A stretch of 64,000 bases of DNA. Source: Caldilineaceae bacterium. Lineage in GTDB: Bacteria > Chloroflexota > Anaerolineae > Caldilineales > Caldilineaceae. Below the pieces are notes generated by a model that saw only the letters and a program-made list of their open reading frames with translations, ran no database searches and was not told where the DNA came from. Position 1 is the stretch's first letter, and the number at the start of each line of letters is the position of its first letter. The translations under genes and the position numbers were made by a program. The stretch lies in assembly GCA_011523365.1 (NCBI GenBank), contig WTGY01000182.1, positions 1 to 64,000 on the forward strand. Reading direction: 5' to 3'. Below, piece by piece: positions 1 to 64,000 of the stretch.

Positions 1-195
1 TCTCTCATTATCGCCGAAGGAACACTCTTCGATCAATGTGCGGTTGTAGTATTAGTAGATACATTCATTGTTCATCTGCCCAAGATTGCAAGATTCCTGG
101 CGGATCAGACCCGCTTATATGCATTGGGCGCGTCCAATTGGCGTGAATGCTTACTTTCCGCACGGGACTTTTGTGACTATTGTATAGTCAGGGGG

Positions 196-225
196 TTGAT
201 CCTAAGGGCAGATCTGTGGTACAAT
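196..225 (+). promoter_or_regulatory. Extended -10 promoter for the PFOR genes
   Basis: TTGATC at 196-201 and TACAAT at 220-225 are separated by 18 bases. A TG at 217-218, one base before the -10 hexamer, gives an extended -10. Transcription would start near 232 and leave a leader of about 75 bases before the start codon at 308. Bases 1-195 show no gene that I can support. Confidence 0.6.
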
Positions 226-307
226 ACCCGAAATGGACGGATTAGACTGTTGCAGATCTTGAATCCGCCCCTATTTCGTACGCCAAATTGGCATCAGGAG
301 GATGACC

Positions 308-2338
308 ATGGCAGACACAAATAACCTTTCCGGTTCTTCTGAGACGCTCTCAGACAACCTGAATGGGCATGTGCCGTACCCGGGTATCCCAACGACGACA
401 GATGGAGCCGGCTCGGTAGTTTGGGCCGAGACACACATAACACAGGCCGCTTGCGCCTATCCGATTACTTCATCGACAACGATGGGCGGCGGCTACGGCT
501 CCGCTGTTGCCAATGGCGCCCGCAACCTTTGGGGCGACCGGTTAATGTTCCTGGAGCCGGAGTCCGAACACAGCGCCGCCGCCGCTTGTGAAGGGTTTGC
601 AGTGGCGGGTGGCCGGGTCAGCAACTATACGTCGGGCCAGGGCCTGATACTGATGCACGAAGTGTTGTACACGATTTCAGGCAAGCGCCTGCCGGTAGTT
701 TTTCACATCGGCGCACGCGCACTTACAAGCCACAGCTTAAATGTTCACGCCGGACATGACGACGTCATGTCCGTTTCTGATTCCGGTTGGGGAATATTGT
801 TTGGACGAACTGCCCAGGAGTCGGGCGACCTGGCGCTTATCGCACGCCGCGCTGCTGAAGATAGCCGCACGCCCTTTTTCAATGTCCAGGATGGATTCCT
901 CACGACGCACACTGTTGAAGATGTCCTGCTCTGCGAACCGGAGATGATGAAGGAGTACATCGGCAAGCCGGAGGACAAGCTGGTAAATCTGTTCAACCCT
1001 TATAACCCGGTGATGACCGGTGTTGTTCAGAACCAGGACAGTTACATGAAGGGCAAGATTGCGCAGCGCGACTATTATTCTCAGGTAGGAGACGCTGTGC
1101 AAAATGCGATGGATGAGTTCTACCGCCTGACGGGCCGGCAGTACCAGATGCTCGACAGTTACGGCATGGAGGATGCCGAGTACGCCATCGTCGGTATGGG
1201 TTGCATGATTGAAACAGCCAAGGCGACCGTCGATTACATTCGGCGTGAAGAAGGGATAAAGCTTGGGGTCGTTCATATCACGTGCTACCGACCTTTTCCA
1301 AGTCAGCAGATTGTAGAGGCGTTGAAACATCTGCGCGGTTTCACCGTTCTCGAGCGAATGGATGACCCGATTGCGCCGAACAATCCGGTAACGAACGACA
1401 TCAAGGCCGCATTTGCCGATGCGTATACGGGAAGCCCGGGATTTGCGGCTATCGACGACATTCCCAAGATTTTCAGCGGTGCGGCCGGTCTGGGAAGCCG
1501 CGACGTCCGGCCAGGGCACTTTATATCGATTGCACGCAACATGGTTGAGGAAGGTCCCCGCTTCTTCGTGGTAGGTATCAAGCATGACCTGGCACTGCCG
1601 ATGAACGGCGACCCCGACGTTCGCCCCAAGGGCGCATTTTCAATGCGCGGTCATTCGGTGGGCGGCTTTGGCTCAGTAACAACTAACAAAGTCATCGCCA
1701 CCATCGCCGGGGACATTTTTGGGAAGAAGGTGCAGGCTTATCCCAAGTACGGTTCGGAGAAAAAGGGTCTACCCACCACGTACTATCTGACAGTGGCGGA
1801 CGAACCGATTTTGACTCATTGTGAACTTAACAACGTTGATTTCGTTCCCATGAACGACATTAACGCGTTCTTCACCAGCAATCCTCTTGCCGGAATACAG
1901 ACCGGCGGTACGCTCTTTGTGCAGACCAACAAGTCAACGCCCGAAGACGTTTGGGCAAATGTACCGCCCAAGGCAAAGGACCTGATTCGAGAGAAGCGGT
2001 TGCGGGTCGTGGCCGCGGACGGTGCAAAGATCGCCCGTGAAGAGGCCCCGGTTGCCGACCTGGAAGTACGTATGCAGGGCATTGTTCTTTTGGGGATTTT
2101 CCTGCGGGTGACGCCATTTGCAGGTGACGCAGATCTCGATGATGCAGATGTCATGGAACGCTCCGAGCAGGCGCTGCGCAAGTATTTTGGCAAGCGGGGC
2201 GAGGCGGTCGTCCAGGCCAATATGCGCTGCGTAAGGCGCGGCTACGAAGAGGCCTTCGAGATTCCGTCAGAGATCATCGCGCAAGACATTACCTCGCCCG
2301 TGCTCGTGCCGGGTGCAGAGATTACACTGTTTGCTTAG
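308..2338 (+). CDS. Pyruvate:ferredoxin oxidoreductase, subunit with domains I-III
   Basis: This is the N-terminal half of a pyruvate (2-oxoacid):ferredoxin oxidoreductase, the enzyme that converts pyruvate and CoA to acetyl-CoA and CO2 and reduces ferredoxin. Residues about 40-270 match the POR_N domain (AYPITSSTTMGGGYGS, then LEPESEHSAA), 300-420 match domain II, and 425-640 match the gamma domain carrying the NKV...GDIFGKK region. The thiamine-pyrophosphate and iron-sulfur domains are missing here and are in the next gene. Start: the ATG at 302 touches the AGGAGG at 296-301, while the ATG at 308 is six bases from it, so I use 308 (676 residues). The next gene begins 57 bases downstream, so the two are probably cotranscribed. 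Splitting between domains III and IV differs from the usual single chain of about 1170 residues. Confidence 0.9.
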   Translation: MADTNNLSGSSETLSDNLNGHVPYPGIPTTTDGAGSVVWAETHITQAACAYPITSSTTMGGGYGSAVANGARNLWGDRLMFLEPESEHSAAAACEGFAVAGGRVSNYTSGQGLILMHEVLYTISGKRLPVVFHIGARALTSHSLNVHAGHDDVMSVSDSGWGILFGRTAQESGDLALIARRAAEDSRTPFFNVQDGFLTTHTVEDVLLCEPEMMKEYIGKPEDKLVNLFNPYNPVMTGVVQNQDSYMKGKIAQRDYYSQVGDAVQNAMDEFYRLTGRQYQMLDSYGMEDAEYAIVGMGCMIETAKATVDYIRREEGIKLGVVHITCYRPFPSQQIVEALKHLRGFTVLERMDDPIAPNNPVTNDIKAAFADAYTGSPGFAAIDDIPKIFSGAAGLGSRDVRPGHFISIARNMVEEGPRFFVVGIKHDLALPMNGDPDVRPKGAFSMRGHSVGGFGSVTTNKVIATIAGDIFGKKVQAYPKYGSEKKGLPTTYYLTVADEPILTHCELNNVDFVPMNDINAFFTSNPLAGIQTGGTLFVQTNKSTPEDVWANVPPKAKDLIREKRLRVVAADGAKIAREEAPVADLEVRMQGIVLLGIFLRVTPFAGDADLDDADVMERSEQALRKYFGKRGEAVVQANMRCVRRGYEEAFEIPSEIIAQDITSPVLVPGAEITLFA

Positions 2339-2395
2339 TCATTCGACGGCATCAGAGGTAACGGTGCTCAACCTACTTGAAAGGCGGTAACTCCT

Positions 2396-4081
2396 ATGGG
2401 TGTTACGGTAAATACGTTCGACATTCGAAATCTGACGCGGACGGCGAACGGCCACGACGAACTTGATGGAACTGACGTACTGGCCGGATCGACGGTCGAG
2501 GGCACCAATGGCTACGACAGCGGCTATGAGGCGTCGATCATCGATGCCCACGACTTTTTCGAGAGGGTCGTTCAGGAGTACAACGAGGGGCCGGGACCTG
2601 AGTCGCTAGAGGCCGATATTGGCGTGGCGCGATCCGTCATTCCAGCCGGAACCGGCGCGTATCGCGATTTCAGTTACATTGCGCCAGAGATTCCTGAGTA
2701 CATCCAGGAAAACTGCACGGGCTGCATGAGTTGCGTCACGCAGTGCCCGGATACGGCTATTCTGGGCAAAGTCGTGACGGATGATGAGCTGACTGCGGCC
2801 TTGGACGACATAGAGGATGACGCCGAGCGCGGTTTCATGTCGAAGCAGTTTGCCGAGACGAATAAGTTCTACAAAGTTCCGGCCAAGAGAAAAAAGACAC
2901 CCGGAAAGTTCGGCATCTTCATCGACCCCACGAAGTGCAAAGGCTGCGCTGAGTGTGTCGAGGCCTGCGATGACCTCGGCTACCATGCGTTGAAGATGAT
3001 CGAAAAGGAAGACACGACTGTTCCCATTTACCAGAAGAGCATCGACTTTTTCCGCAAGCTGCCGCCGACGCCGCAGGAGTTCATCAACGAGCGCGTTGCC
3101 GTCGACATGATGCTGGCCGAGCAGAGCATGTTGTACGTTGGCGGGGCAGGTTCCTGCGCGGGTTGCGGCGAAGCGACGGCGATCCGCATGTGGCTGGCAG
3201 CGCTGGGCTACAAGTACGGATCCGAGAATATCGGCATCGCCGCAAGCACGGGTTGCAATACGGTTTACGGCAGCACCTATCCTTACAATCCATACATTGT
3301 TCCGTGGAGCAACTCGCTTTTTGAAGACGGCCCCACATTCGCCATGGGCCTGCGGATGCGCTGGGACCAGTTGGGCTGGCAGGACAAGCAGCTGTGGGTC
3401 ATGGGCGGCGACGGCGCGATGCTGGATATCGGTTTTCAAGCCCTGAGCCGGATGCTTGCCAGCGGAATGAACATCAAGGTGCTTGTTCTGGACACGCAGG
3501 TGTATTCCAATACAGGCGGACAGACCAGTACCGCTTCGTTCACGGGGCAGGACTCCAAGATGTATTCGCACGGAAAGGTTCTTGCCGGCAAGCAGGAGAT
3601 GCGCAAGGAACTGGGCCGCATTGCCATGATGCACCCCCACACTTACGTGTCGCAGACGGTACAGTCGGTCCCCAATCATTTCTACAAGTCGATTCTGGAA
3701 GCTGCCGAGTTCGAGGGGCCGGCAATCGTAAACGTATTTACGACCTGCCAGCCTGAGCATGGCGTGGCCGACAACATGGCGCGGCACCAGGCCAAGCTGG
3801 CGGTAGACAGCCGTGCCTTCCCGATGTTTGTCTATGATCCTCGCAAGGGCGACACGATTCGGGAGCGCCTGAGCCTTCAGGGGAACCCGGCGGTCAAGGA
3901 AGATTGGTATACGATCAAGAAGACGGGTGAAACGATAGATTTCATCACATTCGCCCGATCGGAAGGCCGTTTCTCCAAGCAGTTTGACAAGGAAGGCAAC
4001 CCGTCTGAGGTACTGATGGCAGCACAGGCCGACCGGCTTGCGAACTGGCATCTGCTGCAGGAGATGGCTGGAATTCGCTAA
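2396..4081 (+). CDS. Pyruvate:ferredoxin oxidoreductase, ferredoxin and TPP subunit
   Basis: This is the complementary C-terminal half of the enzyme. After an N-terminal stretch of about 100 residues it has two 4Fe-4S motifs, CTGCMSCVTQCP and CKGCAECVEACD. Next comes the thiamine-pyrophosphate domain with CAGCGEAT (a further cluster ligand region), STGCNTVYG and the GDGAMLDIGFQALSRML diphosphate-binding segment, then DTQVYSNTGGQTS, which is typical of PFOR. Together with the upstream gene it rebuilds all domains of a one-chain PFOR (about 1240 residues in total). AAAGGCGG precedes the ATG. The two products must pair for activity. Pyruvate is the likeliest substrate, but another 2-oxoacid cannot be excluded. 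Confidence 0.9.
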   Translation: MGVTVNTFDIRNLTRTANGHDELDGTDVLAGSTVEGTNGYDSGYEASIIDAHDFFERVVQEYNEGPGPESLEADIGVARSVIPAGTGAYRDFSYIAPEIPEYIQENCTGCMSCVTQCPDTAILGKVVTDDELTAALDDIEDDAERGFMSKQFAETNKFYKVPAKRKKTPGKFGIFIDPTKCKGCAECVEACDDLGYHALKMIEKEDTTVPIYQKSIDFFRKLPPTPQEFINERVAVDMMLAEQSMLYVGGAGSCAGCGEATAIRMWLAALGYKYGSENIGIAASTGCNTVYGSTYPYNPYIVPWSNSLFEDGPTFAMGLRMRWDQLGWQDKQLWVMGGDGAMLDIGFQALSRMLASGMNIKVLVLDTQVYSNTGGQTSTASFTGQDSKMYSHGKVLAGKQEMRKELGRIAMMHPHTYVSQTVQSVPNHFYKSILEAAEFEGPAIVNVFTTCQPEHGVADNMARHQAKLAVDSRAFPMFVYDPRKGDTIRERLSLQGNPAVKEDWYTIKKTGETIDFITFARSEGRFSKQFDKEGNPSEVLMAAQADRLANWHLLQEMAGIR

Positions 4082-4305
4082 TTGATGACTGTACAGATGT
4101 TTGCTGGTTTTATCGAATTACGCGCGAGGAGAGGGAGATCGAGATAAGGTCTCCTTGCCGAGATTCGCGTTTCCAGACGAAGAGTGCTACGTAACGGGGT
4201 GCGGCAACGCACTCCGTTTGTTTTGGGCAGAGTGACTCCGGGTAGGTCCACGCGATGGACGGAGAGGAACCTGGACCATTTTGCAGTAGACAAGGAAAGT
4301 GCGGA

Positions 4306-5439
4306 ATGAAGCTGGCCGACAACGCCACCAGATCGGGAACTGCTGAAGACCTTGCAATTCAGTCGAATTCAGAAGCGGCGGAGGAATCAGGCGGACTAGC
4401 AACTCCTGCGTCGATCACGACGGACATCTTGCCTTCGGACTCGGCCACCGACTTGGAGGTGCCGGCCCTGCCGACGGAGTCGCTCCTTGAGATGTATCGC
4501 AAGGCATTGGCGATCCGGCTAATGGAAGAGGCGCTTCTTGCTGCTGCCGAAGAGGGGCAGATCGGGGGCGCGATGCACACTGCGATCGGCCATGAGGCCA
4601 ATGCCGTTGGCGCCGCCTATGCGCTGCAGCAAGGAGACTATGTTACGTGCACCTATCGCGGCCACCATCATGGACTGGCGTGGGGCATGGATCCGGGGCG
4701 GGCCATTGCCGAAGTTATGGGCCGCAGCGACGGCTTTGCCAAGGGCAAGGGTGGCTCGATGCACTTTGTATCGCCTGAAAGCGGCATGATGGGAGCGAAC
4801 GGCATCGTCGCCGCGCAGGTTCCCCACGCCGCGGGCCTGGCGCTGGCGAGCCAACTGCGCGGCGAGGACAGAGTGGCGATTACTTTTTTCGGTGACGGCG
4901 CGCTGTTCCAAGGGGTGATGCACGAGACGTTCAACATTGCAGCCAAATGGAAGCTGCCGCTCATCTTCTACTGTGAGAACAACCGATACTCGGAGATGAC
5001 GCCGATCTGGCGTACCTCTTCGATAGAAGATATCTTTCTGTTTCCGCGTGCCTACGGCATGGCGACGATGCAGATCGACGGCAATGACGTGGAAATCGTC
5101 CACGCGGCAGTGAGCCGGGCTGCAGAGCGGGCCAGGTCCGGCTCGGGCCCCACTTTCATCGAGGGCATCACGTACCGCCTAGCCGGACACATGGCCGGGG
5201 ATTTGGAGACCTACCGCCCGCCGGAAGAGGTCGAAAAGCAGAAGGCATACGAACCGCTGGTTGTTTTGAGGAGTAAGCTGTTGAAAAGAGGTGTAGGCGA
5301 GACCGCCATAGCCGGCATCGACAGGGAAGTCGATGACATGATTGACGAAGCCGTGGCATTCGCTGAAAAGAGCCCATGGCCAGACGCAGCCGAGACGTAT
5401 CGGGATGTCTTTGTTGACTCCGCTGCCAGTAACGCTTGA
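4306..5439 (+). CDS. pdhA: 2-oxoacid dehydrogenase E1 component, alpha subunit
   Basis: Thiamine-diphosphate-dependent E1 alpha of a pyruvate, branched-chain 2-oxoacid or acetoin dehydrogenase complex. It has the [15 protein letters not shown] and [12 protein letters not shown] regions, the KGKGGSMH segment, and the TPP motif beginning GDGALFQG and ending in ENN about 30 residues later. The first 60 or so residues are an acidic, poorly conserved extension. The open frame reaches back to 4255, but AAGGA at 4292-4296 stands nine bases before the ATG at 4306, which I prefer (377 residues). The 224 bases after the PFOR gene hold no other gene and may carry a separate promoter. E1 beta follows after 64 bases. 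The substrate is inferred from the family and is not proven. Confidence 0.85.
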
Positions 5440-5503
5440 GGGCTGAATCGTTGGAGGCACCAGTCGAACCGGCAGGTACTTTCGGAACGCGAGACTCATT
5501 TCT

Positions 5504-6490
5504 ATGCGAAGAACCACCTACATTCAGGCGATAAACGAAGCGCTGAGAGAAGAGATGCAGCGTGACGAGAACGTCTTCCTTATTGGCGAGGACATCGGCC
5601 ACTACGGCGGGTTGTTCCGGGTAACCCGCAACCTGCTTGACGAATTTGGCGACAGGAGGGTACTCGACACGCCCATAAGCGAGCAGGCTTTCATGGGCAT
5701 GGCATTGGGCGCGGCAACAGTGGGTATGCGGCCTGTCGTCGAGTTGATGTATATGGATTTCACGCTGGTAGCCGCCGACCAGATCTTCAACCAGATTGCA
5801 AAATACCGCTACATGACGGGCGGTCTGCTGAAAGTTCCTGTGGTGATACGGGGCCAGCAAGGCGGAGGGAAACACTACGGCTCCCAGCACAGCCAGTCAG
5901 TTGACAGCCTCTACGCCCACTTTCCCGGCATCAGGGTTGTCGCGCCGGCAACGCCCTACGATGCCAAGGGCCTTCTCAAGACAGCTATCCGCGACGACAA
6001 TCCCGTTGCCTTCCTCGAGCACAAAATGCTTTACTTCACTCGCGGCGAGGCACCGCCGCCAGACGAGGAGTACCTGATACCCTTAGGCAAGGCGGACGTC
6101 AAGCGGGTAGGAACGGACGTGACGATAGCGACATTCAGCTACTGCCTGCACCAGGCCCTGGAGGCGGCGGAGACACTTGCGGATCAGCACGGCTTCAGTT
6201 GCGAGGTTGTGGACTTGCGCACTGTCGAGCCGCTGGACACGGATACGGTCTGGGAATCGGTAGCCAAGACAGGGCGACTGCTGGCGGTTCACGAGTCCTA
6301 TGCGAATTGTGGCGTGGGGGCAGAGCTAGTAGCCCGGGCGTACGAGGAGGCCCCGTACCTGCTGAAGGCGCCAGCGCGCCGGCTGGGTATGGCACCGGTT
6401 TCGATTCCCGTCTCACGCGTGCTTGAGGCGGAGGTCTTGCCCTGGAAGGAAGAGATCGTCGCTACTGTACTGGATATGGAGCGGCGTTAG
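5504..6490 (+). CDS. pdhB: 2-oxoacid dehydrogenase E1 component, beta subunit
   Basis: E1 beta pairs with the upstream E1 alpha to decarboxylate a 2-oxoacid and reductively acylate the lipoyl group of E2. The 328 residues match the usual family length of about 325. Clear marks are [31 protein letters not shown], the [22 protein letters not shown] segment around residues 83-104 and [15 protein letters not shown]-terminal transketolase domain follows ([24 protein letters not shown]). The ATG has only a weak ribosome-binding site. The gene is 12 bases from the E2 gene, so the three genes form one unit. No E3 (dihydrolipoamide dehydrogenase) lies in this window. Confidence 0.9.
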
Positions 6491-6502
6491 AAAGGTAGAT
6501 CA

Positions 6503-8074
6503 ATGGCTACGGAAGTAACCCTACCCGAAATGGGGGAGGAAGTCGAGGACGTAACGATCAGCCGCTGGCTCGTGAAGGAAGGTCAAGAGGTCAGTGCGGG
6601 AGATCCACTTCTTGAGATAGCAACTGATAAGGTGGATACCGAAGTGCCGGCGCCTGCGAGCGGGACGCTGCTCTCAATTCGCTTCAGTGAGGGAGAGATC
6701 GTCGAATTGGACGCGGTCATTGCGGTGATTGGAGAGGCGACGGAGGAGATCGCACCGGCGTCGCCTGACTCTGCTATCGCTGATGACGAATCGGGCCAGC
6801 CGGTCTCTGCGGGCACGGCGGGCGACCTTACTGTTTCGCATTTGGTCGAAAACCAATATGCCCAAAGGAGGGAAGTCAGAGCCACACCCGTAGCCCGAAG
6901 GGTAGCGGCCGAGGCGGGAATCGTCCTTTCTGCTGTTCCCGGACGTGACGGCGAGCAACTGACAAAGGGTGACGTGGAGGCATACCTGGAGGAGGCGAGA
7001 GGGGCAAGCAGCCCGGAGCCGGATGCTGTGACGGGAGAAGGGGCGGAAACTCAAGGCGAGGCCACATCTCTTGACGATTCAGTCGTCCCCCTTGCGGTAC
7101 GGCGTCTGGCGGCGAACTATGATATCGACATGCGAGCGGCAGCAGCGGGTCGGCCTCTCGGCACTCTGAGCCGACAGAAGCTGATCGAATTCGCTCGCGA
7201 GCAAATGGGGCTAACTCATCTGACCGCGGCGGCATTCGACCATGCCCCGGCAAAGGCCGGCGCGTCCAAAGGGGAGCAGGGTACTGAATTGAAACCGGCA
7301 GTGGTGGACAGTGCGGCAGGCGAGCAGAAGGACAAAGGTGAAACGCTGGTACCACACAGCCGTATGCGCCAGATCATCGCAAGGAATATGGTGCAGAGCG
7401 CGTTTACTGCGCCCCACGTCACGACCGTTCACAGTGTGGATATGGGTAGTGTGACCGGCCACTACCAGGCAAATAAGGCGGTGTTCGCCAAACAAGGCGT
7501 ACGGCTGACTTTGACGGCATATATCGTGGCGGCCGTCGTGGAGGGGTTGCGGGCGGTACCGGCAGCCAACGCCGAGTGGACGGAAGAGGGGCTGCTTCTC
7601 AAGCATACCTACAACATCGGCATGGCTGTCGCCCTACCCGCTGACGCCACCGGGGTTGGCGGCCTGATCGTTCCGGTCATTCACGATGCGGGCGACATGA
7701 ATTTGATCGGAATTGCGCGCCAAGTAGCCGACCTTGCGGTACGTGCACGTGAGAACAGACTCAAGGCCGCAGATACGCAGGGGGGCACCTTTACGCTAAC
7801 GAACTACGGCACGTCGGGGAGTCTTTTTCAGACGCCAGTAATCCTGCAGCCACAGGTTGCCATTCTTGGGACGGGAGCTATAGAGAAGCGGCCGGTTGTC
7901 GTTAGCAGCGCTAAGCCGTACGAAGCCAGTGTGGAGGACTACCTGGCCTTTCGACCGATGATGGACCTGGCCTTGAGCTACGACCACCGCGTCCTGGACG
8001 GGGCGAGCGCCGATGCCTTCTGTGCGGCTGTCAAACGTGAGTTGGAGGATTGGCCGGGCTCGGCCCAACTCTGA
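6503..8074 (+). CDS. pdhC: Dihydrolipoamide acyltransferase (E2)
   Basis: E2 transfers the acyl group from its lipoyl arm to CoA and forms the core of the complex. Residues 1-77 are a lipoyl domain with the modified lysine in EIATDKVDTEVPAP (K43). Two segments resemble the peripheral subunit-binding domain: residues about 123-162 (ATPVARRVAAEAGI) and about 196-235 (PLAVRRLAANYDIDM). The catalytic domain spans about 285-523 and ends with the active-site motif YDHRVLDGA. Ala/Glu-rich linkers join the domains. Two binding-domain-like segments in one E2 are less common than one, and the second may be degenerate. The gene lies 12 bases after E1 beta. Acetyl specificity is inferred only. Confidence 0.88.
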   Translation: MATEVTLPEMGEEVEDVTISRWLVKEGQEVSAGDPLLEIATDKVDTEVPAPASGTLLSIRFSEGEIVELDAVIAVIGEATEEIAPASPDSAIADDESGQPVSAGTAGDLTVSHLVENQYAQRREVRATPVARRVAAEAGIVLSAVPGRDGEQLTKGDVEAYLEEARGASSPEPDAVTGEGAETQGEATSLDDSVVPLAVRRLAANYDIDMRAAAAGRPLGTLSRQKLIEFAREQMGLTHLTAAAFDHAPAKAGASKGEQGTELKPAVVDSAAGEQKDKGETLVPHSRMRQIIARNMVQSAFTAPHVTTVHSVDMGSVTGHYQANKAVFAKQGVRLTLTAYIVAAVVEGLRAVPAANAEWTEEGLLLKHTYNIGMAVALPADATGVGGLIVPVIHDAGDMNLIGIARQVADLAVRARENRLKAADTQGGTFTLTNYGTSGSLFQTPVILQPQVAILGTGAIEKRPVVVSSAKPYEASVEDYLAFRPMMDLALSYDHRVLDGASADAFCAAVKRELEDWPGSAQL

Positions 8075-8163
8075 CCTTGCCTTGCAAAAGTCGAGCAACG
8101 CTCAAGTGCGGGACGGGTGGCCGTCGGGGAAAATGAGTTGGGGAAGGCAGATGTAGAGTCGTT

Positions 8164-10485
8164 TCAGCTCTGACGTTGTAGTAGTTGGCCGGCCAGCTCC
8201 AGAAGCAGGGAACGGCCGGATGGTTCTCCGAGCGCCTGGGTAAGGGCCTGTATACCATCGTTGTGGTATTTGCGTACCTGAACGGCAGCCCATTGCCTGG
8301 CGCCAGTTTCTTCCAGCAGCGCGATCGCTTCCGACAGGTTTTCCTCCGTTATACCGCGGCGCCACAGGAATCTGAGGCCTTTCCCTCTTTCTGATTGCTG
8401 CAATCCGTACAGGAGGGGAAGACTTTTTTTTCGTCGCAGGATGTCGTTGCCGGCCGGCTTGCCTGTCACTTCAGAATCGCCCCAAATTCCAAGAATATCA
8501 TCCTGAATCTGAAACGCCAGTCCCATGGAATAGCCAAACCGGTACAGGCTTTCAATCTCAGCTTTGCGGGCACCGCCGAACAGAGCCCCGAGCGCGGTAG
8601 AGCCGGCGATCAGGGCGGCAGTTTTGCCGCCGATCATGCTCAGATATTCGGCGACGGTTACATCTTCTCGCTCCTCGAAGCTGAGGTCAAGGTGCTGGCC
8701 TTCTGTCAATTTGATGCAGATCTCGGTAAGGCGGCCGACAGCCGCGAGTGGGCGGCCGTTGCCGCCTGACAGTTCAGATATTCCGTCAGCAGAACCGGTT
8801 TCAGCCGACCGCAACAGTGCGGAATAGGCGAGGGCGAACATCGCGTCGCCAACATTTATGGCCTGGGGCACGCCCCATAGCGCCCAAAGAGTGGGCCGGT
8901 GACGGCGGGTCTCGTCGCCATCCTGGATATCGTCATGTACAAGCGAAAAGTTGTGCAGAATTTCGACCGCCGCGGCTGCTGGCAGTGCCTCGGCAGGACT
9001 GCCTCCTACCGCATCACAAGCCAGCAGACAGAGTAGAGGACGGACTCGCTTTCCTGCGGCAGTGGTGTGGGGACGGAGCAGTTCATCGGCCCAACCCATG
9101 TGATAGTGCATCATGGCGTAGTGGTCCGCCTGCATCGGATGGCGGATGACGAGAATGGACTGCATCTCTTCCTCAAGGCGCGGCAGCCACAGAGAGGCGA
9201 AGTCTTCCAGTGTCTCATGGTTCGTCTGTGTAGAAGCCGACGAAGGCTTGTCGCGTTCTCCGGCTTCGTGCGATGCCGTTTCGGCCGATGACTCCGTCCT
9301 GTCTGGTTGGGTGGTCGCGTCCGTGCCGGCTGAACCTGCGTCTATCTCAATGGACAGCTTCTCGCCCTTCCCGTCCTTATTCCCGAATTCGGATCGAGCA
9401 ACCTGACGCGTACTCGACAAGGATTGCGTGAACACTGGGGTCAGATCGGTCGCGCTTACCAGGACGCCTGGCAGACGCAGAGACTGGATGTCTCGGGAGC
9501 CGCTGGCGAACATTGCGATGCGCAGCTCCTCAACCAAGATGTCGATCTCTTCTTCAACTGCTGCGGCAGATTCTACGGCTCGCTTGAGGAAAGGTGCCGC
9601 CAGGCCAACAAGATCGGCGCCAAGGGCCACTGCCTTGGCGACATCCTGACCGCTGCGAATGCCTCCGCTAGCAAAGACAGGCAGGTCCGACCGGCCAGCT
9701 TCTTCGCGGGCAGCGCGGACATAGGAAAGGCTGGTGACGGTGGGGATGCCCCACTCACGATAGGCTGCTGCCAGCCGGCGGTGGCGTTCGGTGGGTGCGC
9801 GGTGCTTTTCGACTTCGCTCCAGGAAGTTCCCCCGGCGCCTGCCACGTCGATGGCGCTTATGCCGGCGCCGATGAGACTTCGTGCGGCCTGCCTGCTGAT
9901 TCCCCAGCCGACTTCCTTGGCAATGACAGGTACCCCGATCTGCTTGCAGACCTCTTCAATTCTTGACAGCAGTTCGCCCCAGAGGGTATCGCCTTCAGGT
10001 TGCAAGACCTCTTGCAGGGGGTTCAGATGCAGGATCAGGGCGTCCGCCTCGATCATGTCTACGGCGCGCCGGCAGTGTTCGACCGTGTAGCCATAGTTGA
10101 GCTGAACTGCGCCCAAGTTGGCAAAGACCAGTGCGTCAGGCGCATGCTTGCGCACTGAAAATGAGTCCTCGGCCGCGCTTTCCTCCAGCGCGGCGCGCTG
10201 GCTTCCGACGCCCATAGCCAGACCTTTCGCCTGCACGGCTTCCGCTAGGCGCCTGTTGACAAGCCCTGCCTGCGGTGTGCCGCCGGTCATTGAGCTGACC
10301 AGGATCGGGGCACAGAGTTGCTTGCGAAACAGGATGACTCTGGGGTCGATTGCTGCGAGATCGATCTCAGGCAGGGCCTGGTGTATGAAGTGGTAACGCT
10401 CAAAACCTGTTGTCAACTGCCGAAAGCCGACATCTTCTTGCAGGTTTATGCGTATGTGGTCGTCTTTTCTACCGGCTGTTGACAA
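8164..10485 (-). CDS. Fusion: type 2 IPP isomerase + polyprenyl diphosphate synthase
   Basis: One 773-residue frame encodes two consecutive isoprenoid enzymes. Residues 1-350 are an FMN-dependent type 2 isopentenyl-diphosphate isomerase ([57 protein letters not shown]). Residues about 351-425 form a Ser/Thr/Glu-rich linker. Residues 426-773 are a trans-polyprenyl diphosphate synthase with GKRVRP, the first Asp-rich motif DDIQD near residue 516 and the second Asp-rich region DDILG near residue 661, whose third Asp is replaced. The start is TTG: an in-frame stop lies directly upstream and GGGAGGGC precedes it at good spacing. The first half makes DMAPP from IPP and the second condenses it with IPP. 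Chain length cannot be read by eye. A T8 run lies inside the gene at about 8425. Confidence 0.88.
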
Positions 10486-10706
10486 TCAAGCCCTCCCACT
10501 GACTGCTGCGTGAATGAGAGAGGGCAACCAAGTTGCCCCCAGGTCTGCGCGTAGATGGTTCTGCAAGGTGTGAAGCACTTGTCTGCTTCCAGGGCAATGG
10601 GGCCTCTTGGGCCCCGCATTCGGGACAATTGAAGGTCTGATTTTGCCGTCTCGGAATCGGGTCTGACAGCCACTTTCCAAATTCGCCGCGAAAATCGTAA
10701 CTCTCT

Positions 10707-10735
10707 TTCGATTCTAGTGTTATATGATTTATAAT
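10707..10735 (+). promoter_or_regulatory. Candidate promoter of the acyl carrier protein gene
   Basis: A perfect TATAAT lies at 10730-10735. Seventeen bases upstream is a poor -35 match, TTTCGA at 10707-10712. The predicted start is near 10742, about 50 bases before the acpP ATG. The rest of the 305-base divergent gap (10486-10790) shows no gene I can support. Confidence 0.45.
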
Positions 10736-10790
10736 GCAAGACATTCGCATTAATTTCTGAACACGTATATCGACCAAAGGGGGAACGAGA

Positions 10791-11027
10791 ATGTCAACAA
10801 CTTTTGAGCAGGTGCGCGATATTATAGTGGATCAATTAGATGTAGATCCTGATGAAGTTACTGAAAATGCCAAGTTCAAAGAGGATTTGGATGCCGACAG
10901 TTTGGACCTGGTTGAGTTGATAATGTCTTTCGAAGAGGAGTTTGGCGGCGAAATCAGCGACGAACAAGCCCAGGAGATCGAGACGGTCGGTGACGTAGTA
11001 AGGCATCTCGAGGCCCAGGCGGTCTAA
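10791..11027 (+). CDS. acpP: Acyl carrier protein
   Basis: This small acidic protein of 78 residues carries growing acyl chains on a 4'-phosphopantetheine arm in fatty acid synthesis. The attachment motif [10 protein letters not shown] holds the modified serine, and [12 protein letters not shown] is the typical helix III region. Length and charge are normal for the family. AAAGGGGG stands about nine bases before the ATG. It is a single-gene unit with its own promoter candidate and a strong terminator, and not inside a fab cluster as in many bacteria. Confidence 0.95.
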
Positions 11028-11057
11028 ATTGCCTGCCGGTACACAGTCTGTTTTTTC

Positions 11058-11087
11058 AAAGCGAGTTGTGTATGCAACTCGCTTTTT
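11058..11087 (+). terminator. Intrinsic terminator of acpP
   Basis: A perfect 11-bp stem (AAAGCGAGTTG at 11058-11068 with CAACTCGCTTT at 11075-11085), a 6-base loop and a T run at 11083-11087 lie 31 bases after the acpP stop codon. Confidence 0.9.
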
Positions 11088-11121
11088 CTATTGGCGGAGA
11101 TGGGTACACAAGGGGTAATGA

Positions 11122-11802
11122 GTGGCTGCGTCCTTTTCAGGAGACAGGGCAAAAGCGACATTGCTGATAATGGCCGGTGGCAGCAGCCGTCGTATGGGGG
11201 CCGACAAACTCCTGCTGCCTGTGCCTCCAGAAGGGATTCCCCTGGTTCGGCATGTAGCCGAACGGCTCTTGCCTCTGACATCGAGGGTGACCGTCATTGC
11301 CAATGATCCGGGCATCTGTGATGCCATTCAAGGTCTGGCCAAGGAGGAGGCCAAACACGGGCGGGACGGGATGGGCGCTGCCACCGACGTCAACTGCCTG
11401 CAAGACGACACGCCTGGAGATGGTCCGCTTGGCGGCCTTGCGACGGGTCTGCGGCGGATCGAGGGTTGGGCGTTAACGGTAGCCGGTGACATGCCGTTCA
11501 TTTCAGCGGCATGCTGCCGCCATCTGATTGACAGTTCAGATTGCAGTTGCGATGCGGTTGTGCCGGTTCTTGACGGGCAGTCACAGCCGCTGCATGCGGT
11601 GTACAGCCGCCGTTGCCTGCCTGCGATTGAGAAGGCTCTGGATGCAGGGATGCGGCGCATGGACAGCTTCTGGCACGAAGTACGGGTGCGCCCGATTGGG
11701 GCCGACCAGCTGCGCGCTTTTGACCCCGATCTGCATACATTCACCAACGTAAACACGCCGTCAGAGTGGAAAAAGGCTCTTGCCCTGCTTTCACAAGGCT
11801 GA
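11122..11802 (+). CDS. mobA: Molybdenum cofactor guanylyltransferase (MobA family)
   Basis: Nucleotidyltransferase of the MobA family, which links GMP to molybdopterin to make the bis-MGD cofactor. The N-terminal signature LIMAGGSSRRMGADK gives the nucleotide-binding loop and its lysine (about residues 15-29). GPLGGLATGL and VAGDMPF (metal-binding Asp) follow in the expected order. The length of 226 residues is slightly above the usual 195-210. The start is GTG, with AGGGG at 11111-11115. A related CTP-transferring enzyme (MocA-like) is the main alternative. No molybdoenzyme lies next to it, although a MOSC-domain gene is at 63.4 kb. Confidence 0.8.
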   Translation: MAASFSGDRAKATLLIMAGGSSRRMGADKLLLPVPPEGIPLVRHVAERLLPLTSRVTVIANDPGICDAIQGLAKEEAKHGRDGMGAATDVNCLQDDTPGDGPLGGLATGLRRIEGWALTVAGDMPFISAACCRHLIDSSDCSCDAVVPVLDGQSQPLHAVYSRRCLPAIEKALDAGMRRMDSFWHEVRVRPIGADQLRAFDPDLHTFTNVNTPSEWKKALALLSQG

Positions 11803-11931
11803 CCACCAGATGTTAGAATGGGGCCAGCCTGACCGGGGGCCGTCCTGGGAGAGCGATTTAAGTCCGAAGCGTGTGCGGCCGCACACAATGTGGCGGGGGA
11901 GGATTGATGTTAGTTCCGACCTCGCGAATCG

Positions 11932-13836
11932 ATGGACACGACAAATTCCAGAATGGTAAAGAATCGAAGACGCACGGGACAACAGAGAAGGACCGACTTT
12001 ACAAGGCAAGGCTGCCGCCAGCCGGTGGAAGAAGGCGCGGTCGTCAAAGACTGGGGAGGCCGACTTCCCATCGCGTTAACTTTTCCCAACAGCTATTATG
12101 TCGGCATGAGCAGTCTGGCATTTCAGTTGCTCTATCGTTGGCTGAACGCGGAACAGGATGTGGTCTGCGAGCGGATTTTCTGGCAGAAGGGTGCGGCGGC
12201 GTCCGGTCATCCATTGCTCTCGCTAGAGAGCGGACGCCCGGCAGCCGAATTCGACATCTGGGCATTTACCATCTCGTGGGAGATGGACTACTTCAACGTA
12301 GTCGAATTGCTGCGCCAGGCCGGGATCCCGCCTCTGGCTCAGGAGCGCCTTCAGAGCTGCCGCTGGGACGGGTCGCCCTGGCCCCTCATCATTGCCGGCG
12401 GGCCCGGAATCACGATGAACCCGGAGCCAATGGCGCCCTTCTTTGATGCCGTTCTCATCGGCGAGGGCGAGGAGGCCGTTCCCCAGTTCATTGAGATGTG
12501 CCGCGATGCGCTGCACGAGGACCGGGAGGCACTCCTCCGGAGACTCGATCGACAGCCAGGATTCTACGTCCCTCATCTTCGTCCTTCGAATCGCGACCAC
12601 GCAGACTTTCGGCCGGTTGAGCGGCTGTGGGTGCGGGAGTTGCCGGAGTACGAGACGCAGTCGGTTCTCTACACCCCGGATACGGAATTCAGCGGAATGC
12701 ACCTGATGGAGATCGCGCGCGGCTGTGGACGCGGGTGCCGTTTCTGCCTGGCGGGGTACGTCTACCGGCCGCCGCGCGAACAGCCTCTGGAGAGGCTGCT
12801 AGGCTGGGCGGAAACGGCAATAGCCAAGGGGCGCGACCGTATTGGTCTGGTCAGTGCCGCGGTCAGCGACCACACGCAGATCGATGAACTTGCAACCGAA
12901 CTAGCGGGGATGGGGGCATCGATCAGCGCCAGCTCGATGCGGATGGATCCCATCAGCGTTCCATTGATCCGGGCAATGGCAGAGGGGGCGACGCAGACTC
13001 TAACGGTAGCGCCTGAAGCAGGCAGCGAACGTCTGCGAAAGGTGATCAACAAGACCCAGACCGAAGAACAGATGATGCGGGCCGTGGGTCTGGCTGCAGA
13101 ACTGGATTTTCCCCAGCTCAAACTCTATTTCATGACCGGGCACCCAACCGAGACGGACGACGACATACAGGAGCTAATCGAGTTCACGCTGAAGGCGCGT
13201 GAGATTTTCAGGCGGCGGCTGGCGATAAACGCCACGCCCTTTGTTCCCAAGGCCCATACACCTTTTCAATGGGAAGCGATGATGCCTGCGGCCGAGCTTA
13301 AGCGGCGTCAGCGCACGATTAACAAGGCGCTGGCGCGGCATGGCGTCGAGGTGCGCGCAGACTCGCCTGAATGGGCTGAGGTGCAAGCAGTGTTAAGCCG
13401 GGGAGACCGCGCACTGGCCGACGTACTCCTGGCAATTCCGCCGGGGCAGTTGAACACACGCCTTTTCTTCCGAACCATGGAGAAGCTTGGGTTGGAAAAG
13501 GAGCATTACCTGGGCCAGTGGGAAACGGGCAGCCCTCTTCCATGGGATATCGTGCAGAGCGGGGTCAGTGAGAGCTACTTCAATTACGAGTTGCGTTTGG
13601 CAACGCAGGAGCGCACAGGTCTTTCGTGCCCGCCCGATACTGCTGGCTGCCTCACGTGCCAGGCGTGTGACGACGACTGGGCATTTCGTTACGGCGCCAG
13701 CGAAAACCGCCCGATCAAGACGACGAAGGGCGGGGCGTGGAGGGCCCAGGACTGGCTGCCCTGGACGAAGCTCAAAGCCCAAGAGCACGAAGCCAGCTTG
13801 GGAAGTGTCACGATTGAACCGATTCCCCTGGAATGA
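11932..13836 (+). CDS. B12-binding-type radical SAM protein (TIGR03960-like)
   Basis: Radical S-adenosylmethionine protein of 634 residues. The N-terminal part (about 40-200) resembles the B12-binding-like region of this family (LTFPNSYYVGMSSLAFQ, IIAGGPGITMNPEPMAPFFD). The radical SAM core begins with the cluster motif CGRGCRFC (C-X3-C-X2-C) near residue 265 and contains LTVAPEAGSERLRKVINK. The C-terminus has an extra Cys group (CPPDTAGCLTCQACDD). The family's function is unknown to me. Related proteins are often fused to a second C-terminal domain (TIGR03936), which I do not see here. The start is uncertain: ATG at 11932 or 11953, neither with a strong ribosome-binding site. Confidence 0.8.
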   Translation: MDTTNSRMVKNRRRTGQQRRTDFTRQGCRQPVEEGAVVKDWGGRLPIALTFPNSYYVGMSSLAFQLLYRWLNAEQDVVCERIFWQKGAAASGHPLLSLESGRPAAEFDIWAFTISWEMDYFNVVELLRQAGIPPLAQERLQSCRWDGSPWPLIIAGGPGITMNPEPMAPFFDAVLIGEGEEAVPQFIEMCRDALHEDREALLRRLDRQPGFYVPHLRPSNRDHADFRPVERLWVRELPEYETQSVLYTPDTEFSGMHLMEIARGCGRGCRFCLAGYVYRPPREQPLERLLGWAETAIAKGRDRIGLVSAAVSDHTQIDELATELAGMGASISASSMRMDPISVPLIRAMAEGATQTLTVAPEAGSERLRKVINKTQTEEQMMRAVGLAAELDFPQLKLYFMTGHPTETDDDIQELIEFTLKAREIFRRRLAINATPFVPKAHTPFQWEAMMPAAELKRRQRTINKALARHGVEVRADSPEWAEVQAVLSRGDRALADVLLAIPPGQLNTRLFFRTMEKLGLEKEHYLGQWETGSPLPWDIVQSGVSESYFNYELRLATQERTGLSCPPDTAGCLTCQACDDDWAFRYGASENRPIKTTKGGAWRAQDWLPWTKLKAQEHEASLGSVTIEPIPLE

Positions 13837-13994
13837 TATCGGCCTGTCTGGGCGGAATGTGGCGTCAGAATTTCTGTAGCTGACTCTCGATGGTCAAAGC
13901 AGTAAACGTTGGGCAAATATGGGAGCAGCCTTGCCTGCGCTGGCACAAACTGGGGACCTGCCGTGGCGCGCGGTGGGGGGGTGACGCCCGGCCG

Positions 13995-14108
13995 CCGCGA
14001 GACGACAACTTCAAATTGCCCACACACTCGCTACGGCGCGGACAGGACCGGGGGCGTTGCGGGGGCGGAGCCCCCGCACAAGGGAGGCCGCTTGCGGCCG
14101 ACCGCCCA
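13995..14108 (+). repeat. Dispersed GC-rich hairpin repeat, copy A
   Basis: The core at 14050-14108 is shared with four other places in the window. It holds a perfect hairpin GCGGGGGC-GGA-GCCCCCGC followed by CACAAGGGA and a second hairpin GGCCGC-TT-GCGGCC. The stretch from about 13995 also resembles copy C near 27430. It fills most of the 383-base gap 13837-14219, which has no convincing gene. Translations across it (for example a GGVAGAEPPHKGG frame) recur with the repeat and are not real proteins. Confidence 0.85.
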
Positions 14109-14219
14109 AAAAAACGATGAGAGAGTCTAGAGGAGTGAAGAGAGAGAAACATCTCTCGCCATGCTATGCTATGAGCGCCCTTTGGCAAGCACTTAGCAAT
14201 TACAGAAATTCTTAAGAAG

Positions 14220-15023
14220 ATGCGCCGAATCTGCTACAACAATGGTGTAGTGTCCTATGTCTTCGAGAGTCTTGCTTCTCTTCGTATCCAGGCCCATGTC
14301 AGCACCCGTCACGGGGGCGTTTCACCAGAGCCCTGGCACAGTCTGAATTTCAGCTACAGCAGAGGCGATGAGCGGGAGCGGGTCCTGGAAAACTTCGCCC
14401 GCTTCTGCAGCGCGATCGGTAGAGACCCCTCCGAGCCGGTACGCACGCACCAGGTTCACAGTACCAATGTTGCCAAGGTAAGCTGGGCGGACGCCGGCAC
14501 CCGACAAGCCAGGTGCGACGCCCTCATTACGGATGCGATTAATCTGCCGCTATTTCTTGTATTCGCCGACTGCGTCCCACTTGTAATTTATGATCGGGCT
14601 CACCATGCGTTAGGCGCCTGCCATGCGGGATGGCGCGGCACTGTCGAGGGGATGGCCAGCTCCGCTCTCAGGGCGATGAAGGCGGCCTTTGGCACAGACG
14701 CGGCCGATGTGCATGTTGGGATCGGTCCCAGTATCGGGCCGGAGAGCTACGAAGTCGGCGAGGAAGTCATTGGGAGGGCAGTTTCAGCATTGCCTGACGG
14801 CGAAAAGTACCTTAGCAAGCGCAACGGCGATCCTGAGAATCCTTGCTTCGACCTCTGGCAGGCCAATATAGACCAACTGACTGCTGCTGGTGTCCCGGAA
14901 GGGCAGATCGAACTGTCCGGAATCGACACTGCGCGCAGGACGGATGAGTTTTTCAGCCACCGAGCGGAAAAGGGCAGGTGCGGCCTCTTTGGACTCTTGA
15001 CGTGGCTGGAACCCAAAGAGTAA
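14220..15023 (+). CDS. pgeF: Peptidoglycan editing factor PgeF (YfiH/laccase-domain family)
   Basis: Purine-nucleoside-phosphorylase-like cytoplasmic protein of the YfiH/PgeF family, formerly called polyphenol oxidase. Family members act on peptidoglycan precursors carrying a wrong amino acid or on purine nucleosides. Metal-site motifs are all present: THQVHS, FADCVPL, GACHAGWRGT and the C-terminal DEFFSHRAEKGRCG. The length of 267 residues is normal. The ATG at 14220 has only a weak AAGA in front. It stands alone between the repeat and an unknown membrane protein gene, so context does not narrow its role. Confidence 0.88.
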   Translation: MRRICYNNGVVSYVFESLASLRIQAHVSTRHGGVSPEPWHSLNFSYSRGDERERVLENFARFCSAIGRDPSEPVRTHQVHSTNVAKVSWADAGTRQARCDALITDAINLPLFLVFADCVPLVIYDRAHHALGACHAGWRGTVEGMASSALRAMKAAFGTDAADVHVGIGPSIGPESYEVGEEVIGRAVSALPDGEKYLSKRNGDPENPCFDLWQANIDQLTAAGVPEGQIELSGIDTARRTDEFFSHRAEKGRCGLFGLLTWLEPKE

Positions 15024-15047
15024 GGGCATCGTTTGCAAGTCAGGATA

Positions 15048-15056
15048 TGATACAAT
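15048..15056 (+). promoter_or_regulatory. Possible extended -10 element
   Basis: TGATACAAT (TG-n-TACAAT) lies in the 197-base gap after pgeF, 165 bases before the next start codon. I see no acceptable -35 at 16-18 bases, so this rests on the extended -10 alone. Confidence 0.3.
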
Positions 15057-15220
15057 TGGTCGGGACAGAAGAGACTATGGTCTGATGTCGAAAAACGTGC
15101 GGAGTGCAGAGCAGTTTCGCAAATGACGCAGGCGAAGTCGCCGACGGGCGGCCCCATGCGGTGTTCACAGGTCTCAAGGTTGGAGCCGCTCTGCCATTTG
15201 TCTGTTCGGGTTGATTCTGC

Positions 15221-16030
15221 ATGTCGGAAAACACAAACCGGTTTGAAGAGCTGTTGCGCAGGTTTGGTCTTGATTCTCTGCCGACGTACCAGCAGATCTT
15301 TGAATCGATGGACCCGTTGTCATGGACGCTAGTACTGCTCCTGACAGGAGCAATAGTACTGGGCGTCTTTTTTACATTAAACACACGGTACCGATTTCAC
15401 ACATTTCAGGAGGCCGAGGCCACTCCGGAGATCCTCCTGGCGCGTTTAAAGCAGGACCCGACGTACCTAACGCCAGCATCAATTGTCAACCGGCTGGGTT
15501 CAGATACGACTCTGCTGCTCCTGGAACACGGCGACCAGATTACCTCCCCGCAGTGGCGATCGATGTGGAACCGTGTGCGTGAGGAGTTACTGAGTCTGCT
15601 CTCCTCCCAACACGCGTTCGGCCCGATTTACGCCCTGGCCCACTACTACCAGAGCACAGATACGCAGGAGCCGGACAGCATGCGAATCCGCCGAACTGCG
15701 CTGATACACAAGCTGGGCCAGCGCCGGCGACTCGAACCCGGCGCCGACGGCATGGCGGCCCAGCTGCGGCTTGTACGCCATCCCGCTGAGCAGCTTGGGG
15801 AACTGGGTTTTGACGGGCCGACGGTCTGGTTAGAGAACCAGGAGGAAACCATGCCGATCCAAGGTCCGATAATTCAGATGGATTCGGTGCGGTTCGAAAC
15901 TGTCGATCGAGCCAGTGTCCATCTTCTGATACAGAGGACGCCAACCGTTGGGGGGAACTTCAGCATCCAACTGGAGAAAAGAAACGATATGTGGGTCGTT
16001 GTGGGCGAACAGGTCAACTGGGCGTCTTAG
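15221..16030 (+). CDS. Single-pass membrane protein of unknown function
   Basis: A 269-residue protein I do not recognise. One hydrophobic segment, about residues 33-54 (LSWTLVLLLTGAIVLGVFF), anchors it. The rest is soluble: a helical middle region (SIVNRLGSDTTLLLLEH, REELLSLLSSQHAFG) and a C-terminal part rich in beta-strand-like sequence (RFETVDRASVHLLIQ, FSIQLEKRNDMWVVVGEQVNW). That end reads like a small sensor or lipocalin-like fold, but no motif proves it. It is followed 96 bases later by a large polytopic sensor-like protein in the same direction, so the two may work together. Confidence 0.7.
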   Translation: MSENTNRFEELLRRFGLDSLPTYQQIFESMDPLSWTLVLLLTGAIVLGVFFTLNTRYRFHTFQEAEATPEILLARLKQDPTYLTPASIVNRLGSDTTLLLLEHGDQITSPQWRSMWNRVREELLSLLSSQHAFGPIYALAHYYQSTDTQEPDSMRIRRTALIHKLGQRRRLEPGADGMAAQLRLVRHPAEQLGELGFDGPTVWLENQEETMPIQGPIIQMDSVRFETVDRASVHLLIQRTPTVGGNFSIQLEKRNDMWVVVGEQVNWAS

Positions 16031-16126
16031 CAAAGTGTCTCCTGCCGCGTGCGCATGGCAGCCCTTGCGGCCGACCCAATTCCCATTTTGCGTGGGACTC
16101 TCGTACAGTTCTAAAGACAGCAAATA

Positions 16127-18208
16127 ATGAACGAATTAACGTTGACGCTTGCCGACGCATTGGGCTTCCTGAATACACTCGTCTCGTCGGTGGTTGTGAT
16201 TCTTGCCTTTTCGCTCCTGGCATACACTTTAACCTATAATTTCCGCCATCCGGTGGCGCGTCGATTCGCTTTTCTCCTCGGCCTTGTCATGGTGACCTAT
16301 GCTTCTGAAGTTGCCTTGACACAGGTGGTCAGCGCCGACTCGGCGTCCAAATGGCTGCGTTTTGAATGGTTGGGCATCGCTCTCCTGCCCGGCGCCTACT
16401 TTGCTTTTTCCTACGCTGTACTGCGTACGACGAACTACCACACCGATCGCCGCAGATTGATCAATATCGCGATAGGCGTTCTTTCGGTAGTCAGCGCTCT
16501 TCTTGCATTCTTCACGACATGGCTGGTGGGCATCGTTGAGTTTGACCCGCTCCTCAGCTACCTCTATCCTGGCGTCCTGTTCTGGCCATTTGCCGCATTC
16601 TTCGCCGGCGTCGTCATTCTTTCCCACTTGAACATCTGGAAGGCGCGGCAGCGCTGCCTGACCGCCGAGAGCCGCAAGCGGATGACTTATCTCTTGCTGG
16701 CTTCGGCAGCGCCGGGAATTGGCACCTTTCCCTATCTGATCGCGTTAGGCAAATCCTCGGTCGGGCTGCTATCACCGGAGCTGATATTGAGCCTTGCCAT
16801 TGTCGGCAACGCTGCTATCGGCGCCATGTTGATCGGTCTGAGCTACACCGTGGCTTTTTTCGGGGTATACACGCCGGATAGAGTCGTCCGCTATCGATTG
16901 ATCCGCTACTTCGCCCGCGGGCCGGTTGTGGCGATCATTGTCATTTTGGCCGTGCAAACGATCCCGACCGTCGAACGTATACTTGGCCTGCCCCGCAATA
17001 TCGTGCTGTTCAGCGTAATCACCGGTGTGATTGTGGCCGCTCAGGTGATTCTGAGCGTCTCCAGAGAGCTGACCGACCGGCTGGTCTACGGTGAGGACAG
17101 GCAAGAGATCGCCTGGTTGCGGGAACTGGACAGACGCCTATTGACGACGACCGATCTACGCCAATTTCTCGAGAACCACCTCACGGTATTGTGTGAGCTG
17201 CTGCGCGTCCCTTCCGGCTTCGTGGCTGCGGCGATCGGAACCGACCTGATCCTGGAAGCGATGGTTGGGCCAGAGGGAACGCGGCAAGAGATCCTTGACG
17301 ACAAGGATTGGAGCGATGCCATGAGCGAGGCGTTAAGCCATGCCCGCAAGAATGGGACGTCAAGCGCGGCGCGAAAGGCACAGGTTGTGGATGGCAGGGC
17401 GGCGCCCTCGGAAAACGGCCGTAGGTCGGCGCGGCAAATTGCGCCGGAGCCGGCCGAATTCGGTGGATACTGGCTCTGGCCTGTTCTGGAACCTGCGGGG
17501 GAGCGTAAGGGAGAGATCGTGCTAGGGATGTTGGGAGTACGCGCCCGCAGCAGTTCTCCTCATTTCAGTGCGGAGGAGCGGGCGCTGTTGGCGCAGCAAA
17601 TCGACAGTGTTGCCAAGGCACTGCTGGATCGCAAGATGCAGATGCAGGTCATGGTGGTCCTACGGCGCATCATTCCCGGGATCGACCGCATCCAGCAGAT
17701 TCGGGGGATTGTGCCGTATGTATCAGAGAACACGGAGGTTCCCCCGGCCGAACTGCTGGAGCCGAGCCCGATTCACAATCCTGAATTTGAGAGCTGGGTG
17801 AAGGATGCACTCAGTCACTATTGGGGCGGGCCGAAGCTGACTCGCAGCCCGTTGATGCAGCTGCGGGTGGTGGACCGGGTCGTCGAAGAGGCGGACGGCA
17901 ACCCCGGCAAGGCGTTGCGTCTGGTGCTGGGGCGCGCCATCCAGAACCTGCGTCCGGGGGGTAAGCAGGACCTTAGCACGCCTGAATGGCTCCTCTACAA
18001 TATCCTGGAAATGCGATTCATTCAGGGGCGCAGGATTCGTGATATCGCCGGCCGTCTGGCCATCAGCGAGAGCGACCTGTACAGGAAGCAACGGGTCGCG
18101 ATCGGCCAGGTTGCCCAGGTGTTGACAGAGATGGAGCAGGGCGACTGGGATGCGCTACTCAGATTACAGGAAGAAGATAGTCCGGATATTGTCGAGGAAC
18201 TGAGCTGA
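16127..18208 (+). CDS. Polytopic membrane sensor with GAF-like region and C-terminal HTH-like end
   Basis: A 693-residue protein. Residues about 10-315 hold eight or nine hydrophobic segments, resembling the 7TM sensor module found in front of some histidine kinases (positions by eye). Residues about 330-520 look like a GAF-type domain (LDRRLLTTTDLRQFLENHL, LLRVPSGFVAAAIG, FSAEERALLAQQIDSVAKAL). No H-box, N-box or GGDEF motif follows. Instead the C-terminus (about 590-680) reads as helices, including MRFIQGRRIRDIAGRLAISE, like a helix-turn-helix. I infer a membrane-bound signalling or transcription regulator. The DNA-binding role is a guess. FtsK follows after 64 bases. Confidence 0.75.
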   Translation: MNELTLTLADALGFLNTLVSSVVVILAFSLLAYTLTYNFRHPVARRFAFLLGLVMVTYASEVALTQVVSADSASKWLRFEWLGIALLPGAYFAFSYAVLRTTNYHTDRRRLINIAIGVLSVVSALLAFFTTWLVGIVEFDPLLSYLYPGVLFWPFAAFFAGVVILSHLNIWKARQRCLTAESRKRMTYLLLASAAPGIGTFPYLIALGKSSVGLLSPELILSLAIVGNAAIGAMLIGLSYTVAFFGVYTPDRVVRYRLIRYFARGPVVAIIVILAVQTIPTVERILGLPRNIVLFSVITGVIVAAQVILSVSRELTDRLVYGEDRQEIAWLRELDRRLLTTTDLRQFLENHLTVLCELLRVPSGFVAAAIGTDLILEAMVGPEGTRQEILDDKDWSDAMSEALSHARKNGTSSAARKAQVVDGRAAPSENGRRSARQIAPEPAEFGGYWLWPVLEPAGERKGEIVLGMLGVRARSSSPHFSAEERALLAQQIDSVAKALLDRKMQMQVMVVLRRIIPGIDRIQQIRGIVPYVSENTEVPPAELLEPSPIHNPEFESWVKDALSHYWGGPKLTRSPLMQLRVVDRVVEEADGNPGKALRLVLGRAIQNLRPGGKQDLSTPEWLLYNILEMRFIQGRRIRDIAGRLAISESDLYRKQRVAIGQVAQVLTEMEQGDWDALLRLQEEDSPDIVEELS

Positions 18209-18272
18209 GATTGATGGAGACCGGGTGGGGTAAGGTGTTGTAGTTGTGATGGTTCTTGCGAGGTAATGTGGT

Positions 18273-20576
18273 ATGGCTGCCAGGCGGCGAAGGCGGCGAA
18301 AGTACAGGAAGACAGGCCCTGCGGCCGAAGTAATGGCGAGTACCAACAGTCTGTTTGCCAAGCACTCCGGTAGGGTATTGGGGTTCGCAGTATTTCTATT
18401 TGGCGCAGTCCTTGGTGTCACTCTTTCCGCTTCCGGGCAGGATTCGTGGACGCTCTGGCTGGCAGGCAGAATGGCCTGGCCGCTTGTGCTGAGCCTGCTC
18501 GTCACGGGAGCCGTGATGATGCTGGGAAGGAGGGCCGGTTACTGGCATCCGGAGGGGCTTGTCGGGGCGGAACTCCTGCTGCTTTCTCTGGCCTCATTGG
18601 AACACATAAGCGGTAACCGCTTGCCCGATTGGTCTCTGCCTGTCTCCGGCCAGGGCGCCGGCCTGATGGGTTGGGTGGCAGGTAATGCGCTGATCAGTCT
18701 ACTCGGGCAGGTGCCGGCAGCATTTGCCGCAGTACTGCTTGCGCTCGTAAGTGTTTATCTGTTGTTTCGGCATACGCCTCTGATTTACCTTTTCGGATTC
18801 ATTGGCCAATTGCGCCGGGAGCTGGCCGAGCCACTGGCCGATGCACCAGAGACGCCTAATCCGGAAGCGGATGAATCTTCTCACGAGGATGGCGCGGATC
18901 TGGCGGACCCTCCTTCTGAACAAGAGATCGCCGGGTCGGCGGAGGCCGGGGCCTCTTTTGAGGAGGCGTTTCCTGAATTACACCAGGCGGAGTTGACCGC
19001 TGAATCTGAACCGGTCCGGCCCATTCAGGCGGAAGTGCCTGTCCCGGAAGCGGGAGACACCAGGCGCAGACAACGACCGCGGGGAGCAGGCGGGCGACCC
19101 CTGAAGCCGTTGCGAAAGGAAGGAGAGCTGCCAACCGCGGAGCTGCTGGAAGACGATGCCGGCCAGCTAAAGTGGGACATCGAGGGTATGGCCGAGATCA
19201 TCCAGGAGACGTTGTCGGACTTCGAAATTCCGGTGGAAATCGTCAATATAGAGACCGGGCCGACCGTCACCCAGTTCGGCGTACAGCCCCTTTACGTGGA
19301 GCGGGGCGGTCAGAAACGCAAAGTAAGGGTGAGCCGGATCGCGGCGGTGGCTGACGATTTGGCGCTGGCGCTCGCGGCACCGGCTATCCGTATTGAGGCG
19401 CCCGTGCCAGGCCAGCCCTATGTCGGTATTGAAGTACCAAATCCTGAAAAATCGATGGTGGGCCTGAAGGGCATCCTTGAGAGCAAGCAGATGGCAAGCC
19501 AAGGGGGAAGGCTGCCTCTGGCTCTCGGCAGGGACACTTCGGGGAGGCCCGTAGTCACAGACCTGGCGCGGGCCCCTCATCTGCTGATCGCCGGTGCAAC
19601 GGGTTCGGGGAAATCGGCTTGCATTAACGGGGTTATAGTCAGCCTGTTGAAGTACCACGGACCTGAGACACTGCGCTTCATCATGGTCGACCCCAAGCTG
19701 GTGGAGCTACCCGGCTACAACCACATTCCCCACATGATCGGAAAGGTGATCACCGACCTGGAGGACGTTCACGGCGCGTTGACCTGGCTACTCCTGCAGA
19801 TGGATGATCGCTACGTACTGTTCAAGGAAAACCGAGTGCGGGACATTGAGGCCTACAATCGTCTCGCCCGCCGGCGGAAGAAGCTGGAACCGCTACACCA
19901 CATAGTCCTCGTCGTCGACGAACTGGCTGACCTGATGATGACGGCGCCAGAGGAGATCGAAAAGCAGCTGGTTCGTCTTGCACAGATGGCGCGAGCCACC
20001 GGAATTCATCTTGTGCTGGCGACGCAGCGTCCCAGCACCGACGTGGTGACGGGTCTGATCAAGGCCAATTTTCCGTCGCGCATCGCATTCGCCGTCACCA
20101 GCCAGGTCGACAGCCGCGTCATCATGGACTCGCCCGGAGCCGAGAAACTGCTCGGCCAGGGAGACATGTTGTTCATGCGGCCGGACAAGGCAAAAATCCA
20201 ACGTGTGCAGGGCAGTTACGTTACCGACTCGGAAATCAGGCGCGTGGTCGACTGGTGGCGGGAGCGCGACCATCTTGAGAATCCCAGTGGTCCAGCAGTA
20301 AAGGTTGCTCCCTGGATCGGTCTTCTGGACCGGCTGGATGATGAAGAGGAGCTTCTGGCAGAAGCGGTAGACGCCATTCGGGGGGAGAAGTCGATCAGCG
20401 CGAGTTTCGTGCAGAAGGAGCTGAAGATCGGCTATCCTCGGGCGGCGCGGCTTGTCAGTTTGCTGGAGTCGAAGGGCCTGGTCAGGGCAGAGGCGGGGGG
20501 AGGCCAGGGGCGGACCGTAATGGTCAAGGCCGACTCGGTGTCCGAAGAGGAAGACGGGGAGCTAGAAGGTGCTTGA
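18273..20576 (+). CDS. ftsK: DNA translocase FtsK/SpoIIIE
   Basis: Membrane-anchored, ATP-driven double-stranded DNA pump that clears chromosomal DNA from the division septum. After a very basic N-terminus (RRRRRRKYRK) come about four membrane segments (residues 33-165), then an acidic/Pro-rich linker to about 280. The motor follows with Walker A GATGSGKSACINGVI near residue 440, Walker B IVLVVDELADLMM near 545 and LATQRPSTDVVTGLIKANFP. The last 70 residues form the winged-helix gamma domain (SASFVQKELKIGYPRAARLV) that reads polarity sequences. At 767 residues it is a short-linker version typical of SpoIIIE-like proteins. GAGGTAA precedes the ATG. Confidence 0.95.
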   Translation: MAARRRRRRKYRKTGPAAEVMASTNSLFAKHSGRVLGFAVFLFGAVLGVTLSASGQDSWTLWLAGRMAWPLVLSLLVTGAVMMLGRRAGYWHPEGLVGAELLLLSLASLEHISGNRLPDWSLPVSGQGAGLMGWVAGNALISLLGQVPAAFAAVLLALVSVYLLFRHTPLIYLFGFIGQLRRELAEPLADAPETPNPEADESSHEDGADLADPPSEQEIAGSAEAGASFEEAFPELHQAELTAESEPVRPIQAEVPVPEAGDTRRRQRPRGAGGRPLKPLRKEGELPTAELLEDDAGQLKWDIEGMAEIIQETLSDFEIPVEIVNIETGPTVTQFGVQPLYVERGGQKRKVRVSRIAAVADDLALALAAPAIRIEAPVPGQPYVGIEVPNPEKSMVGLKGILESKQMASQGGRLPLALGRDTSGRPVVTDLARAPHLLIAGATGSGKSACINGVIVSLLKYHGPETLRFIMVDPKLVELPGYNHIPHMIGKVITDLEDVHGALTWLLLQMDDRYVLFKENRVRDIEAYNRLARRRKKLEPLHHIVLVVDELADLMMTAPEEIEKQLVRLAQMARATGIHLVLATQRPSTDVVTGLIKANFPSRIAFAVTSQVDSRVIMDSPGAEKLLGQGDMLFMRPDKAKIQRVQGSYVTDSEIRRVVDWWRERDHLENPSGPAVKVAPWIGLLDRLDDEEELLAEAVDAIRGEKSISASFVQKELKIGYPRAARLVSLLESKGLVRAEAGGGQGRTVMVKADSVSEEEDGELEGA

Positions 20577-20684
20577 GTTCGGATTCAGAGCGGAGCGTTC
20601 ACAAGCGACGCGGGCGGCTCTCTGAAGTTTGCGCAGATTCCGGTTCCAGGAAAGTCACTAACAGAGTCAACAGGAGCACAAGAG

Positions 20685-21521
20685 ATGCCCTACTCCTTTC
20701 AGCCCGATGCGATGTACAGAATGCCGACCCACTTTGGTCCCAGGACAGGTCCGCGGCGCGGGCCGGACGGGCGCGGATTCGACTGTATAGACAGCCCCAA
20801 GAGCATTTCCTACTCTGTCAGCTATCTGACGCACTCAGAGGCGGCAGAAGCGCTTCTGCCCCCCGGCTTCGCTTTGAACGGGGAAGCGGTGGTTACGATC
20901 AGCGCAACGTACATGAAGGAGATCGACTGGCTGGCGGGGCGGGGCTATAACACGCTGGGGGCTTCGTTACCGGTCTCCTATTGCGGCCGGAAGGACAACG
21001 TAAGCGGCAGTCTGCTCCTTGTGCTGTGGGAGAACCTGACGGATCCCATCCTGACAGGCCGCGAGGAACTGGGCTTTTCCAAGATCTACTGCGAACTACC
21101 TGAGCCGGTCGTATACAACGATACGAACCACTGTGTTGGCAGCTGGCTCGGCTTTCGCTTCCTGGACTTGCGTCTGCACGACATGACAGAATTGTCGGAG
21201 CAGGAAATCGCGGCCCTTTCTGAAAGGGCGGGGGGCGACGGAACGCTTCACTACAAATACGTTCCGCGGACTGGAGAATGGGGTACGGCGGACGCCGAAT
21301 ACGCCGTGCTCACCCCTGCACATACGCCCAATCGACGCGTGCTGGGGATGTGGCGAGGCCAGGGGACGGTTGCGTGGCATCGGGCCAGGTGGGAGGACAT
21401 GCCGACCCAGTACAACATCGTTAACTGTCTAGCCGACCTGGAGATCCTGGACTATCGCGGTGCAACAGTCACGCAGACGATTGGCGGCAAGGACCTGAGT
21501 GATCAGAGAATTCTAGAGTGA
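20685..21521 (+). CDS. Acetoacetate decarboxylase-family protein
   Basis: This 278-residue protein belongs to the acetoacetate decarboxylase (ADC) superfamily. The segment TGREELGFSKIYCELPEP matches the region of the catalytic Schiff-base lysine of ADC. SYLTHSEAAEALLPPGF and LLLVLWENLTDPI match the family's N-terminal half. True ADC turns acetoacetate into acetone and CO2, but many family members act on other substrates, so decarboxylation of acetoacetate is not assured. AGGAG stands about ten bases before the ATG. The genes around it (FtsK, repeat element) give no pathway hint. Confidence 0.75.
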   Translation: MPYSFQPDAMYRMPTHFGPRTGPRRGPDGRGFDCIDSPKSISYSVSYLTHSEAAEALLPPGFALNGEAVVTISATYMKEIDWLAGRGYNTLGASLPVSYCGRKDNVSGSLLLVLWENLTDPILTGREELGFSKIYCELPEPVVYNDTNHCVGSWLGFRFLDLRLHDMTELSEQEIAALSERAGGDGTLHYKYVPRTGEWGTADAEYAVLTPAHTPNRRVLGMWRGQGTVAWHRARWEDMPTQYNIVNCLADLEILDYRGATVTQTIGGKDLSDQRILE

Positions 21522-21662
21522 AATCTCCGGTCCGGCATGCCGTGACATTGGAATCCCCTTCAAGAGTAATCTGAAGACTGTGTACGGGCGATGGCAGCCC
21601 GCCGGTCATTCGCGGCGGAGTGCAGCCGTTACTGTTGCGCACGTCCTGACCTTGGACCCCTG

Positions 21663-22124
21663 GGGTGCATCCCAGATTTGGGGTGGGGATAGTCTGGCGG
21701 GAATCCATGGCTGCGGTGGCTGAAATCAGTTAACGTGTTTTGGCGAGACGCAGTGCAGGCCCGGCATGGCCTTGCGGTGGAGTCCGTCAGTTGGGCGCGC
21801 GAGGGCAGGCACAAGGCCGGCACCTACGGGGATCTGATGGGACTGGCGGGACGTGGTGAGGCTAGACTCGTTGGACTGGGCACCTGTTCGAATATCGACA
21901 CCAGGTCGGCAAGGCATGTTGTAGGAGAGGGGGCGTTGCTGGGGCGGACCCCCCGCACAAGGAAGGGCCGAATAGGCCCGACCGCCCAGAACTGCAGTAG
22001 TTAGTAGCCAGTAGTTAGTAGTCAGTGGCGGGGCTTTTTCTGGCGGAACCTGGAATGGGAACTGACCGCGGCTTGGTTGCCTCTAGAGGTATGCGACTGT
22101 TCACACCCATTCTTGGATGCACCC
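21663..22124 (+). mobile_element. MITE-like 462-bp element with terminal inverted repeats (copy B)
   Basis: The left end begins GGGTGCATCCCAGATT and the right end, read on the other strand, begins GGGTGCATCCAAGAAT, giving imperfect terminal inverted repeats. The copy at 42112-42574 has the same layout and nearly the same length (463 bp). In both, and in the truncated copy near 56.3 kb, the core starts exactly 195 bases before the right end. The core here is at 21929-21988. Inside are the hairpins GGGGGCGGA(C/G)CCCCC and GGGCC-GAATA-GGCCC and a direct TTAGTAG repeat. No transposase frame is present and no clear target-site duplication was found. It fills most of the 719-base gap 21522-22240, with no gene in the remainder. 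Confidence 0.75.
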
Positions 22125-22240
22125 GCCACTGCGTCCTCGTGCGCTTTGCCGCCTTCCTGGTTTTCGGGCCCGATTTGCCTGGTTCGAAAGGCTGGTCTTT
22201 GCTGAAGAAGCAAGCAGCCTGGCCTATGCGGACCTGTACG

Positions 22241-23071
22241 CTACCTCATGAATGAGCCACCCGTCACAGGAATCGAGAGACCGGTGAGGAAGGCGGCACC
22301 ATCCGAGGCAAGAAAGGAAACGGCGTGAGCAAGGTCGTCGGTTTGGGCAAGGCGACCGATCGGCGTGCTTCCCGCGGCACCGGATAGAAGGGCGTCGGTT
22401 GCTTCCTTAACTTGCAGTTGAGGGTTGGAGAACAGATTAGTCATGTGGCCGACGCGCTCGGTGGGCGTCAGGCTGGGGCAGATGGCGTTTACGGTGATTC
22501 CGTACTCGGCCAGTTCCTGGGCGAGGGACTGGGTCAGGCCGACGATGCCGAACTTGGATGAGCAGTAGGCAGCGAAACGAGCGATGCCGCGCAGACCGAG
22601 GACCGAGGAGACGCTGATAATACGTCCGCCGCCGCCGCGGGCGACCATGTGACGTGCGGCAGCCCGGCTGCAGACGAAAGTGCCCTTGAGGTTGACGGAC
22701 ATGACCCGGTCCCACTCGTCCTCTTCCAGCTCGACGACCGGGACACGATCTCTGCCGCCGCGAGCGGCCGCGTTATTGACAAGGATGTCGATTTTGCCGA
22801 GCGCCTCAACCGCCTGCTGCATGGCCGCCCCGACTGAGGCCGAGTCGGTCACATCGCAGGTCAGGGCCAGAGAACGGCGCCCGAGCCCCTCTATTTCCGC
22901 CTTGAGCGCCGGCAGGCCTTCCCAGTCGGCGTCAGGATACGGTTTTTCGACGTAATCGGTTACGACAACATCGGCGCCATCCTCTGCCAACCGTTGCGCG
23001 ATCCCTCGACCGATTCCGTGTTCGCCGCCGGCGCCGGTGACGAACACAACCTTTCCCGCCAGGTTGTACAT
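22241..23071 (-). CDS. SDR-family oxidoreductase
   Basis: NAD(P)-dependent short-chain dehydrogenase/reductase of 276 residues. Visible motifs: the Rossmann start VFVTGAGGEHGIGRGIA, the strand-4 motif LVNNAAARGG (NNAG-like), the catalytic Ser in ISVSSVLG, and the catalytic pair in YCSSKFGIVGL (Y-x-x-x-K). PVTGGSFMR closes the chain as in classical SDRs. The open frame reaches a TTG at 23086, but that TTG overlaps the GGAGG itself. The ATG at 23071, eight bases after GGAGG, is the better start. The substrate is unknown. It is divergent from the tRNA-Val gene. Confidence 0.88.
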   Translation of the reverse strand: MYNLAGKVVFVTGAGGEHGIGRGIAQRLAEDGADVVVTDYVEKPYPDADWEGLPALKAEIEGLGRRSLALTCDVTDSASVGAAMQQAVEALGKIDILVNNAAARGGRDRVPVVELEEDEWDRVMSVNLKGTFVCSRAAARHMVARGGGGRIISVSSVLGLRGIARFAAYCSSKFGIVGLTQSLAQELAEYGITVNAICPSLTPTERVGHMTNLFSNPQLQVKEATDALLSGAAGSTPIGRLAQTDDLAHAVSFLASDGAAFLTGLSIPVTGGSFMR

Positions 23072-23101
23072 TTCACAGTCCTCCAAATGGTAATGTATAC
23101 T
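23072..23101 (+). promoter_or_regulatory. Promoter of tRNA-Val
   Basis: TTCACA at 23072-23077 (5 of 6 to the -35 consensus) and TATACT at 23096-23101 are separated by 18 bases, and the tRNA begins 12 bases later. The site lies between the SDR start and the tRNA. Confidence 0.5.
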
Positions 23102-23113
23102 ACGTGCTCAATT

Positions 23114-23187
23114 GGGCGGTTAGCTCAGCTGGTTAGAGCGATTCCCTTACAAGGAATAGGCCGGCGGTTCGAGTCCGTCACCGCCCA
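23114..23187 (+). tRNA. tRNA-Val (anticodon TAC)
   Basis: A complete cloverleaf of 74 bases. The acceptor stem is GGGCGGT/ACCGCCC with discriminator A at 23187. The D arm is GCTC...GAGC. The anticodon stem ATTCC/GGAAT encloses loop CTTACAA with anticodon TAC, which reads GTA and probably other valine codons. The T arm is GGCGG-TTCGAGT-CCGTC. CCA is not encoded (CAG follows). Confidence 0.95.
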
Positions 23188-23243
23188 CAGATAGTTTGCG
23201 ATGCATTGAGTACTTCAGCATTGTGCAGGCAAGTGCACTTGAG

Positions 23244-23268
23244 GGCGCCGGTCGCGAAGTCCGGCGCC
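23244..23268 (+). terminator. Hairpin downstream of tRNA-Val
   Basis: GGCGCCGG at 23244-23251 pairs with CCGGCGCC at 23261-23268 around a 9-base loop, between the tRNA and the convergent oxidoreductase gene. There is no T run, so termination is only probable. Confidence 0.4.
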
Positions 23269-23288
23269 TCTGCTATTGGCAGTCTTGG

Positions 23289-24359
23289 TTAGGCCAGTAG
23301 GGGGACTGTACGTCTCTCAACGGCACTGAGGATTGCCGAATCTACGATCTGCTGGCCGATTCGACAGATTACGGGCGACAGTGGACCTTCAGGTTCTTGC
23401 CCTGTCTCCAGGCAGTGGACGAAATACTGGATCACGTTCTGGTTGGGGGGCGCCAGTTTGTCAACTGGATGGTCATATCCTTGGGGAAAGGCATGCGTCT
23501 GGACGCGCACGCTTTCTTCATAGTCGTAACTGCTGATCGTGCCATCGGTACCTTTGAGCACGAAGCCGCATTTGGGCTGTGGCTGCAGGGTCCACGGGTC
23601 TGTGAAGGTTCCCCAGCGCGTTTCAAACTTGGATAGGCCAAACTCATACCTGCAGATTGTGATGCTGTGCTCGTCAACTTCGAGGCCGGGCGGCTCGTCG
23701 ACGACGGTCGTCACCTCGAGGGGGGCACGGCCGTCCAAGAACCATGTACCCAAGGTGACTCCGTAGCCCAGATAGTCCAGGAGTGATCCGCCACCCTGGG
23801 CCTTCTGATAGAACCAGCTCTCGTTCTTTCGCTGCCTGTACTCTTCGTCTGTCTCCTCCTTGTCGGCAACGTGGAAGAGCGGGCCGCGATTGCCGTCATA
23901 GTAGTGTACTTCCACCAGATCGCCGATTGTTCCCTCTGTCAGCAGCCGCTTGGCCGTGACGTGACAGGGGTACCAGCGCAACGGCCAGTTGATGATGAAT
24001 TGCTTTTGTGTCTTTGACATCGCAGCAATCATACGGTCGGCGGCGTCCAGGTCGGCGGCGAACGGCTTCTCGAGCAGCACATGCACTTCGTAGGGGGCTA
24101 CATTGAGCACCCATTTGGCATGGCTGGCGGTTGAGGGGCACAGTATTGCGATATCCGGCTGCGTCCTCTGCAGACACTCGCGAAAGTCGGTAAAGACTTG
24201 CTCCTCCAGGATGGCAAAGTTCTCGATGGCGGACGCCATTCGATCCCTGTCGGTATGGCAGATCCCGACGATTTCCACGTCAGGGTGTTCATGGCACAGG
24301 CGCAGGAGATCGCCCATATGGGAATGGTCAAAGTTTATGCCAGCAACTTTCCAAGTCAT
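23289..24359 (-). CDS. Gfo/Idh/MocA-family oxidoreductase
   Basis: NAD(P)-dependent oxidoreductase of 356 residues in the family that oxidises or reduces sugars, inositols and related compounds. The N-terminal Rossmann fold starts VAGINFDHSHMGDLLRL, without the usual GxGxxG. The family motif EKPF appears in VHVLLEKPFAADL near residue 98. A large beta-sheet domain follows (GDLVEVHYYDG, GGGSLLDYLGYG), where an active-site lysine/histidine pair would be expected. Substrate unknown. The start ATG at 24359 is followed by MTWKVAGI, as usual for the family. It is divergent from nadE across 320 bases. Confidence 0.85.
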   Translation of the reverse strand: MTWKVAGINFDHSHMGDLLRLCHEHPDVEIVGICHTDRDRMASAIENFAILEEQVFTDFRECLQRTQPDIAILCPSTASHAKWVLNVAPYEVHVLLEKPFAADLDAADRMIAAMSKTQKQFIINWPLRWYPCHVTAKRLLTEGTIGDLVEVHYYDGNRGPLFHVADKEETDEEYRQRKNESWFYQKAQGGGSLLDYLGYGVTLGTWFLDGRAPLEVTTVVDEPPGLEVDEHSITICRYEFGLSKFETRWGTFTDPWTLQPQPKCGFVLKGTDGTISSYDYEESVRVQTHAFPQGYDHPVDKLAPPNQNVIQYFVHCLETGQEPEGPLSPVICRIGQQIVDSAILSAVERRTVPLLA

Positions 24360-24591
24360 TTTTGCGTCTGAGATCCTAGTGAAGCCTGAAACTCGCGGCT
24401 TTCCGGAGGTAGTTGCAGGTCAGTGCAACGCGAGGGCTGCCAACATTTGTTCCGATCGGTCAACGGAGGAAGCAGTTGTGCTTCGGATCCACTTGTCTGA
24501 CCACCTAGCCTGGCCGCAACGCGCGGCGCGATCCGTCCAGTTGTACTTTGAGCAATTATCGCAAATCATGAACAGGCATGTCAATTGGGCC

Positions 24592-24620
24592 TTGCAACGG
24601 CTGTCAGTATCCCGGATAAT
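24592..24620 (+). promoter_or_regulatory. Candidate promoter of nadE
   Basis: TTGCAA at 24592-24597 and GATAAT at 24615-24620, spacer 17 bases, start near 24627, 53 bases before nadE. The rest of the 320-base gap 24360-24679 shows nothing I can name. Confidence 0.5.
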
Positions 24621-24679
24621 ACGCTTGAAACAGCCCTTCGATTCTTCACCTGTGGTTCCTGAGAACGGCTTGGTGCAAG

Positions 24680-26824
24680 ATGACCGATAATTTCTACTCA
24701 GCCTACCGCCATGGCTTTGTACGCGTGGCAGTGTGTGTGCCCCACGTCAGGGTTGCCGACCCTGAGTTTAACACAACTCACACATCGGCACTGGCGGCCC
24801 GGGCATCGGAAGCGGGCGCCGCGGTCGCCCTTTTTCCGGAATTGGGGATTTCCTCCTATGCGATCGACGACTTGCTTCAGCAAGAGGCTCTCCTGGACGG
24901 TGTCCTGAAGGGTATTTGCCAGATTGCTGAGGAAAGCAGGCAACTGACGCCAGTCCTGCTGGTCGGCGCACCGCTGCGCTTCGAGAACAGGCTGTTCAAC
25001 TGTGCAGTCGTTATTTATCGCGGCCGTGTGCTAGGGATAGTTCCCAAGACCTATCTGCCCAGCTACCGCGAGTTTTATGAGACGCGCCAGTTCAGCGCGG
25101 CCCGTCATGCCGTCGGACGGGAGGTGCGGTTTCTGGGCGACACGGTGCCCTTTGGCAACGATCTTCTTTTCAGAGGAGGACAGGCCGCCGCGAAAAGTGG
25201 GGACGATAGCCGACCTATTTTCAGAGACGCGGCATTCAGAGGCACGGAGGGCGAGTTCACCTTGCACGTGGAGATCTGTGAAGACGTCTGGACACCGGTT
25301 CCGCCCAGCTCCTATGCGGCACTGGCGGGGGCGACAGTACTGGCCAACCTTTCCGCCTCCAACATTACAATTGGTAAGTCTCTCTACCGGAAGGACCTGT
25401 GCGCCAGTCAGTCGGGCAAGTGCATTGCCGCGTACCTCTATTCTGCGGCCGGTCCGGGGGAATCGACTACCGATCTGGCCTGGGATGGGCACGCACTGAT
25501 CTATGAAGACGGTGAACTGCTGGCCGAATCGGAGAGGTTCGCCGATCACGAGCAGATAATCGTTGCCGACATTGACACGGACAGGCTAGCACAGAGCCGC
25601 ATGAGGCAGACCAGCTTCAGTGACGCGGCTGCGCTTCACCGCGATCGGCTGGAGGCGGTACGGACGGTGGAATACGAGTTTCAGGTTCCGCAGTCGAGCG
25701 CGGAGGCCGGACCGCAATGTCTCGACCGTCTCCGGCGCGGGATTGAGCGCTTTCCGTTCGTTCCCAGTAATGCCGTGCGCCGCGACGAGCAGGCCTACGA
25801 GGCGTACAACATCCAGGTGCATGGTCTGATGCAACGTCTCAGGGCCACCGGCATTGAGAAGATTGTGGTCGGCATCTCCGGAGGCTTGGATTCAACCCAG
25901 GCACTGATTGTTGCGGCGCGCACGATGGACCGTCTCAAGCTGCCGCGCGGGAATATCCTGGCGTACACGATGCCCGGCTTTGCGACAAGCTCGGGCACGC
26001 GGTCCAACGCCCACCGTCTCATGGAGGCATTCGGCGTCAGCGGGCATGAACTGGACATCCGGCCTTCTGCGATGCAGATGTTCCGCGACATCGGCCATCC
26101 TTTTGCGGAGGAGGACCCGGAGTACGACATTACCTTTGAGAATGTGCAGGCAGGAGAACGCACGAGCCATCTCTTTCGGCTGGCAAACTACAATGATGCA
26201 CTCGTCCTGGGGACGGGCGATTTGAGCGAACTGGCTCTAGGTTGGGCCACGTACGGTGTGGGCGACCAGATGAGCCACTACAATGTCAACGCCTCTGTGC
26301 CCAAGACGCTCATCCAGCACCTGATACGCTGGGTGATTGCCACGTCGCAGTTCGACGAAGCGGCCAGCCGTGTACTTCAGTCGGTCCTGGACACGGAGAT
26401 TTCGCCGGAGTTGGTACCGGGAGACGGAACTGCTGACGGGCCGGCCCAATCCACGGAAGCCAAAATCGGCCCCTATGAGCTGCAGGACTTCTTTCTCTAC
26501 TACATCTCCCGTTTTGGCTTCCGGCCGAGTAAGGTGGCGTTCATGGCACTGCATGCTTGGGGCGACCGCAGTCAGGGATTGTGGCCGGAGTTTCTACCGG
26601 ACCACAAACGGAATGAGTACGACCTGGCAGAGATCAGGAAGTGGTTGGAACTTTTCCTCTTTCGTTTCTTCCAAATCAGCCAGTTCAAACGGACGGCTGT
26701 CCCCAACGGCCCCAAAGTGGGAAGCGGTGGGTCACTTAGCCCGCGCGGCGACTGGCGCGCCCCCAGCGATTCTTCGGCAGCGGCATGGCTGACCGAGTTG
26801 CGTCAGAATGTGCCGGAGGGATAG
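24680..26824 (+). CDS. nadE: Glutamine-dependent NAD+ synthetase
   Basis: Last step of NAD+ synthesis: amidation of deamido-NAD with ammonia taken from glutamine, using ATP. The N-terminal nitrilase-type glutaminase domain (about 1-290) shows the Glu of FPELGIS, the Lys of [14 protein letters not shown] and the Cys of VEICEDVW, the expected catalytic triad. The C-terminal synthetase domain carries the PP-loop SGGLDSTQA near residue 400, then [20 protein letters not shown]. The 714 residues fit the long, two-domain bacterial form. The ATG has a weak ribosome-binding site. It is a single-gene unit between a divergent oxidoreductase and a repeat cluster. Confidence 0.93.
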
Positions 26825-27162
26825 TGGAAGATCGCCGGGATTGCGGGGCTGACATGATGGCACACCGCTCCAGGCCGATTTCCATAATCGGTGGTTGAGG
26901 CGGCCCTGGCAGGCTGTGGGCTTTGACTCCAGAATTGACCATAGAAAGTTCAGTTTGAGAATCCGCCCTTTGCGGGTTGCGTAATTTGTATTGCGTAAAG
27001 GCAAACATGACAGGGGCGTTGCCGTTGTGTGATCCCCGCGAAAAGTCTTGGGATCATAATGGTTTTGCGCCAAGAGTCGTTTGCGATTGTCCGACCTGGT
27101 AACGGCAGGCAGGCGATGTTGTCAGTTCACGAGAGACACAGAATTCAGGAAAATGCCCACGA

Positions 27163-27256
27163 GGGCACCCACAAGGGGTGCCCCTACGGGGGAATTTGGT
27201 GATTTCGGCGCCTTTTGGGACAAGGGCGTGGGCACCCACAAGGAGTGCCCCTACGG
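27163..27256 (+). repeat. Two REP-like palindromes with ACAAG loop
   Basis: Unit 1 (27163-27189): GGGCACCC-ACAAG-GGGTGCCC then CTACGG. Unit 2 (27230-27256): GGGCACCC-ACAAG-GAGTGCCC then CTACGG. The loop and tail are constant. A unit at 56142-56168 keeps loop and tail but has changed both stem arms together (GGGCAGGC/GCCTGCCC). They lie in the 799-base gap 26825-27623, which has no supportable gene. Confidence 0.8.
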
Positions 27257-27429
27257 TGGGAAAGGCGGAAGACAACGTCAGGATTTCAAGGGTGGGCTCT
27301 TGATTGACGTGGCGTTGCAGGTTGCACCAGATTAGGTGATGCCCCGCCTGCCTTGCAGGGGCCGGCACACATTCGGAACCAACCAAATTGTGGGGGAGGC
27401 GCGGGTCGCCGCGGGTCGCCAAGGTCGAA

Positions 27430-27526
27430 TTGCGGTCACACTCGGTGCGGCGCGAGGTTGTAGGAGAGGGGGCGTTGCGGGGGCGGAGCCCCCGCACAAG
27501 GGAGGCCGCTTGCGGCCGACCGCCCA
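27430..27526 (+). repeat. Dispersed GC-rich hairpin repeat, copy C
   Basis: The core at 27468-27526 is nearly identical to copy A near 14.05 kb, with the GGCCGC-TT-GCGGCC form of the second hairpin. The preceding 40 bases also align with copy A. A short stretch just beyond (GAACTGAC near 27568) resembles the right half of the long element, but the terminal inverted repeat is absent. Confidence 0.85.
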
Positions 27527-27623
27527 AATTCGAGGAGAGGAGTAAGAAAGCCTCGTTCAGCGTCGCGAACTGACTATGGCTGGGTAGTCACGCGGCAACT
27601 ATGGAACCCTTGAGAGAGTATCT

Positions 27624-29159
27624 TCAGTTGCGGCGATTTCGCGGACGGCGGGGACGGTTTCGTCGGCGTCTCTTTCCGCCTTGCGAGGCGGGCTTCTGCG
27701 CCGGCTTCTCTTCCGGAAGGGCGGGCGGCGCGTGCAGGGAGTCCTGATAGAAGTCGTCGACCAGCATGGCCAGCAGCGTCTGGCCTTCGTCGGATTGCAT
27801 CCATTCATCTACCAACGGCCGGAATCTGCGCATGCGCTCGCTTTGCAGATTGTCGCGGCCGCGTAGCTTGGCCTCAAGGAGGGAGGTGACGCGCTCGGAG
27901 ACGGTGGAGGCGACCTCGTCATCGGAGGGAAGCTTGCGCTCCTCAATAGGGATGCTGTAGCGCTTGGCGATTCGCTCCATCTGCATACGTTCGTCGAAGG
28001 AGGCCGTAAGGGAAATGGCGGCGCCGGACGAGCCGGCGCGTGCCGTGCGCCCGGCACGGTGAATGTAGGACTCGGGATCTTCAGGCGGCTCGTACTGGAT
28101 CACATGGGAGAGCTCGGGGATGTCGATGCCGCGGGCAGCTACATCGGTCGCCACGAGGAGTCTCAGTTTGCCTTCGCGCACGCGGCGCATCACCCGCTCG
28201 CGCTCCTGCTGGCTGAGGTCTGAACTGATTCTGTCGGCGTCGTAACCGAAGCGCTGCAGAACGATGGTGACATAGTCGACAATGCGCCGGGTATTGCAAA
28301 ATACGATGGCTGCCGCAGGGTTTTCCATCTCGATCAGGCGCACGAGCGCGCGATCTTTTTTCATGCCCGGGTCGGCGTAAAGGACGTGCTCGGCTTCGGC
28401 TACATGGACGCGATCGCGGCTGAGGCTGAGAAAGTCGGGCTCCGTCAGAAACTGCTGGGCCAACCGCAGCACATGGGCTGGGAATGTGGCTGAAAACATG
28501 GAACCGTGTATCCGCCTGGAAGGCAGAAAGGTCTGCACCTGCAGCATGTCGGGGTAGAAACCCATTGACAACATCCGGTCGGCCTCGTCAAACACGAGAT
28601 GGTGCAGGTCATCGAGTTGCAGGTTGCGCTGCAGGAGGTGGTCGAGAATACGTCCGGGCGTGCCGATCACAAGCTGGGCGCCGTCACGCAGCGCTGAAGT
28701 CTGGGGGCCGTACTTGACGCCGCCATAGACTGCAACTGAGCTTACGCCGGCTGCCGCCCCGAGGAGCGCGGCCTCTTTTGAGACCTGGAGAGCCAACTCA
28801 CGAGTGGGGACCAGGACCAAGGCCTGGCAGACGCGCTTGTCCCGCCGAATCTGATGGAGCAGCGGAAGAAGAAACGCGCCCGTCTTGCCGCTTCCGGTGC
28901 GAGACTGTACCATCAAGTCGCGCCCGGCCAAGAGATAGGGGATAGCCTTGGCCTGTACGGGCATCAGATAGGACCAGCCGGCGGCGGCGGCGGCCTTTTG
29001 CGCTACTGCTGGCAGGTCCGCCAGCGATATGTCCGGCAGAGCGTTTTCCGGCTCAACCAGGTCTAGCGGGTTAACGTTTTCGTCTGCGATATCGCTGTCA
29101 GCGGCGGGGGCAGGACGCGTACCGTCATTTTTTCGTCCATAAGATTCGTTTTGGGTCAT
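27624..29159 (-). CDS. DEAD-box ATP-dependent RNA helicase
   Basis: RNA helicase of 511 residues. In order: the Q-motif region (WSYLMPVQAKAIP), Walker A SRTGSGKTG (residues 87-94), PTRELAL, TPGR, DEAD in LVFDEADRM, and SAT in MFSATFP. The second RecA domain follows with IVFCNTRR, LLVATDVAARGIDIP and YIHRAGRTARAG. The last 30 residues are strongly basic (GGKRRRRNRPRRPRNRRN), probably an RNA-binding tail. Such proteins unwind short RNA duplexes in ribosome assembly or mRNA decay, but the exact role is not shown by the neighbours. The start ATG at 29159 begins MTQNESYG. The upstream gap 29160-29350 has no gene. Confidence 0.93.
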   Translation of the reverse strand: MTQNESYGRKNDGTRPAPAADSDIADENVNPLDLVEPENALPDISLADLPAVAQKAAAAAGWSYLMPVQAKAIPYLLAGRDLMVQSRTGSGKTGAFLLPLLHQIRRDKRVCQALVLVPTRELALQVSKEAALLGAAAGVSSVAVYGGVKYGPQTSALRDGAQLVIGTPGRILDHLLQRNLQLDDLHHLVFDEADRMLSMGFYPDMLQVQTFLPSRRIHGSMFSATFPAHVLRLAQQFLTEPDFLSLSRDRVHVAEAEHVLYADPGMKKDRALVRLIEMENPAAAIVFCNTRRIVDYVTIVLQRFGYDADRISSDLSQQERERVMRRVREGKLRLLVATDVAARGIDIPELSHVIQYEPPEDPESYIHRAGRTARAGSSGAAISLTASFDERMQMERIAKRYSIPIEERKLPSDDEVASTVSERVTSLLEAKLRGRDNLQSERMRRFRPLVDEWMQSDEGQTLLAMLVDDFYQDSLHAPPALPEEKPAQKPASQGGKRRRRNRPRRPRNRRN

Positions 29160-29350
29160 GTAATCCTTATCTTAGTTGGAATTCTTTTTTTCGGCAGTCT
29201 GTGGGTCGCGGACCGCCGACAATCCCATTCTACTTTGTTGCCTGGTGGTGACATAGAAATGGGAGGGGTTGATTTCGCGTCGTGTCGCGAAAGTGAGGGC
29301 TATCAGACATTCGGGGAGCATTTTGGGAGGGCAGAGAACTTCCAGGCTCT

Positions 29351-29887
29351 TCAGTCGTCCAGTGAGGAATGGGCTCTGTCAACTTCATACGAAAGCAGTG
29401 CCGTTCCCGTCTTTTCGTACACCTTATGATCTCTCAGGACCAGCCTGACCTGACTCGATAGTCCGGTCACAAGGGGCACGCCACCGCCGAGCAAGATAGG
29501 GATTACCGCTACTTCCACCGTGTCCACCAGACCCTCATTGCATAGACTGCCGAACAGGCGCCCGCCTCCAAACAGCCAGATGTCCTTGCCCGGCTCGGAC
29601 CGCAACGCGCGTACTGTCTCTATCCATTCCTCGCCGACAACCGGCACATCCTTGTGCTCGTTCCGATTCAGGCTGTTTGAGAAGACATAGTACCGGTTCC
29701 CCGCCCACTGCGGCGTTCCTCCACCGACGACTTCAAAGGTCCGGCGACCCATCAGGTAGGTGTCGAACTGCGAAGAGAGTTCCTCGAAGTCAATGTCGGG
29801 ATCGAGCATGATCCAGTCGAAGCCGTCGTTGGCGTCTGCGATAAACCCGTCCAGGCTCATTGCACAGTTGTATCGAATTCTACGCAT
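29351..29887 (-). CDS. RibD C-terminal/dihydrofolate reductase-like protein
   Basis: A 178-residue protein of the RibD-C superfamily, which shares the dihydrofolate reductase fold and binds NADPH. MSLDGFIADANDGFDWI, TYLMGRRTFEVV and DIWLFGGGRLFGSL are the usual family blocks. Stand-alone members are common, and their substrates are mostly unknown. True DHFR activity cannot be concluded. It is on the same strand as the kinase gene but 218 bases downstream of it, so it may be a separate unit. Confidence 0.82.
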   Translation of the reverse strand: MRRIRYNCAMSLDGFIADANDGFDWIMLDPDIDFEELSSQFDTYLMGRRTFEVVGGGTPQWAGNRYYVFSNSLNRNEHKDVPVVGEEWIETVRALRSEPGKDIWLFGGGRLFGSLCNEGLVDTVEVAVIPILLGGGVPLVTGLSSQVRLVLRDHKVYEKTGTALLSYEVDRAHSSLDD

Positions 29888-30105
29888 AGGTCACGGCCCT
29901 TCTCTGAAACGAATCGGTTCTTGGCACCTGGCGCCAGAAGGCTGTCAGGCGAGGCTCCTCTACGGGGCGAAGTGCCCGGAAGAGCAGACCCATGAAGCGG
30001 GGATTGGAAAGGGAGAATGATTGAAGAGGGTTCCCGCTAGAGACCGAAGATTGCCTTTGCCAGGCAACCTCTTTTCTCAGGGGACTACTCCTGTCCAGGA
30101 AAGGA

Positions 30106-31155
30106 TCAGACTGAGCCGAAGAGCTCCCTGGACTGTTGGCAGGCTCTTCGGATCAGTGTGGGCACCTTGTGGCTGCTGTCGAGCTCCGGGCGCTGTTCAA
30201 TCCAACCTAACGACACCATACTCCTGATGAGAACAAATACGGGGAGAAGGTCGATGTCCGACTGGGATAGGGGGCGCTCCGTCAAATAGCCGGCTATTAT
30301 GGCTTCGCGGATTGTTTCAAAATGGGGATTGTCCTGGTAGTAGGAGATGGCTACCGCCAGCTCATACTGGTGCCATCCGAATCCTGAATCGTCGAAGTCG
30401 ATTATATGCACGTTCTCGCCGGTCGTGATGAGGTTTCCAGGGTGCAAGTCGGCGTGAATCAGGCTGTAGTTGGCTCGCTCTTTGCCATATTGGGAAAGGA
30501 GGTCATAGATTTTGTCGCGGCCGTAGATGATTTGCGCGCGATCTGCAGGCGTCAGGTCGGACTGCTCCCAAAAGGGACCCCAGAAGGGATATTCGCCCAT
30601 CAGTCCATCGGCGTCGAAGGCGTGGCGTTCGAATCCCTCCGGCAGTCTCCAATGTGTGGCCTGGTTATGGATGCGGGCAGCCAACTTGCCGACCTTGCGG
30701 AAGTAACTCGCCAGTCTGGAAGGATCGGTCTCTTGTTCAATGAGAGTTGCCATCGGGGTCCCTTCGACCCATTCCACCATGCTCACATACCTTGTCTGGG
30801 ACAGTTCAGGCAGGTTGAAGGGGACGAAAGCGTGTTTGTCTCTTGATAAGCGGGGCACAGGGGCGCCGATTCCTGACCGATTCAGGGCGGCAGTCCACTG
30901 AAATTCGCCGTGCAGTTCGGGAAGCGTATGGTAGCCGGGACGGTGAAAGCGGAAGACAAAGGGTTGACCGCACTCGGAGTCAACACGAAAAACAATGTTT
31001 TCAGAGTGTGAAACCAAGGAGATCGCCTTTGCGCCGATGTCCCAGTCGTTCAAGGCGCGAGCGGCGGAGGCCAGCAGTATTTCCTCTAATTGTGTTTCCT
31101 CCAGGAGCTGGCGCAGACCGTGCGCCGAACTCGCGTCAAGGCCGCGGCCTGCCAT
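30106..31155 (-). CDS. APH-family phosphotransferase (hydroxylysine-kinase-like?)
   Basis: Small-molecule kinase of the aminoglycoside phosphotransferase/homoserine-kinase-like fold. The Brenner motif HADLHPGN and the metal-binding HIIDFDDSGFG are intact. FRFHRPGYHT and MVEWVEGTPM are typical of the N-lobe and hinge. The open frame extends to 31275, but that would overlap the upstream gene. The ATG at 31155 follows AAGGA at proper spacing, giving 349 residues. It sits 92 bases after a class III PLP enzyme. In animals and some bacteria an APH-type kinase of this kind works with a class III PLP phospho-lyase on 5-hydroxylysine, so the pair may act on a hydroxylated amine. The substrate is inference. 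Confidence 0.75.
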   Translation of the reverse strand: MAGRGLDASSAHGLRQLLEETQLEEILLASAARALNDWDIGAKAISLVSHSENIVFRVDSECGQPFVFRFHRPGYHTLPELHGEFQWTAALNRSGIGAPVPRLSRDKHAFVPFNLPELSQTRYVSMVEWVEGTPMATLIEQETDPSRLASYFRKVGKLAARIHNQATHWRLPEGFERHAFDADGLMGEYPFWGPFWEQSDLTPADRAQIIYGRDKIYDLLSQYGKERANYSLIHADLHPGNLITTGENVHIIDFDDSGFGWHQYELAVAISYYQDNPHFETIREAIIAGYLTERPLSQSDIDLLPVFVLIRSMVSLGWIEQRPELDSSHKVPTLIRRACQQSRELFGSV

Positions 31156-31247
31156 TTCCGAATTCCTTAATCTGCCCTTTGTCGAAGGGGGGAGAGCTGC
31201 TCCGAACTGAAACGGACTCCTGCCTGCAGTGAAGCAACGCCTGCGGT

Positions 31248-32540
31248 TCAAGCATATTCGACTTGCCCTATACATTCTTCAAACGCGGTCAAGAAGAGGT
31301 CAGCGTGTTCCTTGGCGAATACGAGCGGAGGTCTGATCTTGAGAATGTTGCCCAAAGGGCCGGCACTGCCGATCAGGAATCCTCTTTCTCGCAATAGATT
31401 GACAACAGTGCCGGCGCCGTCCGCGTCCGGGCGTTTGGATTCTCGATCTTGTACCCACTCCATGCCGATGAAAAGACCGTGGCCGCGTACGTCGGCCAGA
31501 TGCTCGCAGCTGGTCTGAAACTTGGAAAGCTCGGCCCGGAGGTATTTGCCTACCTGTTCGACGCTGCTGGCGAGATCCTCATTTTCGACCACATCGATGA
31601 CCGCCATGCCGGCGGCGGCCTGCAGAGGGCTGGCCGCGAAGGTATTGAAGTATCGCTTCTTTCTGCGAAATTCATCGACCAGCGCGCTCGTCGCTGCCGC
31701 GCCGGCAACGGGCATTCCGTTGCCCATTGGCTTGCCCATGGTGACGATATCAGGGACGTAGCCGGTCGTCTGGTAGCCCCACCAGTCGCCTGTACGGCAG
31801 AATCCCGCCTGAACCTCGTCGGCGATTACGAGACCACCGGCGCCGCGCACTATTTCTGAGGCGCGTGGCATGAACTCGCATGGGATCGAAGGCAGTCCCT
31901 CGTTGGCGAAGATGGAGCAGACAAGCATGCCCGCCAGCGGAATGCCGTCGGTACGCAGACCGTCGATAGCGCGTTCGACCTCCACCAGATAGAGCTCCGC
32001 CAGCTCCGCATCGGACACGCCTTCCTGGATGGAACGGTAGCGCTGTGGGAAAGGAAAGGCGCGGATTTCCTTTGCCTTCTCGCCGTCAGTCTGCTGGCTG
32101 ACCCGAGTGAATTTGCTCACTTCGGCGCTGTTGCCATGGTAGGCGGAGTCGCTGCAGATGAAACCCCGGCCACCGGTTACGGCGCGGGCGATTTCGAGGG
32201 CCACTTCGTTGGCTTCCGTGCCGGTGCAGGTGAAGACAACGCTGGTCAGGTTGTCAGCGTGCAGGTTCGCCAGGCGCTCGGCGTAGTCAAGAACGGTTTC
32301 ATTCAGATAGCGGCTGTGAACGTTGAGCGTTTGGGCCTGGTTGTGCATGGCCTCGACTACGTGTGGATGGCAGTGACCGACACAGGGCACGTTGTTGTAC
32401 ATATCCAAGTAGCGCCGGCCGCTGTCATCGTAGAGCCAAACGCCTTCCCCGCGCACGATGTTGACCGGCCTTTCGTAGAAGATCGGCGCCCCGGCGCCAA
32501 GCAGATGATCACGGCGGGCCATCAGGTTTGTGGCAGTCAT
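31248..32540 (-). CDS. Class III aminotransferase-fold PLP enzyme (possible phospho-lyase)
   Basis: PLP enzyme of 430 residues. FTCTGTEANEVALEIAR binds the phosphate of PLP, IADEVQAGFCRTG carries the Asp and Gln that hold the ring, and TMGKPMGNGMPVAG holds the Schiff-base lysine. The protein resembles the AGXT2L group, which includes phospho-lyases for phosphoethanolamine and phosphohydroxylysine as well as true transaminases. The kinase next door favours the lyase idea. The open frame reaches 32630, but GGGAGAA just before the ATG at 32540 sets the start, 28 bases after the Rieske gene. Confidence 0.85.
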   Translation of the reverse strand: MTATNLMARRDHLLGAGAPIFYERPVNIVRGEGVWLYDDSGRRYLDMYNNVPCVGHCHPHVVEAMHNQAQTLNVHSRYLNETVLDYAERLANLHADNLTSVVFTCTGTEANEVALEIARAVTGGRGFICSDSAYHGNSAEVSKFTRVSQQTDGEKAKEIRAFPFPQRYRSIQEGVSDAELAELYLVEVERAIDGLRTDGIPLAGMLVCSIFANEGLPSIPCEFMPRASEIVRGAGGLVIADEVQAGFCRTGDWWGYQTTGYVPDIVTMGKPMGNGMPVAGAAATSALVDEFRRKKRYFNTFAASPLQAAAGMAVIDVVENEDLASSVEQVGKYLRAELSKFQTSCEHLADVRGHGLFIGMEWVQDRESKRPDADGAGTVVNLLRERGFLIGSAGPLGNILKIRPPLVFAKEHADLFLTAFEECIGQVEYA

Positions 32541-32568
32541 GTTTTCTCCCGTTGGATCGCAAATGGGT

Positions 32569-32967
32569 TCATGCTCCCACCTGTTCGTGTCTGTCGTCAA
32601 GGTCAACAACGATGTCGTTGCCAACAACACGCACGGGGTAGGTTTTGACTCTCACCGACGGATCGACGAGGCAGCGACCGGTGGCAATTTCAAAGGGCCA
32701 CTGATGCCATGGACAGCGCAGGACTTCACCTTCACCGTCGACATGCAGTTCTGCTTCATTGACGGAGGGGGGAGCAGGCGCGTTGATGCGGCCGGTCAGC
32801 TCACCGGTACAGAGAGGTCCACGTTTGTGCGGACAGATGTTGCGGAGCGCGTAGAGCTCGCCGTTGACATTGAAAACGCCGATGCCAGCGCGCCCGCGGA
32901 AGGGCACGACGATCTTGCGGTCACCGGGTGGGATCTCCCACACCTTGGCAATGACGACCCTGGTCAT
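32569..32967 (-). CDS. Rieske-type 2Fe-2S ferredoxin
   Basis: Small soluble Rieske protein of 132 residues with both cluster motifs, CPHKRG near residue 45 and CPWHQWPF near residue 85 (C-x-H and C-x-x-H). There is no membrane anchor, and nothing else is fused, so it is an electron carrier and not an oxygenase. The spacing between the motifs is longer than in most small Rieske ferredoxins because of an insert (APAPPSVNEAELHVDGEGE). Its ATG overlaps the stop codon of the upstream amidohydrolase by four bases (ATGA), which indicates translational coupling. Its partner oxygenase or reductase is not in the window. Confidence 0.88.
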   Translation of the reverse strand: MTRVVIAKVWEIPPGDRKIVVPFRGRAGIGVFNVNGELYALRNICPHKRGPLCTGELTGRINAPAPPSVNEAELHVDGEGEVLRCPWHQWPFEIATGRCLVDPSVRVKTYPVRVVGNDIVVDLDDRHEQVGA

Positions 32968-34103
32968 ACCAAGGCGTCTCCGATGCGCAGCATCTCCAAG
33001 GCGTTGTCAGCGAAGATACGTTGTTGCCACCCGGGGTCGAGCTTGGGAAAGGTTGTGACGGGGTCGTTCCAGTCGAAATGGGGAAAGTCGGAACAGTAGA
33101 CGAGCGTTTCGTCGGCGTGCAGCATTTCGAGAAACTGGTAGAGCTGCTCGGTCGTTTCGGCTTCGTGCATCGGCTGAGACCCGACACGAATATGCTCGCG
33201 GAAGTATTCGCTGGGCAGACGTTTGAGCCAGGGGGTCTGGTCGCGGATGGCCTTCCAGTCGGAATCCATGTGCCACATGACGGCCACAGCCCAGAGTTGC
33301 TGCGCCTCGGTCAGAGCGAACTTCAGGTTGGGGAACTTTTCGAAGACGCCTTCGCAGATCAGGGAAGAGGCGTGCGCGCTGGCCACGAAGGGCCGACTCA
33401 TGCGCGACTCCATGTAGTAGGTGGGGAAGCCGACGGGGGTGGGCGTGGTGCGGGCTGCGCCGCCGCCGCCACCGATATGGGCGACAACCGGCAGTCCATG
33501 CTCCTCACATGCTTCCCAGATTGGGTGGTAGAAGCGATTTCCGAACGGCATGCTCGTACCCATCGGCACCATCACCGCGACGGTGTCCTTTCGGTCTGCC
33601 AAGCGGTTAATCTCACTGACGGCCTGTGCCGGGTCGGACGGCGAGATGAGGATGGCGTTGACTACGCGGTTGTCCTTTTCGAGCCAGTGCTCGATAGTCC
33701 AGTCGTTGAAGGCGCGGCACAGAGCGGCGGCCCAGTCGGGATCGGGCAGGCCGGTGTAGCCGTAGAAGGGAGGAGGGCCGGTGAGAAGCGCGTAGTCGAT
33801 GTTCCAAGGATCGAGATGCTCGCGCTGCATAAACTCCAAGGAGAAGTTAAAGTCACGTTCCTTCAAGCCCGGGTCCTTCAGGTCAGAACGGTTGGTGCGG
33901 AAGGGAACATTGGAGTAGCCGGCGCTGGGAAGATGCAACCCCTGATCGATCAGGTGATTCTGCCAGAAAGTGGACAGGTAGGGCAGCAGCTGTTCGGGAC
34001 GTTCAAAGTTGTGGTGGACGTCGCAGTCGACGATCTTGACGCCTTCTTTGGGTTGGGCGGTCCAGCCTGGCGCCGAAATTGGGGCTGCTCCGATTTTTGT
34101 CAT
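32964..34103 (-). CDS. Amidohydrolase-2 family metal hydrolase (paralog 1)
   Basis: TIM-barrel metal-dependent hydrolase of the ACMSD/amidohydrolase-2 family, 379 residues. IVDCDVHHNF is the N-terminal metal motif, PVVAHIGGGGG a central His, ALTEAQQLW a further strand, and YCSDFPHFDWN the C-terminal Asp region. Family members decarboxylate or hydrolyse aromatic and heterocyclic acids. This one has no known substrate. Two paralogs occur upstream on the same strand, sharing D-x-D-x-H, FERPEQLLPYL/SSVEQLMPYL and the TDYPHWD-like ending. It is coupled to the Rieske gene by an ATGA overlap. Confidence 0.85.
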   Translation of the reverse strand: MTKIGAAPISAPGWTAQPKEGVKIVDCDVHHNFERPEQLLPYLSTFWQNHLIDQGLHLPSAGYSNVPFRTNRSDLKDPGLKERDFNFSLEFMQREHLDPWNIDYALLTGPPPFYGYTGLPDPDWAAALCRAFNDWTIEHWLEKDNRVVNAILISPSDPAQAVSEINRLADRKDTVAVMVPMGTSMPFGNRFYHPIWEACEEHGLPVVAHIGGGGGAARTTPTPVGFPTYYMESRMSRPFVASAHASSLICEGVFEKFPNLKFALTEAQQLWAVAVMWHMDSDWKAIRDQTPWLKRLPSEYFREHIRVGSQPMHEAETTEQLYQFLEMLHADETLVYCSDFPHFDWNDPVTTFPKLDPGWQQRIFADNALEMLRIGDALV

Positions 34104-34158
34104 GGGAAAATCTCCATACGCGCTGTCGAAATCTTGAAGTCTACTGCGAGCCAGGCGC

Positions 34159-35040
34159 TCACGGATCTGACTCGGCGGTTGCAGCGAATGAGACGCTTTG
34201 TCCGAAGGGATCCCCCTTCAGCCATACATCCCTCTGCGGGAAGGGAATCGAGATTCCCCGATCTTGCAGTCCATAGTAGATCGCTTCAAGGATTTCGCTC
34301 AGCGAAGAGAGCCGCTGCGCCGGATCATCGATCCAGTACTGAATCCGAAATAGAAGCGCGGAATCTGCGAACTCAACGAAGAATGTACGCGGCTCCGGGT
34401 CAGCCAATACGGCGGAATGGGCCGTGATTTGGGAATGAAGGATTTGGTGCACTGCGCCGATGTCGGTGCCGTAGGCAACTCCGATCTGGGACTCGATGCG
34501 CAGAATCTGGTCGGATTTCGTCCAGTTGTCGAGCCGCTGCGAGACCATCAGGGAGTTTGGCACGATTACTTCGGTATTGCTAAAGGTCTTAACAACTGTG
34601 GTGCGCAGGCTCATCTCCTGGACCGTTCCGCGGATTCCGTCGACTTCGATCACGTCTCCGTCGCGAATGGTGCCCTCGGTCATCAGGACCAGCCCGGCGA
34701 TGTAGTTACTGGCCAAGTTCTGGAGGCCCAGCCCCAACCCGATGCTGAGTGCGCCCAGGGGCACAAGAAAGATTGACAGATTGACACCGAGGAAGGTCAG
34801 AGACGTGTATATGCCCGCCAACAGGATCGACAGATAGACGACAGACCTGGCGAGGCGCTTACTTGTGGCCGTGAGCGGAAGCTCCGGCTCCACTCTCCTC
34901 TGAAACTGGCGGGCGGCGACTCTCGCCAGTATGTAAAAAAGGAGCACTGAGGCGACCGTGAGAAAGAGGTCGATCGGTGTCAGTGCGGTGCCTTGTATTG
35001 TTGTAACGGGCGTGTTCAGGAAGCGGATGATTCCGCCCAT
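34159..35040 (-). CDS. MscS-family mechanosensitive channel
   Basis: Small-conductance mechanosensitive channel of 293 residues. Three hydrophobic segments (about 22-42, 64-86 and 89-115) are followed by the pore helix GLGLGLQNLASNYIAGLVLM and the beta domain with GDVIEVDGIRGTVQEMSLRTT and VIVPNSLM, all classic for MscS. The C-terminal alpha/beta cytoplasmic cage is present. Such channels release solutes on osmotic downshock. Its place between amidohydrolase genes (20 bases after one, 55 before the next) suggests cotranscription and perhaps export of a small product, which is only inference. Confidence 0.9.
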   Translation of the reverse strand: MGGIIRFLNTPVTTIQGTALTPIDLFLTVASVLLFYILARVAARQFQRRVEPELPLTATSKRLARSVVYLSILLAGIYTSLTFLGVNLSIFLVPLGALSIGLGLGLQNLASNYIAGLVLMTEGTIRDGDVIEVDGIRGTVQEMSLRTTVVKTFSNTEVIVPNSLMVSQRLDNWTKSDQILRIESQIGVAYGTDIGAVHQILHSQITAHSAVLADPEPRTFFVEFADSALLFRIQYWIDDPAQRLSSLSEILEAIYYGLQDRGISIPFPQRDVWLKGDPFGQSVSFAATAESDP

Positions 35041-35060
35041 ACAGTTCTTCCAGGTCAGTT

Positions 35061-36176
35061 CTACGCCAGATTGTAGAATTGGCGGGCGTTTTCGGCCATG
35101 ATGTTGCGCCTGACTTCGAGCGGCAAAGTGGCAGGGAGCGCCCGGTCGGGAGAGTCAAAGTCCCAGTGCGGGTAGTCGGTTGCGAACATCAGCTTGCTCC
35201 CGTTGTCCATCTGTTCGAGAAGCTGGACGAAGTGTTCGTGTTGCCTGGGTTCTTCCATGGGCTGCGTGGAGAGCCAGAAGTGCTCCCGAATGTATTCAGA
35301 CGGCGCCTTTTTCAAATATGGCGTCTCCCGGCGGAGGCGTTTCCAGCTCTGATCCAGCCTCCATGCCAAGGAAGGCATCCAGGCGAAGCCGCCCTCGATG
35401 ATCACGATGCGCAGCTCGGGGAAGTGCTCGAAGACGCCTTCGCAAACGAGGCTGGCAACCTGTGCCTGGAAGGATTGAGCCATGCCGGTGTGATCTTCGA
35501 TGTAGTAGGAAGGCCAGCCGCCGCCGGTAAGGGGATGACCGGCACTGCCGCCGAAATGGATGCCTAAGGGCAGATCATACTCGAGGGCGGCCTCGTACAT
35601 CTTCCAGTATTTGCGCCGGCCCAGAGGCTCCTGGGTCCGAGTCACCAGGATCACTTGCACGAAGCCTTCGTGGCGGCCGAGGCGGTGAATCTCTTCGGCA
35701 GCGAGCTCGGCGTCCTCGTAGTTTACGAGGATCGAGGCCCTCAGCCGGGGTTCCAGCTCCAGCCATTCCGCGATTTGATAGTCATTGATGGCACGCGCAA
35801 GCTGCGCGCCGTACTCCTGGTTCACCTGTCCGCCGGCCCCTGTCAGGGGGTTCAAGATGCCATAGTCCATATCGAAGGCATCCAGCAGCTGCTCGCGCAT
35901 AAAGTCAAGGTCAGTGCCGGGAGGGCGTCCGCTGGGGGGCCAGGCATCGGTGCGGGCGGCGTTTGGTTGATGACGGGGGTAGCCGACGCCGTAATGCCCA
36001 CGCATTCCGATCATATTGTGATATTCCAGCCACTCAGTTGCCAAGTAATCGGTGATGGCCTGATTGAAAACGGGGTCGTCGTAGACATCAAAATTGTGAA
36101 TGTCAGTGTCGATTACCGCCAGTTTGGATTTCTCGGCGCTTTGCTTTTGTTCGGAAATCTCAAGTTCCAGCGTCAT
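35061..36176 (-). CDS. Amidohydrolase-2 family metal hydrolase (paralog 2)
   Basis: The second of three related metal hydrolases, 371 residues. Motifs: VIDTDIHNFD at the N-terminus, LGIHFGGSAGHP, IVIIEGGFAWMPSLAWRLD and FATDYPHWDFD. EGGFAWMP and the Trp-rich segments are nearly identical to paralog 3, so these two are closer to each other than to paralog 1. No signal peptide is visible, so it is cytoplasmic. Start ATG at 36176. It lies 11 bases after paralog 3 and 20 before the channel gene, which is operon-like spacing. The substrate is not known. Confidence 0.85.
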   Translation of the reverse strand: MTLELEISEQKQSAEKSKLAVIDTDIHNFDVYDDPVFNQAITDYLATEWLEYHNMIGMRGHYGVGYPRHQPNAARTDAWPPSGRPPGTDLDFMREQLLDAFDMDYGILNPLTGAGGQVNQEYGAQLARAINDYQIAEWLELEPRLRASILVNYEDAELAAEEIHRLGRHEGFVQVILVTRTQEPLGRRKYWKMYEAALEYDLPLGIHFGGSAGHPLTGGGWPSYYIEDHTGMAQSFQAQVASLVCEGVFEHFPELRIVIIEGGFAWMPSLAWRLDQSWKRLRRETPYLKKAPSEYIREHFWLSTQPMEEPRQHEHFVQLLEQMDNGSKLMFATDYPHWDFDSPDRALPATLPLEVRRNIMAENARQFYNLA

Positions 36177-36187
36177 GTCAGAACTCC

Positions 36188-37354
36188 TCAGAGTCGATAG
36201 AAAGAGCGGGCGTTTTCAGACCAGATATTTGCGTTGAGTGGTTCAGGCAAAGTTACCGGCCAGGCTTCACTGTCATCATCATAGTGCCAGTGCGGGTAGT
36301 CGGTCGCGAACATGAGCAACGTGTCCGACTCCAACTGTTCGATGGTCTGCAGGATGTAGCGGGGGTCGGGCGGTGCGCCTACCGGTTGCACTGTCAGACG
36401 CATGTGATCGCGGATGTAGTCGGAGGGAGCGCGCCTCACCCAGGGCGTATTGGAACGCAGACCCTTCCACTCCTTGTCGAGCCGCCACATGAGGGAAGGC
36501 ATCCAGGCGAATCCGCCTTCAATGAGGGCTATGCGCAGGTCGGGGAAGCGGTCGAATACACCTTCGGCGATGATGCTAATAACCTGGGACTGAAATACTT
36601 GTGCCATGCCTGCGTGCTCTTCAAGATATGTCGATGGCCAGCCGACAGGCGTCGGCGGGTTGCCGGGCGCGCCACCGAAATTAATTCCGACAACCAGATC
36701 GTGCTCGACGGCAGCGGCGTACAGCGGATCGTAGTAGCGGTTTCCGTAGGGGATATGGGAGCGCACGGGGAGGACCACCTGTACGAATTGCGGATGGCCA
36801 CCAAAGCGATGGATCTCCTCCGCGGCGCGGGCCGGGGCCTGACTGGGAACGACCAATGAGCCGCGTAGCCGCGGTTCGGGCGTCAACCACTCGTCGATTT
36901 GCCAGCGATTGGCCGCGGTGGCCAGGTCTGCGGACAGGTCCTCCTGCCGCACGCTCTGGACGCGATAGGAACAGTTCAGTATCCCTACTTCGGTGTTCCA
37001 CGGAGCCAGCGCCTGCTCCCGAACCAGCTGAAGAGTGGAGCCGGCCTGCCCGTCTTCCGCAGGAACAGATCCCGGTCGGGCCGAGGTAGGTGCGCCGCGA
37101 GGATAGTCGTTGGCGTGGGGACTGTTAAAGGCTGACCCGCGGATATAGTCCTGCCAGTAATCGGCCAGGTAGGGCATCAACTGTTCGACCGAAGACACCT
37201 CGTTGTGGATGTCGCAGTCGATCACTGCATGCGTGGGAGTGGGAGTCTGTCTCCCGTTGACGGGTTGCGCCGCGGTTTGAATGCGATTCGCCGGATTGTG
37301 GCCGTTTTCAGATGCTGCCGAACGCGGCTGCGGTGAATCGGCACTTGAAGTCAT
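36188..37354 (-). CDS. Amidohydrolase-2 family metal hydrolase (paralog 3, first gene of operon)
   Basis: The third related metal hydrolase, 388 residues, first gene after the promoter at 37.4 kb. After a low-complexity N-terminus of about 40 residues come AVIDCDIHNEVSSVEQLMPYL, VVGINFGGAPGNPPTPVGWP, LIEGGFAWMPSLMWRLDKEW and MFATDYPHWHYDDD. Metal ligands are expected at the D-x-D-x-H motif, the central His residues and the Asp of the last motif; the central GINFGG lacks the His seen in paralogs 1 and 2 (VVAHIGG, GIHFGG), which may mean altered metal binding. Function unknown. Confidence 0.85.
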   Translation of the reverse strand: MTSSADSPQPRSAASENGHNPANRIQTAAQPVNGRQTPTPTHAVIDCDIHNEVSSVEQLMPYLADYWQDYIRGSAFNSPHANDYPRGAPTSARPGSVPAEDGQAGSTLQLVREQALAPWNTEVGILNCSYRVQSVRQEDLSADLATAANRWQIDEWLTPEPRLRGSLVVPSQAPARAAEEIHRFGGHPQFVQVVLPVRSHIPYGNRYYDPLYAAAVEHDLVVGINFGGAPGNPPTPVGWPSTYLEEHAGMAQVFQSQVISIIAEGVFDRFPDLRIALIEGGFAWMPSLMWRLDKEWKGLRSNTPWVRRAPSDYIRDHMRLTVQPVGAPPDPRYILQTIEQLESDTLLMFATDYPHWHYDDDSEAWPVTLPEPLNANIWSENARSFYRL

Positions 37355-37412
37355 AGCTGCCTGCCCTCACGATTCGCTCAGTTTGGATTCCTTACCTTCT
37401 TGGGTTACGCAG

Positions 37413-37441
37413 ATTCTACCGCTTTGCTGCCTTGGCGTCAA
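37413..37441 (-). promoter_or_regulatory. Promoter of the seven-gene amidohydrolase operon
   Basis: On the minus strand TTGACG (37441-37436) and TAGAAT (37418-37413) are 17 bases apart. Transcription would begin near 37406, about 50 bases before the first start codon at 37354. Confidence 0.65.
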
Positions 37442-38531
37442 CGCCAGACCCTGTTGGGACCAGGGCATACTCCTCTTTATCCGGACGCCAGATTCGATCG
37501 CGTAGTGCGTCCATGGATGGGCGCCGACCCGATACGGGATTCGCCACGATTTCTTGTCTCATATTGACCCAACAGACCTATATTGTTCGGACAAAGTCGG
37601 AAAATGACGGATTCTGTCGGGTTTTGTCGGTCCGAATCGTCTTTTTTGGGCTTATGTACTTGGCTGCGCAGTGGCATCTTCGCCGTTCCTGATGTGCTTT
37701 GCGTAGTTGGACTGAGTGCCGGTCACGGGTTGCTGCGTCCTTCCTGATACTTCAGGTTTTCTGCGGGTAAGAGCCTTGACTTCCCAAAACCAGAGCGACC
37801 CCATCTGGGAACGGCGCCAAATTGGTCCGTGATTGCGGCCTACAAGGGACGCTCCAAAACCTCACAGCCGGCAATAGGGCCTTTGAAAATGTTGGATGCA
37901 CTTGCCTTGGTTCAGATTGAGATAAGTCGTGCCAAGTCGTGGTAAGTAGTGGAAAGTCGAGGGGTTTCCTTTCTTGATTTCGCAGTCATTTCTTAGCTGT
38001 CTCTTCGGGTTCGGGGTAGGCACAATGCAGGTCCCTCTGGACACATAGCCGCTCTCCTTCGCCTTCTGGAATGCCGTTGGCAAGAGTAGCAGTTTTTCAC
38101 CGGCACCGGGGACTCGGAAACTCAGTCCCAGTTTCGGTCGCAAATGTCATCGTACGTTTAGTTTCGACTAACTCCGCTTCCTTTTCCCTTGTCCTGAATG
38201 CAGCAAGCGGCGATAGCAACATTATATCACGCAGATTATAGTGCTTGGCCGGCCTCTCTTCAGGTTCTATTCATATTGCTCATTGCCCATCCAGTTTAGT
38301 GGATATCAGCCTCATCGCGTGTTCCCACCATTTTTCAGGTGGTGAACACACTGACGCTCAGCTTCTCCGCTCTCGGCAACACGGTTATAGGATTTTCTAT
38401 TCAGAAGCTAGTGCGGGGAGGTTTGAAAGTTCATTCAGACTCAAGGATGGAATCTCATCAGGATTTCTTATTTGCAAGCAGACGCACCCTCCGGACCTCA
38501 AACGGCCAGAGGGCAGCGACCTCTGAAGTTC
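37442..38531 (+). other. Long intergenic region without recognisable gene
   Basis: About 1.1 kb lies between the minus-strand amidohydrolase operon and the plus-strand dioxygenase group. Short open frames exist on both strands but none shows a motif, a good ribosome-binding site or protein-like composition. An inverted repeat (TTCGGAC at 37586-37592, GTCCGAA at 37630-37636) encloses repeated GTCGG words. Base composition is lower in GC than in the neighbouring genes, so it may hold a decayed gene or a regulatory region. Confidence 0.5.
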
Positions 38532-38560
38532 TTGCCTCCGCGTGGGGGTTCACATATAAT
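38532..38560 (+). promoter_or_regulatory. Promoter of the PhyH gene group
   Basis: TTGCCT at 38532-38537, 17-base spacer, TATAAT at 38555-38560. The predicted start is near 38567 and the first start codon is at 38609, preceded by AGGAAC. Confidence 0.65.
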
Positions 38561-38608
38561 CTGCAGAAGCAAGAATTGTCCCTCTTTCCCGACAGGAACT
38601 GAACGCGG

Positions 38609-38893
38609 ATGGATGCCCAGACCCAGCCTCGCCAGCGACTTCTGTATCTGCATGCGAGGACGCCTAGCGTGTTCTCGGAGATACTAGGGTACACATTGAT
38701 AGAACCGGTCAAGGGTTTTCGGGTCGAAATCAGCGGCGGGGAGTTTGAATGGCCTTACACGACGGTACACGACGCCGTTGTTGACGGCTGGCAGATCGTT
38801 CAGTTCCCGCACTTGCAGTCCCCTTTCAGCGATACCGATCTCGATGTAGTCGGCTATGAGTTTGTCTTGCAGAAGATGGAGGTTATTCCATGA
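38609..38893 (+). CDS. Small protein of unknown function, coupled to PhyH
   Basis: A 94-residue protein I do not recognise. It has no membrane segment or cysteine pair. Aromatic and acidic residues are frequent (FEWPYTTVHDAVVDGWQIVQ). I take it as a real gene for three reasons: a good promoter ends 49 bases upstream, AGGAAC stands before the ATG, and its stop codon overlaps the start of the dioxygenase gene (ATGA at 38890-38893). A role with the dioxygenase is inferred from this coupling only. Confidence 0.6.
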   Translation: MDAQTQPRQRLLYLHARTPSVFSEILGYTLIEPVKGFRVEISGGEFEWPYTTVHDAVVDGWQIVQFPHLQSPFSDTDLDVVGYEFVLQKMEVIP

Positions 38894-39696
38894 CAGACAA
38901 CGAATACCTGTTGACTGACGTAGACATGGCGCGCTTTCTGGTAAACGGCTACCACGTTATCGAACTGGACCTGCCGGCGGGCCTAAACGAGCAGATTTCC
39001 GAAAAGCTGGACGGGTTGACCGCGAACCCGGGCGACGCGATTACCGAGTCGGTTCCCGACCTCTGGCAGGTGGTGGAGCATCCGCAGGTGCGAGGGGCGC
39101 TCATCAGTCTTCTTGGCGAGGACTATGCTGTAAATTCCCACCGGCACTGGCACTGCAAACTTCCCGGTTCAGGGGACATGCAGTGGCACCAGGACGGGAC
39201 GAACAACCGCGACACGACGATCGATCGCTTACTGGGGCTGTACTATCCACACACAATCACTGCGGAGATGGGCCCGACGGTCATCGTTCCGGGGACGCAG
39301 TTTCGCAACGCGCCGACTGACAGAATGGCGACCTACAGCAATATTCGCGGCCAAGTTCCTCTGACCGTGCCGGCAGGTACTTTCGCGATCACCCACTATG
39401 ATTTGTGGCATGGCACTGCCAGCAACAGGTCAGGTGGCAAGCGCCACATGATCAAGTTCCTGTTCAACCGCACGAGCGGGAACAGTGCCCCTTCGTGGAA
39501 CCATGACCCGGCGGTGCTGAACCGAGCTCGCGATTGGGACGCGCGCGACAAAGCGCAGGATGCCGTCAATATCCTTTCCTTCGGCAATCCACTTGGGGTC
39601 TCACAGAGCGATCACTACAAGGAGCGGATCATCCGCCAAGCATGTTGGCAAGAGTTGTTGGGAAATCAGGAGCAGCAGGAGGCAAGTCGATTTTAG
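38890..39696 (+). CDS. Phytanoyl-CoA dioxygenase-family protein
   Basis: Fe(II)/2-oxoglutarate-dependent oxygenase of the PhyH family, 268 residues. The iron ligands are visible as MQWHQDGT (H-x-D) and the distal His in YDLWHGTASN, followed by the Arg of GGKRHMIKF that would bind 2-oxoglutarate. IVPGTQFRN is the usual strand between them. Family members hydroxylate diverse small molecules, including in natural-product pathways, so phytanoyl-CoA need not be the substrate. A methyltransferase gene follows after 136 bases and suggests a small modification pathway. Confidence 0.85.
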   Translation: MTDNEYLLTDVDMARFLVNGYHVIELDLPAGLNEQISEKLDGLTANPGDAITESVPDLWQVVEHPQVRGALISLLGEDYAVNSHRHWHCKLPGSGDMQWHQDGTNNRDTTIDRLLGLYYPHTITAEMGPTVIVPGTQFRNAPTDRMATYSNIRGQVPLTVPAGTFAITHYDLWHGTASNRSGGKRHMIKFLFNRTSGNSAPSWNHDPAVLNRARDWDARDKAQDAVNILSFGNPLGVSQSDHYKERIIRQACWQELLGNQEQQEASRF

Positions 39697-39832
39697 AATT
39701 CCGGATCGAGTAGCGTACCTTGGGAGTCAGGTCAGCTTCTCAGTGCCGGAAGTTTCTTGTCTGGGAGGCGAATCACTCTCCCTTCCGACATTATTCACAG
39801 TCCAATTGAAAAGACGATGAGAGTTAGCGGAT

Positions 39833-40639
39833 ATGGATGAGCTTTCCAGTTACAATCGAGAGCGCTGGAATGGATTGTCACGCGCCGGAGTTTTGTACTC
39901 GCGGCCCAAATTGGAGTTGGACGAAGCCACAGCGCGAGAGATGGTGGACGAGGCGGGCTTGCTATGTGACGTGCAGGACAAACAGGTTCTCGTGCTTGCA
40001 GGCGGGGGAGGACAGCAGTCGGCCGCGTTGGGTCTTCTGGGGGCATGTGTAACCGTACTTGATCTGTCTGATGAGCAGCTAGCAAAGGATCGGGTGGCGG
40101 CCGAACATTATGGGCACTCGCCCGTTCTCCTGCAGGGCGACATGCGGGATCTTTCCCGATTCGCTGAAGACGCTTTCGACATCGTCTATCAGCCTTTTTC
40201 GATCAACTTCGTACCGGAGGTCGGCCCTGTCTTTGCCGGGGTGGCGCGTGTTCTCAAGGCGGGCGGTCTGTACCACGTGCAGTGGCACAATCCGTATACG
40301 CAGACCTTCAACCCTGACGACTACGATCCGGTCAGGGGATATTCATCCAATTCGATCTATAGAGACGGTGAGGTGGACGTCGTTGCCATCTATGGCACAG
40401 ATACCTGGGGCGTTGAAGGCGAGGATGGCTCCCAGATAGACATACCGGGCCCGAGGGAGTTTCGGCACACGATGCCAACGTTTATCAACGGCTTGATTGC
40501 CAGCGGGTTCGAGATTCTGGCATTCAGTGAGCATACGACCTGGGAGGAAGACCCGGAGCCGGGTACTTGGGAGCACTTCAAGGCGGTCAGCCCGCCGTAT
40601 CTGGCCTTCTGGACCAGGAGGATAGGCAGCAGCGTCTGA
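39833..40639 (+). CDS. Class I SAM-dependent methyltransferase
   Basis: Methyltransferase of 268 residues. The SAM-binding motif I reads VLVLAGGGGQQSAALGLLG, followed by VTVLDLSDEQL (acidic end of strand 2), GDMRDL and the post-motif FDIVYQPFSINFV. RVLKAGGLYHVQW closes the core. A sequence of about 100 residues after it is probably the substrate part. Such proteins methylate small molecules, and the acceptor cannot be told from sequence. It lies in the same direction as the PhyH gene with a 136-base gap, and is convergent with the sulfatase 31 bases away. Confidence 0.8.
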   Translation: MDELSSYNRERWNGLSRAGVLYSRPKLELDEATAREMVDEAGLLCDVQDKQVLVLAGGGGQQSAALGLLGACVTVLDLSDEQLAKDRVAAEHYGHSPVLLQGDMRDLSRFAEDAFDIVYQPFSINFVPEVGPVFAGVARVLKAGGLYHVQWHNPYTQTFNPDDYDPVRGYSSNSIYRDGEVDVVAIYGTDTWGVEGEDGSQIDIPGPREFRHTMPTFINGLIASGFEILAFSEHTTWEEDPEPGTWEHFKAVSPPYLAFWTRRIGSSV

Positions 40640-40670
40640 CGAATCTGCCGAACAAAGCCTGGCTCACCGG

Positions 40671-42014
40671 TCACCAGAAAGGAAGCACGAACGGATCTGC
40701 AGTCTTTTCAACCTCTTGTTTGAGCATTTGGCGGTGCTCAGACAGAGTTTTTGCGTAATTCTTCTGGACGGCCAGGTTGTGCGTCTCGCCAGGGTCGACT
40801 TCCATGTCGAAGAGCATTTCAGGGCGCTGGCCGTGGGAAAAGGCGATGTATTTGTAGCGGGCCGTGCGAAGCATGCGGCCCTTTTTCGTTTGGTCGTCCA
40901 AGAACGGCTGCAGCTCTGTAACAAGATTCGAGCGCCCTGGTAGAGAGGGGTTCTCGATAACCGGGCGAACACTCTGCCCGTCCATTCCTTCAGGGGCGGC
41001 AATGTTTGCGTAGTCGCACAGCGTCGGCAACAGGTCTACGCCGGAAACGAGGTGCGTGCGGTCCACGTGGTTCTCTGGAACCGCCCCCGGCAGCCTTATC
41101 ACCAGAGGCACTCTGACGACTTCCTCCCACAGCATCAGTTTAGTGACCCATTTGTGGGCAGCCACCCCTTCGCCATGATCACTTGTCAGGACGATTAACG
41201 TGTCGTCGGCGACACCGCTCTCTTCCAGCGCCGCAAGCAGCCTCCCGATCTGCTCGTCGACGCGTTCGGTCAGGCGGTTGTAGACATAGAGGTATCTGCG
41301 CCAGTCCGTTTCGTCCCAGTCGTGGGTCCAGCTCATTTCGGGGCCGTACTCGGTGCGGTTGCGGCAGAGGCCGACGAATTCCGGCTCGTCCGGGACTGGC
41401 TGGAAGTTGGCGGGGAGCGGAGGCAGTTCGATGTTGGAAGGCAGATCGACAATGTGGTGCCATTCCATCACCCAATAGCAGATGTCGTGGGGGTTGTGGA
41501 GGGAAGCCACGAGCAGGAAAGGGTCATCGGAACCAGAGTCTCTCGGGCCCTGGCTTTGCAGGAACTCTACGGCATTGTCTGTCCAGATAGGGTCCGTGTC
41601 GGTGCCGAGTTGACGGGGTATCCCTTCGGGGTATTCGTCGCAGAGGAACTCGAAGCCCTGACTGCCACCGACTTCCTCAATGCCTTGCCTGGGATTCGGT
41701 CCCAGATGCAGTTTGCCGGCGAAGAAGGGTCTGTAGCCGGCCTGGCGAAGGTGTGCGCCCATCGTGGGGATGCCGGGGTAGACCGCAGGGCCGTTGACCT
41801 CGACGCCGGTCCTGTGCGGCAGCCGACCGGAGAGCAGGCTGCCTCGGGATGGACCGCAGACAGGTGAGGCGCAGTAGGCGTTTTGGAAACTCAGCCCGCT
41901 GCGGACGAGGGAGTCCATGTGCGGCGTGTGCAGGTAGGTATTGCCGTGTGCGCTCAGCGCGGCATGTGTCTGCTGGTCTGTAAGGATGACCAGGATGTTG
42001 GGTTGCGTCGTCAT
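40671..42014 (-). CDS. Sulfatase (arylsulfatase-type)
   Basis: Alkaline-phosphatase-superfamily sulfatase of 447 residues that would hydrolyse sulfate esters. The N-terminal metal site is in NILVILTDQQ, and the maturation motif C-x-P-S-R occurs as CGPSRGSLLSGRLPHRTG with Cys53 as the predicted formylglycine residue. FAGKLHLGPNP and LTSDHGEGVAAHKW give the other active-site blocks. No signal peptide is seen, so it may act in the cytoplasm, unlike many secreted sulfatases. A formylglycine-generating enzyme is not in the window. Choline- or iduronate-type substrates are possible, but none is indicated. Confidence 0.9.
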   Translation of the reverse strand: MTTQPNILVILTDQQTHAALSAHGNTYLHTPHMDSLVRSGLSFQNAYCASPVCGPSRGSLLSGRLPHRTGVEVNGPAVYPGIPTMGAHLRQAGYRPFFAGKLHLGPNPRQGIEEVGGSQGFEFLCDEYPEGIPRQLGTDTDPIWTDNAVEFLQSQGPRDSGSDDPFLLVASLHNPHDICYWVMEWHHIVDLPSNIELPPLPANFQPVPDEPEFVGLCRNRTEYGPEMSWTHDWDETDWRRYLYVYNRLTERVDEQIGRLLAALEESGVADDTLIVLTSDHGEGVAAHKWVTKLMLWEEVVRVPLVIRLPGAVPENHVDRTHLVSGVDLLPTLCDYANIAAPEGMDGQSVRPVIENPSLPGRSNLVTELQPFLDDQTKKGRMLRTARYKYIAFSHGQRPEMLFDMEVDPGETHNLAVQKNYAKTLSEHRQMLKQEVEKTADPFVLPFW

Positions 42015-42111
42015 GGAAGGTACTTTCTTGAATGGCAGGAGCTAAAGTATTGAAGAGGCCTGCACTATTTGACCCTATGAGGGGGCGGATGTCAAAGAGC
42101 TCAAGGTTGGA

Positions 42112-42574
42112 GGGTGCATTCCAGACTTGGGGTGGGAACAGTCTGGCGGGGAATCGGTGCCAGCGGTGGCTGGAGTTGATTACCGTCTTTGTGCGAGACG
42201 CAGTGCAGGCGCCAGAACTGGCCGTAAGGTGGAGGCCGTCAGTTGGGGAGGGTGCGGGAGCATGCACAAGGCCGGTACCTACAGGGAATCAGTAGGGACA
42301 TCGGAACGTGGTCTGGCGAAACCCGGTCGAACAGGCACCCATCGCCAATGTCGACACCCGGTCGATGAGGCATTGGGGGGGGGCGTTGCGGGGGCGGAGC
42401 CCCCGCACAAGGGAGGGCCGAATAGGCCCGACCGCCCAGAACTGCAGCAGTTAGTAGTCAGTAGTTAGAAGTCAGTAACGGCGCTTATTCTGGCGGAAAC
42501 TGGAATGGGAACTGACCGCGGCTTAGTTGGCTCCAGAGGCATACGAAAGTACACCCCCATTTTGGGATGCACAC
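42112..42574 (+). mobile_element. MITE-like 463-bp element with terminal inverted repeats (copy D)
   Basis: This copy aligns with the element at 21663-22124 along its whole length. The left end starts GGTGCATTCCAGACTTGG and the right end, read inversely, starts GTGTGCATCCCAAAATGG. The core is at 42379-42438 and begins 195 bases before the right end, as in copies B and E. Hairpins GCGGGGGC-GGA-GCCCCCGC and GGGCC-GAATA-GGCCC are intact. No transposase or target duplication was found. It occupies most of the 697-base gap 42015-42711. Confidence 0.75.
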
Positions 42575-42711
42575 AATGTTGCAGTCAATCATGGTGTGCC
42601 TTGTGGCGGATTCTTGCAGGTTCGCGCAAGGGAACGGGCTCGGTTGACCTTGCGGGAACGACTGGGGGCCTATGCATGCTCGTTCATTGTCCTCGTTTGG
42701 CTGGAGTCTGC

Positions 42712-43473
42712 TCATCCGCTGCGTAGTTCGATCAGACGGTCCAGGGTGAGGTCATCCAGACTCGACGATTCTATCTGCCGCACGTAGTCGGCGGTTACTC
42801 CGTGTATTCGCATTTCGATCAGTTTACCGGAGTTCAGCCCGGTGAATCCCAGTGCCTGAATCTCGCGTACGTAGTCAGGCGTCGCTCCATGAATCCGCAT
42901 TTGGATAAGCCGGTCGACAGTGAGGTCTTCGATGCTCAGTGACTCCAACTGCACGTAGAAGTCGGGCGTTACACCATGAATTCGCATTTGAATCAGTTGA
43001 GGCACGTCCAACTGCGTGAAGCCCAGAGCATGGAATCCGGCCAGGTATTCAGGTGAAACTCCGTGGATCCTCATTTGAATCAGTTGGTCGACTGAGGGGT
43101 CGAGCCCAGCAGAACGCATTTCACTGACAAAGTCCGGCTTTACGCCGTGGATTCGCATTGCGACGAGTTTGTCCATGGAAAGGCCTGGAATATCCAGTTG
43201 GCGCACCTCCTGGATAAACGCGGGCGTCACTCCATGAATTCTCATCTCTGTCAACTTGGCCAGGTCGAGTCCAGTTAAGCACTCTTTATCCATTTCGGTG
43301 TGAGAGAGGTCAGCAGGCGGTTCGTTCGACGGCTGCCGAGACGGCGACTCACCGAGATTGGGTCCTTCTTGCGGGTCGGCCTGTTCAATTACCTTGAGAA
43401 GATCAGAGGCTTCTTCCAAGGAAATATTTCCATCTTCCAACATTTTAAGGACGGCCATTCGTTCCTGTACCAT
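42712..43473 (-). CDS. Repeat protein with MRIHGV units and SHOCT-like N-terminus
   Basis: A 253-residue protein. The first 30 residues (MLEDGNISLEEASDLLKVIE) form a short SHOCT-like helical pair. Then come six full units and one partial unit of about 28 residues, each with the pattern L-x-x-MRIHGV-T/S/K-P-x-F/Y, for example LIQMRIHGVSPEYLAGF. I do not know a function. Related repeats occur in some sensor or anti-sigma-like proteins. The frame stays open to a GTG at 43524, but GAGGAG eight bases before the ATG at 43473 favours the shorter form. It follows the DUF2089-type gene after 113 bases and ends in a SHOCT-like helix similar to the one in that protein, so they probably form one operon. 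Confidence 0.8.
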   Translation of the reverse strand: MVQERMAVLKMLEDGNISLEEASDLLKVIEQADPQEGPNLGESPSRQPSNEPPADLSHTEMDKECLTGLDLAKLTEMRIHGVTPAFIQEVRQLDIPGLSMDKLVAMRIHGVKPDFVSEMRSAGLDPSVDQLIQMRIHGVSPEYLAGFHALGFTQLDVPQLIQMRIHGVTPDFYVQLESLSIEDLTVDRLIQMRIHGATPDYVREIQALGFTGLNSGKLIEMRIHGVTADYVRQIESSSLDDLTLDRLIELRSG

Positions 43474-43586
43474 TTTTTCCACTCCTCTTCCAACTATGGG
43501 AATTTTGGACAATGGTGTTGCCACTCATAGAAAACCTTTAGCTTACGCCAAACCGTCGCGATTTCAGCCGCCACAGGTGATGTTTT

Positions 43587-43958
43587 TCACTGGAGCCGCC
43601 TCATCAGTTCCGCGGCTTCGCCTGCGGAAATCTCGCCTCGATTTACCTTCGCCAAGATCTCCTGCCGCTTTCTGCCAAGATCTTCCTCGTCGTTCGTTTC
43701 GAAGCCCAATTCTTTGATCAGGTCGTTGATGCGACTGCGTATTATCCAATAGGAGATGCCAAGCTCACGTTCCATCTCTTTTACATTGCCGCGACTCTTG
43801 ACAAAGAGTTCAAGGAACTGGGCCGTCTCAGGAGAGAGGCGACAGAATGCACATGGCGCGAAGCGACCGGTTACTTCCGTGTCACAGAGAGTGCACGAAA
43901 GGCGTGTTATTTCGAACTCGCCTCCACACGAGGGACATTCTTCCAATACTTTGCGCAT
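43587..43958 (-). CDS. DUF2089-type zinc-ribbon and HTH regulator
   Basis: A small DNA-binding protein of 123 residues. The N-terminus has three Cys pairs (CPSC, CTLC and CAFC at residues 8-11, 22-25 and 36-39), most likely a zinc ribbon. Residues about 55-85 (NVKEMERELGISYWIIRSRI) form a helix-turn-helix, and the end (ILAKVNRGEISAGEAAELM) is SHOCT-like. The frame extends to 44015, but that start lies upstream of the promoter. The ATG at 43958 with GAGGAGAAG fits the promoter, leaving an 18-base leader. I infer autoregulation from the palindromes in its promoter. Confidence 0.85.
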   Translation of the reverse strand: MRKVLEECPSCGGEFEITRLSCTLCDTEVTGRFAPCAFCRLSPETAQFLELFVKSRGNVKEMERELGISYWIIRSRINDLIKELGFETNDEEDLGRKRQEILAKVNRGEISAGEAAELMRRLQ

Positions 43959-43982
43959 TGTCTTCTCCTCTCTTGCTAGTGC

Positions 43983-44011
43983 ATTGTAGCAAATAAATTT
44001 GCCCATGTCAA
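43983..44011 (-). promoter_or_regulatory. Strong promoter of the DUF2089 gene
   Basis: On the minus strand a perfect TTGACA (44011-44006) and TACAAT (43988-43983) are exactly 17 bases apart. The start would be near 43976, 18 bases before the ATG at 43958. Confidence 0.85.
43989..44002. promoter_or_regulatory. Operator palindrome 1, between -35 and -10
   Basis: GCAAAT-AA-ATTTGC, two perfect 6-base arms, lies entirely inside the 17-base promoter spacer. A repressor bound here would block RNA polymerase. Confidence 0.65.
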
Positions 44012-44019
44012 TCATTTTT

Positions 44020-44033
44020 GCAAATATATTTGC
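44020..44033. promoter_or_regulatory. Operator palindrome 2, upstream of -35
   Basis: GCAAATATATTTGC is a perfect 14-base palindrome with the same arms as palindrome 1. The centres are 31 bp apart, about three helical turns, so dimers could bind on one face of the DNA. A weaker CAAATATTTTG follows at 44042-44052. Confidence 0.65.
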
Positions 44034-44246
44034 TGATATGCCAAATATTTTGAACGGGACTCATGAAGACCCATCCGGAACACAGGCAGAGGCTGATGCT
44101 TCTCCCTGGTTGAAGTCCTCGTGCGTCGGAACTTATCCCATGCTTCCTTTTGCCATTTATTGCGCGATGGAACACAATTCGGGCATCAGGCAGGATGTGA
44201 GGGCTTAACTTTCTGTTTTCGTTCATGTTTGCAAGGAGTCTCCAAA

Positions 44247-45179
44247 ATGCTAACAAAGACGTTCGGAAAACTCGGCTGGCCCGTCTCTGCGGTCGGCTTG
44301 GGCGCGTGGAACATCGGCAATCAGTGGGGGGATATCGATGAAGTCACGGCCTGGTCGACTGTGCGGGCTGCATACGACGCAGGCATGACACTGTTCGATG
44401 TTGCGGAGTCGTACGGCATCCCCAACGGTCTGTCGGAGATGCGGGTAGGCCGGGCCTTGACCGGCATCCGCCACAATGTGATCCTGGTCAGCAAGATCGG
44501 TAACTGGGCACAACGCACGGGTGGAGAGATTCCCAAGAACAGTGTTGATTCGATTCGGATTTCCGGCCACGCGATCCTGGGCCGGCTGCGCACCGACTGG
44601 GTGGATGTGATCCTCTGCCACAAAGGAAACCTGGACGATCCGACCGTCTATTTGGAGGGATTCGAGGCCCTTAAGGAGGAGGGGTGCCTGCGCGTTTACG
44701 GTATCTCGACCAACGACCTGGACGTTCTCAAGCGATTCAACCGCGAAGGAACATGCAGTGTTGTGCAGGTGGACTACTCTCTGCTTAACCGCGAGCCAGA
44801 GAAGGCGTTTCTGCCCTACTGCGAGGAGCACGGCATTGCCGTGATGGTTAGAGGTCCCCTGGCTAAGGGCCTGTTGTCCGGCCGCTATACGAAGGGTGCA
44901 GTGTTCACAGATGCAGTTCGGGCAAGCTGGAACGAGGGCGGCGCGCAGCAGGACCAGTTCGAGGCACGTGCAGTGCAGGTCGGACGGCTTAGCGAGGTCG
45001 TCTCAGCAGGTGAAGAGATGGTACAGGCTGCGATTCGGTATACCTTTAGTCATCCGGCCGTATCTGTGTCGATCCCCGGGGCGAAGTCGGCTGAGCAGGC
45101 GCGTACGAATGCCGACGCAGGCAGCAGAGCGCTCTCTGAGGAAGAGGCGGACGGTTTGCGGGCTGCAGTCGAAGGGTAA
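44247..45179 (+). CDS. Aldo/keto reductase
   Basis: NADPH-dependent (beta/alpha)8 oxidoreductase of 310 residues. The catalytic tetrad can be placed at D51 and Y56 (FDVAESYG), K83 (VSKIGN) and H125 (CHKGN). KGLLSGRYTKG and VSVSIPGAKSAEQARTNA give the cofactor-binding C-terminal end. The open frame goes back to 44121, but AAGGAG at 44233-44238 sets the ATG at 44247. Sugar or aldehyde substrates are usual, and the enolase-family gene downstream points to sugar-acid metabolism. It diverges from the DUF2089 gene, so the operator region might also affect it. Confidence 0.88.
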   Translation: MLTKTFGKLGWPVSAVGLGAWNIGNQWGDIDEVTAWSTVRAAYDAGMTLFDVAESYGIPNGLSEMRVGRALTGIRHNVILVSKIGNWAQRTGGEIPKNSVDSIRISGHAILGRLRTDWVDVILCHKGNLDDPTVYLEGFEALKEEGCLRVYGISTNDLDVLKRFNREGTCSVVQVDYSLLNREPEKAFLPYCEEHGIAVMVRGPLAKGLLSGRYTKGAVFTDAVRASWNEGGAQQDQFEARAVQVGRLSEVVSAGEEMVQAAIRYTFSHPAVSVSIPGAKSAEQARTNADAGSRALSEEEADGLRAAVEG

Positions 45180-45355
45180 ACTCTGTTCGAGCAAGCAAAC
45201 GCGCATACCCAGAGCAGCTGACTGAGAGCGGTTCCTCCTTTCTTGCCAGTTCCGGCCAGGGAGGACGCACCAGGTTTTCGTCAAAACGGGACATTGGATA
45301 CGGTTACATCTTGACCCTTACCTGCCGGGATGAAAGGGAGAATTGGGAAGAAGCC

Positions 45356-46519
45356 ATGAAAATAACCGACATCAAGACCTATCCCGCGTGGGTGGGACAA
45401 CGCAATCAGATGATCGTGAAGGTTGAGACTGACGAGGGTCTCTATGGTTGGGGAGAGGCAGGCCTGTCAGGCCGTGAACTGGCCGTGACCGGTGCGGTGA
45501 ACCACTACCGGGAGTTCCTAATCGGCCGCGATCCGCTGCGAATGGGAGGTTTGTGGCAGGAGATGTACCGCAGTCAGTACTTCGAAGGCGGTCGAGTTCT
45601 GACCGCCGCTATTTCGGCTATTGACATTGCTCTCTACGACATCGCCGGCAAGGCACTCAATGTTCCCGTTTACCAGCTGTTGGGGGGTAAACAGCGGGAA
45701 CTGGTCCCTTGCTTTGCCTCGACCGGAGGGGCAACGAAAGAGGAGCTGATCGAGAACGTCCAGCTACTGGTGGACTTGGGCTGGCCCGCTATCAGAGCCG
45801 GCCGCAGCCCGGCCCGCGATGAGGGAGAGCCTGACTATATTTTCGAACCGCGCGAATCTCTGGGCATTACGGCGCAGTGGCTGACTGCCGTACGCGAGGC
45901 GATCGGACCGGAGCCTGTGATGGGAATCGACTACCACCATCGCCTGAGTGTGGCCGAGGCGGCGTCTTTCTGCCAGCGCATGCCATCGGGCACGCTTGAC
46001 TTTCTGGAAGAACCGATCCGTGATGAGACGCCCGAAGCATATGAGGCGCTGCGCAGCATGACCGACGTCCCCTTTGCCATCGGCGAGGAGTTTTCCAGCA
46101 AGTGGCAGTTCCTGCCTTACATCGAGCGGGGCATAACGCAGTTCGCGCGCATCGACGTCTGCAACGTAGGGGGATTGACTGAGGCGGTCAAGGTGGCGGC
46201 CATGGCGGAGGCGCACTACATAGACCTGATGCCGCATAATCCGCTTGGCCCCATTTGCAGCGCGGCAACGGTCCACCTGGCGGCGGCAGTACCAAACTTT
46301 GCCTGGCTTGAGGTGCGAGTCTCGCCGACGGAGGAAGGCAGATTCTATGACGAAGACTGGTTCCCGGAGCAGCCGGAGCTGAACGGTTACTACTACATCG
46401 TGCCAGACGGTCCGGGGCTCGGAGTCGAGTTCAATGAGGAACGGGCAGAGGCGGAGGCGTTTCGATTCTGGGAGGCTCCCCATCTGCGCCGCCGCGATGG
46501 GTCGTACACTAACTGGTAA
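45356..46519 (+). CDS. Mandelate racemase/galactonate dehydratase-like enolase superfamily protein
   Basis: Enolase-superfamily enzyme of 387 residues that would abstract an alpha proton from a sugar acid. The N-terminal lid (KITDIKTYPAWVG, GWGEAGLSG) is followed by the barrel with metal ligands in GIDYHHRLS, FLEEPI and IGEEFSSKW, and a His in LMPHNPLGPICSAAT. These blocks resemble galactonate or gluconate dehydratases more than mandelate racemase. The open frame starts at 45311, but GGGAAG nine bases before the ATG at 45356 is the likely site. A sugar-acid dehydratase is likely, with the exact sugar unknown. Confidence 0.85.
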   Translation: MKITDIKTYPAWVGQRNQMIVKVETDEGLYGWGEAGLSGRELAVTGAVNHYREFLIGRDPLRMGGLWQEMYRSQYFEGGRVLTAAISAIDIALYDIAGKALNVPVYQLLGGKQRELVPCFASTGGATKEELIENVQLLVDLGWPAIRAGRSPARDEGEPDYIFEPRESLGITAQWLTAVREAIGPEPVMGIDYHHRLSVAEAASFCQRMPSGTLDFLEEPIRDETPEAYEALRSMTDVPFAIGEEFSSKWQFLPYIERGITQFARIDVCNVGGLTEAVKVAAMAEAHYIDLMPHNPLGPICSAATVHLAAAVPNFAWLEVRVSPTEEGRFYDEDWFPEQPELNGYYYIVPDGPGLGVEFNEERAEAEAFRFWEAPHLRRRDGSYTNW

Positions 46520-46615
46520 ATCAGCCGGCCTGGCTGCGAGGTTCGCCGTTTCGATTTTCGTGATCTTCAATACCTCCTACCCCATTTGCCGGAGAAAGTT
46601 GAGAAACGAGCAAAT

Positions 46616-47035
46616 ATGAATGTCAAGCAGGCCTTGCCCTTTCTAAAGGTATCGGATATGCAGGCGTCGGTCCGCTTTTATGTAGATGGACTGGGCTGCG
46701 AAATCAAGCAGAAGTGGGAGCCCGACGGGCAGCTGCGATGGTGCTGGCTGGCGCTGGGAGAAGCTGCAATGATGTTACAGCAGTTCCCTACGTCGGGCCA
46801 CGACTCCTGGAGTCCGTCAGGGAAAGTGGGAGAGGGTGTTACGATCGTCTTCATTTGTGAAGACGCGTTGCAGTTCTTCGACGAGGTCAGGGCGCGGGGG
46901 CTCGACGCTACGCGACCTTTTGTCAGCAACGGCATGTGGCTCACGTCGCTGACCGACCCCGATGGGTACCGGCTCGACTTCGAGAGCGATACTGATGTAC
47001 CTGAAGGTACGAGACACGGAGAGGAGGGGAGGTAG
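46616..47035 (+). CDS. VOC-family protein (glyoxalase/bleomycin resistance fold)
   Basis: A protein of 139 residues with the paired beta-alpha-beta-beta-beta fold of the VOC superfamily. ALPFLKVSDMQASVRFYVDGLGC starts the first module, and DEVRARGLDATRPFV, then SLTDPDGYRLDFES, end the second, giving the usual Glu metal ligand region. The family includes lyases, isomerases, dioxygenases and resistance proteins, so the role is open. A TTG at 46586 is in frame but the ATG at 46616 fits the family's N-terminus. It lies 96 bases after the dehydratase gene. Confidence 0.8.
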   Translation: MNVKQALPFLKVSDMQASVRFYVDGLGCEIKQKWEPDGQLRWCWLALGEAAMMLQQFPTSGHDSWSPSGKVGEGVTIVFICEDALQFFDEVRARGLDATRPFVSNGMWLTSLTDPDGYRLDFESDTDVPEGTRHGEEGR

Positions 47036-47276
47036 TTAGAGATGTCTTCTTCGAATCCGAAACGGCTTCGGCGCGGGCAAACGCAGAGCCCGGCACAGGG
47101 TATGTTCTGAGGGCAAGCGCGCCTTTTCCGATCTTCCTCGCTGCGACATTCCCCACCCTTGGAGGCTGGTGCCTTCTCGGAAAGACTGAAGTTTCGAGTT
47201 GGCCGACTACCCGTCTTAAGACTCTTTGAGAGCCGTTCAAAGTCGCGACTGTTGCGGCAATGTTGGGCGAAAGAAG

Positions 47277-47303
47277 GGCCCCCGCCATCGCTTGGCGGGG
47301 GCC
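47277..47303. terminator. Perfect 10-bp hairpin between convergent genes
   Basis: GGCCCCCGCC at 47277-47286 pairs with GGCGGGGGCC at 47294-47303 across a 7-base loop. On the minus strand it is followed by CTTCTTTC, a weak U tract, so it may end the giant gene's transcript. It may act in both directions. The rest of the gap 47036-47410 shows no gene. Confidence 0.55.
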
Positions 47304-47410
47304 GCGGGTTGAGCCGGGCCAGGCTCCTGGTGCACAGGTATTTGGCTGTCAGGATACGCGCCGTTTGGCGAGCATCGATTCTGATTGGCAGGTCGGTGCG
47401 ACCAGGCCGC

Positions 47411-50400
47411 TCAGGGAACGGAGGCTACCGTGCCTGTCTCCGGCTGCGAAGGTAAAGAACTGTATGTTCCCTCCTCGCGCGTGTCGATCCGGACTTCCGC
47501 GATCTGCCGACCGCTGCTATTGGTTCCACACCAGGCAGAGATCAGGCTTCGTTGCGGCAGCGTCAGGAAACTCAAGCTCTTGGCGTTTGGAGCCGTTGCT
47601 ACGACGGCATTCTCCAAAGAGAAGTAATTGTTTGATTCGGTGCCTGACCGGTAGTAGAGATTGTAGAGATCCGAACAGGCATTTGCGTCATTCCAACTGA
47701 CTTCGAGATTGATTCTGCCGTCCTGCGGCAGCGACAGTTCAATTGTGATCGAGTTCACTGCGATATGCTGGCGATTGGCTGATTCCACAGTAGAGGCGGA
47801 TTCCAGCAAGGTGGTCGCATGCACCGTCAGGTCATCATCCGGCGCCGAAACAGTACTCGAGGAGAGCCGCGTCACGCCCGGAAGGAGACCGGCAAGATTG
47901 GTAAGGTCGCGGTAGACCCATGTCAGGCCTGTTGTGCCAGCCAGCCTGATTTGGAGCCAGTCTGTCTGTGCGTTGACACCGATGATTTGAGCCCAAGTTC
48001 CCTCTGAAATCGTAGTCACGAGACTGTAGCCAGTGCCAGGGCCCGACCGCACATTGAGTACGGGCGTGGCGACGATGGCAACCGGCAGCATTGCGATTTC
48101 GGCGCTGGTGATGCGCTTCACGTTGTAGAGGTTGCCGACCAAGACGGTAAGGTCCTCACGTATCCAACCCAGCTGGCTCAATCCGTCGATCTCGACCAGA
48201 TACCAGTTCTCGTCCGGGCTGAGCCCCACAATCCTAGCCCGGGTTCCCTGGCTAACAACCTTCAGGATGCCGTAGGTCACGGCGGGGCCCACACGGATGT
48301 TGACCCGGGAAGGATAGGTAACGGCGATTGGTCGGTCGACGTTTGTGGGGGTTTCGGGCTGACTCACTTGCCCAGAACCGATCCGTCTGACCCCGGCAAG
48401 TGAGCCGATCACAGTGGTCAGATTGCGATAGATCCAGGCTGGTTCGGCCAAGCTGGGCAACTCCACGAGGAGCCACTCTTCCTGAGGGTCGATACCGACG
48501 ATCTCTGCCCGCGTGCCTTGTGGAACCGTAGTAACGATTTCGTATTCGGTTCCTGGACCTCTGCGGACGTTGAGGACGGCAGGGCTGGTGACCGCGACCG
48601 GATTGGCGCTACAGGAGTCATTTCCGTCCACTTCTGTGGATGCGTAGTCGTCCACTTCGGCCGACGTGTACTGCCTGACGCCTCCGAGGAAGCCCTTTAC
48701 TGTCGTCAGACCTGCGTAAATCCAGGCAGGCGTAGTCAGGGCGTCCAGTTCGACCTTATACCATTCGGCGTTAGGGCCGATGCCAATTATTGTGGCCTGC
48801 GTCCCTCTGGGCACGGTTGTCAGAATCCTGTAAGTAAGACCCGGCCCGGCGCGCACATTCATAATGGCTGGCGTTGTCGTCGCGATGGGGCCGTCGGCCG
48901 GCTTGGGAATGAGATTAATTTCCCATCGTTCAAGGAATCGGACGCCATCCAGTGCGCCTTCGACCCTTGTGAAGTTCTGACAGACCCATACCATGTTGCT
49001 TACCGCGTCGATTTGGACCTGGAACCAGACGTCAGCGGGGTCCCTGCCATAGATGTTTCCTCGCGTCCCGGCCGGAACCGTCGCAGTTACCTCGTAGTCG
49101 AGCCCCGGGCCTCTGCGCACGTTGAGCCAAGGCGGTAGTGTAATTGCGACAGGAACGGGAGACGGCGACCAATGTTGTTGCTGGGACGGCGGGGGGGACG
49201 ACGCAGGGGGAACATATTTCTGCTGATTGTTTGAACCGCCGCCGCCTGAGTTTTTCTTAGAACCCGAGTTACCGCCGCCGCCCTGGTTGCCGCTACCGGG
49301 GTTTCCGCCAGGGCTTTTGCCTCCCTGATTGCCTCCGTTATTTCCTGGTTGGCCAGGAGGGCCACTTTGGCCTGCACTGACGGTAATGGTGAATGTGTCA
49401 CTAGCGGATGCCTGCGCACCGTCGGAGACCGAGTAGGTGACGACTTTCGTCTCCGCCTGAGTTGGTGTACCGGTGATCGTGCGGGTGCCATTGACGAAGG
49501 ACAGGCCGGCAGGCAGTGTGGTGACTCCGTATGCGTAGGGCGAATAGCCCCCGCTGGCTGCGGGTAGTTGTTGCGTAAACAGCGTCCCAACGGTGGCGGA
49601 AAACTCATTCGTATCTCCCAAGGACAGCTGCAGAGGATCCTGCGTGCTGCCCCCTCCAGTGCCGCCAGGTTGGCCGTTGGGTGACGCACTGACAGTTATG
49701 GTAAATGTGTCTCTGGCGGAAGCTCGCGTTCCGTCCGTGACGGAGTAGGTGACAATCCTGGTTTCGGCGGTCGTAGGTGTACCGGTGATGGTGCGAGATG
49801 CGTGCTCGAAACTCAGGCCGTCGGGGAGGATGGTGACGCCGTAGGCGTAAGGTGACGATCCTCCACTGGCCGCGGGCAACGGCTGCGTGAACAGAACGCC
49901 GACCGTCGCGGCGAATTCTTTTGTGACGCCAACTGAAAGTTGCAGCGAACCCGGCGTGATGCCTTCGTCTTCGGTTCCAACGGGTTGGTCGGGTTGGGCT
50001 TCGTTCACTGTAATCGTGAAGGTATCGCGGGCGGTGTTGCGGTTACCGTCGGACACTGAGTACGTAATGACTTTCGTTACAGCGGTTGAGGGCATTCCAG
50101 TAATGGTGCGCGTTGCATGCTCGAAGGTCAAGCCGTCCGGAAGGGTAGTTACACCGTAAGCGTAGGGGGAGGATCCTCCGCCGGCTTCAGGGAGTTGCTG
50201 TGTGAAAAGCTGCCCAACAGTGGCCGAGAACCCGGTCGGGACCATAAGAGTGAGGGGCGCCGGGTTTACGGTGATGGTGAAGTCGTCGCGTACCTGGTTG
50301 TTGTTGGCGTCCGTCGCCGTATAGGTGACGTCAGTCGTACCCACTGCTATTGGGGTGCCCGAAAGGGTGTGAGAGCTTTCATTGAAGGTCAGGCCGGCGG

Positions 50401-53400
50401 GCAGTGCCGTGACAGCGTATCGATACGGTGAAGTGCCTCCGTTGGCGGCCGGTAGCTGTTGTGTGAACGGCTCCCCCACCGTGAGTGTGAATCCAGTGGT
50501 ATCGCTAAGGGTGAGGGCAGGGAGGACAGGGGGATTCTGGGTTCCACCGCCATTATCGCCGTTGTTGCCGTTATTATTATTGTTGTTATTGTTGTTATTG
50601 TTGTTGTTGCCAACCAGACTCTGATCCAGATCGGTCACAGTTATTTTGAACATGACACTGTCTTGGTCGTCGTCAGCGTCGGTTACGGTGTAGGTCACGT
50701 TGGCGATCTCCACCTGGGTCAGCGTGCCAGAAACGGTCCGCGTCTCGGTGATGAATTGGAGCCCGGCGGGCAGACCTGTCGCTGAGTAGGCAAGGGGGGG
50801 CAGGCCTCCAGTGGCCTCGGGAAGTTGAAGGGTGAAGAGATCGTCTTTCATTCCTGACGTATCGGAGATTGTTTGCAGAACCGGGAGCGTATGGACGTTG
50901 ATCGTGAAATCCACAGCGGCCGAGTCGAAGTCTTCGTCAATAACTGTGTATGTAACCGCAGTGGAGCCGGCTGAATCGGGCCTGCCAGACAGAATTCGAG
51001 TTACGGGGTCGAAGTGTAATCCGGACGGTAAAGTCGAGATCGTATAGGTGTAGGGTGGGTCTCCGTTGGATCCTACTGGCAGTTCCGCACGCAGGAGGCT
51101 TCCGATCTTCAGGTGCATGTCGTCTATGGACGGCTCGGAGGGCTGATTGTCGGCTTCGACCGTGAGCGTAAAGGTCTTACTGTCTTCGTCGCCGTCATCG
51201 TCTCGCACTGTGTAGGTTACTGTCGGAGATTCTACGGATTCAGGGGTGCCCGATATCGTACGTGTGCTGTTGATGAAACTGAGTCCGGTCGGCAGATCGG
51301 TAGCGGTATAGCTCAGCGGCGGGTCTCCACCTGCGGCCTCTGGCAGAACCTGGCTGAATGGCGAGCCCACTCTGGCGGTGAACCCCGATACGGTGGGTAG
51401 CGTTGGCGCAAGATCGGCTGCGACGGTGAAAACAAAGGTCGTGGTATCCTCATCCCCATCTTCGTCTGTGACCGTGTAGGTCACAGTTGGAGATTGCACG
51501 GTTGTGGGCGTGCCCGAGATCGTACGCGTGGTGGTGATGAATCTGAGGCCGGCCGGCAGATTGGTAGCGGTATAGCTCAGCGGCAGGTCTCCACCCGCGG
51601 CCGCCGGCAGAACCTGGCTGAATGGCGAGTTCACTTTGACGGTGAACCCCGATATGGTGGATAGAGTCGGCGTCAGATCGGCTGCCACGGTGAAAAGGAA
51701 GGTCTTGGTGTCTTCATCGCCATCCTCGTCTCGAACCGTGTAGGTCACGGTCTTGGATTCCACGGTAGTGGGCGTGCCCTGAATCGTATGTGTACTGGTG
51801 ATGAAAGTGAGGCCGGTCGGCAGATTGGTAGCGGTATAGCTCAGCGGCAGGTCTCCACCCGTGGCCGCTGGCAGTACCTGGCTGACGGACGAGTCCACTT
51901 TGACGGTGTAGGCTGATACATTGGGCAGTTGCGGCTTCAGGTCGGCTGCGACGGTGATGGCAAATGTCGTGCTGTGTTCATCCCCATCCTCGTCTCGAAC
52001 GGTGTAGGTCACAACTGGAGCATGCTGAGTTGAAGGCGTACCCTGAATCGTACGTGTGCTCGTGATGAAACTGAGGCCGGTCGGCAGGTTGATAGCGGTA
52101 TAGCTAAGCGGCAAGTCTCCACTGGTGGCTGCAGGCAGTTCCTGGCTGAATGGCGAGCCCACCCTGCCCGTGTAACCCGATATGGTGGGAAGTACCGGCT
52201 TCAGATCGGCTGCGACTGTGAGGACGAACGTCTTGCTGTCTTCATCCCCATCCTCGTCTCGAACGGTGTAGGTCACGGTTGGCGATTCCGCCTCTGTGGG
52301 CGTGCCCTGAATCGTACGTGTGCTCTTGATGAAACTGAGGCCGGCCGGCAAGTCTGTCGCGAAGTATTCGAGCGGCGAGTCTCCACCTGTGGCCGCTGGC
52401 AGCTCCTGGCTGAATGGCGAGCCTACTCTGCCGGTGTAACCCGATATGGTGGGAAGCGACGGCTTCAGGTCGGCAGCGACTGTGATGGAAAATGTCTTGC
52501 TGTCTTCATCCCCGTCTTCGTCTCGCACTGTGTAGGTCACGGTTGGCGATTCGACGGCTGACGGCGTGCCCTGAATCGTACGTGTGCTGGTGATGAAACT
52601 AAGGCCGGTAGGCAGGTTGGTAGCGGTATAGTCCAGAGGGGGGTCGCCGCTCGTGGCCTCTGGCAGCAACTGGCTGAATGGCGAGTCGACTCTGGCGGAG
52701 TACCCTGAAAGGGAGGGCAGAGTTGGCATCAGATCGGCTGCGATGGTGAAGACAAAAGTCGTGCTGGCTTCGTCGCCATCAGCGTCGCGAACCGTGTAGG
52801 TCACGGTTGGCGTTTGTTCGGTTGTGGGTGTACCGGTAATCGTACGTGTGGTCGTGATGAAGGTAAGGCCGGTCGGGAGGTTCGTGGCGTTGTAACTTAG
52901 GGGTGCATCTCCTCCGGTGCCCTCCGGCAGCTGCCGGGTGAAGAGACTCCCTTTCCTAGCTGAGATGGCTGATATCGACGGGGCGGTCGGCGCGAGATCC
53001 TGGTTGACCGTGATTGTGAATTCTACGTAGTCCGAGTCGTCGTCGCTGTCGGTAACGGTGTACCTTACAGTAAACGATCCATGGCCGGTCGGCGTGCCTG
53101 CAATCGTGCGATTCGTTTCCGTGAAGAGTAGACCGTCAGGCAGACCCGTAGCGCGATAGGATAGCGTACCATCTCCTCCGCTGCCTTCGGGCAGCTGATG
53201 GCTAAATGGGGCATTCTGCGTGGCAGTCAATGTCGAAACGCTCGGCGCCGACGGTGTCAGATTGGGATTGACGGTGATGGTGAATTCGACATAGTCTGAG
53301 TCGCCATCGCTGTCGCGAACCGTGTAGGTCACGGTTGGGGCTTCCTGAGATTCAGGTGTGCCCGTGATCGTACGTGTGCTCGTGATGAAAGTAAGGCCGG

Positions 53401-55531
53401 TCGGCAGATTGGTGGCGGTATAACTGAGTGGCGTATCTCCGCCCGTGGCCTCCGGCAACATCTGGCTGAATAACGAGCCCACTTTACCGGTGTACCCCGA
53501 AATGGGGGACAGTTCCGGCATCAGGTCTTCTGCGATTGTGAAGTCAAAGGTCGTGCTAGCTTCGTCGCCATCACTGTCGCGAACCGTGTAGGTCACGGTT
53601 GGAGATTCCACAGTTGTGGGAGTGCCCGTGATCGTGCGTGTGGTCGTGATGAAGGTAAGGCCGGTCGGGAGATTGGTGGCGGTATAGCTTAAGGGTGCAT
53701 CTCCTCCGGTGCCCTCCGGCAGCTGACTGGTGAAGAGACTTCCTTTTCTAGCCGATAAGCCTGAAATCGAGGGGGCGGCCGGCGCGAGATCCGGGTTGAC
53801 GGTAATAGTGAAATCTACGTAGGCCGAGTCGCCGTCGCTATCTGTGACCGTGTATCGCACAGTAGATGGTCCTGTGCCTGTCGGTGTGCCGGCAATCGTG
53901 CGGGTTGTAGTAATAAAGCTCAGACCTTCAGGCAGCCCCGTTGCTCCGTAAGATAGAGTTCCGTCTCCACCGCTCCCTGCAGGCAGCTGCTGGCTAAACG
54001 GCGCATTCTGTTTCGCCGTATAGCCAGGGACGCTTGGCGCCGACGGTGTCAGATCGGGATTGACGGTGATTGTGAATTCGACATAGGCTGAGTCGCCATC
54101 GCTGTCGGTAACCGTGTAGCGGACGGTGGAGGTCCCGGTGCCCGTAGGTGTACCGGCGATTGTGCGGGTTGACTTGGTGAAGAGCAGTCCGGGGGGCAAG
54201 CCGGTAGCGTCGTAGTCCAGCGTACCGTCGCCGCCGGTGCCTACAGGCAGTTGCTGGCTGAAGGGGGAGTTCTGTTTTGCGGTCAGGTTCGACACTGACG
54301 GTGCCGACGGAGTCAGATCAGGGTAGCCAATGATGAAGTCGACCGAACCGGAAATAATTTCATTGCCCGATGAGTTCTTCATCTTGCTAACAATTCTGTA
54401 GCTGCCGGCAGGACAGTCGGAGGGAATCGTTATGCGATTCACATCAGGGTTATGGTTGACAGTTCCTGATACATCCACCCCCCATCCAACCAGACTACCG
54501 CCGCAGTCCATACGACCTACAGCTTGATCTGTGGATGTGTTTGTCATCGTGTCGAGACTTACAACCGCGGTGCCAGGTTGTATGTCGTAGAATTTGAAAA
54601 CGACTTCGAATTCGGTACCTGGAGCAATTGGAGAGGATTCGGACAGGCTGACAGTTACGGACGGGGTGGCGTTTGGGTCCGTGGTGATTTCGAAGTCCTT
54701 GGCATCCGATCCCCGGTATCGTTCGTCGGAGTCTTCCAGTCTTACTATGATCTCGTATTCGTTTGTCGGACAGTCGGCGGTAATGGTGACTGCTTTTTGG
54801 ACAGGGTTTCCGGAGACGCCGTTTAGCGTGAAAGTGTGGGCTCTTTCCAGCCCTGTTCCTTCGCAGATTTCTGCATAGTTGGGGGGATTCCTAGCCATCA
54901 GATAGGCCGTGTAAGTGTAGTCAGCGCCTTGGACCAGGTTATTGAAATTGATGGTTGGATTGAGTGCAGACCCGCGATAGTAGGAAGTTGACGGCATTGC
55001 GATGTTCACAGAGGGGCCCAGGCTAACAGTTATGTCATGTGTGCCGGAGACTATTTCAGTATGGCTGCTCTTGTCCTTTACGCTCACCCTTAACCTGTAG
55101 TTGCCGACCTGACATGTCGTGGTAATTGCAAAGGGGGATGCCCCGTGATCCCATTCGGGTCTGTACCATGTTGTGATGTATTTATTCCCTCCGACCAAGT
55201 CTTCTGCGCAGCCGTCTGCGTTCGTCCACGTGCCGTCAGAGTTACGATCAAAGTAGTACCGGAAGTAAACGCCGAATTTTTTATCGTCATTGGGATCCTG
55301 GGGCATGTTGTGGAATGAAACATGGACCCAGGTCTTGTCTCCCTGGTTCATCGTACTGTCGCCTACAGAAATTGCCACGCGCGGGTTATCCTGTGCCTGA
55401 GCGGCACGCGGTTGCGGCGACACGACGACAGCGAGCAGAGCCAGCAGCATGACGCAGAGGCCGATCAGCGAGCCGATCAGGAACTCTTTCCGCCATTGCA
55501 ATGCTTGTGTTTTTCTGTTGTGTTCGTTCAA
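47411..55531 (-). CDS. Giant secreted/surface protein with Ig-like repeats and SH3b domains
   Basis: A 2706-residue protein. The start is TTG with AGGTGG in front. Residues about 17-47 form a signal anchor or signal peptide (a hydrophobic helix ending PRAAQAQ). Residues 48-404 hold about three Ig-like modules with paired cysteines. Then come 18 putative-Ig (He_PIG/cadherin-like) domains: twelve of exactly 88 residues (405-1460), two more to about 1640, a run of 13 Asn, and four further domains to about 2045. A Gly/Asn/Ser-rich linker follows to about 2127, then five SH3b-like domains with NVRRGPG or similar (about 2130-2567), and an unassigned C-terminus with two Cys. SH3b domains often bind cell walls, so it is probably an adhesin or cell-surface fibre. 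No sortase motif or outer-membrane barrel is seen. Confidence 0.88.
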   Translation of the reverse strand: MNEHNRKTQALQWRKEFLIGSLIGLCVMLLALLAVVVSPQPRAAQAQDNPRVAISVGDSTMNQGDKTWVHVSFHNMPQDPNDDKKFGVYFRYYFDRNSDGTWTNADGCAEDLVGGNKYITTWYRPEWDHGASPFAITTTCQVGNYRLRVSVKDKSSHTEIVSGTHDITVSLGPSVNIAMPSTSYYRGSALNPTINFNNLVQGADYTYTAYLMARNPPNYAEICEGTGLERAHTFTLNGVSGNPVQKAVTITADCPTNEYEIIVRLEDSDERYRGSDAKDFEITTDPNATPSVTVSLSESSPIAPGTEFEVVFKFYDIQPGTAVVSLDTMTNTSTDQAVGRMDCGGSLVGWGVDVSGTVNHNPDVNRITIPSDCPAGSYRIVSKMKNSSGNEIISGSVDFIIGYPDLTPSAPSVSNLTAKQNSPFSQQLPVGTGGDGTLDYDATGLPPGLLFTKSTRTIAGTPTGTGTSTVRYTVTDSDGDSAYVEFTITVNPDLTPSAPSVPGYTAKQNAPFSQQLPAGSGGDGTLSYGATGLPEGLSFITTTRTIAGTPTGTGPSTVRYTVTDSDGDSAYVDFTITVNPDLAPAAPSISGLSARKGSLFTSQLPEGTGGDAPLSYTATNLPTGLTFITTTRTITGTPTTVESPTVTYTVRDSDGDEASTTFDFTIAEDLMPELSPISGYTGKVGSLFSQMLPEATGGDTPLSYTATNLPTGLTFITSTRTITGTPESQEAPTVTYTVRDSDGDSDYVEFTITVNPNLTPSAPSVSTLTATQNAPFSHQLPEGSGGDGTLSYRATGLPDGLLFTETNRTIAGTPTGHGSFTVRYTVTDSDDDSDYVEFTITVNQDLAPTAPSISAISARKGSLFTRQLPEGTGGDAPLSYNATNLPTGLTFITTTRTITGTPTTEQTPTVTYTVRDADGDEASTTFVFTIAADLMPTLPSLSGYSARVDSPFSQLLPEATSGDPPLDYTATNLPTGLSFITSTRTIQGTPSAVESPTVTYTVRDEDGDEDSKTFSITVAADLKPSLPTISGYTGRVGSPFSQELPAATGGDSPLEYFATDLPAGLSFIKSTRTIQGTPTEAESPTVTYTVRDEDGDEDSKTFVLTVAADLKPVLPTISGYTGRVGSPFSQELPAATSGDLPLSYTAINLPTGLSFITSTRTIQGTPSTQHAPVVTYTVRDEDGDEHSTTFAITVAADLKPQLPNVSAYTVKVDSSVSQVLPAATGGDLPLSYTATNLPTGLTFITSTHTIQGTPTTVESKTVTYTVRDEDGDEDTKTFLFTVAADLTPTLSTISGFTVKVNSPFSQVLPAAAGGDLPLSYTATNLPAGLRFITTTRTISGTPTTVQSPTVTYTVTDEDGDEDTTTFVFTVAADLAPTLPTVSGFTARVGSPFSQVLPEAAGGDPPLSYTATDLPTGLSFINSTRTISGTPESVESPTVTYTVRDDDGDEDSKTFTLTVEADNQPSEPSIDDMHLKIGSLLRAELPVGSNGDPPYTYTISTLPSGLHFDPVTRILSGRPDSAGSTAVTYTVIDEDFDSAAVDFTINVHTLPVLQTISDTSGMKDDLFTLQLPEATGGLPPLAYSATGLPAGLQFITETRTVSGTLTQVEIANVTYTVTDADDDQDSVMFKITVTDLDQSLVGNNNNNNNNNNNNNGNNGDNGGGTQNPPVLPALTLSDTTGFTLTVGEPFTQQLPAANGGTSPYRYAVTALPAGLTFNESSHTLSGTPIAVGTTDVTYTATDANNNQVRDDFTITVNPAPLTLMVPTGFSATVGQLFTQQLPEAGGGSSPYAYGVTTLPDGLTFEHATRTITGMPSTAVTKVITYSVSDGNRNTARDTFTITVNEAQPDQPVGTEDEGITPGSLQLSVGVTKEFAATVGVLFTQPLPAASGGSSPYAYGVTILPDGLSFEHASRTITGTPTTAETRIVTYSVTDGTRASARDTFTITVSASPNGQPGGTGGGSTQDPLQLSLGDTNEFSATVGTLFTQQLPAASGGYSPYAYGVTTLPAGLSFVNGTRTITGTPTQAETKVVTYSVSDGAQASASDTFTITVSAGQSGPPGQPGNNGGNQGGKSPGGNPGSGNQGGGGNSGSKKNSGGGGSNNQQKYVPPASSPPPSQQQHWSPSPVPVAITLPPWLNVRRGPGLDYEVTATVPAGTRGNIYGRDPADVWFQVQIDAVSNMVWVCQNFTRVEGALDGVRFLERWEINLIPKPADGPIATTTPAIMNVRAGPGLTYRILTTVPRGTQATIIGIGPNAEWYKVELDALTTPAWIYAGLTTVKGFLGGVRQYTSAEVDDYASTEVDGNDSCSANPVAVTSPAVLNVRRGPGTEYEIVTTVPQGTRAEIVGIDPQEEWLLVELPSLAEPAWIYRNLTTVIGSLAGVRRIGSGQVSQPETPTNVDRPIAVTYPSRVNIRVGPAVTYGILKVVSQGTRARIVGLSPDENWYLVEIDGLSQLGWIREDLTVLVGNLYNVKRITSAEIAMLPVAIVATPVLNVRSGPGTGYSLVTTISEGTWAQIIGVNAQTDWLQIRLAGTTGLTWVYRDLTNLAGLLPGVTRLSSSTVSAPDDDLTVHATTLLESASTVESANRQHIAVNSITIELSLPQDGRINLEVSWNDANACSDLYNLYYRSGTESNNYFSLENAVVATAPNAKSLSFLTLPQRSLISAWCGTNSSGRQIAEVRIDTREEGTYSSLPSQPETGTVASVP
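50570..50608 (-). repeat. Asn-codon microsatellite (13 codons)
   Basis: Thirteen consecutive AAC/AAT codons lie in the giant gene, after the fourteenth Ig-like domain. Gain or loss of whole units keeps the frame, so this would change linker length and would not switch the gene off. Confidence 0.85.
51152..54319 (-). repeat. Twelve tandem 264-bp units in the giant gene
   Basis: The DNA encoding residues 405-1460 is 3168 bp, exactly twelve units of 264 bp. Each codes for one Ig-like domain built around GTGGD-type turns, LPxGLxFI, TRTIxGTP and YTVxDxDGD. Units 2-4 resemble units 5-7 one to one, so a three-unit block of 792 bp seems to have been duplicated. Confidence 0.85.
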
Positions 55532-55584
55532 GACCCACCTGTTCCTGGCGGCGAATGCAAAAATGCCGCACGATCCTCAGTGAA

Positions 55585-55614
55585 AATTTATGTTATCCAC
55601 ATTGGCGGTGTCAA
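55585..55614 (-). promoter_or_regulatory. Candidate promoter of the giant surface protein gene
   Basis: A perfect TTGACA (55614-55609, minus strand) is followed 18 bases later by a weak -10, TAAATT (55590-55585). The start would be near 55578, about 47 bases before the TTG start codon. From 55615 to about 56138 I see no gene. Confidence 0.45.
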
Positions 55615-56141
55615 ACGGTTGGGCGATTTCGCCAGGCGGGCACTGGCGGCGGAATAATTCTCGTTGTCTTGCGTCCAAAACGGGCCGTCTACCAGAGTAA
55701 ATTGGGCCAGATGGGCTTCATGAAATTCTCAGTTCCAGATGCTCAGTCAGGTGGATTTTTCATCCAATCTGAAGTAGACGATCCTTATACGTAGGCTGGG
55801 CGTATAGGAAATGTACAGCGTTCATTATGCGGCCGTTCAGACGTGCAAGACCGGCCGGATCCGAAGGTGGGACTGGTGGTGCCGCAGACCACAGTCGAAG
55901 ACGGCCAGCATTTCAAGCATTTTTGGGCTTCCTCCGCTACGTGATGAACTGCCTACGGGCCAGATCGATCCGTGAATTCATGCGATGGGTCGCAAAGTAC
56001 ACCAAAGGTTGCCCGGTTAGTCCTTGCGAGAATGAGCGGTTCTGACGCACGTTGTTCTCGCAGATCGCAGTTCAGCCAGAAGTCAAGGAACCCTTGTGAC
56101 AGCGTTACCTGGATCTGTTTACCTGTTCTTGGGGAGTCGCA

Positions 56142-56466
56142 GGGCAGGCACAAGGCCTGCCCCTACAGAGAGTTGATGGGGCTGGCGGGTCGTGGTCTGG
56201 CTGGACACTTTCGATTAGGCACCTGTCACAAATTTCGACACCCGGTCGATGAGGCACGGCATGGTTTAGGGGGGGCGTTGCGGGGGCGGAGCCCCCGCAC
56301 AAGGGAGGGCCGAATAGGCCCAACCGCCCAAATGCGAGGAGAGAGGGGGGAGGAGAGAGTAGTGAGGAACACCACTTCATTTGCAGGCAATTGGAAAGTG
56401 AACTGACCGTGGCCTGGTTACTTCCAGAGGTATGCTGCTGCTGGTCTCCATTTTTGGGATGCACCC
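56142..56466 (+). repeat. Left-truncated copy of the MITE-like element (copy E)
   Basis: Aligned with elements B and D from an internal point. It begins with the palindrome GGGCAGGC-ACAAG-GCCTGCCC (56142-56162) and holds the core at 56271-56330. It ends with GGGATGCACCC at 56466, exactly 195 bases after the core start, as in the full copies. The left inverted repeat is missing. The lysine operon promoter begins 16 bases after it. Confidence 0.8.
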
Positions 56467-56481
56467 GACTGATAGGCGGAT

Positions 56482-56510
56482 TTGACTTTGTCGTCTTTGT
56501 TCAGTACTAT
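56482..56510 (+). promoter_or_regulatory. Promoter of the lysine operon
   Basis: TTGACT at 56482-56487, a 17-base spacer and TACTAT at 56505-56510. Start near 56517, leaving a leader of about 245 bases before the first ATG at 56762. Confidence 0.65.
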
Positions 56511-56588
56511 TGAGCCTTGTTGGATATCTGCAGGCAAGAAGAGGCCGCGTAGAGTTTGCGGCCTGACTGGCAATCAGACGTACAACCG

Positions 56589-56654
56589 ATGAGAAACACG
56601 GATATAGTGTTCCTGTTGACCTGCATAAAGAGCGAGAAGCGGAATCCAGACTGA
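56589..56654 (+). CDS. Possible 21-residue leader peptide
   Basis: A short frame in the lysine operon leader reads from ATG at 56589 to TGA at 56654. It codes for two closely spaced lysines (IKSEKRN) near its end, ahead of the terminator. There is no clear ribosome-binding site, and two Lys codons are few for classical attenuation, so this is a weak call. Confidence 0.25.
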   Translation: MRNTDIVFLLTCIKSEKRNPD

Positions 56655-56697
56655 CCTGTCTGTTGTTTGCGCCTGCTCAGACGATGCAACCGTAGCG

Positions 56698-56731
56698 ACC
56701 GGCCAATCCAGACAGGGTGGGCCGGTTTTTT
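56698..56731 (+). terminator. Intrinsic terminator inside the lysine operon leader
   Basis: ACCGGCC (56698-56704) pairs with GGCCGGT (56720-56726), and TTTTTT runs at 56726-56731. It stands 30 bases before the first gene, so it can act as an attenuator. Its loop contains CAGACAGG (56709-56716), complementary to CCTGTCTG at 56655-56662. Confidence 0.7.
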
Positions 56732-56761
56732 GTTGCCCTAAAGTTTGTTGGGAGCGCGAGC

Positions 56762-57919
56762 ATGAGTCTTGAAGAGTTTGCCATAATTGAATCGACGCTG
56801 AGAGAGGGTGAGCAGTTTGCCAATGCGTTTTTCGACAGCGGGCAGAAGGACGAGATTGCCCGCCTGCTGGATGCCTTTGGCGTCGAGTACCTGGAGTTGA
56901 CGTCGCCGGCAGCCAGTCCGCAGAGTCGCGCCGACTGTACGCGCATTGCCGGGATGGGGTTGGGAGCAAAGCTGCTTACACACACACGTTGCCATCTGGA
57001 CGATGCCAGGCTGGCGGTGGACACGGGCGTTGACGGCATTGACGTCCTCTTTGGCACCAGCAGTTATCTGCGCGAGTTTTCGCATGGCAAGTCGATCCGC
57101 GAGATTATAGACAGTGCGGTGCAGGTAATTGAATTCATCAAGAGCCAGGGATTGGAGGTTCGGTTCAGCAGCGAGGACTCATTCCGCAGCGACCTGGTGG
57201 ATCTGTTGACCGTATACCGAGAGGTCGATCAGATTGGGGTTAACAGAGTCGGGATTGCCGACACGGTGGGAATCGCAACTCCATTGCAGGTTCATGACCT
57301 GGTACGGACGCTGAGGGGCGTCGTCTCATGCGATATCGAATTTCACGGTCACAACGATACGGGCTGCGCTATTGCTAATTCCTACTGTGCTTTGGCGGCC
57401 GGTGCGACCCACGTGGACACGTCAGTGCTGGGGATTGGCGAGCGCAATGGTATTACGCCGCTGGGGGGCCTTGTGGCGCGCATGTACGCACTCGACCCGG
57501 AGCAGATTCGCAGCAAGTATAGACTGCCGATGCTGCGTGAAGTGGAGAACTTTGTGGCCGAGATCGTGGGTGTCGACGTGCCCTTTAACAACTACATTAC
57601 GGGTTACACGGCGTTCACGCATAAGGCGGGGATTCACGCCAAGGCGATCCTGAATAACCCGGACACGTACGAGATCCTGGACCCTGAGGACTTTGGTCTG
57701 ACCCGCTATCTGCACATTGCGCACCGACTTACCGGTTGGAACGCGGTCAAACAACGTGCTGAGCAGCTGCAGCTGGACCTGACCGATCCGCAGGTGAAAG
57801 AGGTTACGGCGCACATAAAGGAGGAGGCAGACCAGCGTAAGTTGAGCCTGGACGATGTGGACGTGTTGCTGCGCGAGTACCACAGCCGGGCAGTGACGGT
57901 ACCTTCGCCGCCTGTATAA
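56762..57919 (+). CDS. hcs: Homocitrate synthase
   Basis: First enzyme of the alpha-aminoadipate route to lysine: acetyl-CoA + 2-oxoglutarate to homocitrate. The HMGL-like TIM barrel begins [12 protein letters not shown] (catalytic Arg/Glu region). Metal ligands are in [19 protein letters not shown], and [13 protein letters not shown] is characteristic of homocitrate synthases, not isopropylmalate synthases. [17 protein letters not shown] follows. The frame extends to 56717, but GGGAG before the ATG at 56762 sets 385 residues. No C-terminal LeuA regulatory domain is present. It is the first gene of the operon, behind a leader terminator. Confidence 0.9.
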
Positions 57920-57930
57920 GGGGACTGGAG

Positions 57931-59298
57931 ATGGGCAAGCATTCGACTTCCCAAGAAACGGTGGGCCAGGCGGCTTCTGGCCGTAACGAAGCTCAGACAT
58001 TTGCACAGAAAGCGCTTGCGCGGGCTGCCGGGTGTGAGACTGTAGAAGTCGGGGAGGTCGTGGACGTGCGCCCTGACGTCGTGCTAAGCCACGACAATAC
58101 GGCGGCGATCCGGGAGATATGGCAGCAATTCGGTCTGGAGCGGGTAGCTACGCCGGAAAAGCTGGCGATCACGCTCGACCATGCGGTGCCGGCGCCGACA
58201 ACACGGCATGCGCAGAATCACGCAGAGATTCGCGAATTTGTGCGGGAGCAGGGCATACGTCACTTTTTTGAGGTGGGGAGGGGGATTTGCCACCAGGTTC
58301 TCAGCGAAGAGGCGCTGGTGCTGCCGGGGCAGACGATCCTGGGCGCGGACAGCCACACTCCGCACTTCGGCTGGTTGGGGGCATTCGGTGCAGGCATAGG
58401 CCGCAGCGAGGTTGCGGCTCTGTGGGCTACCGGGGAGTTATGGCTGCGGGTGCCGGAGTCGATAAAAGTCGTTTTGGAGGGTGAACTGCCGAAGGGCGTT
58501 ACGGCGAAGGACTTCGCACTGCGTATTATCGGGGACTGGGGCGCTGACGGCGGGCTGTACAGTTCAGTCGAGTTCAGTGGCAGCGGCATAGGGGCATTGA
58601 GCATCGATTCGAGGATGGCCCTGGCCAATATGATGGCCGAGTTTGGCGCAAAGTCGTCGTATATCGCTCCGGACGGCAAGACACGGTCCTACCTGGTGTC
58701 CGCCCTGGAGAGGAGGGCGAAGAGTGAGAAGGATGCGGGAATCGCTGAAGACTATTCAGTACGTTTTGCTGATTCGCAGCTCTTTCCTGATGAGGGAGCC
58801 GTGTACGCCACCACCTACGGCTACAACGCCGATGACCTGGAGCCGACCGTGTCGTGCCCGCACACTGTGGACAATGTGGCACCGCTGTCGGCTGTGGCGG
58901 GGACAGAGGTGCAGCAGGCGTTCATCGGGACATGCACAAACGGGCGACTTGAAGATCTGGCCGAGGCTGCGGAGATTGTGCATGGCCGCCAAGTGGCCGC
59001 AGGTACACGACTGCTGGTGATTCCCGCTTCGAGCCTGGTGTTGCAGGAGGCCTTGGAGCGGGGTTACATTCAGGCGCTCATAGCAGCGGGCGCCGCAATT
59101 GGAACGCCGGGGTGCGGACCCTGCATGGGTAACCACATGGGTGTGCCGGCAACAGGGGAAGTGACGATTTCGAGCGCCAACCGCAATTTTCGCGGGCGCA
59201 TGGGTACGACGGAGGCCGAGATCTATCTGGCGAGTCCGGCGGTGGTGGCTGCATCGGCGGTTGCGGGCAGGATTGCCGATCCCAGGGACATTTTGTAA
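57931..59298 (+). CDS. lysT: Homoaconitase large subunit
   Basis: Large, iron-sulfur-carrying subunit of the aconitase-family isomerase that turns homocitrate into homoisocitrate through homoaconitate. [54 protein letters not shown] and [14 protein letters not shown] are the expected blocks, with the three cluster cysteines in CTNGR and CGPC. The 455 residues are a little longer than archaeal LeuC-type large subunits (about 420). LeuC (isopropylmalate isomerase) is the alternative, but the neighbours (homocitrate synthase, LysW, LysX) point to the lysine route. GGGGACTGGAG stands right before the ATG. Confidence 0.85.
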
Positions 59299-59383
59299 GT
59301 AGAGCCAGGGTGGGAAAGAGCGTCTCTCCGGGGGACGCGTTAGAATGGGCAGCTTGTCGTATCTCGACGGATGGAGGAAACAG

Positions 59384-59887
59384 GTGATTCGGGGCAGGGT
59401 CTGGAAGTACGGGGACAACGTCAATACTGATGTACTGTTTCCGGGCAAGTATACGTATACGGCCAAAGGACGGGACGAGATTGCCAGTCATGCGCTGGAG
59501 GACCTGGATCCTGATTTCGCGTCCAACGTGGGCGTAGGGGACGTGATCGTAGGGGGCCGCAATTTTGGTTGCGGGTCCAGCCGTGAGCAGGCGGTGACAT
59601 GCCTGGTGTACAACGGGGTCAGCGCGGTGATTGCGGAGAGCTTTGCGCGGATTTTCTATCGCAACGCCATTAACAACGGGTTGCTCGCAATCGTCTGCCC
59701 TGAGGCCGCGCAGGCGATCCAAGGGCAGGAGTATGTCGCGGTTGACTTGGAGGGGAGGGTAATCGAGTGTGCCTCCGGACGGTTTGCGTTCCCGCCGCTG
59801 AGCACAACCGTGCAGGAGATTCTGGAGGCAGGGGGCCTGGTCGAACAGGTCAAGCGGAGACTTGCGTCGGCGCGTTCGGCTTCCTGA
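59384..59887 (+). CDS. lysU: Homoaconitase small subunit
   Basis: Small swivel-domain subunit that completes the active site of the large subunit. [36 protein letters not shown] and [17 protein letters not shown] are the family's hallmark motifs. The frame opens at 59345, but GGAGG at 59373-59377 lies six bases before the GTG at 59384. That start gives 167 residues, the usual length (163-170), and matches the family's N-terminus. The product is very likely bound to the preceding subunit. Confidence 0.88.
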
Positions 59888-59932
59888 GCGAGTTCGAGTG
59901 CAGTCTCAGGAACCGGAAGCGTATTGTTGCCA

Positions 59933-60394
59933 ATGCAGTTGCCAAAGTTAGCAAGGTTTCTGCATTTCTTTCAACGGCTGCAGTGGCGACTGGCTGGACC
60001 AACGACTGTGGGCGTGAGGCTGCTGGCGGTCAAGGAAGGAGAGGTTCTACTGGTCAAGCACACCTATCTTGACGGTTGGTATCTTCCCGGGGGCGGTGTG
60101 CAGCCAGGAGAGACCTTGGGAGATGCCATCGCACGGGAGGCTGCCGAGGAGGCGGGTGTCGAATTGCAGGCGTTGCGGCTTTTCGGCGTTTACAGCAGTT
60201 TTCTTGAAGGGAAGAGCGACCATATTGTCGTCTTTGTGTGCGAGGCGTTTACCTGGAGAAAGGTTAGTAGCCGGGAAATCGAGAGCGTCGACTGTTTCGC
60301 TCTTGGCGAACTGCCTGAGGGCACTTCTCCCGGCACACGCAGGCGAATCGCAGAGTATGCGGCCGGCGAGCAGGCCGTTTCGGCGCCCTGGTAA
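59933..60394 (+). CDS. NUDIX hydrolase
   Basis: Hydrolase of nucleoside diphosphate derivatives, 153 residues. The Nudix box is complete: GGGVQPGETLGDAIAREAAE continuing to EAGV, which fits G-x5-E-x7-R-E-U-x-E-E-x-G-U. KHTYLDGWYLPGG precedes it. The substrate cannot be told. Its place between homoaconitase and LysW is unexpected for lysine synthesis, so it may be a housekeeping or acyl-phosphate/nucleotide clean-up enzyme that happens to be in the operon. A TTG at 59924 is also in frame; I use the ATG at 59933. Confidence 0.88.
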   Translation: MQLPKLARFLHFFQRLQWRLAGPTTVGVRLLAVKEGEVLLVKHTYLDGWYLPGGGVQPGETLGDAIAREAAEEAGVELQALRLFGVYSSFLEGKSDHIVVFVCEAFTWRKVSSREIESVDCFALGELPEGTSPGTRRRIAEYAAGEQAVSAPW

Positions 60395-60455
60395 GCATTC
60401 ATGAGTTGGAATTCATTTCAGTCAGAAAAATCAGTAACAGATCAGGAGAAGCAGC

Positions 60456-60641
60456 ATGGCAGTTCAAACCGTTACCGCTGTGGCCGAATGTCCGGAGTGC
60501 TTCGGCGAGGTCGAACTTAACGACGTGATGGAGAACGAAATCGTGCAGTGCGGCGAGTGCGGCGTGGACCTGGAGGTTGTCGGTCTCGACCCCGTGGCGC
60601 TGGACATGGCACCGGAAGAAGATGAGGACTGGGGGGAATAG
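60456..60641 (+). CDS. lysW: Amino-group carrier protein LysW
   Basis: Acidic carrier of 61 residues. The alpha-amino group of aminoadipate is bound to the gamma-carboxyl of its last Glu, and the substrate is then carried through the pathway. Two zinc-binding Cys pairs, CPEC and CGEC, and the C-terminal EDEDWGE are exactly the LysW signature. GGAGAAG precedes the ATG. LysX begins five bases after the stop, as is common for this pair. Confidence 0.95.
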
Positions 60642-60646
60642 TACCG

Positions 60647-61525
60647 ATGCGAGTTGGCATCCTTTACAGCCGCGTGCGCGCCGAGGAGAAGCTGCTGTTC
60701 GAGGAGTTTACACAGAGGGGCGCCGAATTCGATCTGCTTGACGACCGCAAACTGATCTTTGACATTTCCGGCGGGTCGGATTCAACGTGTTACGAAGACT
60801 ACGATGTGATCGTCGAGCGCTGCATCCATCACGGGCGGGCGCTGGTCAGCCTGCGGATACTCAATGATCGCGGCATTCCGACGGTCAATTCAGTGCAGGT
60901 GGCGGACGTGTGCGGTGACAAGCTGCAGACGACGAGCGCGCTGACGGCTGCCGGCATTCCATCACCGCGCACGAAGGTGGCCTTCACGGCCGAGAGCGCA
61001 CTGGAGGCGATGGAGGAGCTGGGGTATCCGGTTGTGATGAAACCGTCGATCGGGTCGTGGGGGCGACTGTTGAGCAAGATTAACGACCGCGAGGCGGCGG
61101 AGACTGTTCTGGAGCACAAGGAGGTGCTGGGTACTTACCATCACAGCATCTTCTACGTACAGGAATACATCGAGAAGCCAGGGCGCGATATTCGCGCGTT
61201 CACGGTCGGCAGCGAGACGATCTGCGCGATCTACCGGGATTCGGCTCACTGGATCACGAACACGGCGCGCGGCGGTCGGGCGTCGGTCTGTCCTGTGACA
61301 GCGGAACTGAACGATATCTGCGTACGGGCTGCGAAGGCCGTTGGCGGCGGGTGTGTCGCCATCGACGTGCTCGAAGACCCGGAACGGGGGCTGCTGGTGA
61401 ATGAAGTCAATTACACGATGGAGTTTCGCAACAGTGTGCAGCCGACCGGCGTGAATATTCCCGGGCGGATCGCCGATTTTGTACTGCAGGTGGGGGCCGA
61501 TGGCTGGGAAGCGGCAAACAGTTGA
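60647..61525 (+). CDS. lysX: Alpha-aminoadipate--LysW ligase LysX
   Basis: ATP-grasp ligase of 292 residues that joins the alpha-amino group of aminoadipate to the C-terminal Glu of LysW. ATP-grasp features seen: [37 protein letters not shown], and the metal-binding region [25 protein letters not shown]. It starts 5 bases after lysW (RBS GGGGGGAA inside the lysW end) and the pair is diagnostic for this pathway. An ArgX-like version acting on glutamate exists in some organisms, and the homocitrate synthase upstream favours aminoadipate. Confidence 0.93.
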
Positions 61526-61552
61526 CGCCGGAGCAGTGGCGTTGTCAATAGG

Positions 61553-62656
61553 TTGAGCGTGAACAGGCCGATGGTGGTGGAAAACGGGAAAGAGTCGAAG
61601 TCTTCAGTATCTATCCTTGGTGCAAGCGGCTATGCCGGCGGCGAGCTGCTGCGTCTGCTGCTGGACCATCCTCATGTCGAGGTGGCCCAGGTAACGAGCG
61701 AACGAAACGCGGGATCGTTTGTCCATTTCACGCATCCTAACTTGCGCGGGAGAACGAGGCTGAAGTTTGTCAGCGCGGCGGAGCTGGAGTCTTGCGACGT
61801 GCTCGTGTTGGGACTTCCTCACGGCGGGGCGATGGGGCGCATCGACGAGTTCGCAGGGCTGGCCAAACGAATCATTGACCTGAGTGCTGACTTCCGTCTG
61901 CGAGATGCGCAGGCCTACGAGGATTGGTATGGCAAGGAGCACAGCGCGCCAGGCTGGCTCGGACGATTCGTATACGGCCTGCCGGAGTTGTTCCGTCAGC
62001 AGATATGCGGCGCCCGTTATGTGAGCGGGGTCGGGTGCAATGCGACCGCGAGTGTGCTGGCTGTGTGGCCGCTCTTTGCGGCTGGGCTGGCTGACCCGAA
62101 ACGGGACTTGATCTGCGAGGTAAAGGTTGGCAGTAGTGAGGGAGGCAATCGCGCCGGTGACGCGACTCACCACCCGGAGCGGGCAAGGGCGATGCGCAGT
62201 TTCGCGCCTACAGGTCACCGGCATACGGCAGAGATTCTGCAAGCCCTGGCGCTGTCCGACGCTGAGGACTATTGCGCCGTAGCCGCCCATATGAGTGCGA
62301 CGGCGGTGGACAATGTGCGGGGTGTGCTGGCCACGGCGCATGTTTTTGTCAAGGCGGGTGTAAGTGAGCGCGACCTGTGGCGGGCGTACCGCCAGACGTA
62401 CCGGGATGAGCCGTTTGTGCGCATTGTTAAGGAGAAGACCGGCATCTACCGTTACCCGGAGCCGAAGATTCTGAGCGGTAGCAACTACGCGGACGTTGGG
62501 TTCGAACTGGATGAAAGGACGGGGCGTGTGGTAGCGCTTTGCGCCATTGACAATCTGGTCAAGGGGGCGGCGGGCAGCGCCCTTCAGAGCCTGAATCTGA
62601 TGTGCGGATGGGAGGAGGCGACGGGACTGGGTTTCCCGGGGTTGCACCCGGTCTAG
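61553..62656 (+). CDS. lysY: LysW-aminoadipyl-6-phosphate reductase (LysY/ArgC family)
   Basis: NADPH-dependent reductase of the ArgC family, 367 residues, which converts the LysW-bound aminoadipyl phosphate to the semialdehyde. The Rossmann motif SILGASGYAGGELLRLL, the SSEGGNRAGDATHHPERA segment, the catalytic Cys in SGVGCNATASVLA and the His in FAPTGHRHTAEI are present. CAIDNLVKGAAGSALQSLN closes the chain. The start is uncertain: TTG at 61553, GTG at 61559 or ATG at 61571. LysZ (kinase), LysJ and LysK are not in the window. ArgC of arginine synthesis is possible, but the operon speaks for LysY. Confidence 0.85.
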   Translation: MSVNRPMVVENGKESKSSVSILGASGYAGGELLRLLLDHPHVEVAQVTSERNAGSFVHFTHPNLRGRTRLKFVSAAELESCDVLVLGLPHGGAMGRIDEFAGLAKRIIDLSADFRLRDAQAYEDWYGKEHSAPGWLGRFVYGLPELFRQQICGARYVSGVGCNATASVLAVWPLFAAGLADPKRDLICEVKVGSSEGGNRAGDATHHPERARAMRSFAPTGHRHTAEILQALALSDAEDYCAVAAHMSATAVDNVRGVLATAHVFVKAGVSERDLWRAYRQTYRDEPFVRIVKEKTGIYRYPEPKILSGSNYADVGFELDERTGRVVALCAIDNLVKGAAGSALQSLNLMCGWEEATGLGFPGLHPV

Positions 62657-62737
62657 CCAGCACGAAGTCAAGGGTGAAATACAGGTCGAATTCCGGGAAA
62701 GGGCGAAGCATCTACCTCGTTTGCGCCAGCTTGCGGA

Positions 62738-63331
62738 ATGAGTGTTCAGGTACGTACGATCATGACGGAGCGGAAGTCAGTCGTCTCTTTCCTGTGGACG
62801 CCTAGCCGTAGACGGGTCACGCTTTCCCTTGAAGGAGACGCGGAGGCCGCGGTACAGCGCCTTGAGGATGAGCTGAGCTCCAGCGAGGAAGTCAGCGGGC
62901 GTGTAGCGGAACGAGCGGTGAAGATCAGACGTCTTCCGAGAAAGTCCGCTGTCGAGGGCATTTTCGCGACGTACTTTTACGCAGTGATTCAGGACGATGG
63001 TGAGAACTGCCGTCTGGTAGGTCACTTCCAGTGGCACCCGGTCGGTCGTATGTATGCCGCCGCCTGGATGGCGCTGAGTGCCGTGATTCCACTGGCGTTT
63101 CTGGTCGCGGGGGCCTTGCGCGGGACACCGGAAAGCACCGTTCGAGATGCGCTGCCCTACCTGATTCCCGTGCTACTGCCTTTCATTCTGACAGGAATGC
63201 TTTACATACAGCGCAGGCGCGATTTGCCTGACGAAGAGGCGATACGCCGCTGGCTCGCAGGATTGAGAGCTGGCTGGCAAGAGGTTGAAACGGAATCCAC
63301 GGCTTCGACTGAGCGAGAGTCCACGGACTGA
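62738..63331 (+). CDS. Membrane protein of unknown function
   Basis: A 197-residue protein I do not recognise. The first 100 residues are soluble and mixed in charge (SLEGDAEAAVQRLEDELSSS, FYAVIQDDGENC). Two hydrophobic stretches follow, about residues 109-128 (AAAWMALSAVIPLAFLVAGA) and 140-158 (LIPVLLPFILTGMLYIQ), then a basic, cytoplasm-like tail. It may be a small two-helix membrane protein. The start has no strong ribosome-binding site, and an ATG at 62762 is possible. It lies between LysY and the MOSC gene on the same strand. Confidence 0.65.
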   Translation: MSVQVRTIMTERKSVVSFLWTPSRRRVTLSLEGDAEAAVQRLEDELSSSEEVSGRVAERAVKIRRLPRKSAVEGIFATYFYAVIQDDGENCRLVGHFQWHPVGRMYAAAWMALSAVIPLAFLVAGALRGTPESTVRDALPYLIPVLLPFILTGMLYIQRRRDLPDEEAIRRWLAGLRAGWQEVETESTASTERESTD

Positions 63332-63357
63332 CCCGCTGGGAACAAAAGAGGAGTAGA

Positions 63358-63906
63358 TTGATGTCAACGGTAACCCACCTAGAAATGGCGGAGCTGGAGC
63401 AGAATCTGGACGAGATCCGGGATTCACCCAAGGAAGAGGGCAGGCTGGCTCTGATCGTGAGACGGCCCCAGTCGGGGGAGCGGGAAGTGATCGAGGCCGG
63501 CGAACTCACGGTGGCCGAGGGGCTTGCCGGCGACAACTGGAGTAGGCGCACTCCGGATGCTCCCCTTGAACCGGAACGGCAGCTTACCATCATGAATTCG
63601 CGTGTTGCGGGACTGCTGGCTCAGGATGAGGACCGCTGGGCGTTATTTGGCGATCAGCTCTACATCGATCTTGAATTGAGCGAGACGAATCTGCCCGTTG
63701 GTACTCGCCTGACATTGGGCGAAGCGGTGATCGAAGTGACGCCCATTGACCATACCGGTTGCAAGAAGTTTGCGGAGCGGTTCGGCGTTGACGCGGTGAA
63801 GTTCGTCAGCACGCCGGAAGGCAAGGAGATGCGGCTGCGCGGGATGTATGCGAAGGTGGTCCAACCCGGTCCGATCAGGGCCGGTGACGTGGTACGCAAG
63901 CTCTGA
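63358..63906 (+). CDS. MOSC domain-containing protein
   Basis: A 182-residue protein of the MOSC superfamily, related to molybdenum cofactor sulfurase C-termini and to YiiM-like enzymes. GDNWSRRTPDAPLEPERQ, LTLGEAVIEVTPIDHTGCKKF (with the conserved Cys) and LRGMYAKVVQPGPIRAGDVV are typical. Such proteins handle molybdenum-bound sulfur or hydroxylamine-type substrates. AGGAG stands before the ATG. Its link to lysine genes is probably only positional. The last 94 bases of the window show no further gene. Confidence 0.82.
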   Translation: MMSTVTHLEMAELEQNLDEIRDSPKEEGRLALIVRRPQSGEREVIEAGELTVAEGLAGDNWSRRTPDAPLEPERQLTIMNSRVAGLLAQDEDRWALFGDQLYIDLELSETNLPVGTRLTLGEAVIEVTPIDHTGCKKFAERFGVDAVKFVSTPEGKEMRLRGMYAKVVQPGPIRAGDVVRKL

Positions 63907-64000
63907 GTGTTCGCGCTTGCAGCTATTTTCTCCTTTAGTTTCAAATGGGTGGGCCCTGCGACTCCTTCGTGAGGAAGAAGGCGTACCCTCGCAATGGCCG

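Follow-up and report, generated by a model that had tools for sequence, protein, structure and literature searches.

Gene organization and promoter

The 64,000-nucleotide stretch of Caldilineaceae DNA that we analysed (the window) carries a run of seven genes on its minus strand. They encode A1 (36188–37354), A2 (35061–36176), a mechanosensitive channel of the MscS family (34159–35040; PF00924, PF21082 and PF21088), A3 (32964–34103), a small Rieske [2Fe-2S] ferredoxin (32569–32967), a class III PLP enzyme (31248–32540) and an APH-family small-molecule kinase (30106–31155). The intergenic gaps, from A1 to the APH gene, are 11, 20, 55, −4, 28 and 92 bases, the start of the Rieske gene overlapping the stop of A3 by 4 bases. 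All seven open reading frames lie where the first-pass annotation had placed them, with the gaps that it had listed, and their families were assigned by Pfam; A1, A2 and A3 each exceed the Pfam cut-off for PF04909 ('Amidohydrolase'). The ATG of the PLP gene is directly preceded by GGGAGAAA. An alternative, longer start of the APH gene (ATG at 31275) would produce an overlap with the PLP gene.

The promoter-like sequence TTGACG-17-TAGAAT (37413–37441, minus strand) lies just ahead of A1, whose start codon is at 37354. A consensus scan returned 6 sites of this kind, compared with 3.0 ± 1.8 in shuffled sequences, and a bare match is not clearly above chance. Across 14 homologous upstream regions with diverged flanks, phylogenetic footprinting revealed little or no variation in GTTGACG...GGTAGAATCTGCG. 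The retention of both hexamers amid diverged flanks is real evidence for the predicted promoter, and is in keeping with the earlier proposal of a good promoter at 37.4 kb.

The spacing of A1-A2-MscS-A3-Rieske is fixed (gaps of 11, 19–21, 54–56 and −4 bases) in 15 of 16 Caldilineaceae loci. Across these loci the PLP gap ranges from 18 to 322 bases and the APH gap from −19 to 213, and both genes are absent from some (absent or partial in L043, L044 and L045); the two are present together, in the same order, in 12 of the 16. Because the gaps of the core are fixed, whereas the PLP and APH genes are variably spaced or missing, the five genes of the core form a firm unit and these two genes are probably a variable extension of it. 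The conserved promoter and the fixed gaps support co-transcription as a prediction. The proposal of the first-pass annotation that the genes form a single operon read from one promoter, with a conserved order, thus holds for the core and more loosely for the PLP and APH genes; its view of the operon as catabolic is accepted as probable. Divergent from the operon and outside it, on the plus strand, are a 94-aa orphan, a PhyH-family Fe/2OG oxygenase (38890–39696) and a methyltransferase (39833–40639), which together occupy 38609–40639, in a position kept across the genus.

A1 and A2 in comparison with AibH1H2

A1, A2 and A3 are assigned to the amidohydrolase-related dinuclear oxygenases (AROs; AibH1H2, SfbO and PtmU3), manganese/iron enzymes that use oxygen. 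The class was first described within the last few years, a handful of its members have been studied, and most ARO genes still carry an amidohydrolase annotation. The top PDB match of A2 was AibH2 (300 bits), and A1 matched 8SM7, another ARO (268 bits), ahead of AibH1 (240 bits) and AibH2 (217 bits). In the maximum-likelihood tree AibH1 clustered with the A1-type proteins (support 99/90) and AibH2 with the A2-type proteins (97/90), each on a long branch. An independent duplication of A1 and A2, hinted at by their 48% identity to each other, received no support from this tree.

Metal ligands are numbered here as in AibH2 (D25, H27, H211, E265, D337 and H340, with D342 in the second shell). All six, and the equivalent of D342, are kept in A2 in 17 of 17 orthologues. 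The D342 equivalent of A1 is His in all 17 of its orthologues, as it is in AibH1, and the H211 equivalent is Asn in 14 (that of the window included) and His in three, so that A1 lacks the full six-ligand set of the AROs. The mononuclear site of AibH1 has D24, H26, H201, E255 and D328 as ligands, and the H201 equivalent in A1 is Asn; for this reason A1-A2 is filed, on its residues, as a divergent relative of the AibH1H2-type heteromer and not as a strict member. A1 is an AibH1-like (alpha-prime) subunit of the predicted heteromer, probably non-catalytic and with a degenerate metal site, and A2 is the predicted AibH2-like (alpha) catalytic subunit. Since the second-shell residues of A2 (Arg/His/Met/Trp) differ from those of AibH2 (Gln/His/His/Phe), the substrate of A2 is probably not Aib.

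The gene order aibH1-aibH2-aibG-aibF of the aib cluster encodes the 2-aminoisobutyrate monooxygenase of Rhodococcus wratislaviensis (PMC7782822, PMC10401708). The window resembles this cluster in its adjoining PF04909 subunits, one catalytic and one not by our prediction, in the identical ligands of the catalytic subunit and in the Rieske gene downstream. It differs in that the MscS gene and a second ARO separate A2 from the Rieske gene, in the absence of AibF, AibT and the downstream aib genes from the operon, in the metal site of A1, which is more degenerate than that of AibH1, and in the pocket residues of A2.

A3 in comparison with SfbO

The top PDB match of A3 was SfbO (380 bits, 50% identity), compared with 53 bits for 5-carboxyvanillate decarboxylase, and the two cluster in the maximum-likelihood tree with support of 100/99. 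The dinuclear ligands and the D342 equivalent are kept in A3 in 84–85 of 85 homologues (one of which is truncated), and three of the residues that contact sulfate in SfbO (N67, R232 and R235) are invariant in all 85. W341, another sulfate contact of SfbO, is replaced by Phe in 74 of the A3 homologues, including that of the window, and is Trp in 10; the contact given as Tyr280 in the SfbO paper is Asp in the sequence used for numbering here. A3 was also considered as the SfbO ortholog, an assignment that we rejected: the true orthologues are at two other sites of the source genome (C133 and C185), and A3 belongs to a sister lineage. Under the reading favoured below, the pocket of A3 would suit oxyanions, for instance a sulfonate, a phosphonate or a sulfate.

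A dealkylating activity on N-substituted 2-aminoethylsulfonates is reported for SfbO of Litorilinea aerophila (PDB 8SM6), together with a response of its cofactor to 2-aminoethylphosphonate (PMC10811679). A3 and SfbO have in common the metal ligands, the oxyanion contacts (N/R/R) and a Rieske gene located downstream; the modest identity, the Phe in place of W341 and the presence of SfbO orthologues elsewhere in the genome set A3 apart. PtmU3 of the platensimycin pathway is likewise a dinuclear hydroxylase of PF04909, but its similarity to A3 is far lower (66 bits).

The Rieske ferredoxin and its probable role in electron supply

The ferredoxin carries the motifs CPH-x37-CPWH (C-x-H / C-x2-H type). 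Of 80 loci spread over several phyla, nearly all have a Rieske gene downstream of A3, and the pair is near-universal in the Caldilineaceae, in the remaining Chloroflexota and in Poribacteria and Latescibacterota. The first-pass annotation had assigned the Rieske protein to an oxygenase encoded elsewhere; this pairing and the 4-base overlap with A3 point to the neighbouring 'amidohydrolases' as its partners instead. The order A1-A2-Rieske, with a Rieske gene of its own, recurs elsewhere in the source genome (C137) as well as in sister genera, and a relative of this set is encoded by Litorilinea aerophila, the genome of SfbO itself. The spacing between the Cys-His pairs is of the A3 type in the window (CxH-x37-CxxH), versus 31–34 in the Rieske proteins linked to A1-A2. 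We infer that A1-A2 of the window must share the Rieske protein of A3 or borrow one, and this ferredoxin is probably the electron donor of both AROs. No gene for an equivalent of the AibF reductase was found in the operon, and the source genome yielded a single PF00175 protein.

The PLP enzyme and the APH kinase

The class III family of the PLP enzyme, given in the first-pass annotation, was upheld by Pfam and can be narrowed: its nearest relatives, as judged by similarity, are phospho-lyases rather than transaminases. The PDB matches were the phospholyase 5G4I (355 bits) and the ethanolamine-phosphate phospho-lyase 6TOR (298 bits), the next reaching 185 bits. The scores against PRK06148 (422 bits) and PRK06149 (347 bits) are below the NCBIfam cut-offs of 1128 and 973. 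Both models span a longer multi-domain fusion, so that scores under these cut-offs are to be expected for a domain that stands alone. The enzyme is thus a relative of the C-terminal domain of PRK06148, but it stands alone, and the adjoining kinase does not match the fused kinase domain. A role as a PbfA-type (R)-1-hydroxy-2-aminoethylphosphonate ammonia-lyase was rejected (208.7 against a cut-off of 525).

The catalytic motifs of the APH kinase are intact (HADLHPGN and DFDD; PDB match 6EF6, 140 bits). Its origin as a split-off kinase domain of fused APH-PLP proteins was rejected (no match at 1e-3). Three further loci in Chloroflexota do have such a fusion in the vicinity of A3-Rieske, at a distance of several kb and encoded on the opposite strand. 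In Poribacteria, the class III PLP enzyme encoded near A3 is closest to glutamate-1-semialdehyde aminomutase, and it was set aside as support for the role of the PLP enzyme of the operon.

Proposed function and alternatives

We favour, with a probability of about 0.8, a reading of the operon as two AROs, an A1-A2 heteromer and A3, which hydroxylate C–H bonds with one Rieske ferredoxin. A1 and A2 would form an AibH1H2-type heteromer with a dinuclear (Mn/Fe or Fe/Fe) site in A2 and a non-catalytic A1, and A3 would be a separate oxygenase of the SfbO type. A reductase encoded elsewhere would reduce the Rieske protein, which would then reduce the dinuclear sites, and these would activate O2 for the hydroxylation of unreactive C–H bonds in small molecules, the substrates probably being amines or otherwise nitrogen-containing. 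The probability applies jointly to what was observed (family, ligands, gene order, promoter conservation and Rieske pairing) and to the predicted electron flow, heteromer and sharing of the Rieske protein.

The first-pass annotation had read A1, A2 and A3 as three hydrolases in stepwise processing, with the MscS channel as a possible exit for a product. Many characterised members of PF04909 are indeed hydrolases or decarboxylases, and all three proteins match this family, which speaks for the stepwise degradation of a ring or amide compound by metal-dependent hydrolases or decarboxylases, the Rieske protein then belonging to an oxygenase encoded elsewhere. The solved relatives (AibH2, AibH1, SfbO and 8SM7) are nevertheless AROs, the decarboxylase falls far behind SfbO as a match for A3, and the ligand set is complete in A2 and A3, including an acidic residue that is reported only from dinuclear members of the family. 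Together with the overlapping Rieske gene that accompanies A3 in several phyla, these points make this reading very improbable, and we reject a stepwise hydrolase pathway. It is also quite improbable that A3 and the Rieske protein act alone as the monooxygenase, A1-A2 having lost its own Rieske protein and become inactive or repurposed. The single, A3-type Rieske gene of the window would fit such a loss, as would the conservation of A3 (median identity of 95%, versus 90% for A2 and 87% for A1), but an idle pair should decay, and the A2 ligands, the A1-A2 order and the 11-base gap are all retained.

Two further proposals are compatible with the two-ARO reading and concern its substrate and its last genes. 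A substrate of A3 resembling 2-aminoethylphosphonate or taurine, with the PhyH oxygenase in the same pathway, would accord with the invariant sulfate contacts, with the reported activity and ligand response of SfbO and with the recurrence of PhyH genes beside A3. We consider it unlikely: with 114 PhyH matches in the source genome, or roughly one every 50 kb, proximity is weak functional evidence, and the PLP enzyme falls well short of the ammonia-lyase cut-off. There is a little under an even chance that PLP and APH are passengers with no link to the other genes, on the transcript by position only, with their loss and variable spacing in some loci and the dissimilarity of the APH kinase to the fused domains on one side, and their joint occurrence in most loci and the distant fusions near A3-Rieske on the other. 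The same losses and dissimilarity weaken a step, kept outside our estimate for the two-ARO reading, in which the kinase would phosphorylate the new hydroxyl and the PLP enzyme would eliminate phosphate and ammonia to give a carbonyl product; we regard it as tentative, the odds being against it. A fuller scheme is doubtful, in which both Mn/Fe AROs would share one Rieske protein and successively attack a single amine that bears an oxyanion, with phosphorylation and phospho-lyase cleavage of the hydroxylated product to follow.

The kind of enzyme is known and the combination is new, in that one operon holds two ARO types and apparently one common Rieske protein. With the A1-A2-Rieske relative of Litorilinea aerophila, it offers a defined gene set for finding the natural substrates of AROs. 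A literature search returned no match for this gene set in sponge symbionts. Across unrelated phyla with the A3-Rieske pair A3 is 71–98% identical, and the genomes that carry the pair come, as judged by record names, largely from marine sponges.

Two predicted dinuclear oxygenases and a Rieske protein as their probable electron donor

The three PF04909 genes of the minus-strand operon, A1 (36188-37354), A2 (35061-36176) and A3 (32964-34103), had been proposed to encode hydrolases acting in succession. Their solved relatives and the dinuclear ligands that they have kept point instead to amidohydrolase-related dinuclear oxygenases (AROs), a class that hydroxylates C-H bonds at a dinuclear Mn/Fe or Fe/Fe site and whose genes are usually adjoined by a small Rieske gene (PMC10811679, PMC10401708, PMC7782822). 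For A3 the closest solved relative is SfbO (PDB 8SM6, 380 bits); a mononuclear enzyme, 5-carboxyvanillate decarboxylase, scores only 53. AibH2 is the top match of A2 (300 bits, against 166 for AibH1), and A1 ranks 8SM7 (268 bits) before AibH1 (240) and AibH2 (217). The maximum-likelihood tree placed A1-type proteins with AibH1 (99/90), A2-type proteins with AibH2 (97/90) and A3 with SfbO (100/99). The placement of A1 and A2 is strong but not final, because the branches of AibH1 and AibH2 are long.

The metals of AibH2 are held by D25, H27, H211, E265, D337 and H340, with D342 in the second shell; mutation of the latter to alanine diminishes activity. All seven residues are retained in A2 (17 of 17 orthologues) and in 84-85 of 85 A3 homologues, one of which is truncated. 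In all 17 A1 sequences the D342 position is His, as in the non-catalytic AibH1, and in 14 of them, that of the window included, H211 is replaced by Asn. Related pairs in sister genera are split alike, the A1 type being degenerate and the A2 type intact. All 85 A3 homologues share the SfbO sulfate contacts N67, R232 and R235, which A1 and A2 lack; the W341 position in the A3 homologues is Phe or Trp. The operon is predicted to encode two dinuclear oxygenases together with a Rieske donor of their own. The SfbO chain numbering that we used agrees with PMC10811679 for N67, R232, R235 and W341, and gives Asp at 280, where that paper reports Tyr280 as a sulfate contact.

Origin of the Rieske protein and of A3

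The first-pass annotation took the Rieske protein (32569-32967; motif CPH-x37-CPWH) as a hint of an oxygenase elsewhere. This is unlikely: the Rieske start and A3 stop codons overlap, and the two genes are paired across phyla. Of 80 A3 loci from Caldilineaceae, other Chloroflexota, Poribacteria, Latescibacterota and Gemmatimonadota, almost every one carries a Rieske gene after A3, and the exceptions noticed are loci whose sequence stops at that point. Elsewhere (sister genera, Litorilinea and contig C137 of the window's genome) the A1-A2 pair has its own Rieske gene on its 3' side (46-52% identical, with a motif spacing of 31-33). The window's pair is without one, and MscS (34159-35040) and then A3-Rieske come directly after it. 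Read most simply, this gene content suggests a merger of an A1-A2 module with an A3-Rieske module, after which the A3-type Rieske would serve the two oxygenases alike.

All 17 genomes of the genus have A3 (89-100% identity); in the sampled family it was found nowhere else, other genera carrying SfbO orthologues or nothing. Identity to the window's A3 is 71-81% for the A3 proteins of Poribacteria, of some Latescibacterota and of other Chloroflexota, and the A3 tree has four groups (Poribacteria, Caldilineaceae, other Chloroflexota and three Latescibacterota). Because the cross-phylum identity is high and A3 is absent from close relatives, these sequences suggest lateral transfer, although the same distribution may have come about through loss. 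Most A3-bearing bins are, judging by record names, from marine sponges. Four loci of other Chloroflexota (L085, L088, L096 and L101) have tandem duplicate A3 genes, 69-73% identical to the window's A3. In Poribacteria (L053, 5594-6799), a glutamate-1-semialdehyde-aminomutase-like class III gene and a PhyH gene lie just upstream of A3-Rieske.

Operon layout and the two-gene tail

ORF coordinates in the window confirm the seven genes, their strand and their gaps as first annotated, and Pfam supports each family named. For the PLP gene (31248-32540), the ATG at 32540 is the best start; the APH gene (30106-31155) starts at 31155 or 31275. The proposed promoter (37441-37413) fares less evenly: as a bare consensus match it is no better than chance, but in an upstream alignment of 14 Caldilineaceae loci both hexamers and the bases 3' of the -10 are kept, while the surroundings have all diverged. 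ORF maps were also drawn for three same-genus genomes. The first five genes form a firm core and the last two a variable tail: gaps within the core are constant across the genus (A1-A2, 11; A2-MscS, 19-21; MscS-A3, 54-56; A3-Rieske, -4), the Rieske-PLP and PLP-APH gaps vary, and L043, L044 and L045 each lack at least one of the MscS, PLP and APH genes. That MscS stays in place at 15 of 16 loci suggests more than a chance neighbourhood.

The nearest solved relatives of the PLP enzyme are phospho-lyases (5G4I, 355 bits; 6TOR, 298; next, 185). It is also near the C-terminal domain of PRK06148 fusions and carries the class III motifs DEVQxG and GKxMG. Kinase motifs are intact in the APH protein. 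Among solved structures, its nearest relative bears only the name "aminoglycoside phosphotransferase", and APH gave no match to the kinase part of fused kinase-PLP proteins. A route in which an amine substrate would be hydroxylated, phosphorylated and then subjected to elimination is chemically sensible, and we regard it as speculative and rather unlikely. At L006 (G016:C118:5273-6562) the PLP gene has one in-frame TGA and may be broken.

Enzymes of this kind, and their association with Rieske proteins, have been published (PMC10811679, PMC10401708, PMC7782822). In the literature searched we found no description of the combination seen here, in which one predicted transcript carries a heteromeric enzyme, an SfbO-type enzyme, a single Rieske protein, a channel, a kinase and a phospho-lyase-like enzyme.

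Other genes in the genome

The operon has no reductase gene, and a genome search for reductases of family PF00175 returned a single protein. PhyH-family (Fe/2OG oxygenase) matches number 114 in the window's genome, about 1 per 50 kb, and are absent from 13 of 14 control genomes. At 38609-38893 of the window, the stop of a 94-aa ORF overlaps a PhyH start; it had no match in a Pfam search, and related ORFs occur at several other loci. Four more PF04909-Rieske adjacencies lie on contigs C133, C137, C185 and C36 of this genome, among them those of two SfbO orthologues and of another A1-A2-Rieske set, and a third A1-A2 pair lies on C148. The C36 protein (L184, 2076-3299), a distant PF04909 neighbour of a Rieske gene, has Glu where AibH2 has Asp342; this type of residue is reported for PtmU3.
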